Shown piece after piece: positions 1-64,000 of a stretch of 64,000 nucleotides of DNA. The notes below the pieces were generated by a model that saw nothing but the letters and a program-made list of their open reading frames with translations, did not search any database and had not been told where the DNA came from. The position numbers and the translations under genes are program-made. Each line of letters starts with the position of its first letter. Position 1 is the first letter of the stretch. Source of the DNA: Polytrichum commune (lineage: Eukaryota; Streptophyta; Polytrichopsida; Polytrichales; Polytrichaceae); the NCBI GenBank assembly GCA_950295325.1, contig OX485806.1, forward strand, positions 39,060,001 through 39,124,000. Reading direction: 5' to 3'.

Positions 1-1597
1 GTGCTAGTTTCATCCAATTTATCTTATTTCATCAAGGTGTTATGAGTTTTAAGGTGTGATTATTATAAGCAGGGGATGGAAAAAATGAGCAATGACTTTC
101 TCATTGGAAAGTGAAAGTGGACTTTACATGGAAGAAAGGCCTATGTAATTCATGATTTTATATTTTGTGTATGTAGAGGAGGCATTTATCACATTAAATT
201 GAAAAGCTTAGTATAAGTACATGAGTATGCAGTTATCATGTTTATGTAGACTTGAATTATTTGATTGTGATCTAAACATATTGTATATATGTGTTGATCA
301 TTATTATCAGTTGATTTATTTGTGTGAGTGTTGACTGAGCACAAATCAAGTTAAATAAAAAAACCATCTTTAATACACTTCGATAATAAGGTCCAACTAT
401 GATAACGTGTACCACTAAAGACTAAATCGAAAGGAGTCCTTACATTTCATAGGGACTCACATTTGAGGCATTATTATTGATCAAAATCACAAATTAACAA
501 TTAAATGTGATGATAATATGTATATTGTGCTAAGTCTTAACTATAACCCTAAGTAAAGTTTTAAATAAATGCATGATAACTACTTAAAGGAGTGTCCAAG
601 GACTCTGAAGAAAGGGTGAAGTGTGACACAATTTTGGTACACCTTATCGTGGTTGGGCCCAACAACCCAATAACAATTGTTTGCATGGTGCAGCAACTAG
701 TTGCAAACTTCTGAGCATCTTTGATTAAAAGCGACGAGGTAATTTTTTCGATAGAAATATAGTGTGGGATTAAAGTGTGAAAGTATGAGTGAAATGTTAG
801 AGTGATGTAAAAGTATATATTATGAGAGCAAGTGAAACAATTTGCCAAAGAGAGTTGTTGCAGTCTTGAAATTTGTGATAAGTTGTGTTGAGGAAGAGTG
901 ATAAACTTTGATATGTCTGCACTTAAAAGAGAGAAAGCTTTGAGCAACTAGGACAGAGCTGAAATGTAATCAGATTGAGCAAATGATAAAGAAAGAGTCC
1001 AGTGATGAGTGAGGCTGAAAGTTACCCTTTGAGAGGAAGAAAGTGTTAAACTGAGAAAGTTACCAAGGGTTGATCCGAGAAAGGAACCACTTGTAGATTG
1101 TTCATGCTAACTTATTGAAAGGAAGCAGGAGTTACACGAGTTGAAATGAGTCCTACTATATCAAAACTTACAACTATAGTCAAAGGGAGACTCAGAACTA
1201 TAGTCGTCATTGTATTTATATCGTTGCCAACTAAGAACGAACAGTGGATAAAATACACTGCAAGATTCTCGCTCAGAGGATCCCAACATAACTTTTCTGA
1301 ATATGTATGCCTACATGTCACTCAAGTTGAAAAGTGCATGGTGGGCATGCAGCAGATGTATCACATGGCCCTACTGTTTCATCACCCTTGTCCCAATATC
1401 TAGGAACATCGTAGATGCTGGCAGCCTTAAACCCTCCCTCGCCCTCAACCCTAGGTGGTACTAGACAGAGTTATGAAGGCTGAAAGCTGAACTGCAGTGC
1501 CCTCATTTATTGTGCCACACATGCATCATCAATATGTCACCTACAATATCCAAAGACCTGCTGAATTCATGGCTTCAGACTAACAAACCATGCACAT
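1..1597. other. AT-rich spacer, no gene recognised
   Basis: This stretch has short random open frames on both strands, none with a recognisable motif or splice-supported continuation. No RNA gene or terminal repeat was found. It ends at the TAA target duplication of the TIR element that starts at 1601. Confidence 0.6.
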
Positions 1598-1600
1598 TAA

Positions 1601-2738
1601 GTGCCGCTTCACACTATGGCCTTCCAAGTCGAGAGGAAGTGGGATTGAGTGGCCAAATTTTGTTGAGAGTCCAAAGAAATGGGCTGAAAATAGCCAATAA
1701 AATATAATAAGTGGAGTCTTCAGCCGGGCATAGTGTGAAGCTTCCAAACGCCAAGCCCAAAGTGCAAACTCAAAGGAGCATCCCACTTTATTCCTTGCTC
1801 AAAATAACCCCTCCAATCTAACGACCAAGATCTTGTCAATGATTGATTTTTTAATGAAAAAAAACCGACAGCCTCTCGACCATAGTTTGGGTTTCCATTC
1901 CCATTCGACCCAAACTCCCTTCGAGAGTCCGTCGCCTTCTTCAAAAAGTAAGCATTTTAAATTGCGATGGCCTTTAGATTTGGCCATAGTGTGAAGGGTC
2001 AAGGGACTAGAGTTTGGGAAGTTTTTGAAGCCTTAGTGGCTAATTGCCGGTAGTTGCTACGAAGGGTCAGATTTTTTCCAATTTACATCGGCAAGAGCCG
2101 GTCTTTTGTAAAATCAATCGGCCAATTGCCTATATTTTCATATTTTCATTGGCCAATATCCGATTAAATGGAATTCATATCGGCACTAATTGTTTAAAAA
2201 ATGTATGAAAGTTGTTAGAAATCATTTCTTAGTACAAAATCTTGAATAAGTGAGAAGAAAGGCATGTTCAAAACTTTAAATTTGAAGAGTTAATATCTTT
2301 GGCAGGAATGCCTTCATCGCTTGAAGGCCAAGGGTCCCCCAATTCTTCATAGAAGCAATTGGATTTGGTCATGGAAAGGTTGCATAATTCAAAAAGTTTA
2401 AGGTTTAGGGTACTTCCTCAAGTGCATCATCAGATGCCCCAGACAAATAGCGCTATGGATGCTTCTGGCTGAAATCCAGTAACTCACAAGAAGAATCGGC
2501 TACGTTTCCAGGACATTTTCTGGTCCATCGGCTAATTGCCGGAGGATTGAAATTACAATCGGATTGCCATCCGATGGTTGGAAATTTGGACCGGCCATGA
2601 GGGGAAATCCATCGGCTAATAATGAACTAGTCGTCGGTTTTCCCTGAACATAGCAAGGGACCGAACTCCTGGTTTCTTGCAATTTGATTGGTGAAAATTG
2701 ACAGCCTCTCGACCTGCGGCCATAATGTGAAGCGCCCC
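1601..2738. mobile_element. PIF/Harbinger-like TIR element, 1.1 kb
   Basis: The left end reads GTGCCGCTTCACACTATGG and the right end, reverse-complemented, GGGGCGCTTCACATTATGG. Both are flanked by the trinucleotide TAA (1598-1600 and 2739-2741). A 3-bp TTA/TAA duplication with a G-rich terminus is the hallmark of PIF/Harbinger elements. No transposase frame survives, so it is non-autonomous. Internally there is a further inverted copy of the terminal motif near 1983-1997, and several copies of a short 'atcggctaattgccgg'-type motif between about 2040 and 2640. The family is related to the elements at 2969 and 18405, which share CTTCACAC in their termini. Confidence 0.7.
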
Positions 2739-2968
2739 TAAGGTCTCAGAATGTGAGACTATTGGAACTACAGTATCACTTCCCCATCACTTTTATATAT
2801 CAGGAGCTTGAAATCTGATAGTCCTAACCAAATTAAGCAGACTATCAGATTCAAACAGAAGCAACCAGTGATGCTGGAACCTCTCAATAGGTCCTAGTGT
2901 TCAAATCAGAAGCAAAGATTTGTCTGTTTTATGAAACTCAGCCGCTACAGGATGGATATCTGATCTGA

Positions 2969-3476
2969 GGGCCATTTCACACACGAGTCTGAGAGCCCAT
3001 GACCATTACACCCCAAGCACTCTCATTGGTGGAAAAGGCGGAGCCGGTCCAAGTTCACTTCACACTACGCTTGAGGGACCAATGGAGTATGTGAATGCAA
3101 GATGGATGTAAAGTCTACATGGATTCCTACATACTATAGAAGGGACCATGTTTCATGATCAGTTGGACTATTTTCAAAAACCACCACTTGGAGGTAGGCC
3201 TAACACAAAACCGGGAGACCATGGCACTCCGAACACTCACAACCGTTGGTTTTATCTTTTAAAAAAAAAAAATCATGTGTGAAGATCCGCATGAATAGGA
3301 ATTCATTAAGATAGCATTTGGTTGAGGACCCGACTACAGATGACTTCACACTACACTTGAGGGTTTGTGACCACACTACATGATTTTGGAAGTGTGTTGG
3401 GACGGCCTTTGGACACTTTGTTTTGGGCTCTCACAAATTCATGGTCACGGCTCTTGGCTCGTGTGTGAAGTGGCCC
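2969..3476. mobile_element. PIF/Harbinger-like MITE, family B (copy 1)
   Basis: The element runs from GGGCCATTTCACACACGAG to CTCGTGTGTGAAGTGGCCC, an almost perfect inverted terminal repeat. Flanks are TGA on the left and TTA on the right, so the 3-bp duplication carries one substitution. Related copies lie at 3949, 18405 and 30293. It is about 508 bp long with no coding potential. Family assignment rests on TIR and target-site length, not on a transposase. Confidence 0.72.
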
Positions 3477-3948
3477 TTAAACCACCACAATTTCCATATG
3501 GTGAAGTGTGGCAGAAGTTCAATGACAAACATTAAATTTCACAAAGATCTTGGAAACTTTACAAACCAACTGGCAAAGAGTTGTAATAAGATCTCAAAGA
3601 GTCGATACAGGACTTCCATCTTCCTAGTTACAAATAAGCTACACATATTTGCAAGCCAGGATCCACTTCCCAATCCTCTCTAATTTATTAATCATATTAA
3701 AAAACGTAACAACTTTACAGAAACTACTACACTAAATAGTGTATTTAGTGTTACTTGCTATTTGAAGTTACACGTAACACAATGTTTTCTTTTACTATTA
3801 ATACTTTTTTTCAACTAAGTGAAGATATCAATGTTTTATAATGTCCAAACAACCAATTTGACTTTTGTTGGCAAAAAATGAGACACACAGTTTATAGGTA
3901 AAGCATTGTCTAATTAAAAATAGTAAGAGATACTAAATACAATATTTA

Positions 3949-4240
3949 GGGCCACTTCACACACAAGACTGAAGGCCCATGACCATTGCAATGTAAGAGC
4001 TCACATGGTCAAAAAGATAGAGACCGTCCAAGTTTGTTGCACACTAGGAGGTGAAGGCCTAAAGGCCCAAAGAAAAGTTCATGGATGCAAAGTCTACATG
4101 AAGCCTTATGTGGCAAGTTGTGGATAGGGTGTATGGCCTGCCAGAATTTGCGTCAAACTCACCCCCAAGAGGTAGGCCTGATGCAAATTTCGGAATACTA
4201 TGGCAGTGAAACAATTGTGAATGGTTGCCATGGTTATTCA
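3949..4240. mobile_element. Family B MITE, 5' part only
   Basis: GGGCCACTTCACACACAAG follows the trinucleotide TTA (3946-3948), and the next 200-300 bases track the family B sequence (gagcccatgacc-like block, 'tctacatg', 'ggaggtaggcct'). The conserved right terminus is absent, so this copy is truncated or decayed at about 4240. The exact right border is not visible. Confidence 0.6.
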
Positions 4241-7200
4241 AATCAATTTTCTAGTAGTAAATTTTCCAGAAAAATGGCAGAGGGTCGTCTCTCCCCACTG
4301 CCCACACCTCCAAGTGTTTGGAGCTTACTAGTATATGTAATTGTAGTAAAAAAAATTCTTCGATTGAATTTTGGTCAACAAGTAGTCTTTTTTTCAATGA
4401 GACCATCATGTCAACATTGGCCTATATTTCATGTGACACGGAGGTTATTGCATTTTGGCACTCTAGGGAATTAGTCAATTTGACACCATCATGATGTATT
4501 TTTAATCCCATTAGCTTCTTTCTTTCTGGTTTCCCATACTTTAAAATTTGTTTCATTTCAATTTATATGAAGACTCAATGGATGGATTTGGATATGGAAT
4601 TATGCTCTTGAACTTGCCAAAATATAAATTTCTATATATTGAACATTGAAGCATATTAGGAAGGTAGGCTTGATGTTTAGAATTCCATTTTTTTTAAAAG
4701 TAATTCAAGAATTCTTGGGAGCATGTGCTTGAGCATTTAAATCTTTTGCAAAGCTTTTCAAGTCCAAATGTCAAACTGCCAAATTTTTGGCCCCTCAACT
4801 TGAGCTCAAGTGGACAGCATGCATTAGTTGCATCTCCCATGCTTTCTTCTCTTGAAATGGAAAGAAATCTCTAAGTCATGGCTAATAATGAAATGTTCTT
4901 CGAGTTAGATTCCCACTTTCATAACATTACTCAGCAATGTGGACCCTTATAAGTTGTGAGTTTAGTTTGAATCTGAGTCTTCCGGCGTAGTTTTTTGAGC
5001 ATCTCACTATTATATTATGAGGGTCCACGGAAGGAGAGTTGAATGTTCAGTAATGTTATGTTAAATTAGAAATCACAGTTAAGTACATTGTAATGATTAA
5101 AACATCTTTCATTACACCGTTTATGATATTTAGTGTCACATGTATAATAATGTCACTTACCCTATTTTGAGGCATATGTTAGGTTATATTGATGATTAAC
5201 AACTTCACCATAATTGACAACTCATGACACTTTGCGTTCAAGTGCGCTTATTAATACCTTGGCATGAGTATGTTCAATAATCTCATGTAGTCCATGCCTA
5301 TGTTACACAATGGTCTACAAGTTAACTACACTAAATACAAATGCATACACTAAATATCAATAACCCTAAAAAAGTAAGTAACATTAAATGTAAACTTAAA
5401 CACTAAATATCAACTATGGTAATGTGTGGAAGTTACAAGTTTGAATTTAGTGTTAGTAAGGATATGAGAAAATAAATTTCACTAATAAAAGGAGAATTCC
5501 AACATATCTTCTAACACTAATTGTCAAAAAATTGAAATGTTTTGTTGAGCAGGGTAGGGTGGTAACAACATTAAATATAATCAAACACTAAATTTAGTGT
5601 AGTAAAGTGTACACAAATAGTGTGATCAAGAATATCTTCCTCTTGCATACAAATATGTAAAAACATGACACTTGTCATTAGTAAACTCAAAAATATCTTC
5701 CCATTGCATACTAAAAAGCAAGACTATTATCTAATGTATCCCAATGTGCTACTCTAAATGCCATAATGTAGATGTTTTTTCACTTAAAGAAGTTACTTAT
5801 GTTGATGAATGGGATCATATCGGCAATTAGCAGGCGTGACACTTTGAGACCTCTAGGCATCTAGTTTAGGCCCTTCACAAATAATGTAAGTGACACTAAA
5901 ATATAAACGGTGTTGTTTATTTGACTATGGATTTAGCATCAGAGACTCAAAAAAACTCAGCAGGACCTAGTTGAATGCATTTTCCACAAACCCATCACTG
6001 GTTATGATTATACTATTTATACCTTTTTAATATTGGTATTTGGTGGGGAGCCTTATAGCCCACTCATATGAACAAGGATATTTGACTGCTTCACTAAATA
6101 ATCCTATTAGTATAAGTGGAAAATTAACGTGGGCCACACTAATTTTCTAGTTAAGGTGGAATTAATATGGGTCCAAGATACCAAGTCTTCTTCTAAGTCC
6201 TCGTGAAGACTTCCAACCAACATATTAAATATTAGTTATAGGATACAAGTAGCACAAATCAAATAATAACCCACATAATTTCTAGAATAACTATTAATGT
6301 GGTTCATGATAAAAAAAAATACTATAAATTTAGCGTGGATTGAAAATTAATGTGGCCCAAATTGATCCTCATAATGAGAATTAGCTTGGGCTCTAGAAAT
6401 TATTGTGACCCACAATAATATCAGGATTGTTTAGTGTAGTTACACACTGGCCAAATGAGTTTGAAAAATCATTGGTTCAAATTCAAGACTTTAGGCCGAT
6501 TGTTATGAAATATTGGACGTTTGTTGTGTGCAAGTGGGCTATAAATGAGGAAGACATCTAGCCTTAGTCAGATTCTCTATAGCCCATATCATTTTGTGTC
6601 AAAGGCTAGAGCAAAGTTAAAGCATACCATGGTAATAAAGACATGTACCATGCCTACACTAGGACAAATGATTGGTTCACACCAATGGGAGAGCTTCCAT
6701 CTTCATAGGAGTTCTTGTCTTCTTTGCAATGGGCAAATTTATAGTTCGTGACATGTAGTGAGGAAACTGTGAGCAAGACAAAAAAATCCATATTGGTAGC
6801 AATAAATTTTGGAAAGAGGTGCACCTCTCCTATCAAGAGGGACTCCCCCTACTACTTGGGACCAATGATTGGCCCTAGTGTGGACATGGTAAGTTAATAA
6901 ACTAAATTTACCAATTAATGAGTGTGGGAAATTAGTGAAGGTGATACGAAATTCCTTAACGCTATGAATTAGTGCCACCAGAAGATTTAAGAAGGATTGT
7001 TCATCTCAACACTTGGCACTATTCACTTGAAGTAGCAACACTTGACATTAATCACTAAAAGTATCCATACTTGGCACTACTCATTGACAAGCATGTGGCT
7101 CGCACTAATTTTGAACTTTACCATCTTCATGAATTTAGTGTCACTCAATAGCAATTTTAACCCTCAACAACTTTGAGATTTGGCTAAATTATGCTTGCAA

Positions 7201-8230
7201 CTTGAAGTAATACCACCCTCACTAATTGGTATATTTAGCGAAGTGTTTATGTACAGACTACAACCCTGCGGCCCGCCTAGATGTCGATAACATCACTTTT
7301 ACATGACCTTGGAGTGTATATTTGTAAAATTTTGTATCCATTGGAATGAATCTAATAAACATCCACACAACTTCTAAAAGAAAACTACATTGATTATGTC
7401 AATCAATGCATGTTACTATTCAGAATTACGCAATGCAATTCTCATATTTAATGAGATTGTAGAATTTTACCAAGCAAAGTCATTGATGTTAAATAGTATC
7501 TGAAAAACTTATTGAACTTTCGTTAGCAAAAATTGAACTCATGAGTCATATGTTATTGCATTGTGTAACTCCGAATAGTAATTACACACTCATTGGGACA
7601 ACTAGTGTAGTATGTTCTGGAAATTTTATCAATTCAAATGTTATGAAGATAATAATTTGTTTCATGCTGGAAACTTTTTTGGGGGGATGTGAGATTGCTA
7701 CATTAGACATCTGATAAGTTCTCAACACTTGACTAGGTAGCTCAGGGAGGTCACCCTGCAAAAAGTAGTAAACCACGTGAGTTAAACTATAGGGCTCAAT
7801 ATATTCATTGGAGGAAATTTTTACATAAGACTTGGATCTAACATAGCCTTCAATTAATGCTTGAAACATCATTATATGTAAAATAGGGTATTGGGAAAAC
7901 CCTCATTTTTTTTCTTCAATAGTAGATATAAATTAGTATGAATAAAATCATGGGAGAATAAAATCAAATACTAGGATGAGTATAATCCCTAGTCCTTCTA
8001 GTAGATAGATGAAAAATAATACATTTTCAACACAATCTAGTGATGTAATCATCACTAAAAGCATATCACGGGCGTAGGAGGGAAAATTCTGCCCATGGGT
8101 TGGAATTATTGGTCCATTTTCAAATCGGTTTAGGGTTTCTGTTTTGAGCCTAGGAGTGGTGGTGCCGCTTGCTCTCATTTTTCACTTTTTGGCTATGCAA
8201 GTTTCAGAGTGATGATCGTCTGATAGTATC
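4241..8230. other. AT-rich spacer with decayed small elements
   Basis: No gene recognised in about 4 kb. The block contains many copies of 'actaaat' and 'gtgtagt' motifs (for example 3727, 5330-5600, 6430) that match the terminus of a small TIR family also seen near 32795 and 50748-51000. A 'gtgggccacactaatttt'-like stretch near 6130 also resembles the inside of the 50.75-kb element. Individual element borders could not be fixed. Confidence 0.45.
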
Positions 8231-8341
8231 TTTAGTGTTTTTGAACACTCACCACATTCGTAATTAATGTTTAGTGTTTTTGAACACTCACCACATTTTT
8301 AATTATTGTTTAGCATTTTTGAACACTCACCATAGTTGTAA
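8231..8341. repeat. 39-bp tandem repeat, about 2.8 copies
   Basis: Units start at 8231, 8270 and 8309. Each reads 'tttagtgtttttgaacactc' followed by 'accacattcgtaatta' with minor substitutions. It is non-coding and isolated. Confidence 0.8.
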
Positions 8342-8764
8342 TGCATATTGAGGCACTAGTTTTTGTTCTGTTGTGATTTGAATGCTTACTCAATTGCTAT
8401 GCTTGTTTGTTTTATGTTGCTTACTAGTTTGGTTCAAATATTTTCATGCACACTGCATATGTCCACGCCAAATGCTTACCCTAAAACCTTTCATGTCCAT
8501 ATGAGCAAATGCCTAGGTTTTATAAGTTCTATAGCGCGCCAAGAATTAGGCTACATTTTGACTTAGAATAACCTTAAGGGTGCTGGAAATAAAGACCAAG
8601 TAGCTTCTTCTTCTTTTTATTCCTATCAAAAGGCTCTCTTAAAATCACAATTACTAGGTAAATAGCCCCCAAACAAATACCCGGTTAGCGTATGTGGTTA
8701 CAAAATATAAGGGGAAGTGACCTCCCCGAGCTAGGTAGCTACCTTTAATGGAAAATTATGCAAC

Positions 8765-9160
8765 ATAGAACTCATTGCCCCAGGCTAAATCACATATGTG
8801 TTCAACTAGGCCCCACGCCTCCTTCACAGCCCGGTCTTCCTGCCCGCACTTGTGTGGGAGCTCTTCCATGTTGGGAACCAATGTGACAATACCCGGTCAA
8901 AATTACAAATATTCAAGTTGACATCACTTTTGTCAAGGTCCTTTGGCATGTGAAAGAACTCCATCATTAACTTGGGAATAATGAAAACGATGCCAACCTG
9001 AATAATTGTAGTTTTGACTGGGTATTGTCACATTTGTTCCCAACAGGGAAGAGCTCTCACGCAAGTGCATGCAAGAAGACCGGGCAGTGAAGGAAGCGTG
9101 GAAGGGGCGGGACCTAGTCAAACACAAATGTGATCTAACCCGGGGCGAACTCATTGAGCC
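8765..9160. mobile_element. Foldback/MITE-like inverted repeat
   Basis: Two arms of about 170 bp are inverted copies of each other: 8765-8935 (with 'cagcccggtcttcctgcccg' and 'gttgggaaccaatgtgacaa') and about 8985-9160 (reverse complement of the same text). They are separated by a loop of about 50 bases. Arm identity is roughly 80-85% by eye, so the element is old. No target duplication could be fixed. A transcript would form a long hairpin. Confidence 0.65.
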
Positions 9161-9867
9161 TCCATCTTCCATAGGTTGAGTTATTAGCACTGAGAGATAA
9201 GAACACTCTAAGAATCCATTGCAAGTCTTGCCATAATGCAAGGTGAGCGATCCATAAAACTAACATCAACTTATGACACATCCTAACACATAGTTTGTAC
9301 TAGGTATCCAAGTCCAACTTGTATATTGTACGCAATTGAAAACCATTAAGGACATTATGAGTAGCACTCTAACCCTTAGGCATTAAAAAAAACATAAAAA
9401 GTTTTTTTATTTGTATATAAGTTGCATGTTTTTCTTTAATTCCACTCAATGTTGGTGGAATTTTCATCCACAAGTTTTTTGAGATTAAAATAGGATCTAC
9501 CTATGTGATCTTGAAACATGAGAGATGAGCTAGTTCAATGCAAAACATGAGCATAAAAAACCTTTCAATTTTTAGAGTATAACAATTGAAAGAATGGATG
9601 TATAAGAAAACACCATGTTTTATCCCTACAAAAGACCTTTGACCGATCAAATTCACATGAAAAATGAGCGGAATGCTTATGTGATCCACCAGAGGGGAAC
9701 ACGACTTAACAACTGAGCACCTCCACAAATTTTCATGCCAAAATGTGCAAACCACAATATGCTAGCCACCTTGTAATTGAAACATACATATTATCACATA
9801 ATTTCTAACCAATGCACACAATGATATTTAATATGATAAAAGTAACTTGCCAGGTGGTCAACCGCCT
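9161..9867. other. Spacer, nothing recognised
   Basis: AT-rich sequence with chance open frames only. No motif, RNA gene or clear terminal repeat was found. Confidence 0.5.
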
Positions 9868-9922
9868 CATGTGATTTGGCGTTGGCCTGTCGGCCTTCTG
9901 TCTCAAAAAAAATAAAAAATGT
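9868..9922 (+). mobile_element. LINE 3' tail fragment
   Basis: The text 'tttggcgttggc' then 'ggccttctgtctcaaaaaaa' and an A-rich tail matches the 3' ends of the LINE copies at 12285, 29486 and 30118. Only the tail is recognisable here, consistent with a severely 5'-truncated insertion. Confidence 0.55.
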
Positions 9923-10436
9923 TAAAGTGAACGACCAATGTGAGCACAAGGTTGTTTTTACATGATCTTGTAAAAAAATCACTTTTATCATATTAAATAT
10001 CATTGATGGTCTGCATTAATGGTCTGCATGTACAATCTGCATTAATGTGGCAACCATTGATTGGAATCAACACCCTCACATGCCCTCCAAGCCCCTGAAT
10101 TCTAACTACCACTTCCATATATAATGACCACTTCTTTGTGCCGTGATTCATGCAAATTCCATATTCAGTTCTAAAAGAGGCAATGACACTATATATGGTC
10201 CAAGCTCATCCAAGGTATGACGTAATAGGTCAATACCTATGTAAGTACCCTCTTTAATGCTTAAAAGTTAGATCTCATTGACTTCTTTGGTCAACCCAAT
10301 CTCATGTTTTCCTTGTAATGAAAATATGACGTCAATCTCATTTCACTCATTTTCATCTCGTTTTTTATTTTTATTTTTTCTAAAACTACATCCGCACCAT
10401 TTATTGTAAGTAGTACAGGGGAAGCCCAAGAGTAGA
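9923..10436. other. Spacer, nothing recognised
   Basis: AT-rich sequence without recognisable coding, RNA or repeat content. It ends at the TAA duplication of the element at 10440. Confidence 0.5.
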
Positions 10437-10439
10437 TAA

Positions 10440-10881
10440 GGGCTGCTTTGCACCTAGAGGCTGGGCCAATTCCCCTTGAGGCTGATTGCATGAAATTTAA
10501 GCCCCTTTTGGGTTGGAGGCCAGCCTCAACTACACATTATAATAAGATTATAATGGGGGCCATTTTTTTCATATGTAAAGGCCTTAGGGCCAAGAAGCTA
10601 GGCCGATTCAATAAATCTAGCATAATCCAATGGATCTAGCTTAATCTAGCATAGAGCCGTTCATATTTTCACATAATCCAATGGATATAGTTCGCTAAAA
10701 AAATCATATTTTTATTTTTTTAAATTTTAATTGAAATGTGACATTGGCCACGAGACCAAGAATTGGCCCTCCATTTTGGGTGCACCCAATGCAACGAGCT
10801 CGGATCGTGTCATACCATGTGCGTTTTGATTAAATATTTCATACCACCAAATTGGCATGGCCTCTAGGTGTAAAACGACCC
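10440..10881. mobile_element. PIF/Harbinger-like MITE, 442 bp
   Basis: The left terminus 'gggctgctttgcacctagag' and the reverse-complemented right terminus 'gggtcgttttacacctagag' form an inverted repeat that extends to about 30 bp. It is flanked by TAA on both sides (10437-10439, 10882-10884). The interior includes a small repeat around 'taatccaatggat'. No coding capacity. Confidence 0.75.
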
Positions 10882-10884
10882 TAA

Positions 10885-12284
10885 ATATGTCAAGAAGGTT
10901 AGAAGGAAATTTATCATCATTTGATTCATGTGTATATATATATATATATATCCATGTCTTGAAGAGGATGAGCTCTGGATTCAAAACGCTCTATTGGCAA
11001 TTTGGCACAACCTCCTATTGCACATGCTATGCTATGTGCATATATATAGATTATCTGACACATTACATTAATGGGGGTCAAGCAAATGTCATTAAATAAA
11101 AAACTGAAAGGTTGAAGTTTTATGAATGTTGTATGAATATCCCTTGGGGTTTGGGAATGTCAATCAAAATCTCTTAGCTTATGGTGAAGCTTATGGTCCC
11201 CACCACTTCTTTTTGCATTTTCACGAATTATGTATGTGGCAAGGTCCAACGACTATGATAAAAGGAAGGTAAGACATTCATCATTACCTCTTACCACATT
11301 CTAGTGAAATCACAGTGAAATTATCCATGAAAGAGAGAGAGAGAGATTATTCTACAATCCATCGCAACCTCGATGCTAGTAGGCTAATGCACTCTAGGTG
11401 ATAACATTGTCACATTTTCGCCTCACCTTGGAGATTCCATCCACATACAAGAAGCTTGCAAACTCAATATGGTAACCAACATGAAAGTATAATGTTTGTT
11501 TCTTGACATGTTGGTATTATGTTCATGTTACCCTATTTGCAATGTATTTCGTGAAAATCAAGCACCAAAATAGAAGTGCAACAACGACATTAGAATATGT
11601 GCTCAAACTATAGACACCGTTTTTAAGTTCAATCGTGTGCACAATTAAGAGTGCGTATATGTTTATCAAATAATAAGAAAATGGTCACTCTGAACTTCCT
11701 ATTTTATAGCTTTTGCATCTTTGTCGATTCCACATTGAAACTTGAATTAGCAATCTTTGTTATTCAAATTATTGAGTGGTGAGAAAATCCTCAATCTGAT
11801 CTAACAATCAAATTGTATGCGGAGTTGGAAGTGCCCACAATAGGACCACATCATACCTAGTAGTAATAACTTAGATACTATTGTAAGAAATCTCTTTTGT
11901 AACAACCAATGACATGAAAATAAATGAAATGCCAGGAAGCCAAAAGGACTCAGGGTTTTGGGACTAAGGGCATGTTTACATGAAAGCCATTAATAGGCCA
12001 TGGCTCTTGAGAATCCTTGAATTCTCATTGGTTGAGAGTGTCAGGGCCCCTCTTTAAGTTTGCATGAGGGTAGTTTTGGACCAAAACCCATAACATCTTC
12101 AATGAATGAAAAATCTACATGGAATCCCACATGACAAGTATGGATAATGTTGGCCGTGATTGTAAGGATTTTTATTGGAACGACTCTTGAAAATAAGCAC
12201 GACGGAATTTGCAGCAGAAATTTGGATTTATACTAAAGGCTTGTGCCCTCCAAAAGCTGTAATCCATGGACTTCTCTATTTTAT
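10885..12284. other. Spacer with microsatellites
   Basis: Contains a (TA)n run near 10931-10951 and a (GA)n run near 11334. A block at 11660-11850 weakly resembles the dispersed sequence duplicated at 39261 and 39556. A stretch near 12000-12130 looks like a strongly diverged family B relative. No gene recognised. Confidence 0.45.
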
Positions 12285-13186
12285 TTATTTATTTATTTGA
12301 GACAAAAGGCCAACATAGCCAACGCCAAATGAAATAAGAGCCAAGAAAACACGCACACATCGAGGGGAGGTTGGGCCCCTCGGGACGCAAAACACTGCCA
12401 CGTAAGAAGTAATGACAACCGACCCCACCAAGGATAACCCACTGGACTCACCAACCAAAGACCACCCCAACCCCACTTGCCAAAGGACTACCCCCAAACC
12501 ATTAAAATGCCCTCAACGGAGAGCAAAACTGCCTATCTATGCTGCCACTTCCAATTCCACTCAATATGCAAATTGTTCCTCTTGCAAAGGACAATCCTGG
12601 AGCCCCAAGTTTGTCAAACCCTTGGAGCATGGTCGCCGTAGAGAAACTACTAATCTTAATTTGCTTGATCACCCTATCCCATGCCGCTTTGGCATAAATG
12701 ATGAGCTCCTCCCAAATTTGGTGCTTGACCTTAGACTCATGCCATTGTTCGCGGTTGAACACTTTGTCATTGCGTTCAATTCAAATGGTCCAAAGCGTGA
12801 TGCCCCTAGGGAGGTGCCAAATTTTGATTTTTTTTTTCATACTTATTCGGAACCCGTTCCCCAAAGGTAACTTGTTTCTAGCTAAAACTATCATAATTGC
12901 ATGTTCTAACCCCAAAGAAACCATGCATGATAGAAGTGGCCCATTTCCATGCCCTCCTAGCTTGAATGCAATCCCAAAATTTGTGCTTGACCGATACGTT
13001 GGTGTTTGGAAGACAAAAGACACATTGCTTGGAGTTAGATGCCGGTGCAATGCGAGCCCTGCATTCATTAACTGCCGTTGCTTTGTGCGAGATGGACCAC
13101 ATGAACGCGGCTTCTTTACCTAAGCAGAGCGGGTCCAAAACTTGAGACCAATGAAACTTGTAATTACCTGAAAGTAGCCTTGCCAT
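12285..13186 (-). pseudogene. Decayed LINE, C-terminal RT zinc-finger region and 3' tail
   Basis: Read on the minus strand, two frames carry the C-terminal region of an L1-type LINE ORF2. From 13186 comes 'KEAAFMWSISHKATAVNE', then CVFC...H..FWDC, the Cys/His-rich zf-RVT type module. From about 12830 to 12640 comes 'IERNDKVFNREQW' and 'IWEELIIYAKAAWDRVI'. The frame breaks near 12880-12980, and one expected Trp codon near 12790 reads TGA, so the element is dead. The 3' end reads 'cgttggctatgttggccttt' then (ATTT)n-type A-rich sequence, matching the tails at 9868, 29486 and 30118. The reverse transcriptase core is missing, so this is a 5'-truncated copy. Confidence 0.8.
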
Positions 13187-15720
13187 TTATCCGTTGCACG
13201 TGTGGTTCCCGGGTAGTAGTGTAGTTAAGAAAGCGAAATACATCCATCCACCGGCACGGATCCAACATGGACTTGTCTATGGTCTCGTCCAAAGAGCGGT
13301 ACCATGGTCATTAAAGAGCAATGGCCTCATGTGTTTGGTGTGAACATACAGGTCCTAATAAGAGTCAAGACCTTTCGCCTCTAATGAAATTAACTCAGTT
13401 TCCATTGCTTCCATGTATTTCTCTTCCCAGTCCCCGATGGCCCACCCGCAATCCACGATCCCTTTGTGCATCTTGAATATTTACACAATAAACAATGGCA
13501 TGCTGACGGGGAGAAGGTTCAGGTTAGAAGTTAGAGTTATCCGTAAAAGTCCCTCAAAGAGGGACGGAACCGTGGGCCTGATCTTCTCATCTTTGAAAGA
13601 TTTTTCTATTAAGAGCTTATTAGCTCGTTGTGTATTGAGGCCTATTTTTAAATTTGGAATTTTTGGGATCTTCTCTTTCCACCTCTCAAGTTTAGAGAGA
13701 ATTTTAGAATCCAAAACGACGTATGCAGACCCACTATCTTAAATTCTGGACCGGCCTATGCAAGGCTAAGTTTGGCCCACCTATCCTAGAAGACAAACTA
13801 GAGAGTCATTTTTATATCCCGACACCACTCTTCACATATGATAATTTAAGCATTAAGAAATCTTGAATGCAAATAGGATGGCTAACGAACCAATTGCACG
13901 TCGACCGCCATGTCTTTTCTTTTCTTTTCTTTCTTTCTTTATTAAGAAAACGTGAATGACTTTGTGTTAAATTCTCATAAACTCAAGGTTTGGGACTGAA
14001 CCCACGGTTTCATCTGCTTTACTTTACAAGTAACTCTATCGACAAGGGATAAGGCATGTGAGCCTAGGTAGGAGGTCAATGTACGTTGCTCACAGATCGT
14101 GCACTTCAATGCAGAGAAGCTTTATATTATTGTAGAAGATCTAATAGTCTATGTCCGTTTCACACCAACATACCTCAGGTAACTTGTATAAGATCATGCA
14201 GACATGCAGACACTATATATGATCCATTGCATTGAAGCGGTCCATTCATTTTGGGTTGTGTGGGATGCATGGCTGCAACATGCTCAGGATAAATCATTCG
14301 ATGTGATGTGGCTCACTAAGTTACCTTAAAAGTGATCAGAGTATACGACTCTTGATTGACTTTTACTGGTGTTGGGACTTTCAGAGTAAACATTATCCAT
14401 GGCTGACATGCATAGAAGAATTGCATTCTGGCTACAATGTTTTAGTGTCATTGTGTGTCTAGGATTTTGATGCAGTGATCTTTCTTCTTGTTTTTTTGAG
14501 ATAATTGAACAAAATTTTATTCCAATGCCATAAAGACAAAACAATGCCATCAAGGACTGAAAAGAGAGTGGGGGATTCTCTTGGTGTACCTGGTGGAATC
14601 AAACAACCTCCAAAGGAATAAAAATCATGTACATGATTAACGATGTCTAGTTTAGGCGCTTTAGTGTTTCATGACATTTTTTTGGGTAATTGTCCTATGA
14701 TGTGAGAAGTTTGTTAGCTCCCCATGTCACGTCATAATTATCCTTTGATGTACATAGCACTTGTGTGATTCTCATTTCATGTGAAACACACTGGGGAACT
14801 TGATCATTGCATTCCATTGCATAGAGCAACAATCCCAGTGTGCTTCGTTGGAGAAATGTCCTAGCACATTCCCTTGAAACTATGGAGGACTTTATTATTG
14901 AGTTCAAACCATCTAAATCCTAACAAATTCTTAGACCACACTACAAGACAACATGGGTGACATAAATAACATGATCTAGAATGACCAAATTAAAATGCCA
15001 TTGTGTTATTTTGACCCATAGGTTCTTGTAGTACTAATATAAATATTCACCTATAGCAATTTAATAGATATGAAATATTTTGAATTAAAATCTAGTATAC
15101 AAGTCAATATTTTTGTGCATTGAATATCTTTTATGTAATTCGAGTGACCCTACTCTTAGCCTAATGAGTGCCTTTGCTATATGTTTCAATCTTAAGGCAC
15201 CAATTTCCATATATTTTATTGCAATGCGAGCCATCCACTTGAGGAGAAGCATATATGATCATTCACTTCAATACAACATGTAATGGTACTTGAATTGCTC
15301 AAAATTTGGATGATGATGCTGAGACATAGCCCTCTCAAAAAAAATGTTTACATGTTACAAATTTCACAAACTCATGCCATGATATCATATTGTTAATTAC
15401 AAATACACACTAGAAGCCAAGTACTTCTCATGTTTTGACACCTCTTCTTAAAGCAACTAGAAACAAGCTATAATTTCTCTACATACATACTATAAGTACT
15501 GATAACGGTAACAACATCTAATGGTCATTGTTACCCAAAAGAGAACCCTATAGATTCTTACCTTCCAAAAACTTGGTTAAAACATGGATATCCATGTTCA
15601 ATTTTGGTAACACCTATGAATATCAAAACTTTGAAAAGTCATAGTTTAATTTCTTGGGTGTCTATAGATTGCTTGCTATGATATTTTCAATTCCCAACAA
15701 GCCCTAACAAAACAAAAATC
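13187..15720. other. Spacer, no gene recognised
   Basis: AT-rich sequence with a TTTCT-type pyrimidine run near 13915-13940. No convincing coding or RNA feature was found on either strand. Confidence 0.5.
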
Positions 15721-16142
15721 TAATAATCTAATAATAGCAGTAACTCATATGCTTAAACGGACGGTCATAGGTGTAGTGACCAATTGTAATAAAATCAAGC
15801 CAAATTCCACTATCTGAGCCATTGCCTTCATTTCCAGATTGCCACACATATACACCAACTTGCAGCCCATCGTCAAATAGTATGCCTTTGAGTGATGGGT
15901 CCTCTTGGAACTTTCGCAGTCATTCCATGCCTGGGATTTTCTTCTAGACTCATCATGTGATCATGTGATGTTGGAGCAAGAATCCAAATTTCAGCTTTGT
16001 TCAATCGACGAGGGATCTGCATGATGCAAACAGACTCAGAATTAGCCGAGAAACTACAATTAGTATACATCTCTTTGCGAGCTGCTTGTTTTTGGAAATG
16101 CATCGACCTACTTTGAGAGATTTTACCGCATCCATCCACCAA
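15721..16142 (-). pseudogene. Possible broken coding remnant, unknown family
   Basis: On the minus strand two overlapping frames look more protein-like than their surroundings. One reads 'NKAEIWILAPTSHDHMM' and the other, after a shift near 15905, 'LFDDGLQVGVYVWQSGNEG' then 'SGIWLDFITIGHYTYDRPF'. The composition (Trp, Gly and Asp rich, no low complexity) suggests former coding sequence interrupted by a frameshift and a TGA. I do not recognise the family. It could equally be chance or part of a repeat. Confidence 0.25.
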
Positions 16143-16565
16143 GGTACATGAGCCTTATGTGCCACTCTTCTTAGTTGGGCACCTATATATTGGAGTGGTA
16201 TATGGCAAGGCTTGGAGTTAAGAATGGACACCAAATTGATACGTGTTAAAAGGAGATTGGAGTATGTGTACAAGTATTGACCTTATTCTAGGTTCAAGAG
16301 TGAATAAAATTGGTAGGGTGGGTCATTGTGATACTGGTTTAAGGAGACATAGAATCTTCATTCTGGACTCCTACAGCTTTTGCATCTCTACTCCAATCTT
16401 GAAACTTGACATGACAGTCTGCGCGATTCATAGTGGCTAACCGGATGAGACAATTCTCGAGCCAAACCAATAGCCGAAAGTCTCTATGGAGTTGGAGGCA
16501 TGCACATACCTTACTCATCTCCTACTTTGTTTTCCTCAGATAATCATCGTTCACGTGCTGGCCAT

Positions 16566-16919
16566 TTAATTTCCGCCCGGGGCGGATGAAAGATCGATGT
16601 ATCGGTGGACTGAGGGCCAGATGAATCCCGTGTGCCCGAACTCACGAGCACTTGTCCGATTGACACTTGGCAGGGTGGCCAAGAATTCAGATAGCAAATC
16701 ACTGGGCTGTGGAGGCCCGCGCGGAAGCTGGAGAATTCGGGGAGCAGGGCCTCCGTTGTCTCGATTTTCAGTGGGAGCTTCTGGATTGATGTCGTTTCCA
16801 TTGTCGGAACGACCGTCTCTGGATGGACAACAGGGTATGATAGTTAGCAAACATTTATTGATAAATTGCCTCTTCAACCAGGCGACAACTCCGGCACTAC
16901 TACACCTAAATTGGTTCAT
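16566..16919 (-). CDS. Uncharacterised 117-aa open frame in GC-rich island
   Basis: This minus-strand frame (MNQFRCSSAG... to ...DLSSAPGGN, 117 aa) lies in the GC-richer block 16.5-18.4 kb that contrasts with the AT-rich flanks. It is rich in Pro, Asn and Ser, with no domain I can name. A second frame on the same strand starts with a true ATG at 16801 and runs 85 codons, so the reading frame is ambiguous. The region upstream on this strand (17.6-18.0 kb) holds a duplicated unit like those next to the real genes here, which would fit a promoter or 5' region. Evidence is weak: no splice-supported partner exon was found. Confidence 0.25.
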   Translation of the reverse strand: MNQFRCSSAGVVAWLKRQFINKCLLTIIPCCPSRDGRSDNGNDINPEAPTENRDNGGPAPRILQLPRGPPQPSDLLSEFLATLPSVNRTSAREFGHTGFIWPSVHRYIDLSSAPGGN

Positions 16920-17637
16920 AGTAACTGAACACGAACAAGTTGTGACGTGTTTGCAACGTGTTCAGGATCTTTGGGTTTACAACACCCATGCTGGCCCATT
17001 TTACAACAACCATGTTGCCCTCTGAACCAATCGTAGACGTTACAGACCCATCACAAATTAGCGTTTGCAGGCTTGTATGAATTCCGCTGATTACAAAATA
17101 CAAACATGTTGAATGTCATGCCGAAAATCAACACTCTAAATGAGGTTTGTGACAAGAGAATTTATCCAAGACGCCCTCAAAACCGCACGAATTTAGGAAA
17201 ACGGACTCTGAAGCTCTTAGGGTCGGCCTGACCGGTTTTGCAAATCACACTACCTACCTAGCGCCAGCGATGGTAGGGCCAATAATTAATTTTCCCGCGG
17301 TCAAACACTCCGTCGGTGGTGGCTCCTGCTGTGCCATCGAATGTGGGACTGGATTGCGATGCTGGGGGAACACCCAGCTTCGCAACTAAATCTCCCGGCG
17401 ACGCCAAGAGGGCCGACGAAATCCCAACAAGTCGAAGGCTGTTGCAGGCTGCACACCCAATCAAATATCCGCACGCTGCCCCCCAACAACTATCAATTTC
17501 CCACGTCACTTGATTTGTTCCCAAGCACCTTCAACTCCCACACAAACCTTCCAGTTCCCCTCCCCTAGCCTAGCCCCGCCAGGCCAGCTCCCCGCACTAG
17601 ACTGTAACTCGCATAAGTCGCAAGCAGCGCAGCATGC

Positions 17638-18000
17638 AAAGCCTGGCTTCTCGATCCTCGCCTTGACACTGAACCTAAGCCAACCTCTCCAAACACACTA
17701 AGCTCAGACTCGCGGTGTCCAAATAACCCTGGGTCCCTCGCTGCCAAACACCTGGTAATACAGACAAGAAGATCGCAGCCCACCCAAGTGCAACGATTTC
17801 AGAAATCCAGCCAACTAACTTCACGATACAAAGCCTGGCTAGTCGATCCTCGCCTTGACACTGAAAGTAATTAAGCCAACTCTCCAAAACACACTAAGCT
17901 TAGACCCGCGGTGTCCGGTTCGCTTCCAGACGCCTCGCAATACAGACAAGAAGATCTTAGCCCACCGAAGTGCAACTAGTCCAGCAATCCAATGATATAG
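17638..18000. repeat. Tandem duplication, unit about 192 bp
   Basis: Two imperfect copies lie head to tail. Copy 1 begins near 17640 with 'gcctggcttctcgatcctcg' and copy 2 near 17832 with 'gcctggctagtcgatcctcg'. Both continue through 'cgcggtgtcc' and 'tacagacaagaagatc' with small indels. Confidence 0.8.
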
Positions 18001-18064
18001 CTGAGTTAAGATGCAGAGGCTGAGATGGAGATCGGAGATCGTCCGTTTATATGCTTCGGATCTA

Positions 18065-18340
18065 GTAAGGGTAGAAAGGGGAGCGGAGGGGGAACGGAGG
18101 GGAGGGGTGGGGAGCGCGGGTGGGCCTAGCTAGAAGTCGGGGGTCGGTGTTCAGTTGCTAAACAAGGAATTTACTGGAATTTCGCAGCAAAGATCGCCCC
18201 CCCCGGAGCTCCTTGTTACGGGTTTCCCCTCTCCCCCTTCTCTCCATTGGCTGGCTCATCAGCAGCCCCCTCTGTCTTTCCCTCCTCCCCTCCCCTCCCC
18301 TCCCTCCCTCCCTCCCTCCCTGTTCCCCCTTCTTCCCCCT
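18065..18340. other. G-rich then C-rich tracts (quadruplex-prone)
   Basis: From about 18067 to 18126 the plus strand has at least seven runs of three or more G separated by short loops, which fits intramolecular G-quadruplex potential. From about 18267 to 18325 it has repeated CCCT/CCTCCC runs, giving the same potential on the other strand. The two tracts sit about 150 bp apart at the edge of the GC-rich island. Confidence 0.7.
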
Positions 18341-18369
18341 TTGGCCTGGACTGTTGCAGCCTGCCTTCC

Positions 18370-18880
18370 AGGCTCTACTTTTGCACTTCCCACCAATCTT
18401 ATTAGGGCCACTTCACACACGAGACTGAGAGCCCCTGACCATCACAACACTTCCAGCACTCTCCTTGGTGGAAAATGGAGGCTCTACTTTTACACTTCCC
18501 ACCAATCTTATTAGGGCCACTTCACACACGAGACTGAGAGCCCCTGACCATCATCACACTTCCAGCACTCTCCTTGGTGGAAAATGAAGGCTCTACTTTT
18601 ACACTTCCCACCAATCTTATTAGGGCCACTTCACACACGAGACTGAGAGCCCCTGACCACCATCACACTTCCAGCACTTACACTTCCCACCAATCTTATT
18701 AGGGCCACTTCACACACGAGACTGAGAGCCCCTGACCATCATCACACTTCCAGCACTCTCCTTGGTGGAAAATGAAGGCTCTACTTTTACACTTCCCACC
18801 AATCTTATTAGGGCCACTTCACACACGAGACTGAGAGCCCCTGACCACCATCACATTTCCAGCACTCTCCTTGGTGGAAA
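18370..18880. repeat. Tandem array of MITE terminus plus flank, about 110 bp unit
   Basis: About five units, four at about 110 bp spacing and one shortened to about 77 bp. Each contains 'cttcccaccaatcttatta', the TTA target and the first part of family B up to 'ctctccttggtggaaaa'. Because host flank is inside the unit, amplification happened after insertion by local duplication, not by repeated transposition. Confidence 0.85.
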
Positions 18881-19315
18881 ACGCGGAGCCCGTCCAAGTT
18901 CGCTTCCCACTACACTTGAGGGACCAACGGAGTACGTGAATGCACGATGGATGTAGAGTGTACATGGATTCCTACACGGCATCAAATGGATCATGTTTCA
19001 TGGTCACTTGAACTATTTTCAAAGACCACCTCTTGGAGGTAGGCCTAACACAAAACCATTGGGAGACCATGACACTCCGAACGCTCACAACCGTTGGTTC
19101 ATCCTAGTTTATGATGTGTGAGGACCCACATGAATAGAAATTCATTGAAATAGCATTTGGTTGAGGGCCCGGTCGCATATGACTTCACACTACACTTGAG
19201 GATTTGTGACCACACTACATGATTTTGGAGGTGTGTTGGGATGGCCTTTGGACACTTTCTTTTGGGCTCTCACAATTTCAAGGTCATGGCTCTTGGCTCG
19301 TGTGTGAAGTGGCCC
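18405..19315. mobile_element. Family B MITE with amplified left end
   Basis: The outer ends are GGGCCACTTCACACACGAG and CTCGTGTGTGAAGTGGCCC, flanked by TTA at 18402-18404 and 19316-19318. This is a clean 3-bp PIF/Harbinger-type duplication. Unlike the 508-bp copy at 2969, the left about 85 bp plus the adjacent flank 'cttcccaccaatcttatta' has been amplified. The terminus recurs at about 18405, 18514, 18624, 18701 and 18810, after which the normal interior follows. No coding capacity. Confidence 0.8.
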
Positions 19316-19318
19316 TTA

Positions 19319-22300
19319 CTTGCCCCCAACAGGGCGTTGGTTTTGTAAATCCGCCTTGGCCCGATATTAGAGTAGAGGCGCCTATGACTAATCACTTATG
19401 CGATTCTACGCCAAATTTGGAGAAGTATAAGTCGGTGCACGTTTTTCCCATGTAGGAAGGTATGAATCAAGAGGATTGCAATTGTTGTGGTGATTTTATT
19501 TTTGGAAAATGAAATTCCTGTGAATTTTTGAAACCAAAAGTTGGCCTGAACGTATTACCAATGTCTAGAGACTGCCATGACCGCTCGTTTTAACCATTCA
19601 TTCCTCTGCATTTTAGCACGAGTTCAAAATTATGTCATGTGTCATGACAATGTTGATGCCAACTTGATAGAAATTCAACTCTAGTCATATCGAAATTCAG
19701 TCCAAGTCTTATCGAAATTCCAGTACCCTATAGATTTCCGATGGAGTCTTGATCGGGAATAAGCACCTCTACTATACAAAATTTTCCAAGAAATATTACA
19801 AGCTCGAATGTTACCCTTGAAACAACATGTTCCCTAGAGTAAGATAAAACCCCATAGTAAAATGTGAAAGATATCTCATCAAGGATAGACCACGTAAGGG
19901 AATGGTGGTTGGTTGGACAATAACAAAGTGGAATTGTCCGATTAGTACATTCCCCTATACATGTTAGGTGAGGTGACGAAGACTTCGAATCCATGAATAA
20001 GGGTTAAAACATATTCTTTGGAAGGCTGCCCAAGGGCCTTCCTGAGCGTAGAAGCCTTTCACAAATTTCAACTGTTAGATTCAGGAGGCGATTGACTAAT
20101 TCAAGGGTTTTCTTGCTTATAGATGCAGTTGGTTTGATCAAATAAATTATGTGTTATACTAGATATTGTAGTTGACTACATTTTCTCCTTGACTCTAAAG
20201 GGTTCAAGTTTTTTTACATACTAGTAGCATAACATAGTAGCAGACCATTTTCATATGCTTTTGAAATGAAAATCTAGAAAATAAAACTTTGTGAAGGAAA
20301 CGTGTTGGTACCGATTCAAAGATCACATCTCTACGGTTGGTGTATTCAAAATACACTTGGTAAACTTCATCATTGTGAACATTTATGAGTTTATTAAACT
20401 AGTAGATTCCTCTTATATCAAGATTACATAGTTCTTCCAATCAAAACTCTCTAGATGTCCTAAGCACATGTAGGTTTATGATTTACCAAAACACGGCAAT
20501 TAACATTGACTATTTAAGAATGATACATAAAGAAATGTTAGTTTGAATGGAAAATGACACTAATGTTAATAATTTATCATTGAATAATTTATATGATATA
20601 CAAGATGGTAAATGTGTATGCATCAACTTCAAATCCACTGTGATCTGATATGAAATTTGTATGGATTCCTGAATTGGTTCATGTCAATGTTGGGACACTA
20701 TAGGGTCTAAGCTATGATAAATCACATGAGTGTCTTCAACGCATGGATTGTCCTCTTATTCTTCAAAGATTTTGTGCTTTTTAGTATTTAATTCATACTT
20801 TGTGAAAATATGCACAATACTTGCACATAATATTTTAGAGCATTTGTGAGATTTAAAAAAATAATAATGCTCCTTATGAAAAAAAACTTTTTTCCTCACA
20901 AGTATTTATATATGCAATATATTAGCACAAAAACAAGTTGAGTGTAGAAAGGTGTCATTTGTGTCAACAAGTGTAGGGCAAGTATAGTTAGCCTTTCAAA
21001 ATTCTTCTTTGGACAAAAAAGAAATGAGTCCAAATGGAACATCAAAAGGGGTTTAAATAAGTTTGGTGGGAACCTAACTAATTTAAATGCAAGAACCTAG
21101 ACATGGCTTGTGGCCTTAATAGTGATGCCACCACGACAATTATTATAGATTCTAAGTCTTCCAAAGCAAGCCATAATTTTATTTAATATCTTCAAATATA
21201 AATATATTTATAATATAAATATATTTATATTTATAATATAAATATATTTATATTTATATTTATATGACATTCCTTTCATAGAATTATCCAACAATGGAAT
21301 GCAATTTCATGCTGAAAATAACAAAGGATCTTGGTAAATATCCAACATGGTAATAATATGTGCACTTAGGACCTATTTATCAGGGGCTATTTATCTTGCA
21401 AAAAAGATTATAAAGTATGGAATTTTTCAAAATAAAGGTAAATTCTTGTATTTTAAAACACCCTATTAGTAATTGTAATTATTTGTTTGCGGGAATCATT
21501 TAAAAATATTTTATTTTATTTATACTGCCAAAGAAAATTGGAAAGAAGATTGCAATTCAAACAACGCGTTGAAATTTTCCCTTCCGGCACGTAGGTAAAG
21601 AACATTAACTCCACATTGGATACGTTGGTTCAGTATCGTTCAACCAACCACCCTGCGAAGTCATCAATCCAAGTTTTTTCAACAAAAATTTACCTCTTTC
21701 TGTTCACTAGCACAAACCCTACCTTAGACCTGCTACGTCTAGTATTTGTTTCCACGTTTTGTACTAACTAGATAAAAGAGGCCATTATATGTGATGGTAT
21801 TGTACATGTAAACATGTTTCATCATTTTAAAACCCCCTATATTATATGTACATTTTTTGCAAAATTTATTACAATGAATATATTAGACCCTATTTTTTTT
21901 ATTGCACGTTGTTTCTATGATTTTCACCAGTGACCCCCCCGAGCCATCAAACTTGCACCTAGGTCATGATCCCAGCGTCTTAGTGGACGACCTAAACTAG
22001 GTCCTACCCACCCAAGAGCATTGGAACTGTCCGGTTGGAGACATGTTGTACACTGGTTGATGAAGGTAGAGAAGGCGAGGCCGGAGGCACGTAGCTCCCA
22101 ATTGCCAGATAATTTTACTCATCATAGTAAGAGTAGTTTATGTTGAATCTACAAAACAAAGAATCCCAAAGGCACATTGTCCGGGAACCTAAGCTGACAT
22201 ATTCCTCGAAACCCCCAACACCCTTCTTTAGCCAGATAATAACTGGATAATATTATGTTGATTCTTTGGACATGAATGATAATTTTGACCTAACGTGGTT

Positions 22301-22440
22301 TCAAATTTAGATCGTGTTGACAATTCTCCCTATACATTGCTTTGGTGTTTCAAAAACCCCTTTGATTCCACATGTTGAAGAGAGGGAATTATTGCATATG
22401 AGCATACATCTCATCCATCCAACATAAAAATGTGAAGAAC
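19319..22440. other. AT-rich spacer with AT microsatellite
   Basis: No gene recognised. A near-palindromic AATATAAATATATTTAT-type run fills about 21190-21265. A run of C near 21934 and poly-A/T runs are scattered. Short frames are not convincing. Confidence 0.5.
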
Positions 22441-22748
22441 CAATACCTAAACTTAATATTACTCCAGAGTCATTTTGGTTACTTATTCAAAAATTACAAT
22501 CTTTATCATTAGAAATAAGTCATGCCATTATATTCAAAAATTAATTAATTCCATTTTTTAAAAATTAATGAAAAAAACTCTAAATTTTATGATTCAGCAA
22601 GAAAAACACCAACATCTTAGAACTAGACTAGCTTCTCCTGAACAAATTCACGGTCGGGCTAAAATATTTTTATCTAAATGGAGAAATAGTTGGACAAATG
22701 ACTAAACCGTGAAATTTACATTATCAAATGCATAAAATCCAAAAAAAG

Positions 22749-22813
22749 TGGATTTTTTTTGTTGGTTAAAACACCACCCTATCAAGGCAGAAGTTACGGG
22801 TTCGAACCCCTAA
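22749..22813 (+). pseudogene. Decayed plastid-type tRNA-Asp copy 1
   Basis: 'gttggttaaaacaccaccct' then 'atcaaggcag' and 'acgggttcgaacccc' follow organellar trnD-GUC from the D arm through the anticodon stem and T arm. The anticodon position reads ATC instead of GTC and the acceptor arm does not pair, so this is a pseudogene. It is repeated about 110 bp downstream together with flanking sequence. Confidence 0.65.
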
Positions 22814-22859
22814 ACCATATACTTTACATTATAAAATTATGCATAAATCCCAAAAAAGA

Positions 22860-22930
22860 TGGATAATTTTGTTGGTTAGAGCACCACCCTATCAAGGCAG
22901 GAGTTGCGGGATTGATCCCCCTCAATCCCA
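22860..22930 (+). pseudogene. Decayed plastid-type tRNA-Asp copy 2
   Basis: 'gttggttagagcaccaccct', 'atcaaggcaggagttgcggg' and a 3' 'tcaatccca' match organellar trnD-GUC, including the 3' acceptor strand that would pair with a lost GGGATTG. The anticodon again reads ATC. Both copies share the upstream block 'ttacattat...gcataaatccc', which shows local tandem duplication of a plastid-derived segment. Confidence 0.65.
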
Positions 22931-23395
22931 ATACAATAATTACTATTCGAATCAAACATAATGTATTTTTAATTAATATAGTTTTTCTATAATTTTAATT
23001 TTTTATTACATTTTACTTAATGATTCAATTACTTTATTTTTTATGATTTCACTTATACTAATAAAATTTTCATACTCAATTTGATAAAGGCATTTATTTT
23101 TTTAATAATTATTTTATCATTTTTTACTAAAATCTTATGCGATATAAAGATATTTAATTAATATTGATAAATTTCTAAAGGCTATTGTAAATAAAAGAAT
23201 CATTAGATAATAAATGTATTGCTTTTAACCATCTTTGTTGATCACTCAATAAATCAAAGCAAGTCAAATTTTCTTGTGGATTTTCAATTAGGCAACGCTG
23301 ATGTAATTAATATAATTGTTATATTATTTAATTTTTAATTTTTAATATTCCAATATATTGTATATGTTTCACTTATTAAAATATAAAACTATACA
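22931..23395. other. AT-rich part of the plastid-like insertion
   Basis: Very AT-rich sequence between the tRNA-Asp-like and tRNA-Thr-like remnants. It may be decayed plastid spacer, but no plastid gene was recognised in it. Confidence 0.4.
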
Positions 23396-23469
23396 AGCCC
23401 TTTATCGGGTTTGAACTGATGACTTACACCTTGCCATGGCGTATTCTATCACTAAGTTTAAACGCGCCA
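23396..23469 (-). pseudogene. Decayed plastid tRNA-Thr (GGU) copy
   Basis: On the minus strand the sequence reads 'aacttagtgatagaatacgc', 'catggcaaggtgtaagtcat', 'cagttcaaacccgataaagg' and 'gct'. It follows plastid trnT-GGU closely from the D arm to the 3' acceptor end, with several transitions (the anticodon GGT now reads GGC) and a damaged 5' acceptor strand. It is read as part of a nuclear plastid DNA insertion. Confidence 0.75.
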
Positions 23470-23574
23470 TATAGTTTATCTGTCATTAAAAGCTAGACCA
23501 TCTACTGATGTTAAATGTACATCAAAACCATACAAAACTTTACCATTGAGAAAATACAAGCTCAATTAAAACTT

Positions 23575-24015
23575 GCTTCTCTGGAGTACCAAAAGCAAGT
23601 CTTATTTACAAAGTGAAACAACCATAGATATGATATTGAGACCTTTCGATGAACCTTTGCGAATGAATGTAAGACAAATTTTTGAATGCTTACTTGGTTT
23701 AGCTAGAATGTTTCTTTAAAAAATATCATAGAATAACACCTTTTGATGAAAGATGTGAATGAGAAGCTTCAAGAAAATTAATTATTTCAGCTTTACAAAG
23801 CAAGGAAAAAACCACGAAACCCTTGGCTATTTGAATATGAAAACCCTAAAAAAAATCGATTAATTGATGAAAGAACTAGAGAAAAATTTGAACAACATGT
23901 GACAATAGGAACAGTTATATGCTAAAATTAATTCATCAAGTTGATTATAAAATTCATGCAGATTCTAATGGACCTTATGCAGTTCTATCCATAACTTTAT
24001 TATGAAAGAGCATTT
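23575..24015 (+). pseudogene. rpoB: Fragment of plastid rpoB (RNA polymerase beta subunit)
   Basis: Plus-strand frames read '[19 protein letters not shown]' then '[12 protein letters not shown]', matching the conserved plastid RpoB segment around '[16 protein letters not shown]'. Further on come 'ITPFDER', 'EASRKL', 'NRLIDERT', 'FEQHVTIGT' and 'MLKLIHQVDYKIHADS', in conserved order but broken by stops and frameshifts. It covers roughly 140 codons of the C-terminal third. With the nearby trnT and trnD remnants it defines a decayed plastid-to-nucleus insertion. Confidence 0.8.
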
Positions 24016-24304
24016 TGACAGATTTTTCCATGGTAAAAAACCTCTTGATTGTTATAAGCATAAACCACCAATATATTCAAGCCGTTTTTAATAATAATTT
24101 GTATTACCTATTTTGTAAATAATAGATATTAGTTACTATATAAATATATTAATATACCACCTACATTAGGATCATTTGTTAAAGATTGATCTACTATCAT
24201 CAATTCACCTTTTGAAACAATAAGTTCTGGTTCGGGGCCAAATATATCTCGACCAAACTACAGCAGTAATATTGTTTACAATGCTTCAACTACAGCTAAA
24301 CAAA

Positions 24305-24569
24305 CAAGAAAACGGTAGAACCGTGAGGCTCTGTCCTTTACTATGAAAGACTATAATTGTAGCTGTCCACTTTGCTCATGCCAATCCATGGTTATTCACT
24401 ATACCAAACCTTTCTTGGATTTTGGGCATCTTCTTCTCAAATGCGGATCAAGGATTGAAGCTACTCATTTATCACTCAAAATCTTTTAAATGAATAATCA
24501 AGAACTGCCGAAATAACTATAGTTAACTAGATTTCTTTCAATGCATTTTAGGGAGCAATTATAGAGATA

Positions 24570-24616
<47 letters not shown>

Positions 24617-24760
24617 CACATTAAATAAAGTGGACCAAAAATAACAAGAACAAGTAACGTCCAAGTGTGAACGCAAAGTGGTTAAGAAATTTGCTTTTGA
24701 AACAACGAAGTTGATGCATAGTCTCTATCCTACAGACACAACCAATAAAATTCTCCCTAC
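24305..24760. repeat. Dispersed repeat copy 1 with (GA)n run
   Basis: From 'acaagaaaacggtagaaccg' to 'cctacagacacaaccaataa' this block is about 90% identical by eye to 31724-32142 in the same orientation. It contains a long GA run (about 24571-24614) that is absent from the other copy. No ends of TG...CA type and no coding content were seen. Confidence 0.75.
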
Positions 24761-25193
24761 TCCTTTTTAGGAAAAGTTCTATAAATAAAGTTTGGCTTTT
24801 TATATACTTATTTAAAGGTCTTACGATCACCACATCGATATTGCACCTTGGACCCCTACAAAGTTTGTTGCCATTTCATCGCAAATGAGCTCCCTCCGCT
24901 ACGCTAATTTGGGGACTGTAGAGCTAGTTTCGGTGTCCAATGAACTAAAAAAAGGAAGCTCGGGCTGCATGCATACTACATCAGGGCTTGTAATGTTGCA
25001 TGAATGAGGGTAAGCTCGTATACCAATAAGCTTATTAGTTCAGTTCCTTATCTCGCCATCTGCCCAGGTCCGGCTGTACCCAGGCAGAATGTAACTTATA
25101 TTATGGGCAGTTAGTAACACAAAGCAAAAAAGCGAGTCTACAATCCCTGGGTCTTTACGTCAATTCCCAGATTGAGTGGAATTGGAAGAAGTA

Positions 25194-27043
25194 CACCCTA
25201 ACCTTGATAATATCACACTTGTTAATAGAACACCTTGATATTGTCACCTAAAAGTTTGAAACCGATTTCCATAGTGTAAAACTCCCTCGTTATTATCACT
25301 ATCACCCTTGATAATGTCACATTTTTTTTTTCAAAATTTGTAGTGTAAGTGTGATAATAACAAGTAACATGGATGAAAAAAGGCCGGATGGACAACAAAT
25401 TCTATGGATGATGTCGGCATCTTTACCTGCTTCCGCTTGAATCTTGGGTTCTTGAATCTTGAATCTCATATGCCGAAGAAGCAACGGTTTCTCTCGCAGA
25501 TCAACTTCTCGTAGCTCCGCCTGCATCGTATGCTCTCTCCTCTCGCCGCTCCACACACCGCTCTGCCCCTCATCTTCTTGCCGCTCTCCTCAACAAACTG
25601 CTGCATCCACAAGGTTTCTTCCTAAATGGTACTTTTGAAGCTTTGAGGCTTGTTGAATCAGTTCGGTGTTGAAGACCTTGTAATTGATTTCTCTGTTTCA
25701 AACTTAGACTGCTGGCATTCATTCTGTGGCATTTTCAGAGAATTGCATTGTGAGGTGGAAGTTGATCAATCGGTGGTTCCTGAGGATTTTGTGGTTGCCG
25801 TTGAAGATGGTGCACACATGGTAAGCACCTTAGTTGCATTCCTTCAGCAGCCATTTCCAATGTCGATAAATGCCTCTTAACCTTGAAGATTTAGAGCTGG
25901 TAAAACATTTCTGAGAAGCAATTTGCTGGACCTGCATGTTTTCGCATTAGACACACCTTCAAGATTGTAAATTCTAAGAAGTTTCATGATACTCTTAAAA
26001 GTGAAGAATATCTACGGGTCTGGAAGATGGTGAACCCTGTTGTAGAAAATTTGATTTATCTTGGTTCTGTAGACACTGACATTTGTAAGTCTGAAGCTTC
26101 TCCATCTCAGACACAGATGATATCAATGGGTTCCTCTCCACGCCTTATTTCCAAGCATATGTAGCACTAAAAATCTATGAAGACACGTTCCTCTTTGTGT
26201 AGTACCAATGAAGCATCAGTTCACGAGGAGTAATTTAGAAACAAATATTGTAAAGGGAAGAGTTGCCACCCGGGACTTGAAGAAGTCCTACTTGTGATCC
26301 ACCCCTCTACCATTCCCCTATTGTTTCTAATTCAGTGCTTATTTAACCTTCCTCCCTCTCAGAAGTAGCATTAAGAATGAGTGTTTTCCTGTATCATAAT
26401 TTGACAAATTGAGCTTGGCAACTACGATCCTTTTTATGAGAGTGGACGTGTGTTCTCCGCCACATAGGTAAAACATCAGTGCATTGCCATCTTCCACATG
26501 TGCACTTCTAATCAAACTCACCTTTTCCCTTGATTCCATGGAAGTGGATCCATTGATTGTTGATAGCAATGATGATGAGTCTAAAGTAGTGAAGCTAAGC
26601 GATGCACAAAAATATGCTAAAGATGTTTTGAATTTTATGGCTAGCCAAGGTTCTCAGATTTTCAGCACTCATGAGTTGTTAGAAATGGAAAAAATCCATG
26701 ACAAACTCATTAGAATTGGTGTTGCACATTTAACATCAACAAAACAATGTGACATGCATTAGAAGCTTCTTTGTCTCTAGTGAGAGGTCTTTACCTAATC
26801 TCAATGACACATTATGATGTGCTCTTGTTGTTATTCACAATTTTGAATTAGATTTTACATTCAAAAACATTGAAGTCTCGTATTTGTTATTTTTTTAAAA
26901 ATTGTAATTATATTTTGATTTTCTACATATTTTTTGATAATATCACATTATGCACAAAATGTGACATTATCAAGTATGTCACACCTTGTTTATATCACAC
27001 TTTTTGGTGAAACGGAGGGTGTGACATTATCAAGGTTAGGGTG
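25194..27043. mobile_element. TA-duplicating TIR transposon (Tc1/mariner-type, likely pogo/Tigger-like), 1.85 kb
   Basis: Inverted termini CACCCTAACCTTGATAAT... extend 25 bp with one mismatch. The element sits between TA at 25192-25193 and TA at 27044-27045, and the intact duplicate at 29826 shows the empty site 'agaagtataacta'. TA target duplication places it in the Tc1/mariner group. Inside, a frame at 26484-26762 reads 'VVKLSDAQKYAKDVLNFMAS' with an acidic lead-in, reminiscent of the C-terminal tail of pogo/Tigger transposases. Other short frames (25650-25880, 25960-26080) are fragments. No intact DDE transposase is visible, so it is defective or non-autonomous. Confidence 0.8.
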
Positions 27044-27108
27044 TATAACTACGTAGGGGGCTAGGTGGGTAGGGTAAGGGGGACGCTAAAGTACCCCCAT
27101 CGAACTTA

Positions 27109-27655
27109 GGGCCAAGTTCCATGTGCCAGTCCCGGTCCGTTTTTTAAATGGGTGAGAAACGGGTGACATCATCCAAAAAATGGGTGATGTCACCCATTTT
27201 ATGGAGGGGTACTTCTATGTGGGGTGCCGGTTTATTTTGTTTTCCTACTTTCTAACTAAATTTGGTGAGTGATAAGACATGACACTTTATGAAGGTCACC
27301 GGCAATGAAGGTCATCTAGATTCTAAAAACATCATAAAATACACGTTCCCTAGGAGTACTCCTCAAAAGAAGGGACTAGAAGAACAAAGTGGCCTTTAGT
27401 ATCCCAGGGGGCAATCTAGGTGACCAACCGATCCGGTCACCTGAGCTTTCTAACCGGCACATGTCCTTCTTGTGACCGTTAGGACTGCCAGTCCTTTGGC
27501 ACCCGTTCTTGCACAACACAAAATGTGGGACACCCATCCAAGGGGGATACCGGTCCTTGGGTGAGAAGGATGGGCACATGGCACCACCCTCTTTTCACCG
27601 GCCCACCCATTTATTTGAAAAAAACGGACCGGGACCGGCACATGGTACTTGGCCC
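27109..27655. mobile_element. PIF/Harbinger-like MITE nested in the foldback arm
   Basis: The termini GGGCCAAGTTCCATGTGCC and the inverted GGGCCAAGTACCATGTGCC continue as an inverted repeat of about 31 bp with two mismatches, flanked by TTA at 27106-27108 and 27656-27658. The opposite arm of the foldback (near 29216) preserves the empty site 'cgaacttatagggg'. No transposase. Confidence 0.88.
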
Positions 27656-28133
27656 TTATAGGGGAGGCAGATTCGGGCAGGGGCAGCTGCCCGCCCAATT
27701 TTTTTAAATATTTTGGATCCGACCGAAAACTGTTGGCCGCTCGCCCGACTTCAAAAAAGTCATTGCCCTTGCATTCTTGAAGACCACTTATCCACAAATC
27801 CCATATTGAGTGCATTTCACCTTCAAGGTCCAAAATCCAATATATATGTTCACTTCCATTGAGTAAATAAGCGATTGACTGGGATTTCATTTTCAAAATG
27901 AAATCGCCAATAAAGCATGTACATAACTAGGAAGTCAAAACTGTTATAAAACCCTCATTAGCACCGAGGTTATGATTTTTGTGACTTGCCATTGCAAGGG
28001 TCTTTGTCATTCTAAAATGGAACTAAAATTAGTGGTTTTATTTTTAGTATGTTTAGTAGTATAATCTTTTAGTTAATACCTTCTACTTTCACAAAGTTTC
28101 CATACACATTTAAACTAATTAAGTGTGATTCAA

Positions 28134-28737
28134 TGTAATTAAGTCTAGTTAATTCTAGCATAGCACATTTGCAAATATGGATTGAGCGCATAACACATTT
28201 TTCAAAATGTGGATCTAGTGCATGACACATTCGCAGACCTGGATGTAGTGCATAGCACATTTGTGAATTTGAATATGATGTATGACACATTCACAAATCT
28301 AGATCAAGTGCATGACACATTTGAATATGACGCATGACACATTTGTAAATATGAATATGATGCATGACATATTTGTAAATCTGGATCTTGTGCATGACAC
28401 ATTTGTAAATATGAATATGACGCATGACATATTTATAAATATGGATCACGTTTGTAAATTGGGATCTAGTGCATGACACATTCGTAAATATGAATATGAC
28501 GGATGACACATTTGTAAATTTGGATTTAGTGCATAACACATTTGTAGATTTGGGACCGGCGTATAACACATTCTAGAGATTTTGATGCATAACACATCCG
28601 CACATATCGTTTGCATAACACATTAGCAAATGTGCTTGAAAACCGATGGGAAGGAGATAGGGAACGTTCCCAATGCTCGGAAGAGGGTCCATGGCTCGAA
28701 GGATGACTAACGTCGTTGGAGCTAACTCCGTCCAAGG
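28134..28737. repeat. Minisatellite loop of the foldback, about 30-bp unit
   Basis: About 15-18 degenerate copies of 'gcatgacacatttgtaaat' plus 'atgaatatgat' fill the loop between the inverted arms, with decay towards the right end. It is specific to this element in the window. Confidence 0.8.
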
Positions 28738-29670
28738 TTACATTGAATCACACTTAATTAGTTTAAATGTGTATGGAAACTTTGTGAAAGTAGAAGGTAT
28801 TAACTAAAAGATTATACTACTAAACATACTAAAAATAAAACCACTAATTTTAGTTCCATTTTAGAATGACAAAGACCCTTGCAATGGCAAGTCACAAAAA
28901 TCATAACCTCGGTGCTAATGAGGGTTTTATAACAGTTTTGACTTCCTAGTTATTTACATGCTTTATTGGCGATTTCATTTTGAAAATGAAATCCCAGTCA
29001 ATCGCTTATTTACTCAATGAAAGTGAACATATATATTGGATTTTGGACCTTGAAGGTGGAATGCACTCAATATGGGATTTGTGGATAAGTGGTCTTCAAG
29101 AATGCAAGGGCAATGATTCTTTTGAAGTCGAGCGGGCGGGCAACAATTTTCGGTTGGATCCAAAATATTTAAAAAATTTGGGCGGGCGGCTGCCCTTGCC
29201 CGAATCTGCCTCCCCTATAAGTTCGATGGGGGTACTTTACCGTCCCCCGTAGGGTAGTGGTGCCTTGAGATCTTTGGTGGTTTGGGGGTTGTCCTTGGCC
29301 GGTGGGGTGGGGGTGGTCCTTGGTGGTCTTTACTGTGGGTTGTCGTCTCAGTCGTGGCGGGGTTTTCACGCCCGAGGGGCCCCGCCTCCCCTCGGTGTGG
29401 GCGTGGAGTGTTTTTTTCTGGTTTTATTCATTTTGGCGTTGGCGGTTGGCCTTCTATCTCAAAAAATAAAAAATAAAAATAAAAATCCCTGGGTCTAGGG
29501 TAGGCTAATCTTATCGGGAAGTTGGAATCACAAGACGTTTTATAATTGACACAAATTTTCGTTCTGGAAAAACAGTTAAACAGTAGGGCCCGTAACCACA
29601 CGGGAGGAAACTTGCATGAACGGCAGTGAGTTGGATGAATAGCATTGGTTCAAATGAGCAAGTGGTTGCC

Positions 29671-30231
29671 ACATTAGTTCAGTTCCTTATCTCGCCATGT
29701 ACCCAGGTCCGGGCTTTACCCGGGCAGAATATATATTATGGGCAATTGGTAACACAAATAAAAAAAAGTGAGTCTACAATCCCTGGGTCTTTACGTCGAT
29801 TCCCAGATTGAGTGGAATTGGAAGAAGTATAACTAGGTAGGGGGTTAGGTGGGTAGGGTTTTGTCGCCTTGAGGTCTTTGGTGGTTTGGGGGTTGTCCTT
29901 GGCCGGTGGGGTGGGGGTGATCCTTGGCTTGATGGCTTGGTGGGTTGTCCTTGGTGGTCTTTAGTGTGGGTTGTCGTCTCAGTCGTGACGGTCTTCTCAC
30001 GCCCGAGGGGCCCCGCCTCCCCTCGGTGTGGGCGTGGGGTGCTTTTTTCTGGTTTTATTCATTTTGGCATTGGCGGTTTGCCTTCTGTCTCCAAAAATAA
30101 AAATAAAAATAAAAAAAACCCTGGGTCTAGGGTAGGCTAAGCTTATCGGGAAGTTGGAATCACAGGACGTTTTATAATTGACACAAATTTTCATACTGGA
30201 AAAACAGTTAAACAGTAGGGCCCGTAACCAT
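29671..30231. repeat. Direct duplication, intact copy (partner 25038-29602)
   Basis: Uninterrupted sister of the block at 25038, with the same LINE insertion inside. It serves as the empty-site reference for the nested elements of the first copy. Confidence 0.85.
29791..30118 (+). mobile_element. 5'-truncated LINE 3' end, intact copy
   Basis: Flanked by CCCTGGGTCT at 29781-29790 and 30119-30128. The sequence ends in 'ttggcggtttgccttctgtc' and (AAATAA)n. The GC-rich interior ('ggggccccgcctcccctcgg') is shared with 29380 and, in reverse, with 12360. About 330 bp, non-coding. Confidence 0.75.
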
Positions 30232-30292
30232 GGACTCTACCACAGAGTTATGGGGAGAAGGTGTTAATTTGGACAGCTTTGCTCTCTTATAA

Positions 30293-30728
30293 GGGCCACT
30301 TCACACACGAGACTGAGAGCCCGTGACCAGTATAATTCAAGCACTCTCGTTGGTGGAAAAGGCGGAGCCGGTCCAAGTTCGCATCACACTACGCTTGAGG
30401 GACCAACGGAGTATGTGAATGCAAGTTCCCTACATGGCATCGAATGGATCATGTTTCAAGGTCACTTGGACTATTTTTCGAAAACCACCTCTTGGAGGTA
30501 AGCCTAACACAAAACCAGGAGACCATGGCACTCCGAACGCTCACAACCGTTGATTTAATCTATTTTAGCATGTATGAGGACCCCACATGTATAGAAATTC
30601 ATTGAAATAGCATTTGGTTGAGGGCCCGGTCACATATGACTTCACACTACATGAATTTGGAGGTGTGTTGGGACGACCTTTGGACACTTTCTTTTGGACT
30701 CTCACAATTTCATGGTCATAGCTCTTGG
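30293..30728. mobile_element. Family B MITE, right end lost
   Basis: GGGCCACTTCACACACGAG at 30293 follows TAA, and the sequence tracks the family B interior to 'ctcacaatttcatggtcata' near 30720. It then departs before the conserved right terminus, so the last about 25 bp is deleted or replaced. Confidence 0.7.
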
Positions 30729-30774
30729 CGCTCAGTTAGCTCGCTACAGGGTAAATGACCAGATGTTTTCCTCA

Positions 30775-31000
30775 TAGAACAGTGTCCGGGGAGATTTTTG
30801 GGCATAATCGGTCAAAATCCTAGTGTTACTTCCAAGTCCAACCGGTTACGCGTTGTGATCTTTCAGTTATTTGTTGTTACTAATTTGAGGGATATTATGT
30901 AGATTCCTTTTAAATGACGTATAATTTTTCCTGAAATGTTGATGAAACTTCGACTAGTTATTTCTTAAACTCAACCAGTTCACCTGTAACTAGCATTTGG
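30775..31000 (-). repeat. Dispersed 'accggttg' repeat, copy 1
   Basis: On the minus strand, 'ccggttggacttggaagtaa' then 'cactaggattttgaccgatt' and 'atgcccaaaaatctcc' match the blocks at 62560-62790 and 63755-64000. The family is not identified; no clear ends are seen. Confidence 0.6.
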
Positions 31001-31723
31001 TTCTCCTTGATCATTGTCGTAAAAGTTGAAATCGGGACTCATCACAGGTCCAAATTTCATGAATCTAGGGCCCCACTAATCAAATCTCATACACTCTAAC
31101 CTCCATCTTATGACACCTCACTATATGACGCATTTCCGGTCAACCAAACCTTCTAATGCTAATTTACCTCCATACTACCACTACAATGGTCATGATACGA
31201 CAATTTCTAGGTTTGGTTTGTCATATAATAGAGGTAAATAATGTGATGGGACGCATATGCTTTTTAAGGTTCGTATGTGATTAGTACTTTGGAACAGGCA
31301 GGGGAACCCTAGAGAGCATTGTAAGCATTGGGGAACGTTATGAGCATATTGCTTCAATACAAAAGTTCTTTCATACTTATGCATTTTCATTATGTATAAA
31401 AAATGACATTTCACATCGAAATAAGCCAATTTCCTTGAAAAACCTCGACAGTAGGATAGTTGAGACCAAAATGTCATATCAATCGTGCCACCCATTAAGT
31501 TACACCTTCACATATGTACTAAATTCTCATTCATGTTGCCACATGGACAGTTGATAGTTTTTGGGGTAGCTCATACAAAGGCCAATAACATATCTATAGG
31601 GTTGGATGTTGAAAAAAACACCTACAAATTGAATCCTAATAATTTTGTTAAAAAAACAGTGATTTGAGGCTAATTTGAGGCTAATTTTGAGGAGAATAGT
31701 GCTTGGGGATTGTGGGCTTAATA

Positions 31724-32142
31724 ACAAGAAAACAGTAGAACCGTGAGGCTCTGTCCTTTGCTATGAAAGACTATAATTGTAGCTAATTACTTTGCTCATG
31801 CCAATCCATGGCTATTCACTATACCAAACCTTTCTTGGATTTTGTGCACCTTCTTCTCAAATACGGGTCAAGGATTGAAGCTACTCATGTATCACCCGAA
31901 ATTCTTTAAATAAATAATCAAGAACTGCCGAAATAACTATAGTTAACTAAATTTCTTTGGATGCATTTTAGGTAGCACTTATATACATATATAAACTATA
32001 GTTAACATCCACATTAAATAAAGTGGACCAAAAATAACAAGAACAAGTAACGTCCAAGTGTGAACACAAAGTGGTTAGGAAATTTGCTCTTGAAACGAAG
32101 AAGTTGATGCATAGTCTATGTCCTACAGACAGAGCCAATAAA
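31724..32142. repeat. Dispersed repeat copy 2 (partner 24305-24760)
   Basis: Same order and orientation as 24305-24760, from 'acaagaaaacagtagaaccg' to 'cctacagacagagccaataa'. It lacks the GA expansion. Confidence 0.75.
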
Positions 32143-33560
32143 GAAGGAGAACAATAATGATGTCGGTATATGACTGTGCCATTTTTAACCAATAGCATGC
32201 CCACACTTACTGGTGTGGGCGACCAATGAATGACTCCTATCAACAAGGGCCACTTTTAGCTCCCATTTGGCCACTAAGAGCTACTGGATGTAATCAATGA
32301 TAGTAGAACCCGTTCACTTGTGGCCCGCATCGATAGGTGTGGGCGGGCTATAAGTTACATACACAAATAATGTATGCAAGACAAAAATTTCCTTCTTAAA
32401 GAACCAAATCCAAAGAATAACTGACCCCTGTCAGACCGTATTCTAGAAGCTCATACGCACTTCGGTTCGTACTGTGCCTGGGTTTTATTTTTGTTTTTTA
32501 TTTTAGCCAAGTTGATGGCTAGGGAGATTCTTGATGCTCTTTCCTCATTGAATTTTCTAGAGTTGCATGAGAAGGTTATCCATAGCATGGTGTTGCGAAA
32601 TTCACACGAGAGACCATTCAGGATGACATGGAGTTCTCATTCAAAGTGGAAAGGCTTTTGGAACGATGCACAGCTTAGTGTCGTGATTGTGTTCGATGAA
32701 CCCAAATATACATTTCTTTCTGTTACACAACATTATGTGCTTTAAGTGTTAAAATTCATGCTAAAGATTGTTCTCCTTCCAATGTCAACAAAACTACACT
32801 AAAAACTATATTAGTGTTATATGCTATTTTGTGTCATTTTGGTAACTTAACTAATGACACTTACAAATACCATCATCCCAACTTACTTTTTAGTTCATCC
32901 AAATGCCAAGTATTGAAACTAATTTTGGTAGATTTGGAGAGAAAGTGATGCCACCTTGACACTTCAAGTTGTTAATACATTGGACCCTGACCCTAGTGCA
33001 AACTCCAAAATTTTGCTCTCAACCAACAGGATCACTCAATTTGGAGTTTCTTTGACCTTGGACCTAATGTTAACCCACCCTAAGGTTTAAAAACTAGGTG
33101 ACACCTAAGAGTTGGGTTTCCAATGATTTTAAGTTCGTAGAAACATTTGCCTAGATAGAAGAAACTATCTGACTTTATGGAACCCTCTTTGTTAATAATC
33201 AGTGTACTCGGCGAACAAATGCAGCCTTGTGTCCCCTTTACACTGTTCAAGATAATTCATACGGAAGAACTTCCCAGTATACTAAATCTCCCTCTCTGAA
33301 AACTCTCAATGAAAGACACAGGCTTGGCATTGCATTGAAAATGAGGGAATATTTTTTTGATGATGTATACCATACGATTTTCAATGTCATAAATGTGTAA
33401 CCGGGTTAAACACAAGTACCAAACTCCTCACTTGAAAATTCTATGGGAACTTTCCTTCAGACATGCCTAAGGCTTGGTCGAGTTGTGTGCCATGCTCGGC
33501 GGAGTTAGTAAGCTTTCTCTCTTGGCAGTTGAGGATCAGTAGATGTAGAGAAGCTTGAGC
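32143..33560. other. Spacer, one exon-like frame of unknown origin
   Basis: Mostly AT-rich. At about 32500-32745 a plus-strand frame follows an acceptor-like 'tttttattttag' and reads 'AREILDALSSLNFLELHEKV' then 'FRMTWSSHSKWKGFWNDA'. It has no recognised relatives and no splice partner nearby, so it may be a captured gene scrap or chance. Nothing else was recognised. Confidence 0.35.
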
Positions 33561-35964
33561 TTATACCACACCTCCTTCTACATCAACAGTATCTGGCTTC
33601 ATGATCCCTACCAGTTTCCAGCCTCCCATTCCTGCCTTATCAAATGCCTGATAATCCCAAAATAAACCAGCAGTCAAGATGTGCACATCCAAAAAATTAT
33701 TGCACCATGCTAGGCTTATGAACCTAGATTGATTATTAACAACCTCAATGCAGAAAAGTGACTATGGATTAGGTGATCCATATCTAGCACACCATCATCT
33801 GCGTGACTTACTAAAGTAACCAAAAGCATCTGCTTTGATGAAATCCCCACTCAAGGATTTCATCTAGGAACAAGATTGAGGCACAAGTTCATTCATTCTC
33901 AAGTTCACAAAGTTGAGGGTAATCATTTGGAGATGAAATTGCACACCTCTTGCCAAGAGCCACCAGGTGCTTCAAGTAGAGCAGCATTTGCAGTCTTCAA
34001 TTCAACACTGACACCACAAAGTGTGCTCGCAGCCTCTTCCCACCCTCTATTGTGTCCCATACACCTGCACAAAGTGAAGGTCACTCGTTTCAAAACAGGG
34101 ACAGGAACAACTTTGAGGATTTCCTCACATCACCTCTGCAGACAATCACAAGTTGCAGATTAAAGCACACAAGGTCCAACATGATGTGATGATCAGCTTT
34201 CTGTTGCAAGTGATTTGACAATCCTCCACAAGACACATACATAATGGTAGTAACATCATCGCGAGAGTATTTGAGGACATTCTCTTGAATGTGTTGCGCT
34301 GTCTGCCCATCCATAGCAGCCACAGAGTAAAAGCTGCCTAGAAAGCGCACTTCCGCATCTGTCAAATCCCCAGCATGTGCTTGCATTATATCTAAAGTCT
34401 CCCTTGTCCTCATGGAGTCACTGCATTGAGAGAAAAGCTTAGGGTGTTAAAAGGGACTATCAAAACAGTTAAGTGAGGACAAATCCACAGGAAGCAGATT
34501 GATTATTAACACCCTTAAAGCAAGAGATATCAGCATATCTAGATCGACAATCAGTGACGGGGTTCGCATAATCTCATTCAAGTAGATGCCAGAAATTAAA
34601 ATGACATATAGCTTGAAACCTTGGGATAGAGGATATTACAAAAGTGATTCTAGTCAACAGCACAATCTGGATTGCGTGGCAGTAGGATAACCTGCAAAGG
34701 ATGAGTCCAGGTAACCAACTATGCTGTTCCAGTTTGTTTGCTATATTGGCAGCAGCTAATCGACCTCTCTTGCTCAGTGGTCTATCGTGATCTGCCATCA
34801 TCCCACATTTGATATATGAGGAAGCAGAATAACATCATTTTGGCATCACTGATGCAATCTCAACAACCTGGAGACAAAACAACTTGGTAGGCTGTGACAC
34901 CTCAACACATATGCAGCAAGGAAGATTCACGCTACAACCAGAACATGAGAGAACCCTCTTTCATTGCTGCATATATCTATACATACATCTATACATATAT
35001 CTATTAAACATGGTGTAATATGTACAGCTTGAAGGTGATCTGAAACTTAAACCTTAAACCCCACAAAGCATGTTGTGTAGATGTGAGACTGTTCAAACAT
35101 CAAAACGTAAGCTGACAAATGTACAGCATCCAGAGAACACATTGAAACTGAAACAACCCGACATTCAAATCAAAGAATGAGATGACTCCAATGTTGCCAT
35201 CAACATAAATTATGGTGGTGCTTCTTCTTCGAGTTGGTCTAACTCTATCCCAAAATGGGCATCACAAGAATTAGAGGGCCCTCGAAGATTACTTCCTCCT
35301 TTCAAAGGTGAGCACCTTGAACAGGTACAGACAACCTGGCCCACACCAATCTCCCCCAAAGGCAAGCCCCTAGGTTCCCACATGGTTGGTTTAAAATATC
35401 CGGTTCGCCCGAATACCCCACTATGATTGGGTGGACCATACTGTTAAGCTGCACCATCATTCAAGTGCTATGAAAGGTCACCCATCCGAGCACTGTTCCG
35501 ACCTTGGGCGGCTTAAACTTGGAGTTACCATGATATTTGGGTTTAGCCTTGGCTTTAAGGTTCCCATCGTTCAAATCAAGTTGAAGTGATGAAGGGAAAA
35601 GTTCAAGATAAAAACCTCTTAGTGTTTTGTCCGACCACGAGCTCTTAGCATGGCGAAGCAGAATCAATCGACGTTTGCCGGGTTCCTTTGGCCGCAGCCG
35701 ACTGCCAGCAATCTTTTCTGTGGTGGTGTAAGCGACACGCAGCTGCTGCCGGCTATGGTTTTGGCCTGGTGCAACATATCCTAGATTTACCTTCAACTCC
35801 TGCCTTCCTAAAAACAGTGACTGTCCTGCTGATACAAGTTTCCTGCACTCAGCCTCCCTCGAACCATGCCTCAAATTCCTATGCTTATTCACGCCATTGC
35901 CGTAGGCGAGCTTCACCCTTTGAGATACCAAAATATGGGCTCCATTCAGAGTCCATGTCGCCAT
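33561..35964 (-). CDS. SixA-like histidine phosphatase (phosphohistidine/PGM-like), five exons
   Basis: Exons on the minus strand: 35964-35616, 34791-34692, 34420-34241, 34064-33947, 33647-33561. All introns are GT-AG and the frames join exactly, giving 277 aa. The histidine-phosphatase core starts at about residue 99 with LLRHAKSSW (catalytic His at about 105), then DHDRPLSKRG, SDSMRTRET (substrate-binding Arg), SFYSVAAMDGQT, and TIMCMGHNRGWEE with the second catalytic His at about 214, ending GGWKLVGIMKPD. This order is that of SixA-type phosphatases, which in bacteria remove phosphate from histidine phosphotransfer domains; the plant substrate is not established. The first about 98 residues are Arg/Ser/Gln-rich and basic, consistent with a plastid or mitochondrial transit peptide. 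The start at 35964 is the first Met after which the sequence becomes transit-like; an upstream in-frame Met would lengthen it by 67 residues. Intron 1 holds a 5S-derived element. Confidence 0.9.
35175..35575 (-). mobile_element. 5S-rRNA-derived element (SINE3- or Cassandra-like), copy in SixA intron 1
   Basis: The minus strand reads 'ggtaactccaagtttaagc' and then 'agtgctcggatgggtgacc', matching the internal promoter half of 5S rRNA (canonical text near 'aactccgaagttaagc' and 'aggatgggtgacc'). A shared 3' module follows ('ggtgctcacctttgaaagg' and 'attttgggatagagttag'), ending near 'acattggagtcatctc'. The same architecture occurs at 44166 and 48015. It lies between exons 1 and 2 of the phosphatase gene, in the sense orientation, starting about 40 bp past the donor site. 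Confidence 0.75.
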
Positions 35965-36013
35965 TTGTCTGCTGCCACAGACCGCCCAATTGCCACAATA
36001 CCAATAGCTCCCT

Positions 36014-36474
36014 GCAAATAGGGATCGCCAATGTGAGATGGGATTTCTTGTAATGGGAGCAACTAGAGAAGGAGAAACAAACAATCTCCTATTGTTAGTC
36101 GGTTCATTTAACCATGTGAACCACAGGGAGGAAGCACCACTTGCAAGGGAATCTGTCCAACACATGGATAGTTACCCGTAGCGACTACGGAAAATGACTC
36201 CCAACTAGGGTTGTCACTGCAACAAACTACTCCATTGCAACAACAACAAAACTCCATGCATAGGTAGGGAGTCTGCATGTGGGATAGGAGTTTTCTAAAT
36301 GGAAGCACTAAAAGAGGAGGAAAAAACAGTATCCTATCGATTTTTGGTACATTTATCAATGTGAACCACGGGGAGAAGACACCACTTGCAGGTGAACTTA
36401 AACCAACCAGTGGATAGTTGCCCGCAGTGAGAGCATGGAAAACGACACCCGGGTAAGGAGGTCAGCGCTACACT
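36014..36474. repeat. Tandem duplication upstream of the phosphatase gene, unit about 243 bp
   Basis: Copy 1 (about 36014-36230) and copy 2 (about 36257-36474) share 'catgtgaaccacagggagga' / 'aatgtgaaccacggggagaa', 'caccacttgca' and 'tggatagttacccg' / 'tggatagttgcccg'. They start about 50 bp upstream of the likely start codon, so they probably lie in the 5' leader or promoter. About 75-80% identity by eye. Confidence 0.8.
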
Positions 36475-36914
36475 TTGATGCTTCAGAAATTAAAGGCGGT
36501 TGTGTGCACACAGAGAAGTTAAAAGAGCAGCCTTATTCAAGTGGAATTCTCCTTTGCAATTGAGCAATCACAAATTTGCACTTGAGTCGTGCGGCTGGGG
36601 AATAATTTACTATTGTCATGACGTGAATCCCTTCTTGCTTTTGTTTTCCTTCTGCTAAATATTTTTGACATGAGAGAGGGGTACTAGTACTGATGAATCA
36701 AGTTTCAATAGAGGGCCAAACATTCCTCTGAGAGATGCAATCCCATTGTTTGGAATTCAGCTCGGACTCTCTCACAGCCTTACCCACTTCACATATGGAG
36801 CAAAACCCAAAATCTACACACAAGCAAGTACAAACGTTTTTTGCAGATGCACCTCTGACATTTACCCTTACCCTCCACATACAATCTCTCCCAGACCGGT
36901 ATTGCAATTCCCAA

Positions 36915-37270
36915 CCCAAAATTCGGAGCACATGCACAGCAGATAAAATCTGTGGTGAGCGAAGAGTTCACCTCCACCTACATATTTTTCTCACACCAAT
37001 GCTATTTACTCCAGAAACCCAACAGCGTAACCCTTTCAAAAGCTCCAGTGAAGGCATCGAAGCCTTCACCTACCATCCTATAACCCTAATTCATGCGCCA
37101 GGCCTCGACATTCAATGTGAAAACTCGGCCAAATCCTCTATCTATCCTCAATCCTCAATTCGGAAATCAGAATCCTCAGCACATGCAGAGAGCAGATAGA
37201 GCCATGGTGGAAGGACAAATTCACCTCAACGCATACGTCTTTCTTTTCTTTCTCTCACACCAATGCGGTG
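36915..37270. repeat. Second tandem duplication upstream of the phosphatase gene, spacing about 240 bp
   Basis: 'ttcggagcacatgcacagca' to 'tttctcacaccaatgc' near 36921-37004 recurs as 'agcacatgcagagagcagat' to 'tctctcacaccaatgc' near 37157-37268. The region is pyrimidine-rich and GC-richer than the spacer beyond 37.6 kb, consistent with a promoter-proximal area. Confidence 0.65.
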
Positions 37271-37639
37271 TGCTCCGACACAAGTTAGTCCGAATCATCC
37301 GAAAGGTGCAGGCATCTCCGAGGTTCAATCCGACTCGCAATAACTCATTCCCGCCCTCACATTCCGACAACCATGAGCATGCGTCCTCACATAGCTGCTG
37401 ATGAGCAGTTGTACATCATCACATAGCTTAATTAAGGTTGCTCCCAGCAGAGAAACCTCCGCAATCCTGCGGCATCGCCGGGAAGCTCCGATTGTCGAAG
37501 TTCGGAGAGCGAGCTGCCCTAATCTTTTTGGTCTGTGAGGAAGGATGGCGGAACAAAGATGACGGGCGGTGACGGGTTCGTAGTCCCCCTGGATCAGGTC
37601 CGTGGGGCCCACTATCCACGTCACGCATTGGCTGTGCTG

Positions 37640-40600
37640 TTTGGGGTTATATCAGTGTTGGTCTACTGGTATCTACTGAATACATGGGTATCAATAACTA
37701 ATATTAATAACGGTAACAAAGAGTCTACCTTTGAGTATCAAATTGGTAATTCCAATCAAATATTAATCTTTGGTGGGTATGTCAAGGTGTGGGATCCTTT
37801 GTATAAAATTATGATTTTTAGGTCAACACCATTCTAAACCATACAGATACTAAGACAACTTTTTTAGGTATGAAGGTTTTTGTATGTAATGGTGTTGAAA
37901 ACAAAATAATTGTCAAATATATGGACCTTGATGGCATCAAAAAGGTGAAATCCTCGTTATAGATACCTGACTAGTATAAAAACAATAAAAGAAAAAAAAT
38001 GGATACCAAACCAACACTGGTTATGATAGGCTTTGGGAAGTTAAAGTAAGTTAGAGGGGTTTTATGGTAGATGGGTCTTCAATAGTTGTTTTTTTTTCCC
38101 CTCCAACTAGGCCACTTCTCCTAAGATATGAAACATGCGATTAGTACAAGATGGTCAGCATATTCAAGTCAAGCTCATGTGAATAACTTTTTTCATTATC
38201 AAACCTCTCGCACTTGTTCAATGGTTGGTGTACATGTCCCCCCCCCCCATTAATGTTCATTATTGAGTCTATAATTGTTATCATAATTATTTTTAGCATA
38301 TAGTCCAATCTCTTTTGAACACATGTCTTTTGGTACCCATTCTTGGAGTCTTACCTAATGACATACCACTCAAATACAAGTGTCATATTAAGATTAATAA
38401 TTGGACAGGAACCTCCACCTTACATGATTTATTCTTCCAATTAGCTTGGCATTTCTCCTATGATAGGATATTGAACATGAGATTGGTACGATATTGAATT
38501 TAGAATAGTTAACAAGTTTTGAACATTGTTCAATCTATTTTTGACACATGCCTCTATTACGTATGATCCTAGATCCACACATGACCCACACACACTCTAA
38601 AGTCATACGTCTATGATCAAAATAAATAATCAAATTAGCATGCTTGTCTTGGTAAGGTGTGTGGCCTTATTGTGGGCGATTCCAACTGCACAAACATAGA
38701 AGTATGGTTGTTGGAGGGTTGACTTGAGAACTATATTATTTGATAGTACAATATACAAATTAATTCTCACATTTGTATTGAATCCAAAAATTTGTCACAT
38801 GGAAATTCCGAATCATTGTCGAGACGCAAAAGTTATAAGAGGTCAAAGTGAGGATTTATTTTATTTATTTTCCTTTTAAGTGGGGGAAGAAGTCAACGCG
38901 CACCTCCATCCATGGTTTGCAAGAATGTGCAGTACCAGAAAAATTATATGACTTTGAATGCTTGGCTAAGTTATGTAAAATGCTCAATACATGGACCTTA
39001 CCTGGATTAAGTTCCTAGTAAGTTGGCATAAACCAACCATAAACAACTAGGATGTATATTTTTCTTGAACTCTTTGACATGGCTACCATGGATCCCAAGC
39101 CACCTAGTTTTGAAGGTCTCCACATCCACAAGTATATATTATCATCAAGGAACTTTGTAAACAATTGACTGGACCATATGAAAACTCAAGGGGCCAAAGA
39201 GCGGGAGTACTTGATTATCATGCGTTTATCTAATGAACATTGCCGTCCGATGCAGTAAATAAATGATTGTGGAGTTGGAAGTGCCCACTTTCACCTCTTG
39301 TAACTTTTGCATCCCAAATATCATGTTTTTGTAACTTCAACTCACATTATTCGAAATTCACGATTGGTAACCGGATGAGGTGATTTTTAATACGTTTCAA
39401 TGGCCAAAATTGTCCAATCTTTGTTTAACAAGTCCTTTCTCCAAGCTTCTCTTTCCAAGTGTGTCTTGAGGTCACCAAGGAGTACTCACTTATCATGTTT
39501 TTATGTGTAGAAAATCTCCATTCAATGCGACAAAAAAACCAAATAAATAAGTACATGTGGAGCTAGGAACTTGTGTTTGGAAGTACCCACTTTCACCTCT
39601 TATAAATTTTGCACCCCAACTATCATACTTTGAAACTTAAAAAAGAAAAGATTCGTAATTTGCAATCGCTTAACCAAGTGAGATGATTCCCAACATGGTC
39701 CAACAACCAAAATTATATAATCTTTGTTTGGATCTTTTCCTCAACTTCTCTTCCAGACATGACTTGGGTTCATCAAGAGTACCTATTTATCATGTTTTTT
39801 ATCTATGGAACATTGTCATTCTCATAGTTACATTGTTAAACCTCGTGCTCCCTTGTTCCTCTCAAACGTAAGAGATACCATGTTCACAGAGTCCTTATTG
39901 CAACACTAAGACTTAGGCCATTGTATTTTGAGAATCATAACATGTGTATTCTTGGCCTCTGGTCAAACAAGTAGTGTGCTTTAATAGTTATTACTCTAAA
40001 AAACCACTTTGGATAGTATGAAAATGAATCATGCGATTGGATGGCCAGGGTGAGAAAATATTGTTTGCTTTGTGACATGGGAGGGGGACATGTGGTGCGT
40101 CTGATGGGAACTAGGATTGGAAGGCATTGTCAACAAGGAGTGACATATGATATATAAGTCTTGAGGGCGGCATAGTGCGGTCTTTTTTAAGTGAGGCCAA
40201 ACTCCATGTTTGTACTTGCAGACTATGGATGCAAGATGGGAGGCTAGCACTTGTTCGCGGCATGGACATTTTTATTTATTTCTAATTGGCAATGAAGTTA
40301 CGTTTTTTTTGTATACACAAAACCGTGATGTGAATGTTTTGGATTCTTGCTTTTTTTGGGTTTCTCTAGCAAACAACTGCTAGTTTACTAGCAATGCCAC
40401 ATAAGAATAGTAATAATTTGGTCATATTATTCTCTTGCCTACGGTAATTGGCAAGTGGAGCTTAGCAATCTTATGAAACTTTAAAAATAAAAATAAAAGT
40501 ATGTGGAGTGGGAAGTGCCTGAATTGTGCCACGTACCCTAGGCTCATGAACTATGTAGCAAGTCTCAAATACTTCGGACACGTGCCCACACAGCTGCACA

Positions 40601-40830
40601 AGGAGTGGCAGCGAATGGCATCCTATTTCTTCGACACCGAACATCATTCATCGACACCGAATGCATGTCTCCACAGATGCTGGAGCCACGACGGATTGGG
40701 AAGCTACATTGACGAGATTACGTGGAGCCCCAGTTGCATGATGGAGACAGCAACTTCGCATCACATTGCGCAACTTAACTGAACTTAGATTCCCGCATTC
40801 GCAGCTCACTATCGGAGGATTGCTAGTTAT
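37640..40830. other. AT-rich spacer between the divergently placed phosphatase and DGS1 genes
   Basis: No gene recognised. A C9 run lies near 38239. Two direct copies of a roughly 180-bp block occur at about 39261-39440 and 39556-39735 (sharing 'cccactttcacctctt' and 'aaccggatgaggtg'-like text), with weak relatives near 11660 and 16360. Sequences at both ends (up to 37.63 kb and from 40.5 kb) are GC-richer and are likely the 5' regions of the two flanking genes. Confidence 0.5.
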
Positions 40831-40840
40831 CTACTGTGAA

Positions 40841-40873
40841 GGTTTTGGGTTTTGGGTTTTGGGTTTTGGGTTA
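40841..40873 (+). promoter_or_regulatory. TTTTGGG-type telomere-like repeat just upstream of DGS1
   Basis: Four to five consecutive 7-bp units GGTTTTG lie about 110 bp upstream of the proposed DGS1 start codon. The complementary CCCAAAA motif resembles plant telo-box elements (AAACCCTAA) found near transcription starts of housekeeping genes, but here the A of TTTAGGG is replaced by T. A regulatory role is inferred only from position. Confidence 0.45.
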
Positions 40874-40983
40874 TGGTTGTTTCGGAACTGGGAGCGAGTT
40901 GCAAGCGGGAGCTGGCTATGGCGGATCGGTGAAGTTTGTTTCGGGGGTGAAGGGGTTTATTGGTTTGAGGTTTGTCTGTGAGG

Positions 40984-43900
40984 ATGGATTTCGCTACGAG
41001 TGTGGCGGGTGGGAGTGTGGTCACAAGGGTTGCGCGGTACTGGAAGATGGGTGCGATTAACTCCCGCAAGGGTCTTCCGCTTTTACTGGCCTCTCCCATT
41101 TCTCCCGAAGAGTAAGAATAAGAAGGAATCTGCTGTCCTGTTTCCTTTCAGCTCCAAAAACTGTCTTGTTTGTGCATCGGTTCGTGTTTCGATGTGGCCT
41201 TGCTTGTGCTTCGATTTCGGTTGCAAATTTGCTGTGGTGGGACTATAAATTTGTCCCTGCCATGTCGTTCGGGAAATGAATCTGGGGATGCTCCTTAACT
41301 TTGCTTCAGTATCATGCACAATTTTCTGTAGTGTCGTGTGAAATTAAATTTAACCCTCAGTTTTTGTCACTTTCGAGTTACTTTGGATTCTTGTCACCAC
41401 CATGTAAGGACGCGGAATTTCAAGTGTGTTGAGTTTTTAATTTTCATATTTAAATTTTTCTGTTTTGGTCCTGACCTTTCTACTGAAATGTACTCACATT
41501 TGTCTAGAGTTTGTACTTGTCGAGTTTTAGGTTTAGAAATCAGTCCGCAGGCCAGGTTTTATTTTATTGTATTTGGACAAATTTGAATTTGTCTGGATTT
41601 ATGATACACACACATGTGGTTCTAGAGTTGTAATATTCTACAGTATCCACTTGATCTTTATCATTTCAATGGTATGTCTGGATTGTTCCTTGGGCATCTC
41701 ACTAATCTGACTGTTTCTTGGCCAATTTCTGGATTTAATTTTTTTTTGGGGTGATGTAAGCAATCTCTGACTTCTACCCTATACTTGTCGACGGTGTTCT
41801 CATCATTGGGCATTTGCTCGCAGTACAGCAATTGTTTACATATGCACAGAGAAAATTCAAAGGCAATGTGGGCCTAGTGTACCTGGTCACCTCCTTGTAT
41901 TTAGATCAACCGAACATGCATGCAAGGATGCATAATTTCAAGTATGTTGAACCTCAACTGGGTCCTCACCTGTCCACTAAAATACCCCCGTCTGGCTAGT
42001 GTTTGTACCCGTCGAATTTTAGAAATTAGGCCAGACTGTTTTTTGTGTAGTTTGACAAACTTGGAGTTGCCTGGATTCTCGATACATACTTCCGTGGTTC
42101 GAGAGTTGGGTCTTTTTATAGTACATGCACTGGATCTCTATCATTTTCTGTGGTATGTAAATTTCCTTCTGGAGTCCATCCTTGGGCATAATACCAATTT
42201 GATTGGTTTTATCCAATTACATAAAAAGGCTGGCTTGCAAGGATCATGTTCTTTTTCTTCTGATTGTGCTCTTTATTCCATCACTGGCTGGATTCTGGCT
42301 GCTATGCCTGTGAAGTGAACTTGTCAAAGCGACTCATCATTGAGCATCTGCTCACAATAAAGCAATTGTTTGCATATATACAGAGAGAATTCGAGGGCAA
42401 TGTGGGTCTAGTGTACCTTTAACCATATCTCTATCATTTACTCATTGTTGAATTTTTAAAATTCATGATATCACATTGCACCCTTGACTGTAGCTCACTC
42501 ATAAGGATTGTTTTCTTTTTCTTGTGTTGGTGCTCTCTATTCATCATTGGCTGAAATTTGGTTGTTTATGCCTGCGAAAAGTGACTCATTATTGGGCACT
42601 TTCTCACACCAAAGCAATTTTTGCATATGTACAGAGAGTATTCAAGGGCAATGTGGGTCTAGTGTACCTTAAATCATGTCTCTATCATATACTCATTTTT
42701 GTCTGTTCAAATGCACAACATTGCATTGTGTCCTGGACTGAAGCCCACTTGCAAGGATAGTGTTCTTTTTCTTCTGCTTGTGCACTTTATGGCTGAAATC
42801 TGGTTGTTATGCCTGTGAAGTGAACTTGTCAAAGCGACTCATCATCAGGCATTTTCTCATTGTATTGCATTTGTTTGCATATATACACAGAGAGAATTCA
42901 AGGGTAATGTGGGTCTAGTGTTCCTTAGATCATGTCTCTATCATATATACTTATTTATTGATGTTCAAATGGACTATATCGCATTGCGTCCTCAACTAAA
43001 GCCTACTTGCAAGGGTGTGTTCTTAACTTTTCTTCTTCTTGTGCTCTTTATTCCGTTACTGGCTGAAATCTGGTTGTTTATGACTGTGAAGTGAAGAGGC
43101 AGGCCCAGTGGAGAAGGTTATGGATGTGATGAGCGATGCGGGAGCCCAATTGCTGGAGCACCTTCACCATGTCACTAAGCACTTATCATTCTGGCAGGAA
43201 CTCTCCGAGGTTCAGTCCTTCATCCCACCTTCCCCACCTACCTGGGCCATCTTCGCAAAGGGTGTTTGCAGAGGGCTCAGACATGCATGAGGTGCCTTTC
43301 AACAAATGCTTTCAAGGGATACCTAGCTTGTGTAACTAGCGTCCTGCCTGACCCCATAAACATAAAGCGGATGTCTATGCACTCCGTTCATTGGATATGC
43401 ATTGACCATAGAATTTGTTGCGTGAAAATTGAGGAGGTTGAGACTTGGGCTGTGCACATTGGAGCCACTGTGCTATGGCTCAGTGTTTTCTTCTGCTGTG
43501 CATAATATTCTTGAGTGGCTTATTTAAGTTCCAATGCAAACAGAATAAATCTTAGGTAATATGGATAATCTAAGAATGATTTTATTGGGGAATCACCTCT
43601 TCAATTGAATATTGGTGGATGGAAGAAGGCTTTTGTGTTTGAAAGATAGGCAACAATGAGGTGTCGACTTATGAGAGCTTGCCGCCACTTGACTATGCTC
43701 GGCATTCATGCATGTACTCAAGGACCTTGATTCTTGGAAAGTTACTCTTGAAGCTAGAATAGAAAGAGAACGTCCTTATACATGCTTGAAATGCTATGTG
43801 TTATGCAATTGGGTCGATGTATCTCTAATAGTGACAACTTACATACAATGTATAAGGAGGACATTTTGTGAAGCCAGCATTCAATTGCAAGCAGTAATAC

Positions 43901-46900
43901 AAAGTGACATATGTTTTTTTGGGTAATGTAGGGTGAAGAGAATGACAAACTTTCATTCATGATGTTGGAGAGAGGCCCGTGGGCATTTATTCTTGGCATC
44001 AGGAGGTTCTTGCAAGCATCCCTCATCGAGGCTGCTCCCACACAAGGACTTTTAGCAGCTGCTGGTTCTCGTATCTCTGAAAGGGTTTCCATTCTTGTCG
44101 ACCTTCGTGACCGGCTTGCAACCATAACTGGTCAGGTAGGTGCTCTTATGTGACTCTTAACCTCTAGTGGGATTAGGGTGGCTTAAACCCATGGCCTTAA
44201 CCGGGGTCCCATGAGAACTACAAGGCTAATATGCCTTAAGGTGGGAATAGTGCTCGGATGTGCAACCTTCCTATGCCCTTGATTTCTGTTGCACCCTACC
44301 ACTATGGTCTGCTCGATCAAATATTTTCAACCAACCATTGGGATCAGGCCAGGTTGTCTGCGCCTGTCCAAGGTGTTCACCTTTGAAAGGAGCAGTAGTC
44401 TTTGAGGCATCAATTCTCATGATGCCTGTTTTGGGATAACATATAAAGTTAGACCAACTTGAAGATGAAGCAACACCATAATTCATGCTGGTGATAACTT
44501 TGGAGTGATCTCTCTCCCTCTTTAATAGTATTCCCTTTGACTTTCGCCCTGAGTATGTTCAGTATGTGTACCTTTTTTAAATTTCTCTTGTGCCTTTAGG
44601 CTCGGGGGTAGACCTTTCTTTCTGTTGTGACTGTTGCTAGGGTAGCCTTTGTGTGCACGCCTGGATTTGATCCAGCCGCATTTAGAATCTGAAGCTGGTT
44701 TTTTGATTCCTTCTACAGGTGCACATGGAGGTGGACAAAATGGGGGAGAAAGTGAACAGTGGGCAAAAAGGTCAACTTGCTGCATCAGAGTGTGTGGTTG
44801 CTGTGCTCAAGGCATTATCTCCTTTAGAAGGAGCATATCAATTACCACAGGCAGGTGACTATCTTCCTTCTCGTGATTACTTGTTGATTGTTGAGCTCAT
44901 CTAGATTTGTAATTTGGGGGCCGGGACACTGGAACAATAAACCATCAAATTTCTTAAGACTCTGAAATGTATTACTTGTTGCACTTTACAAGTGCAAGTA
45001 TAAAAGATCTAATGCTTGTTACTAAGGGTGAATGGGAGCTTTATTGCCATCTAGAATAGGGGTCATTGTCTGATTCTAAGTGATTGACAGTCTTCCAGTT
45101 TTTCCACATTCATTTCATTAGATTAAGATAATTGTAACCTACATAGCATGTTGTTTGTTATTGGCAATTATTGTTGTGAAGGTTGTAAGTTTACAGAGCG
45201 GATTTAACTTGCTGCAGAGTGATTATCACAATTATGGCGACAACTCATCAGCAGTTACTCTTATTCTGGACTTTGAGGAGATTCCAGATGCATTGACACG
45301 GCGGTTGGAATGGACAACAAAGGAGCTTGATGATGGTCTTACCTTGCTTTCAGACAATTTATGGAAATTGCAAAATTTTTTGGACACTGTGGTAAGACTT
45401 ATTCGATTGCTTCCTGTTTTGATGCCTTTCACTTGAGTACTCATGGCTAGTTGTTACCTTATTTTAACGAATCTGGAAAACTTGCAATTAAAAATTTATA
45501 CATGAGTTTTTGTTCTTATGTTAATTTTAGCTTTCAACTGTATGGATTTATATTCTAAAGTGAGTTTAACACCTTTTCTTGTAATGTAAACAACATCTGA
45601 ATTGAAAGTCTTTCAACTAAAGTCATCTGACTTTTCAAAATTCATCCTGTATAATTCTTCTGAACAGTGAACCCCTAATTCCTTGCTATTGTTATTAAAA
45701 AGTTTGTTGTTTACTGTTGGTTACAACAGATGTCGCAGTATAGGAGGCCAAGAACAGTAGTGAGGAGGTGGATTTGGTATAGTGGGGGTGCACTAGGACT
45801 AGGTATAGCATCTGCTTGGTTGTATCACCATAGCCGATTAAATGGGAGTGGTGATCTTGATCAATGGGTCAAAGAAGGTGTTGATGCTACAAGTGGTTTT
45901 TTGGAAGAACACGTTCAACAACCGGTACTTTTCTTTTCCATCACCTTATACTGTATGTTCAGGTCTGATTGGGCACGTCTCTGCTTAAATTCATGTCATC
46001 TTGTAAGGAGTTAGAACCATCCACATGATGACACGTGACACTTTTAGGGTAAAAATAAACCGCCCAATCTGACCCAAGAGTAGGGTTCTTTAAGGGTAAT
46101 ACAGGTCCAAGGGTCCCTTTAGTACATCAGTTACAGGTTTAGATGTTGAATCCCTTCCATCTTCATTTGAATTTCTTTTTAAGTTTGACTTGCTTTCCTT
46201 GTTCCGATCTTTGCTACACTGGGAATGTGATTAATATGGAGTGTAGTACAGAGTTCTGCAACCACATGTTTACATAGATATTTGTATTATTTATCAACTT
46301 AATGTGTAGGGGTTATATTGTCTTGCTTCTGTGACGGTGTTGTGAACTTATCAACAAATGTTGTGTCTGTATAAATAACGAGGTTGTGAAATTCCAAAGT
46401 GTAATGCACAATAATATCCCTGGCTGTGTTCTTTGGGCACTAAATCAATCCTGAATAAACCTTGACCAATTTCAGTGATGAAGCAATAGTCTCTCTTGAT
46501 TTAGACCATTTCATAGATTTGTCCAGAAGCACACCTTGCATCCGCATATCAAGACCTCAAATGCCTGAACTTGTAGACTTGTCTTGTGTTAGCTTCTTTC
46601 AATCAGGGATGATCTTTTCGAGACCTTCCGCAAGCGACACAGGCAAGTGGATGAACTTGGAGATGTGAAGCTTACGGCTGAATCACTGCACAGGTAAGAG
46701 ACTCAAAACAATTAGCCATGGCTACTCAATTATCATCTATGGAAAAAAAATTAAAACTAGAACAAGCATAACTTAATAATCACCCATTACTTACTGGATA
46801 TAGCTGTTATGAGTACTCAATTGTTCTGAAAATTTCCCATAGTAGGAGCTTGCAATTTATATCTTATTTTAGCAGAACTTGACAGGTTTTTTGGTATCAC

Positions 46901-49900
46901 CACGTCTTTCAAAATGCTACCATAGCAACCCTTCAACTTGTTGGTTGTTTTGTATGTTATTAATGATCACTTCGTTTCATTTACAAATATTAAAGTTTCA
47001 TGCTGCATCGACAGTTGAATAGAAGCTATGTTTGTGAAATGCAGGATGCTGAAAGAGTTTGTTGCACAAACAAAGGGTACTGATATGGCAGAGGATTCCT
47101 CAGAGCAGCAGTTGATGGAAGTTATGATGAGCAGGTAATATAGCAATTATATCCTCAACTTGTATCATGGTCTGTGGGAAATGGCAAATAAATAAAAATC
47201 CTATGCTAAGAGCCTAGAAAGGGTCAACTCACCTATAAAAACCCTCAATAACAAGCAATTCTGAAGAGGTGCCTGAATGAGAGCAAACGTTGTGTTATTT
47301 TTTGAGTGCAGATATGAGAAAGAATTGACGCATCCATTGAGAAACCTTGTAGGTGGGGAACTTGCCAGGGCGTTGCTTATCCAGGTCACTACCTTGTCTT
47401 TGTTTCTGTCATTATAGGGAGACCACCAGCTGATATGAGGTTGAACACAATAATCAAAACAGCAATCTTTGTATAGTTATGATTTTACATGCCTTGGGCT
47501 ACATAGTGGCTACATAATTTTCAATGAAATGGCTTTCACCTGAAATTGTGAATATCTCTGCGTGCTGTGTACATCTATTGAAGGAATGCTTTTTCTCTTT
47601 TTGCAGATTCAAAAATTGAAGCTTGACATTGAGACGTAAGACTGCTGCCATTTAATTTTATGTGCATGTTATCATCAACATCTTGGACTGTATGTTAAGT
47701 TGATAAGAATCTTCTGCAACCATATCGCTTGATGTGATGGTTCTTGTTTTCTTTGTTCACAGGGCTATGTTGGAGTTAAATCAAATCTTGCGTGCCAATG
47801 AAATAAACTTCGCCATCTTGGCAGCTTTACCAGCCTTATTTGCTGCTGTCTTGCTTGGTTGGCTTGTCAAACAGCCTTTCACGAAGGTTTGCACTTATTT
47901 GTACAGCAACATGCAGTTCTTCTGAGGTTAAAGAAATGCCACATTTGAGCATAATCTTTAAGATCTCATAAATGCTTAGAACTAGTCACTAGACCTTATT
48001 ATTGAGCTCTTTCCAGGTGTCTTAAAAACCCAAGGCCTTAAACTGAATCCCATGGGAACTGAGGGTAAGATGCGTAAGGTCATAATAGTGCTTGGATGGG
48101 TGACCTTTGTAGCATTTGATTTCCTGTGCGTCCTACCACTATGGTCCAAATAATTGCATGGGGGGTATTTGGGTGAACTAGATACTTTCAATGGACCATG
48201 TGGGAACCTAGGACTTGTTTTTGGGGGAGAATAGGTGCAGGCTGCCTTGTCCATGCCTGCTCAAGGTGTTCACCTTTGAGAAAGAGGCAATCTTCTTCAA
48301 GGTCCCTCTAATTCTTGTGATATTCATCTTGGAACGACCCATAGAATAAGACTAACTTGAGATGAAGTAACACTACAATTTGTGCCAGTGGTGACATTAT
48401 TGGTGTCATCTCTGTCTATCACGAAGCATAGCCTGTTTTTTTTAAAAATAATTTTTTAATAATTTTTTTTAATAATTTTAAATTTGGGTTGTTGTTGTTG
48501 CTGATGATTGTTTTATGGTTTCAGGGGAAAGGGGCAGAAGGTCGGGGCAGGAGGGCGCAGTTGCAGCGGCGCATGCTAATGGTGGATGTTGAAAATGCTG
48601 TAATGACTTGTCAAATGTCTGTTGATGAAGGCCAAGTAAGTTCTGAGCCATGCATTGTTGATGTCCACCAAATTGAACAAACGTTTGTTGCTCCAAACCA
48701 TAAACCTTTAAACCTTAAACCCTATCTCAAAGACTTATAATTTTGTGGTATCCTTTGTTTAGGAGGAGGCTGTTGCTCATTTTGGGACGCTCATATATGC
48801 CCTGGATCGTTTGTTTAAGGCTGTCAAGAAGCCTGCCACAGAATCTGGGGAATGGTCAAGGTGAGGTCATCTCTTGTTAATTTCAGATGAATGTACAAGA
48901 AATATGTCTGTCACATGTTTGCCTCAGTTCATTCTGACCCTTCAGAATTCATAGGACTACATTGTAGTGAAATAGAGTTATCTCTGTATTCCTTGAATAG
49001 TAGAAAACTAGATGTCATCCTGTACAGTCTCTAAATTTTATAGTTAGAATGCATAAATCCTGCATCTTAACCCCTAAATGCTCATGCAACCCAAAATGGG
49101 TCGCCACCTAATATTTTGACGGGTTTGCGACCCACTAGGTGGCAATTTACATGGATGGAAGGTATCTATTGGTGTAGGGTGGCACCCCACTACCATGTGG
49201 GTCAAAATAGCATATATAAAAACCACATATTCCAAGCATGTAGGTTTTTTTTGTTAGTTTGGAATTGATTGTTTTGGGAGGCGGTCCCATGAGTTGCTCA
49301 AATGTAGGCTCCAAATTTAGGAGCCATATCTTTCACATTTGATGTCCAATTTGGGTGGGGTTTTTTCCCTTATGACAAGATGACAGTTGTGCACAACTTA
49401 ACCAGTTGGATTTGGAAAGAAAAAAATTAGTGCACATGTTGCTTGCTCCGTGAAAAAGGGGAAATCTCCCAAAATGATCAATCTGTCCTAGCAAATGTGG
49501 TTCGATTGACTTCAACTTTTCAAAAGAAGAATATATGACAGTCTAGTTCACGTTCGTACAATTGGATTTCAGGAAAACAAAGTCTATTTTGCTACATAAC
49601 AGAAAGTTTCAGCACTGGTTTAGGGTTTAGGCCCGAAAATGAAATGTGAAGGCCTGAGTTGTTAAGAGGTTAATCAGCTAGCCTCAATTTGGATACCCTT
49701 TGCATCAATTTGGGCATCAAGTTGGTGGTCTCTTTCTGCTCATTGGAGGTGATGGAAAAAGCATTCCGGTATTTCTAAGCTTTGTGTGATTGGGTAAATC
49801 TGTTGTGGGTTGCGGCATATATTCTGATAATAATTTGTTTCCTATTTGTCCATGACAGTTTGCAGAAGGACATAATAGAATTGGCTAAACCAAGGTTATC

Positions 49901-49979
49901 AACATACTACAAGCTTGCAATTGCAGCACGCATGGAGCGGGTGTATGAGTGCCTGGCGCCTATGCCAAGATTGAAATAG
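40984..49979 (+). CDS. DGS1: DGS1 (digalactosyldiacylglycerol synthase suppressor 1), NCA2-domain mitochondrial protein
   Basis: Exons: 40984-41111, 43092-43209, 43932-44135, 44719-44850, 45218-45391, 45730-45924, 46593-46693, 47045-47134, 47312-47384, 47607-47635, 47763-47886, 48525-48635, 48763-48860, 49859-49979. The frames join to 565 aa, close to the about 600 aa of Arabidopsis DGS1. Conserved blocks include FMMLERGPWAF, ISERVSILVDLRDRLATI, MEVDKMGEK, SQYRRPRTV, LLSIRDDLFETFRKRHRQV, RYEKELTHPLRNLVGGELAR, QKLKLDIETAMLELNQIL and a C-terminal LSTYYKLAIAARMERVYECL, the NCA2 domain. Two hydrophobic segments lie at about 267-285 and 431-449. In Arabidopsis the protein is in the mitochondrial outer membrane, and a point mutant alters galactolipid synthesis. 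Exon 1 and its junction to exon 2 are inferred from a strong GTAAGA donor, frame fit and a weak acceptor. Exon 4 appears to end at a GC donor. The remaining junctions are canonical. Confidence 0.92.
41403..43090. repeat. Tandem duplications filling DGS1 intron 1
   Basis: A unit of about 500 bp at 41403-41900 recurs at about 41925-42400 (shared 'tttcaagtatgttga', 'gtttgtac..gtcga', 'cttgggcat'). Its last part then repeats two more times at about 250-bp spacing, marked by 'caatgtgggtctagtgt' near 42402, 42650 and 42907 (first diverged copy near 41862). Each 250-bp unit carries a pyrimidine run and 'tgtgaagtgaa', the same text as the proposed acceptor of exon 2, so the intron contains several decoy acceptors. 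Confidence 0.8.
44166..44520 (+). mobile_element. 5S-rRNA-derived element, copy in DGS1 intron 3
   Basis: 'ggggtcccatgagaactac' then 'agtgctcggatg' follow the 5S rRNA internal region ('ggatcccatcagaactccg' ... 'tactaggatgggtgacc'). The 3' module 'ggtgttcacctttgaaagg' and 'gttttgggataacatata' matches the copies at 35175 and 48015. It lies in the intron between exons 3 and 4, in the sense orientation. Confidence 0.75.
48015..48425 (+). mobile_element. 5S-rRNA-derived element, copy in DGS1 intron 11
   Basis: 'ctgaatcccatgggaactg' and 'agtgcttggatgggtgacct' match the 5S rRNA core, followed by 'caaggtgttcacctttgaga' and an end near 'ggtgtcatctctg'. It is the least decayed of the three in the 5S-like half. 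Sense orientation, between exons 11 and 12. Confidence 0.78.
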
Positions 49980-50747
49980 TCTTGCTAAGGTAGTGTGCCA
50001 TCATCACTACAAATAAATGTTACTTGGATACTGAATAATACAAGGTGATCAATTTGTCTTGTCCTTTCACTTGTTCTCAATGTGTGTTCCCCTGTGTAGT
50101 GAATAAGGTAATAGTTTTTTGGCTTTTTGTACTCTATTACTTGCAAAGAGTCTAAATAGCAAAGCAACCCAGTACATCTGCCTGGGTAAAGAATGTAGAA
50201 GTGCAATTGGTTACATCTTATCTCAATGGCCAAACTTCAATATGGCATGTTGCTCTATTAGAGTCTATAACCAGATATGACATCTTGATATCTTTCCTCT
50301 CTTGCAAGGAGTACTGCTGCCATGCAACTTTATAGAATGCAACAACACAATCCACTTATTTGGGTTTCCATGGTGCCACTTAAATAGCTTTTAGATTTGT
50401 GGTGGACAAAGTATGTCAAGGATTCATAGTGGTCAAGCATGGGTTGTAATGTACATTCCTTAGGAGTGTTGAAGGGCCAATGAATGAGTTACATTTTCCC
50501 AAAGAGGTAAGTAAGTCAAACCCCCTACTTGTACAAGAGAGTCTCCCTAATTTGAGCATCAAAATATCCTACTCTACATATGAATCAAAACAATTAACTC
50601 AATGGCACCCAAAAGTGATCCCAAGTATTGTGAAACATGACCTATTCAACCAATCATTGCATCTGACATATCACCGCATCCTTTTCGGGCCATCACTTTC
50701 ATAATTAGCCAATTTGGGTCCATACAAGAATCATTCTGCTCCCTAGC
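49980..50747. other. DGS1 3' flank, nothing further recognised
   Basis: Follows the DGS1 stop codon at 49979 and probably includes its 3' UTR. No polyadenylation signal could be assigned with confidence and no other feature was seen. Confidence 0.5.
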
Positions 50748-51000
50748 CTACATTTGTTTTGTCTAATTAGTGTGGGTGGAAAATTCATGTGGGTTGGAAT
50801 TTAATGTGGCCCACATTAATTTTATAGTACTTGCCTTGCCTTGCCTTGCCTTAAATTTTCATCCATATATGCAGATAAAAAAGCCCACACTAATTTTTCA
50901 CACTGAAAATTATAGTTGGCCACTTCAAGTTGTAATAAAAAATATTCTGGGTAGTTGGGAATTAGTGTGACCCACACTAATTAGACAAAATAGTGTAGTG
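50748..51000. mobile_element. Small TIR element, CACTACACTA family
   Basis: 'ttttgtctaattagtgtggg' at 50757 is inverted at 50970-50990. The repeat probably extends outward to CTACACTA-type ends, as near 3727, 6431 and 32795. The length is about 250 bp, with a CTTGC microrepeat inside. The target duplication was not resolved. Confidence 0.6.
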
Positions 51001-52235
51001 TACCAATAGTGGTCATTCACCGTTTTTCTATCCCCAAAACAAGCTTGAGTATCATGTTGTTGGTAGTTTAGTTTCTAACTCTGCTGTGATCCATAATTTT
51101 AGTACTAGAGTCTAGAGTTGTTGGCAAGGAATATTGAAGTGGATAATTAGAAATTATCCAAGGGTGTCTTATGAATCAGGAGAGGATAAGAAATTCTTAC
51201 AACCAATCTCCATGACCTGACCTTGCTTACATTAAAAAAGAAGTCAAATCAAACATTGTGGTTCTTTGAAAATTCGCTTGTATAGAAACTTAGAATCCTA
51301 AACCCTAAACCCTTGAACAACAATTCTTACTGTTGATAAAGTTATCTTGTGATACCAAGTACAACCTAATCTACACTCCAGCTCTACCAAATTAGAAGGG
51401 AGAAATCTACAGTCTCTCTTAGATCATCCTCTTGCACTTCGCTATCAGGAGCTAGTTATATTTTGTCTGTCAACTATTGGTTGTTGGGTTATTTGAGGAT
51501 ATCATACTTTTGAGGTTGGATTGGAACTTCTTCTTAGCTTCCTCCTCAAGATCTCCCTTCCTCAATTCTGGGCCACACCGAACGTGCAAACTATGGGTGG
51601 AAGGCTCTTGACATGTGAATTATCAATTTGAGGTGTGTTGGAGTAGGATTGCTAGAATTGAAAGAACATATTAGAATGACAAGAATCACCCTGTCAAACT
51701 CTCTGTAATGGAGCCTCTTCATGCAAAGATATACCGTAGAGGGCTATCTACTGCACCACTACAATCATCACAATTCCCATATTTGAGAGTAGAAAACTTG
51801 AACAAATATGCTGATTTGAGTCATGTATGATATAGGAAATCCACTAGAAGTCGTTGAGTTAACACCATAAAGAAAATTTACATTTACTTGAATCAAAGAA
51901 GTCATTTATAGTATACAAATACACTTCTAAACACATGCATGAAACTCATTTCATTCTTGCAACATGTCCAAATAGTACATGCATTGACTAATTGGACACG
52001 TGCCAACAATGCCAGAATATGAGACAGATTCAAGTGTAGTCCTATTTGACATGCAACATTGTAATTTTGAAAGCAACATCTTTGTAGGTATTGAATCAAT
52101 CTCTACAAGTTGCAATTATGGTGTAGTGGATTATGGCTCAGACACTGACTTTGTTATTATCATTATGTGTACAAATTGTTGTATAATACTTGATGCTCAA
52201 GCTTACACAATATAACAAGTTAGATGATTGTATAG
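51001..52235. other. AT-rich spacer
   Basis: No coding region, RNA gene or repeat recognised. A 'taaaccctaaaccc' tract near 51300 is a short telomere-like motif. Confidence 0.45.
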
Positions 52236-52239
52236 ACAG

Positions 52240-52712
52240 TGGACACGTCTTTTGACAAACTGGATACAATCATTGGAGAATTGTCTACAGCTACACTTGT
52301 TGCCAAACTAGATACGTGGATACGTCCGTTGATAATGTGGATGCGCCCATTCACCATGTGCATATGTCCATTGACATGGTGGATGCGTCCGTTGACAATA
52401 TGGATACGTCCCCAAACAATGTGGAAATGGTCGAAATAAATGTGGTCAAAATGGATACCCCCATTGTGAAAGTTGTTGTTCCTTGTGTGCAAATTGTCAA
52501 TTTGGTGTGTAATTGCTTGCCCATTCATGTAATAAAACCAAAAGTTAGATAATGATACGGAAACCGGATACGTCCATTGCCAAAGTGGATATGTCTGTTG
52601 GCGTAGTGGATAAGTCCGTTGACGTCGAGGATACATTGGTTGAAGAAGTGGAGTCGTTCGTTGACGAATTTGCGGAGTTGTCCGTTGATGGTGAATTTGT
52701 TGTCGTGCAAAC
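52240..52712. repeat. Degenerate 21-bp minisatellite
   Basis: Units of the form 'gtggatacgtccgttgacaa' recur in register at 21-bp spacing. On the plus strand they read as heptapeptides (VDTSVDN, VDAPIHH, VDASVDN), with the frame preserved over long parts but broken by at least one frameshift and several stops. On the minus strand the same block stays open for 178 codons with GRIHIVN-type heptads. The register suggests a decayed repetitive coding sequence or a satellite whose unit happens to be divisible by three. Confidence 0.75.
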
Positions 52713-52759
52713 GGCTTGCTACATACCCTAGTCCGCCCTGTCAAAAATTGATACAAATC

Positions 52760-54181
52760 ATGTTAATAATATGGGTATGACTTGTCCACTATGCACATTG
52801 TTGCAAGGGCAAGAAAGAATTGCTGCATACAAGCATGTAACAATCCAAATAACATTGCTAAGTTCCTGAACCTATCACTTACCTTTAGCAAGAGAATAAT
52901 CCGACCAAGGATCAAGATTTAACAAGTTGTGATTCTAAAATAAATGATAGCCTAAGTCTTAGTCCTCGTGAAAGAAGGCAATGCCATCTCTTTTATTTAG
53001 AAAGGTTGAAGGAGCATAAAGCTTAAAAATGTTATGAAACAATTTGGCCAACAAGGATGGATGTAGGTACATATGCAATGGATTGTGGTTCATTCATTCC
53101 ATTAGGATCCTTGTAGACTAGGCACAATTATCTTCTCCAAATGAAATCCAATAACTAATTCATTCCGGTGAGTAGACTAATTCAAGGACTCTCAAGATTT
53201 TTAGTTCATGTGACATCAAGCCATCTTCAAAAATTAACATCTAGGCTAAAAGATAATTCAAGACATTTTCATTGGAGGAATGAGATATAGGCTTGCCCAT
53301 ATGCAAATAAGTCCCTCTTGCTAGTTACATACAACAAAATGTACTTTATTTGGACTTTTATTTATCAAGCTAGACTAGAATGGCACATCACTTTACAAAC
53401 TACATATTCAATGAGTTGAGTTTTTGGATGATAATATGTGTCATAGCAACAAGACAACCATCTACTTATTGAGATTGTTTATGGGGCATTACTAGACTGC
53501 TCATGAAACCAGACTATATCATTATCGATGAAAAGTAAATTCCATTTGCAAAGATAGGAAAGGATATGGTTGTTGAAAGACCGACACCAACATCAACCAC
53601 AAGGATTTGCACAGTACAAGTGTGAATGGGGAAAACCATAGTTGTGGTTGATTATGGTGGTTAACCACAACCACCTATAGGTGAGTGACCATTGACTAGA
53701 CAATGAATTTACCACCCAAAACATGTGTTGAAGTGGACATAAACCTAGTGAATGTGTACTAAGGTAGATGGTCTTAAATGTTACTTTTTATTTCACTAGT
53801 TCACTTCTTCTAAGATATTAAAAAATGAGATGAGGATTTGGATGATAATATGGGTAGCAAAACCAAAGCAAGGCCATAGCCACTTTTCTTGTTATTTTCA
53901 GAGTTCAAATGTCAAATATCTTAATATCATTAAAGTGAAAGTTTTCATGTTTATTAAATGATCATATAGGTCCCCCAATTATGTTGATCACTGAACTTAG
54001 AAATGGACCATTATCATATTTGAGCACACAATCCAATCTCCTTTAAACACGTGTCTTTTTGGATCTGTTCTTGAAGCCTTGCTGAACCATGTACAAATCA
54101 AATATATGTGTTTTAATTAGAACAATAACCAAAGAAGATTGTCTACTTACCTTACAATGATAAACAAAAAAGTGGTTTTCT
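52760..54181. other. Spacer downstream of the Hsp70-kinase gene
   Basis: AT-rich, no gene recognised. The part nearest 54182 presumably contains the 3' UTR of the minus-strand kinase fusion gene. Confidence 0.5.
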
Positions 54182-57100
54182 TCAAGAATCGTGTTGGAGA
54201 ATGTGAGGAAGGATTGTCATACCTATCATGAGGGAGCATTTGAGACGCCCCAAGACATCACAAATATCATTGAATGCAGGGCGTTTCGAGGGAGTTGGAT
54301 TCCAGCAATCTGCAATCAAACTGGCAAGGCGCGCAGGGCAATGGCTGGGGATGTGAGGTCGCAAATTGTGGTCCGCTGGATTCGAGGTCATCTTCTTCCG
54401 AAGCTCTGAAACTTCGATACCATACTCGGGAGGTTTTCCGGTCAGAATCTCAATACAGACACCTGCAAAGCTGTAAACGTCCACTTTCAATGGATGGTTG
54501 AGCGGCCGGGTACTGGTAGAACCGAACAATTCGGGCGCCATCCACAGAGTGGTGCCCGTGTTTAGAGTCTGCTTCTCCGGAGTGCAACTCATTTCGATGA
54601 TTTTGGAGAGCCCGAAATCGGCCACTTTGACTCGGATTTCGGAGGCTCCGGGCACGGTACTGTGCTCATACTTGTAAAGAATGTTGGCCGCCTTCAAGTC
54701 TCGATGGACAATTTTCTTCTGGTGAAGGTAATGCATACCTTCCGCGATCTGGAGCATGATGTCAACCGCTTCCAGAAGGTCGAATGGAAATTCTAGGCTT
54801 CGCTCTTCACTGTGCATTCTCTCATGCAGTAGGTTTTGGAGGTCTCCCTTCATGAGCTCCAGAATGAGGGAGAAGCTGTCATTTCTCTCCGCACAGCTCA
54901 AGATGGTCGTGATGTTCGGGTGGGCTAAGTTTGTCAACATCGCTGCTTCCTTCTTGAGACTGTCCCGATTCAAGGCTGTGTCAAAGATCAAACATTTCTC
55001 AGCAAAATATTCTCCAAACCACTCAACCCGATATACAGTGGCGAATGTACCTTTCCCTATCCTCGTAGTCCGTTGTAAATTTTTGTGGTCTACTTTCCAC
55101 AAATGCCCGGAATTAGATGATCCATTCCGTAAGTCGAGGTTTTCTGGGAGAGACAACCGTTCTAGCAAAATGCTTTCCAAATGCTTGGAACCATGTAATT
55201 CTGGTGCTAGTCCTAATTCCTGCACGTTTGATTGTATTGGTGAAATTCCAACAGGAGCTGCTTTCAGTCTCGTCAACAGAGCTTCTTGGTCATGTTTTGC
55301 ATTCTGTAGGATTGTGCGCCTTTCTCTTAGCCTGACGCTACAATCGCTAATTTCTTTGAAGGTCTTCTCCACAGCATCCTTCTCGAGGCCGTTGCGTAGA
55401 AGTGCCATGTACAAATCTAAATTGTAAAGTAGTCTTGAGGTGCGTTCGGTCACGTCCACCAACACAACCGCAGCTTGCAACCACTGGGATTTACAACAAT
55501 CGGTAACAAGCCTCTCGATATCCTTCGCAACAAGGTATATGTTCTTGCACGCTTCTTGACATTGTGGATTGCGTTTAACGGATCTGCGAGCGTGGTTCTC
55601 GGTGCGTGGGACATACTCCTTTGCATCCTTCACGGCCTGAGCAAGCCTCTCAGAAAGATGCCGACATTGACGCTCGTGGATTTGCAATGGACAACTCCGA
55701 GAGTTGCACATGTTGATTACAGTCTCTCCCGAGTCTGCTGCAAATTCTAAAAAGTCCGGAGCTATTGTGCCCGACACCAAGAGTCCTACAGCACCTTGAC
55801 AAACTGCACTCCCAGGGTTAGGAGGGTTGATGATGCGAGGCCGCGGCTCGACATTGTTCTTCAGCGAGAATTGTTGGTAAATCCTGGTCTTTAAGTACTG
55901 CGACCCAGCAAAAGCCCCAACCACTACCATGTACTTGACCGGGGAAGCCAGTACAAAATTTTGTTCAATAAGTGCAAGGATTTGGTCCACAACAGGATCA
56001 TAAACTGACTTCATCTCCGAATACGAGACCTCCAACACATCATATGCTTCTCTCTGATCAGGGTTTCCCATGGCGTTGTCGTATGCCGCCCAATCGGTGG
56101 TCAGCCTGTTTGGGAGTTGGATAATCACACACTCATCCTGCTTCATTTCGGGGTCTCCGAAGCTGAGGTTGATCTCCTCCCAATTATCCATCAGGTTTCT
56201 GTATACACTAGGGTTTTTTATGCTTTCCTTCAAGCATGGTCCAATCTTTTCGTGGAGGAAGTCCATAAACCTGGCATCCAATTCAGAGCCAAAGCAGGAG
56301 GCTTTGTAGGTTCCCATCACTTCTCTCACTCCATGACTCACTTCCTCACCCACAAACTCTTGCACAACAATGTCGGTAGCCTCATCGCCGAAATCTACAA
56401 TCAGAATCCTATCTCCTTTGGAAGGCTTTTGAAACTCGCTCAGGCTCTTAAGGCAGTGGAAAGAAGTAGCCTCTGGCTCCGGAACAAAGACCAGTTGGTA
56501 CGGCCTCATCCCTGCATCTGGAGTACTCTCGACAAGCCCAGCTTCGATCATAAAACTCCTCATCCTTTGTTTTGCCGAGTTCGCCCAGACCGAGGGAAGA
56601 GTCACGCACCATTGAACCATGCTACTCGTCAACTTCTCCCCGTAGTTTTGCTGAAGGGTTCGAAGAACCAGTTTCCCCAACTCCCTTAAATAATCTGTGA
56701 TGACTTGGTCCACCGTTAATTCTGGTGGAATTTTGCTCCTGGCAGGTGATGATAGTTCAGATGAATTATCTGGACTCGCGAGATGCGGATCGAATATATT
56801 CAGAATGTAAACCCCTTCATGCTTGGAATCTTTCTCGAAATCTACGCGGGCGCGGTAACCCCAAGACTTCAGCACCCATGTCTTGGTTTCTGCGTCAACC
56901 TCCTGCTTGTAGTAACTTGCCGCCAAGATTTTGCAGGACGATTTCTGACCTCCCGCCATCGTACAGTTGAAGTATGGGTTGATGGAGATGCCAGGCGTCT
57001 TCAGTTGCGCGTACGCAAAGCCGCAGTGTGTTGTTCCGCAGTACAATCCAACAACAACTTTGGGTTTACAATTAGCTTCGGAAGGAGCCTGCAGCTTTGT

Positions 57101-57250
57101 CCCATCGGCCGAATGTCCAGCTATGTCTTGGTGTAAACTTTCGGTCTTGCGGAAGCAGCTCTCCCCCGTAGTAAGCTGGTGACTTCCGATCTTGCTGAAA
57201 CACTGTCCTACGTTTTGGTGACTTCCAATTCTGCTGGGAGTCTGTCCCAT
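54182..57250 (-). CDS. Hsp70 (HSPA12-like) - helical linker - TKL protein kinase fusion, 1022 aa, intronless
   Basis: One uninterrupted frame from ATG at 57250. Residues about 64-505 align along their length with the neighbouring HSPA12-like protein (DQVITDYLRELGKL, YGEKLTSSMVQWCVTLPS, PEPEATSFHC, INPPNPGSAVCQGAVGLL). Its nucleotide-site motifs are altered: DFGTT reads YCGTT (70-74), DIGGGTAD reads DFGDEATD (286-293), GGFAGS reads GAFAGS. Residues about 511-665 are predicted helical and Cys/Leu-rich (RQCRHLSERLAQAV, SQWLQAAVVLVDVTERTSRL), resembling the four-helix N-terminal modules of MLKL/HeLo-type kinases. Residues about 730-1003 form a kinase: IGKGTFATVY, Lys 752, Glu 768, HRDLKAAN (849-856), DFG (878-880), APE (905-907), so catalysis is expected. 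The first 40 residues are a short 13-residue repeat. It sits 2.3 kb downstream of its paralogue on the same strand. A signalling or immune-receptor role is inferred. Confidence 0.93.
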   Translation of the reverse strand: MGQTPSRIGSHQNVGQCFSKIGSHQLTTGESCFRKTESLHQDIAGHSADGTKLQAPSEANCKPKVVVGLYCGTTHCGFAYAQLKTPGISINPYFNCTMAGGQKSSCKILAASYYKQEVDAETKTWVLKSWGYRARVDFEKDSKHEGVYILNIFDPHLASPDNSSELSSPARSKIPPELTVDQVITDYLRELGKLVLRTLQQNYGEKLTSSMVQWCVTLPSVWANSAKQRMRSFMIEAGLVESTPDAGMRPYQLVFVPEPEATSFHCLKSLSEFQKPSKGDRILIVDFGDEATDIVVQEFVGEEVSHGVREVMGTYKASCFGSELDARFMDFLHEKIGPCLKESIKNPSVYRNLMDNWEEINLSFGDPEMKQDECVIIQLPNRLTTDWAAYDNAMGNPDQREAYDVLEVSYSEMKSVYDPVVDQILALIEQNFVLASPVKYMVVVGAFAGSQYLKTRIYQQFSLKNNVEPRPRIINPPNPGSAVCQGAVGLLVSGTIAPDFLEFAADSGETVINMCNSRSCPLQIHERQCRHLSERLAQAVKDAKEYVPRTENHARRSVKRNPQCQEACKNIYLVAKDIERLVTDCCKSQWLQAAVVLVDVTERTSRLLYNLDLYMALLRNGLEKDAVEKTFKEISDCSVRLRERRTILQNAKHDQEALLTRLKAAPVGISPIQSNVQELGLAPELHGSKHLESILLERLSLPENLDLRNGSSNSGHLWKVDHKNLQRTTRIGKGTFATVYRVEWFGEYFAEKCLIFDTALNRDSLKKEAAMLTNLAHPNITTILSCAERNDSFSLILELMKGDLQNLLHERMHSEERSLEFPFDLLEAVDIMLQIAEGMHYLHQKKIVHRDLKAANILYKYEHSTVPGASEIRVKVADFGLSKIIEMSCTPEKQTLNTGTTLWMAPELFGSTSTRPLNHPLKVDVYSFAGVCIEILTGKPPEYGIEVSELRKKMTSNPADHNLRPHIPSHCPARLASLIADCWNPTPSKRPAFNDICDVLGRLKCSLMIGMTILPHILQHDS

Positions 57251-57280
57251 GTTTAGGTGACTTAATCCAATCTTGCAGGT
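57178..57280 (-). repeat. 39-bp in-frame repeat at the N-terminus of the fusion gene
   Basis: 'ggtgacttccgatcttgctg', 'ggtgacttccaattctgctg' and 'ggtgacttaatccaatcttg' start at 57178, 57217 and 57256, exactly 39 bp apart. On the coding strand each gives a 13-residue unit ending in IGSH(Q). The outermost copy extends past the proposed start codon into the leader. Confidence 0.8.
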
Positions 57281-57424
57281 CGACCACTAGGAGCAAGACC
57301 ACCGCAAGTCGAATCTACAAACATATCATTCAAAGGAGAAACAGATTTAGTAAGTGCGATGAGTGACAATTTCTGGCTTGGAATTTCAAATGATTGAGTG
57401 ACCGATGACTAACTTTTGACCAAC

Positions 57425-57795
57425 CGCTACACCTCCGAAAATTTCTGAAAATATATCTCCGCCTGTGAAAAACGGGAAAGTGCCCTGATTCTAGGTTCCA
57501 GAATGGAGTTTTCAACAACTTCAAGTGTAAATCCATCTTCTGGAACGTTGATCTCTAAATGGGAAACGCACCAATGGTCAAGCCCAAGAAGCCCGCACTT
57601 CTGAATAACCATAACACCTCTGAGAATTTGTGCAAAAGTTCTCCGACTACGAGAAACACCCATATCTGCTTGTGATGTCCGGAATGGAGTTTTTGACACC
57701 TTAAAGGGTGAAGCCATCTACTTGCGATATTAATTTTAACGTAGTAACTCACCAGAGGATCAAGCCCATGAAGCCTGTGCTTTATCAATGTTCGG
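57425..57795. repeat. Tandem duplication upstream of the fusion gene, unit about 183 bp
   Basis: 'acacctccgaaaatttctg' near 57429 and 'acacctctgagaatttgtg' near 57612 start two copies that also share 'ccagaatggagttttcaaca' / 'ccggaatggagtttttgaca' and 'tcaagcccaagaagcc' / 'tcaagcccatgaagcc'. About 70-75% identity by eye. It lies 180-540 bp upstream of the start codon. Confidence 0.75.
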
Positions 57796-57799
57796 CTCG

Positions 57800-59561
57800 A
57801 CATTCTTGATATGCGGCGGATTTGCTCTGCAAAAATAGGAAGTACCTCATGCCTACTACTTTTATAACTTCATCTTGAAAGCACCATGCTCTCCGTCGAC
57901 TCTATCATGTCGCCTTTACTACTTCCTCTCTGATATGCAGGTCTCAACAGCAGCGCCAGCATTGTCACGAATCCTTCTAGAAGCGGCTTATTTTCAAAGA
58001 TGTGTCAAGCGAAGTAGCAAAAGATCATGTAATGATCATGTAGCTATCTACACCACTGTCTGTACATTGTTAAGTCAACACAATCTGCAATGTTGGCCAC
58101 TTGCGTCTCGATGCTTTCTTTAGAGTTGCTGTTCCAAGTTTTTACGTTGCAAATTGCCGCCCCTTCTGGAGTCTGCATAACTTTCCGTCGGTTTTGGCCG
58201 AACCTTCCCAAGGACGCGTGATGATGTCACTTCACTAAAACTGAAGTACCTTCAAAGTTCAACTGGTATGTGGGTTTTACTGCCGGGTCACATTTGTAAC
58301 GAATATACTGACAAGGTAATGTGCAGACCGGCCTGCCCGTCCCACCTCTCTGGATTCCTACTTGTTATAAATAGAAGCTTGGCTGCTCTTACCGACTATC
58401 GCATTTCAAGGGAACAGTCGACCACAAGCAAAGATCGACCAGAAAGGCATGTGCTTTCATCGGACCAGTAGTCGAAAGTCAATGCGAGGTTTAAATGGCT
58501 GAATCTTTAGAACTACTAACGCAATCTCGTTCAATCCTAGAAGTTAACTCTGGTCCTCGCAAATGATCCCTTCTCCTTGGAAGCCTTTTCAATAACTTGG
58601 TTTCTTTGTGAGTTGCACTTCTTTGTTACACACAAATCTAATGTAATAAGGTAGGTGGTTGTTATTCGGGTTTTCATGTTCTACAACTTCTACCGGATTG
58701 AAAATCAGAGCTTCCCTAAATCTAGTCATGGTTATCAGAAGTGCATGTTTGTTGAATTCTTACTGAGCACATAGGTCCTCCCAATGGTGCCCATTAGAGG
58801 GTGAAGTTACTAAAATTTGGAGACGTTGTCCACTCTTGCCTTTATGATGTTTGTTCTTTAATCCTTACCGATCAAATATAGGTGCCCGATCAAGAAAAGT
58901 AACTGAATACCACCCGCATACCTTAGCTCACTTTCAGTTTGCAATTCTTACATCACTTGATACTCTTCACTCCAAGTGCAAACTTGTAGTCAAATCCACC
59001 GAGATCTGAACTGTAGCGGTTTGTTTCATTGGATTAAACCAAACTGCAAAGATTTATCTAGCACATCACCATGAAAAAGCCTGTGGAGACGGTTACAATC
59101 CTGAATTTGAGCTTGACCCAAACCTATTTGTGAAAATATGATTTTTGCACAGCAGCATCACATTTCATGTCAATCCTTATAACGATGAGCCTGAACTCAT
59201 TTCCTGTTGTCAGATGGAACGCAAAGCATCATGTACTTGGAAACAATGCAACAGGACTGCCATAAACCCTCCCTACCTAGTGTGTCATCTTTAATGATCA
59301 ATTACATCATTACAAAAGTCATCAGTCCCAGTATACTAACTAGCCAGGGCAACACATAAGGAAGGCTTTTCTTCCATGAGGTGCACGACTAGTGCTGATC
59401 ACCTTTCGATTGAGGCTCTCAGTTACCAGTTTATCATTGCAACAAAGCTCCCCAAGAAAGAATGTAGGCACTGAAATTTTTAAGATTGTACCTTGATGGT
59501 GAGCATATTGATGTGAACTAATTTACACTACGTATCAACTATGCATGCATAAAGAATCTCG
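57800..59561. other. Intergenic region between the two Hsp70-related genes
   Basis: Contains the promoter side of the fusion gene and the 3' flank of the HSPA12-like gene. No canonical heat-shock element (alternating GAA/TTC with exact 2-bp spacing, three units) was found by eye, and no other gene was recognised. Confidence 0.5.
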
Positions 59562-61487
59562 TCAAAAGACTTCCACCGGAAGCTCCATCCTTTTTCCACC
59601 GGCCACGAAGTTCATGGCTTCGGCTTTGACTTCTATAATGGATCTTCCAAAGTAAAGAGACAACTTCACCTGTCGATCCTTATCCAACATTGCGTCTCCC
59701 GAGATGTCTATAATGATCTCCCCCTCCTTCTCCACCCGATTTCCTATTGTGTACCTAGGATCAGGGTCCTCAGAGCTGAAAAGCTCAAACTTCATCGTCC
59801 TCTGCCCCGTGTATACTGGCTTGTGTGTTTTGCTGATGCAGTGATCCACATCCAAAGGATCACCCTTCCTCACGTAGATACTAAACCTGTTATTGCACTT
59901 AGCAATACCATCTACCCACTCTTTGAACTCGGGCTTATCATTGTCCTCCTCGAAGGGCCTAACACAGAGGAACCCATAAGTTTTCCTTGCAATTCTGGAA
60001 ACAATGACATTAGGGTTAAGTGCCAGGGCAACTGCACCCTGGCAAACTGCACTGCCAGGGTTAGGAGGGCTGATGATGTGGGAGACTCTGCCGGCGAACC
60101 TCTTTTTGATGCTGTCCATGAGATACTGGGAACCGGCAAACCCACCCACCACCACCATAACTTTCACTTTATCCTTCAACCTGACAAGCTGCTCATTGAT
60201 AAGCTGCAGGTTCTGTTCAATCACAGGATCAAAAATCCTCTGCATATCTGCATAGGAAACCTCGAGATCATCATAATTCTCCCTAAGTGGCCCACCCTTT
60301 TCCGTGTCGTATTTCTCCCAGTCGGAGACCAGTTTGTTGGGGAGGTTGATGTCCATGGACTCATCCTTCGTGGATGGGTCGCCAAAACTCAGTTTCATCT
60401 CCTCCCATCTCTTGATTAGATTGGTGTAGACACTGGGGTTTTGCTTCATGCACTCCTTCAAGCAGGGTCCAATTGTTTCATGAAGGAAATCTACAAACCT
60501 AGCATCCACGTATGTGCCGCCACATAATGCTCCGGAGCTCTTTGTGATCTCTTTCACCCTGTAGCATTCCCCTGAGCTGATGACCTCTTGCACCACAATG
60601 TCGGCAGTTCCACCGCCGATGTCTGCCACCAGAAGCTTATCCCCGGCTCGGAGGTGGGTTTCGTTCATGGTTTTGTGGCAATGGAAAGAGGCAGCTTCTG
60701 GCTCCAGAACAATTACAAGTGGATGTGGACTGCCATCCACTCCGTCCACCAGCCCCGCGGCCACCATGAAGCTCTTCATTTTCTGCTTTGCCGAGTTATC
60801 CCAGATGGACGGCACCGTCACGCACCACTGGATGGCCTGCTTCGTCAACTGCTCTCCGTAATTCTGCTGCAGGGTTTTCAGAATCAATTTCCCCATCTCC
60901 CGTAGGTAATCCGTGATGACTTGCTCCACTTTCAAACCTTCCGGGAGGGCTGTGGCAGACAATTTCCCGGATTTGGGTGGCGCCAGATGCAACTTCACCC
61001 GGGTGACGTAATGCCCCAGAGTGGGTTTGATCGGGTCCTCCAAGCCCGCACGCGCCGCCGGCTTCTTGCTATTAATTCGGTACCTGCGGACGGCTTGGAA
61101 ATCCCTCTCAAACTCAGCACGAGCAGGGTACCCCCAAGACTTGAACGCCCAGGTCTTGGTCCCGGCACCGCCCTGCTCCTTGTAGTAACTGCCTGTGAGG
61201 GTTTTGCAATAGGGTTTCTCCCCTCCCACCATAGCATAATTGTAGTATGTGAATATGTCGTCGCGCTTCGTGACATGCGCATAGGCGAATCCAGAGAATG
61301 TGGTGCCGAAATCCAGACCGACCATTACTCTCGGCTCCGAAAGCACATCCGTCACATGATGTCTCGACGAGCCCATATCTCTTGGTGCGTTCTGCAATCT
61401 TAGACTCCGTGATAAGAGAGCTGGGGCACGGATGAATCTCCTGGATTCGGAGTATATAGGAAGCAAATGCAATTGCACCACTTTCAA
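59562..61487 (-). CDS. HSPA12-like Hsp70 family protein, 641 aa (or 604 aa), intronless
   Basis: Single frame with the Hsp70 ATPase motifs intact: GLDFGTTFSGFAYAHV (57-72), CVTVPSIWDNSAKQKM, VLEPEAASFHC, LVADIGGGTADIVVQE, and VVVGGFAGSQYL followed by SPPNPGSAVCQGAVALAL. The distant, insert-containing form (about 640 aa, no classic peptide-binding domain, the tail KRMELPVEVF) fits the HSPA12A/B subfamily rather than canonical Hsp70; human HSPA12A is of similar length. HSPA12 proteins bind ATP, but their chaperone role is poorly defined. Start choice: the longest frame begins at 61487, but a Met at 61376 (MGSSRHH) lies just before the conserved domain and follows an acceptor-like 'attgcag', so a shorter protein or an upstream leader intron is possible. 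The upstream 61.8-62.3 kb is GC-richer and leader-like. Tandem paralogue of the fusion gene downstream. Confidence 0.93.
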   Translation of the reverse strand: MKVVQLHLLPIYSESRRFIRAPALLSRSLRLQNAPRDMGSSRHHVTDVLSEPRVMVGLDFGTTFSGFAYAHVTKRDDIFTYYNYAMVGGEKPYCKTLTGSYYKEQGGAGTKTWAFKSWGYPARAEFERDFQAVRRYRINSKKPAARAGLEDPIKPTLGHYVTRVKLHLAPPKSGKLSATALPEGLKVEQVITDYLREMGKLILKTLQQNYGEQLTKQAIQWCVTVPSIWDNSAKQKMKSFMVAAGLVDGVDGSPHPLVIVLEPEAASFHCHKTMNETHLRAGDKLLVADIGGGTADIVVQEVISSGECYRVKEITKSSGALCGGTYVDARFVDFLHETIGPCLKECMKQNPSVYTNLIKRWEEMKLSFGDPSTKDESMDINLPNKLVSDWEKYDTEKGGPLRENYDDLEVSYADMQRIFDPVIEQNLQLINEQLVRLKDKVKVMVVVGGFAGSQYLMDSIKKRFAGRVSHIISPPNPGSAVCQGAVALALNPNVIVSRIARKTYGFLCVRPFEEDNDKPEFKEWVDGIAKCNNRFSIYVRKGDPLDVDHCISKTHKPVYTGQRTMKFELFSSEDPDPRYTIGNRVEKEGEIIIDISGDAMLDKDRQVKLSLYFGRSIIEVKAEAMNFVAGGKRMELPVEVF

Positions 61488-62555
61488 ACAACAAACCTAT
61501 GCAAACAAAACCAAATGGTAATAAGTATTTTGAAGCATCTGCTGGATTAGAGCAAGATATAAAGAAGACCAACATTGCAGTGGTCTTGATCGGAACCCTA
61601 GGTGTAGTTTTCGTGGTTTTTTTTGCCAGTGAGTCTGTTCATCTTTGAATGGTCACAAATACCCGGAAATGCGAGAGGACTCAGGAGACTTTCTAGGATC
61701 TACGAAAGAAAGGTGACATGGGACATGATCACATAGACAGTCCATGCCAGAATCGATTCGCCGATTAGCAGTCGACATGGACTGTAACTTTTCTAAGCGT
61801 TCCGACTCAAAGAAGAGAATAGCTCAAGTGGCTCACGATAGCACCTGCTTCCCAAGAAAGCCAGAAAACTCTTCCAAATCTTGTCTCCCCTACTACACCT
61901 CCAAACGCAAAGGGTAAGGCAAAAAGGTGCCCCCATTTTGTTCGCAGAAACTTGACATACCTTACTCAACTCCTCAACCGACGACAAACCTTAGATCGCC
62001 CGCCGCGTCCTGAATCAGAATCTTGTTGCGTACAGAAAGTCCCGATTCCAACTCTCCGCAGCATCCTCAGCCAAACCTCACACCTTCAGTCACCAACTTT
62101 AGGGTTGCAGAGCACCGTTCAAGACACCACATTGACACAATCTCTTACAGTTTCAAGTCGACGATACAAACGCCTATGATGTATACAAACCCTGCACCTG
62201 TACGATCACATATATGCTGCCTGCTAAGTTAGCACTCAGATCGATCCCTTCACTTCCACTGCCGACAACTGGACCCTGGGGCCAGAAGCAAGCAAACTTG
62301 GTTACACACAACGATATGCAGACCACTTTGTCGAACTAGCCTGGTAAGATCGGCGCAAGTGACCTTCTCAGAATCTCATCACTTGTGTTGTTCTTCTCTT
62401 CCAGATGAGCCAGGCAAGTAATCAGGACTCTGTAACTGGTAAGTTGCAACACATTCTAGGAGTCGGAGACGGATACTATCTTCAGAATACCTAGATTAGT
62501 AAAATGATGATGATGATGTGTAACTAATGAGCGAGATCTGAGGAATGGTTAATAC
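61488..62555. promoter_or_regulatory. Probable 5' leader and promoter region of the HSPA12-like gene
   Basis: This block is GC-richer than the rest of the spacer, with pyrimidine-rich stretches near 61870-62340 on the plus strand (purine-rich in the gene's sense). No TATA box or transcription start could be fixed. The assignment rests on position and composition only. Confidence 0.35.
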
Positions 62556-62559
62556 AATG

Positions 62560-62790
62560 AACGGGGAGAGCCGACTGCTATTTACAGACAAACCGGTGGA
62601 CTTTGAGAAATAACCGGTTGAAGTTCAAGACTTCAGGAAAACTATCTATCATTTTAGAGTAAATCTGTAGATTGTACCTGAATCAATGAATTAAAAACCG
62701 GAAGATTTCAACATGGTACCAGTTGGACTTGGAATCACTAGGATCTTGACCGATTATGCCCCAAATTCTTCCGGGATACTGCGTTCATAG
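62560..62790 (+). repeat. Dispersed 'accggttg' repeat, copy 2
   Basis: 'tttgagaaataaccggttga', 'agttggacttggaatcacta' and 'ggatcttgaccgattatgcc' recur at 63755-64000 and, inverted, at 30775-31000. Unidentified family of at least 225 bp. Confidence 0.7.
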
Positions 62791-63754
62791 TCGGTAGGTA
62801 GGCAGGCAATAGGCATCTTGAGTGGGAAAGTCAAGCCTGAGGGCCACCACCTGATTTTCTAGTTTAGGATCTACCGATTCTTCCTTGATAAATCCTTCAG
62901 AATTGAGGTGTACCGATCTCCCTCCCTGGCACTTTCCTCAGTGTGGCAGGAGACAAAGTCCACGTATTAACCGACTGTGACTGAACGACCGGAGAGAACC
63001 GAACGCTAGGCTACTCTAGTTACAGAGTAGGATGGACCAGTTGCGTTTGAGACATACACTCTAACCTCCCTAATATCACGCCTGTGGCAACTAAAGTGCA
63101 TGTGATATTAACCTCTAGTTTTCCACCGCCCAGTTTCCCTCACATTTGCCCAGAAAATGTGATCTCAATTTCAACGACCGTAGCTGAAGAACTAAAGTTT
63201 TTTTTGACAAATTCAACCATGTGGATGTTTGAGGGTTGGAGGTGTACTCACACTCCAAATTTTAACGTTGAAGTTTTGTTATGTAGGAGATTATAATGAG
63301 AATGTCAGTATTGGTCATGAAGGGAAAAAATTTAGAAATTAAACTAGGGTTGGTCTTTTTTTATCAAACCTCCACTCAAATTGTTTCCAAATGACGAAAT
63401 GTTATCCTTATTCAAAAGAGGGGCAATATACCTACTCAAATCAGCTCACAAATATTCAAACCATGATTTTGTAGTTCTTGGGGAAGCTTTGCAATTTGAG
63501 GCCGTGGTGCCACAACTATGCACCTTCCACATGAATTTACACCCACCAACACATGTCCAACTGAAATTTCCAATAATAGATGTTTAGGATATGTTGTGTT
63601 TCAATGTTATGTAAATTTTCAAAATCAATTGGGAATCATTTGCACATAGCAATAATATAGCTAGATAGATAGACACACATACACTACTTGAAAAAACATG
63701 TGTAGCATATGTTGCCCGTAAATCACAAAGGTGACAAATACCAAGTTTGGTCCA
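62791..63754. other. Spacer, nothing recognised
   Basis: No gene or RNA found. 'cactctaacctccctaatat' near 63058 is faintly like the terminus of the TA-duplicating transposon at 25194, but no partner end was found. Confidence 0.4.
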
Positions 63755-64000
63755 ATGATCGGGGAGAACCGGCAGTTACTTACAAATGAACCGGTTGAGT
63801 TTGAGAAATAACTGGTTGAAGTTCAAGAATGTAGGAATGTTACCGATCATTTTAGAGGAATTTAAAGAATATACCCCAATTTATAAAAGAAAAAACTGGA
63901 GGATGTGAACATGTAACCAGTTGGACTTGCAAACACTAGGATCTCAACCGATTATGCCCAAAAATCTCCTCGATCATTGGTTTGGTCCATGGACCGGTTC
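63755..64000 (+). repeat. Dispersed 'accggttg' repeat, copy 3 (runs off the window)
   Basis: Same block as 62560-62790 in the same orientation, about 1.2 kb away. The copy continues to the end of the window. Confidence 0.65.

Follow-up and report, generated by a model that had tools for sequence, protein, structure and literature searches.

The window analyzed here is a 64,000-nucleotide stretch of the Polytrichum commune genome (contig OX485806.1, positions 39,060,001 to 39,124,000). On its minus strand, an open reading frame runs from an ATG at position 57250 to a stop codon at 54182 and encodes a protein of 1022 residues with no internal stop. This protein is near certain to consist of an Hsp70-type domain, a helical module and a TKL kinase. 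An earlier note on this DNA had described a single unbroken frame of this length, giving no strand, and one protein with the order Hsp70, helical module and kinase; the frame held up, and so did the three-part order when examined with Pfam, alignments and profiles. The features of the locus are as follows.

54182..57250, minus strand: complete fusion reading frame, 1022 codons plus stop (frame list and translation)
57080..57250, minus strand: N-terminal tail, residues 1-57 (sequence; the start lies within a tandem repeat)
55769..57079, minus strand: Hsp70-type nucleotide-binding domain, residues 58-494, with degenerate ATP-site motifs (paralog alignments and tree)
57020..57049, minus strand: broken phosphate-1 motif, GLYCGTTHCG where paralogs have GLDFGTTFSG (four aligned paralogs covering the site)
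56372..56395, minus strand: broken phosphate-2 motif, DFGDEATD where paralogs have D[IV]GGGT[AT]D (five aligned paralogs)
55397..55759, minus strand: HeLo/DUF1221 helical module, residues ~498-618 (profile matches to 6lba and 6ka4; helix positions from a low-confidence model)
55106..55381, minus strand: brace helix and linker, residues ~624-715 (long helix in a low-confidence model; family profile against 6lba)
54254..55075, minus strand: TKL-type protein kinase, residues 726-999, with intact catalytic residues (Pfam, PDB profile matches and alignment)
59562..61487, minus strand: tandem Hsp70 paralog in which the ATP-site motifs are intact and a C-terminal domain is present (Pfam, alignments and tree)

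The reading frame of the fusion stays open for 12 codons upstream of the ATG. The chance of an open frame of this length is ~1e-23.5 for one frame at the local base composition, in agreement with the earlier view that this is no chance read-through. The ATG falls within a tandem repeat of 39 bp (57177-57263), and residues ~1-30 are therefore the least certain part of the protein, together with its start MGQTPSR, which we take to match the myristoylation pattern MGxxxS[KR]. Because the join between the Hsp70 and helical parts is known from the genomic sequence of one assembly, we considered an assembly or gene-model artefact in which two genes were wrongly joined. We give this explanation hardly any credence, since a single frame crosses the junction without a gap or frame change, the GC content of third codon positions stays level across it (0.51 for residues 401-500 and 0.52 for residues 501-600), and the sequence directly past the Hsp70 border, PDFLEFAADSGETVIN, aligns with the start of the helical module in the relatives L004 and L019.

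The kinase matched Pfam PF00069 with an E-value of 2.5e-47 over residues 727-997, and RAF, MAP3K9 and CTR1 kinases were among its best PDB matches, which bears out its earlier assignment to the TKL group. It contains the glycine loop, the VAIK-type lysine, the alphaC glutamate, HRDLKAAN, DFG and APE, so that the full set of catalytic motifs reported before was recovered and the domain looks active. We aligned the fusion with 13 of about 39 kinase-side loci, leaving out L009-L014 for length or incompleteness. All 14 sequences have the VAIK-type lysine, the alphaC glutamate, the aspartates of HRD and DFG, and APE, with one DRD variant of HRD and one DLG variant of DFG; L006 has an incomplete glycine loop and L020 an altered one. 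Residues 499-1011 of the fusion are 38% identical to L004. The helical-kinase half occurs without Hsp70 in at least 41 of 47 genome match rows, representing at least 39 loci (lower bounds, with 45 of 813 candidates scored), and judged by these matches it belongs to a large family in this genome.

The helical module noted earlier is present but not new, and most probably corresponds to the HeLo/DUF1221 bundle and brace of plant MLKL-type kinases. A profile of the helices only, built from the fusion and 14 kinase-side loci (15 sequences; L010-L014 left out for length or incompleteness), had as its top two PDB matches 6lba (E 4.8e-9) and 6ka4 (E 2.1e-4), followed by an entry at 0.025; the best single stretches scored 6.8e-7 and 0.079, respectively. 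The same two entries were the top matches of a profile of 14 family members including the kinase (6lba, E 1e-83; 6ka4, E 3.4e-76), with E-values of 1.8e-6 and 0.051 for the helical stretch alone, and the family profile aligns the brace and linker region to the stretch of 6lba between bundle and kinase. We take 6lba to be Arabidopsis MLKL3 and 6ka4 to be Arabidopsis MLKL2. The former is termed an MLKL protein in the accessible text of PMC10881975, and HeLo and DUF1221 are equated in that of PMC10951266. The fusion matched the Pfam DUF1221 model with E-values of 0.002-0.024 (18.1 bits for E 0.002, below the cut-off of 25). Five of the 15 family members, the fusion scoring best, touched this model at E-values up to 1, all below curated cut-offs, as were two weak matches of single members, L013 to MLKL_N (E 1.1e-5) and L049 to RPW8 (E 0.0013). 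Structure models of the bundle (pLDDT 29.6 and 52.8) were too poor for fold comparison.

Plant MLKL/DUF1221 kinases, such as wheat Pm13 and the Arabidopsis MLKLs of 6lba and 6ka4, have the order of bundle, brace and kinase in common with the fusion, in which, however, the HeLo bundle is internal and lies behind an Hsp70-type domain. Pm13 is also described with active-kinase residues, as in the fusion, in the excerpt of PMC10951266. The HeLo domains of MLKL, HET-S and plant relatives are tied to cell death in the retrieved parts of PMC9950082 and PMC12881547. Together with the HeLo identity from the profile and DUF1221 matches, this could mean that the bundle is an executioner as in MLKL, that the Hsp70 part is a solubility cap whose removal or rearrangement allows attack on the membrane, and that the kinase is the trigger. 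We think this unlikely. HeLo and RPW8-type domains depend on an extreme N-terminal helix according to the portion of PMC12881547 at hand, whereas ~497 residues precede the bundle of the fusion, whose first helix is internal rather than a free N-terminus. This helix, PDFLEFAADSGETVINMC, is moreover acidic, with a net charge of -4, and the kinase keeps its catalytic residues, in contrast to the Arabidopsis MLKLs, which the text available from PMC10951266 calls pseudokinases.

The Hsp70 part was previously said to align with the neighboring gene over its full length. This is true of the nucleotide-binding domain, as residues 62-496 are 49.8% identical to the paralog at 59562-61487, but not of the last ~150 residues of the neighbor, a C-terminal domain that the fusion lacks. 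Searched against the window, this domain returned its self-match and otherwise only chance-level matches (E 1.2 or worse). In a tree of 10 Hsp70-type sequences from the same genome, from which near-duplicates and fragments were left out, the fusion is sister to the paralog plus L003, a near-copy of the paralog about 3 kb beyond the window, with support of 100/98. Its branch length is 0.73, ~5 times that of the sister stem (0.14). By alignment and tree, this part of the fusion is a tandem copy of the neighboring gene that has diverged and is followed by a HeLo-kinase in place of the C-terminal domain. It scored below threshold with the Pfam HSP70 model (E 0.053, compared with 6.5e-11 for the neighboring gene), and a profile of the Hsp70 part with five paralogs matched DnaK (best E 1.4e-5) and BiP. 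The fusion resembles HSPA12-type Hsp70 proteins in its nucleotide-binding domain and in the tandem paralog adjoining it, and differs from them in its broken ATP-site motifs and in having a HeLo-kinase instead of a C-terminal domain; the label HSPA12 is presumptive and motif-based.

We aligned the Hsp70 part with 5 of about 12 other Hsp70-type loci. In addition to the two phosphate motifs listed above, LCGGT[YH]VD of the five aligned paralogs is replaced by SCFGSELD and VVGGF by VVGAF. We take the altered motifs to be the phosphate-1, phosphate-2 and adenosine sites of Hsp70 ATP binding. The fusion is the only one of the six aligned sequences with these changes, and since the motifs kept in five paralogs are broken in it, its Hsp70 part, which comprises the nucleotide-binding domain only, is probably a pseudo-ATPase rather than the ATPase that the earlier note had named; it may bind nucleotide in a non-canonical way. 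By eye, the ATP motifs of two Hsp70-type loci outside the alignment, L035 and L042, also look altered. Loss of the ATP site hence needs no fusion, nor is the fusion the sole member of this family to show it.

The remainder of the Hsp70 sequence appears to have been kept, with fold-level similarity and signs of constraint. Of 160 columns invariant among the paralogs, 112 are retained by the fusion. Over 419 codons, differences from the neighbor amount to 0.29, 0.26 and 0.55 at codon positions 1, 2 and 3, and the NG86 method gave a dN of 0.33 and a dS of 2.37, with dS saturated and both lineages averaged. An open frame and an identity of 50-55% would hardly be expected of unselected sequence at such a distance. 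A passenger role, in which the Hsp70 part slowly decays or merely stabilizes the protein and the kinase is the sole working part, would fit the long branch and the number of substitutions: the fusion has changed at 35 of 130 sites at which the other three lineages do not vary, compared with 8 of 103, 14 of 109 and, for L015, 29 of 124 (one row per near-identical pair). The fusion is thus the most changed, yet L015 comes close in number, and what distinguishes the fusion is the position of its changes. We consider the passenger role highly unlikely, because there is no stop or frame break despite saturated silent sites and the third codon position differs about twice as much as the first and second.

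Members of the helical-kinase family are also found on receptors. At L027, an NB-ARC frame lies behind the helical-kinase frame, and eight of eight loci chosen by frame length and position rather than from a tree (one of them, L049, being L027's own locus) have, on the same strand, a helical-kinase frame, then a frame with P-loop and GLPL motifs, then a frame of LRR-like repeats. The pattern HRD[LMI]K is present in seven of these eight helical-kinase frames, and Pfam searches with two of the downstream frames identified NB-ARC (L049, E 3.4e-34) and LRR (L051, E 2.9e-115). The eight loci are 86-100% identical to L027 in the kinase frame and therefore count as one group from one recent expansion, and their modules are ~31% identical to the fusion. 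With L049 as the query, NB-ARC was found at 0 of 14 other helical-kinase loci, for which 0.9-2.8 kb of downstream sequence was covered (L009 and L010, with 2 bases downstream, were left out), and there was no match behind the fusion in the 6.2 kb from 48000 to 54181 of the window at an E-value of 1e-3. The frame list of the window contains no LRR after the fusion kinase. By their domain order, these receptors appear to be of the moss PNL kind (protein kinase-NBS-LRR, described in the accessible part of PMC3352924), whose N-terminal part is a helical-kinase module related to that of the fusion in this genome; the PNL switch is formed by NB-ARC and LRR after the kinase, whereas the fusion has a degenerate Hsp70 before the module. 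Kinase-NLRs are known beyond mosses, for example wheat Tsn1 (excerpt of PMC11218826). The link of the fusion to immunity thus appears to run through its family and is not direct. The design had been called unusual, which is right for the Hsp70 half placed before a HeLo module; the helical-kinase half represents a large known family, linked to NB-ARC-LRR in one group.

The confinement of the NB-ARC link to one group and the constraint on the Hsp70 part would also be in line with a proteostasis or heat-stress kinase outside immunity, in which the Hsp70 part binds clients, co-chaperones or nucleotide in a changed way and its occupancy regulates the kinase. Hsp70 proteins sense unfolded protein. 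A classical client cycle is improbable, as the C-terminal domain is absent and the ATP-site motifs are broken, and we doubt this explanation as a whole.

We searched for a second Hsp70-kinase fusion by comparing the HeLo-kinase segment with 24 Hsp70-side locus sequences, some of them overlapping, and only L044 was found besides the fusion. We rejected this candidate. Its Hsp70 piece is decayed, the kinase piece lying ~0.8 kb ahead of it in the same orientation is broken, and none of 17 helical-kinase queries matched within the 2.1 kb preceding L044; the sequence was used as is, without mending. Among the matches listed from the open PMC literature, a scope that leaves out bioRxiv and most subscription papers and does not imply absence, we found no Hsp70-HeLo-kinase protein and no fungal Hsp70-HeLo parallel. 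Precedents in design include the cereal kinase fusion proteins, such as Lr9, Sr43 and Pm13, in which, as in the fusion, a kinase is joined to an unrelated domain. In one reading given in PMC10951266, the joined domain is the perceiver and the kinase the output. The fusion is not a cereal gene, and no Hsp70 partner is among the matches listed for the cereal proteins.

We tentatively favor, with a confidence somewhat short of even, the explanation that a tandem Hsp70 copy and a HeLo-kinase together form a kinase-fusion receptor with the dead Hsp70 as integrated sensor or bait. A tandem copy of the Hsp70-type gene would have lost its C-terminal domain and become joined, in frame and uninterrupted, to a plant MLKL-type HeLo-kinase gene, and its Hsp70 part would have lost the ATP site while keeping its overall sequence; the order of loss and fusion is conjectural. 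Since the site is lost and the sequence kept, the dead Hsp70 would most likely serve as a binding surface that mimics the neighboring intact chaperones. Its ligand could be a pathogen factor targeting chaperones or a changed chaperone partner. Binding would relieve or cluster the HeLo-brace region, which might then allow kinase activation in trans and a defense or cell-death signal.

This receptor model is favored by the sister placement to the tandem paralogs, the motif change seen in the fusion alone in the alignment and the constraint, by the MLKL kinship of the helical-kinase half and the related modules carrying NB-ARC-LRR, and by the precedent of Pm13. Pm13, which is of the MLKL type and has the residues of an active kinase, confers powdery mildew resistance, which is abolished by mutations in the HeLo, the brace or the kinase (retrieved sections of PMC10951266). 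The receptor model is weakened by the internal position of the bundle, given the reported reliance on an extreme N-terminal helix, by the limitation of the NB-ARC link to one recent expansion with none of 14 elsewhere, and by the saturated dS, the nearly equal change of L015, the altered motifs of L035 and L042, and the single copy of the fusion. Known effector targets are among the integrated domains of nonflowering-plant NLRs, according to the part of PMC11218826 at hand; HSP70 is absent from the main text of that article. The dead Hsp70 may fill the place of a sensor at the opposite end of the module from NB-ARC-LRR. A bolder version, which we regard as rather unlikely, is that the fusion represents a second class of intracellular receptors used by mosses, in which the dead Hsp70 replaces the NB-ARC-LRR sensor and guards the chaperones from which it arose.

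Each half of the protein comes from a known family, and it is the combination that is unusual; the fusion looks like a new intracellular sensor kinase assembled from known parts. If the receptor model is true, a single genome uses HeLo-kinase output both for NB-ARC-LRR receptors and for a protein fronted by Hsp70, and plants can recruit Hsp70 domains for immune or stress sensing. The fusion offers a direct test of how a HeLo-kinase module behaves after a sensor swap, and it is a naturally occurring example of an Hsp70-type domain retained without its ATP site. As for the receptors headed by the related module, PNL genes carry a phase-0 intron and were found in mosses, not in liverworts, in the accessible text of PMC3352924; by eye, the gap between the frames at L049 fits a phase-0 intron.

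Two helical-kinase loci of this genome, which carry the HeLo-type helical module and kinase (the plant MLKL type) with no Hsp70 part, hold two tandem units in one single frame. These frames, L013 and L014 (G000:C1 at 10.90 and 11.03 Mb), span 1167 and 1137 codons, respectively; in L013, Pfam detected two kinase stretches and an MLKL_N match (E 1.1e-5). In another set of helical-kinase frames (L009-L012, G000:C3:43.67-43.81 Mb), the frame runs on for some hundreds of further residues, which by eye resemble a degenerate second kinase; in L009, Pfam detected a single kinase and no second one. A HeLo-type helical module also lies N-terminal to the kinase in the close-copy kinase-NB-ARC-LRR genes L049-L056 (G000:C6 and C5), and HeLo-kinase-NLR may therefore be the apter name for genes of the moss protein kinase-NBS-LRR (PNL) type, at least for this group.

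At L044 (G000:C1:75847771-75851310), a kinase piece and an Hsp70-type piece share a strand, the broken kinase lying about 0.8 kb ahead of the decayed Hsp70-type piece, and no HeLo part was found in the 2.1 kb upstream. L035 and L042 (G000:C3:52.96 Mb) are divergent Hsp70-type frames, both with ATP-site motifs that appear altered by eye. L035 seemingly has two copies of the C-terminal domain, and the L042 frame stops close to the nucleotide-binding domain boundary.

The frame at window 52220-52756, immediately downstream of the fusion gene, is rich in repeats, contains imperfect tandem copies of a 21-bp unit and is unlikely to be a gene. About 3 kb past the window end lies a near-copy of the window's Hsp70 gene (L003 / L017; about 95% identity over the matched part), whose frame has a stop inside the C-terminal domain.
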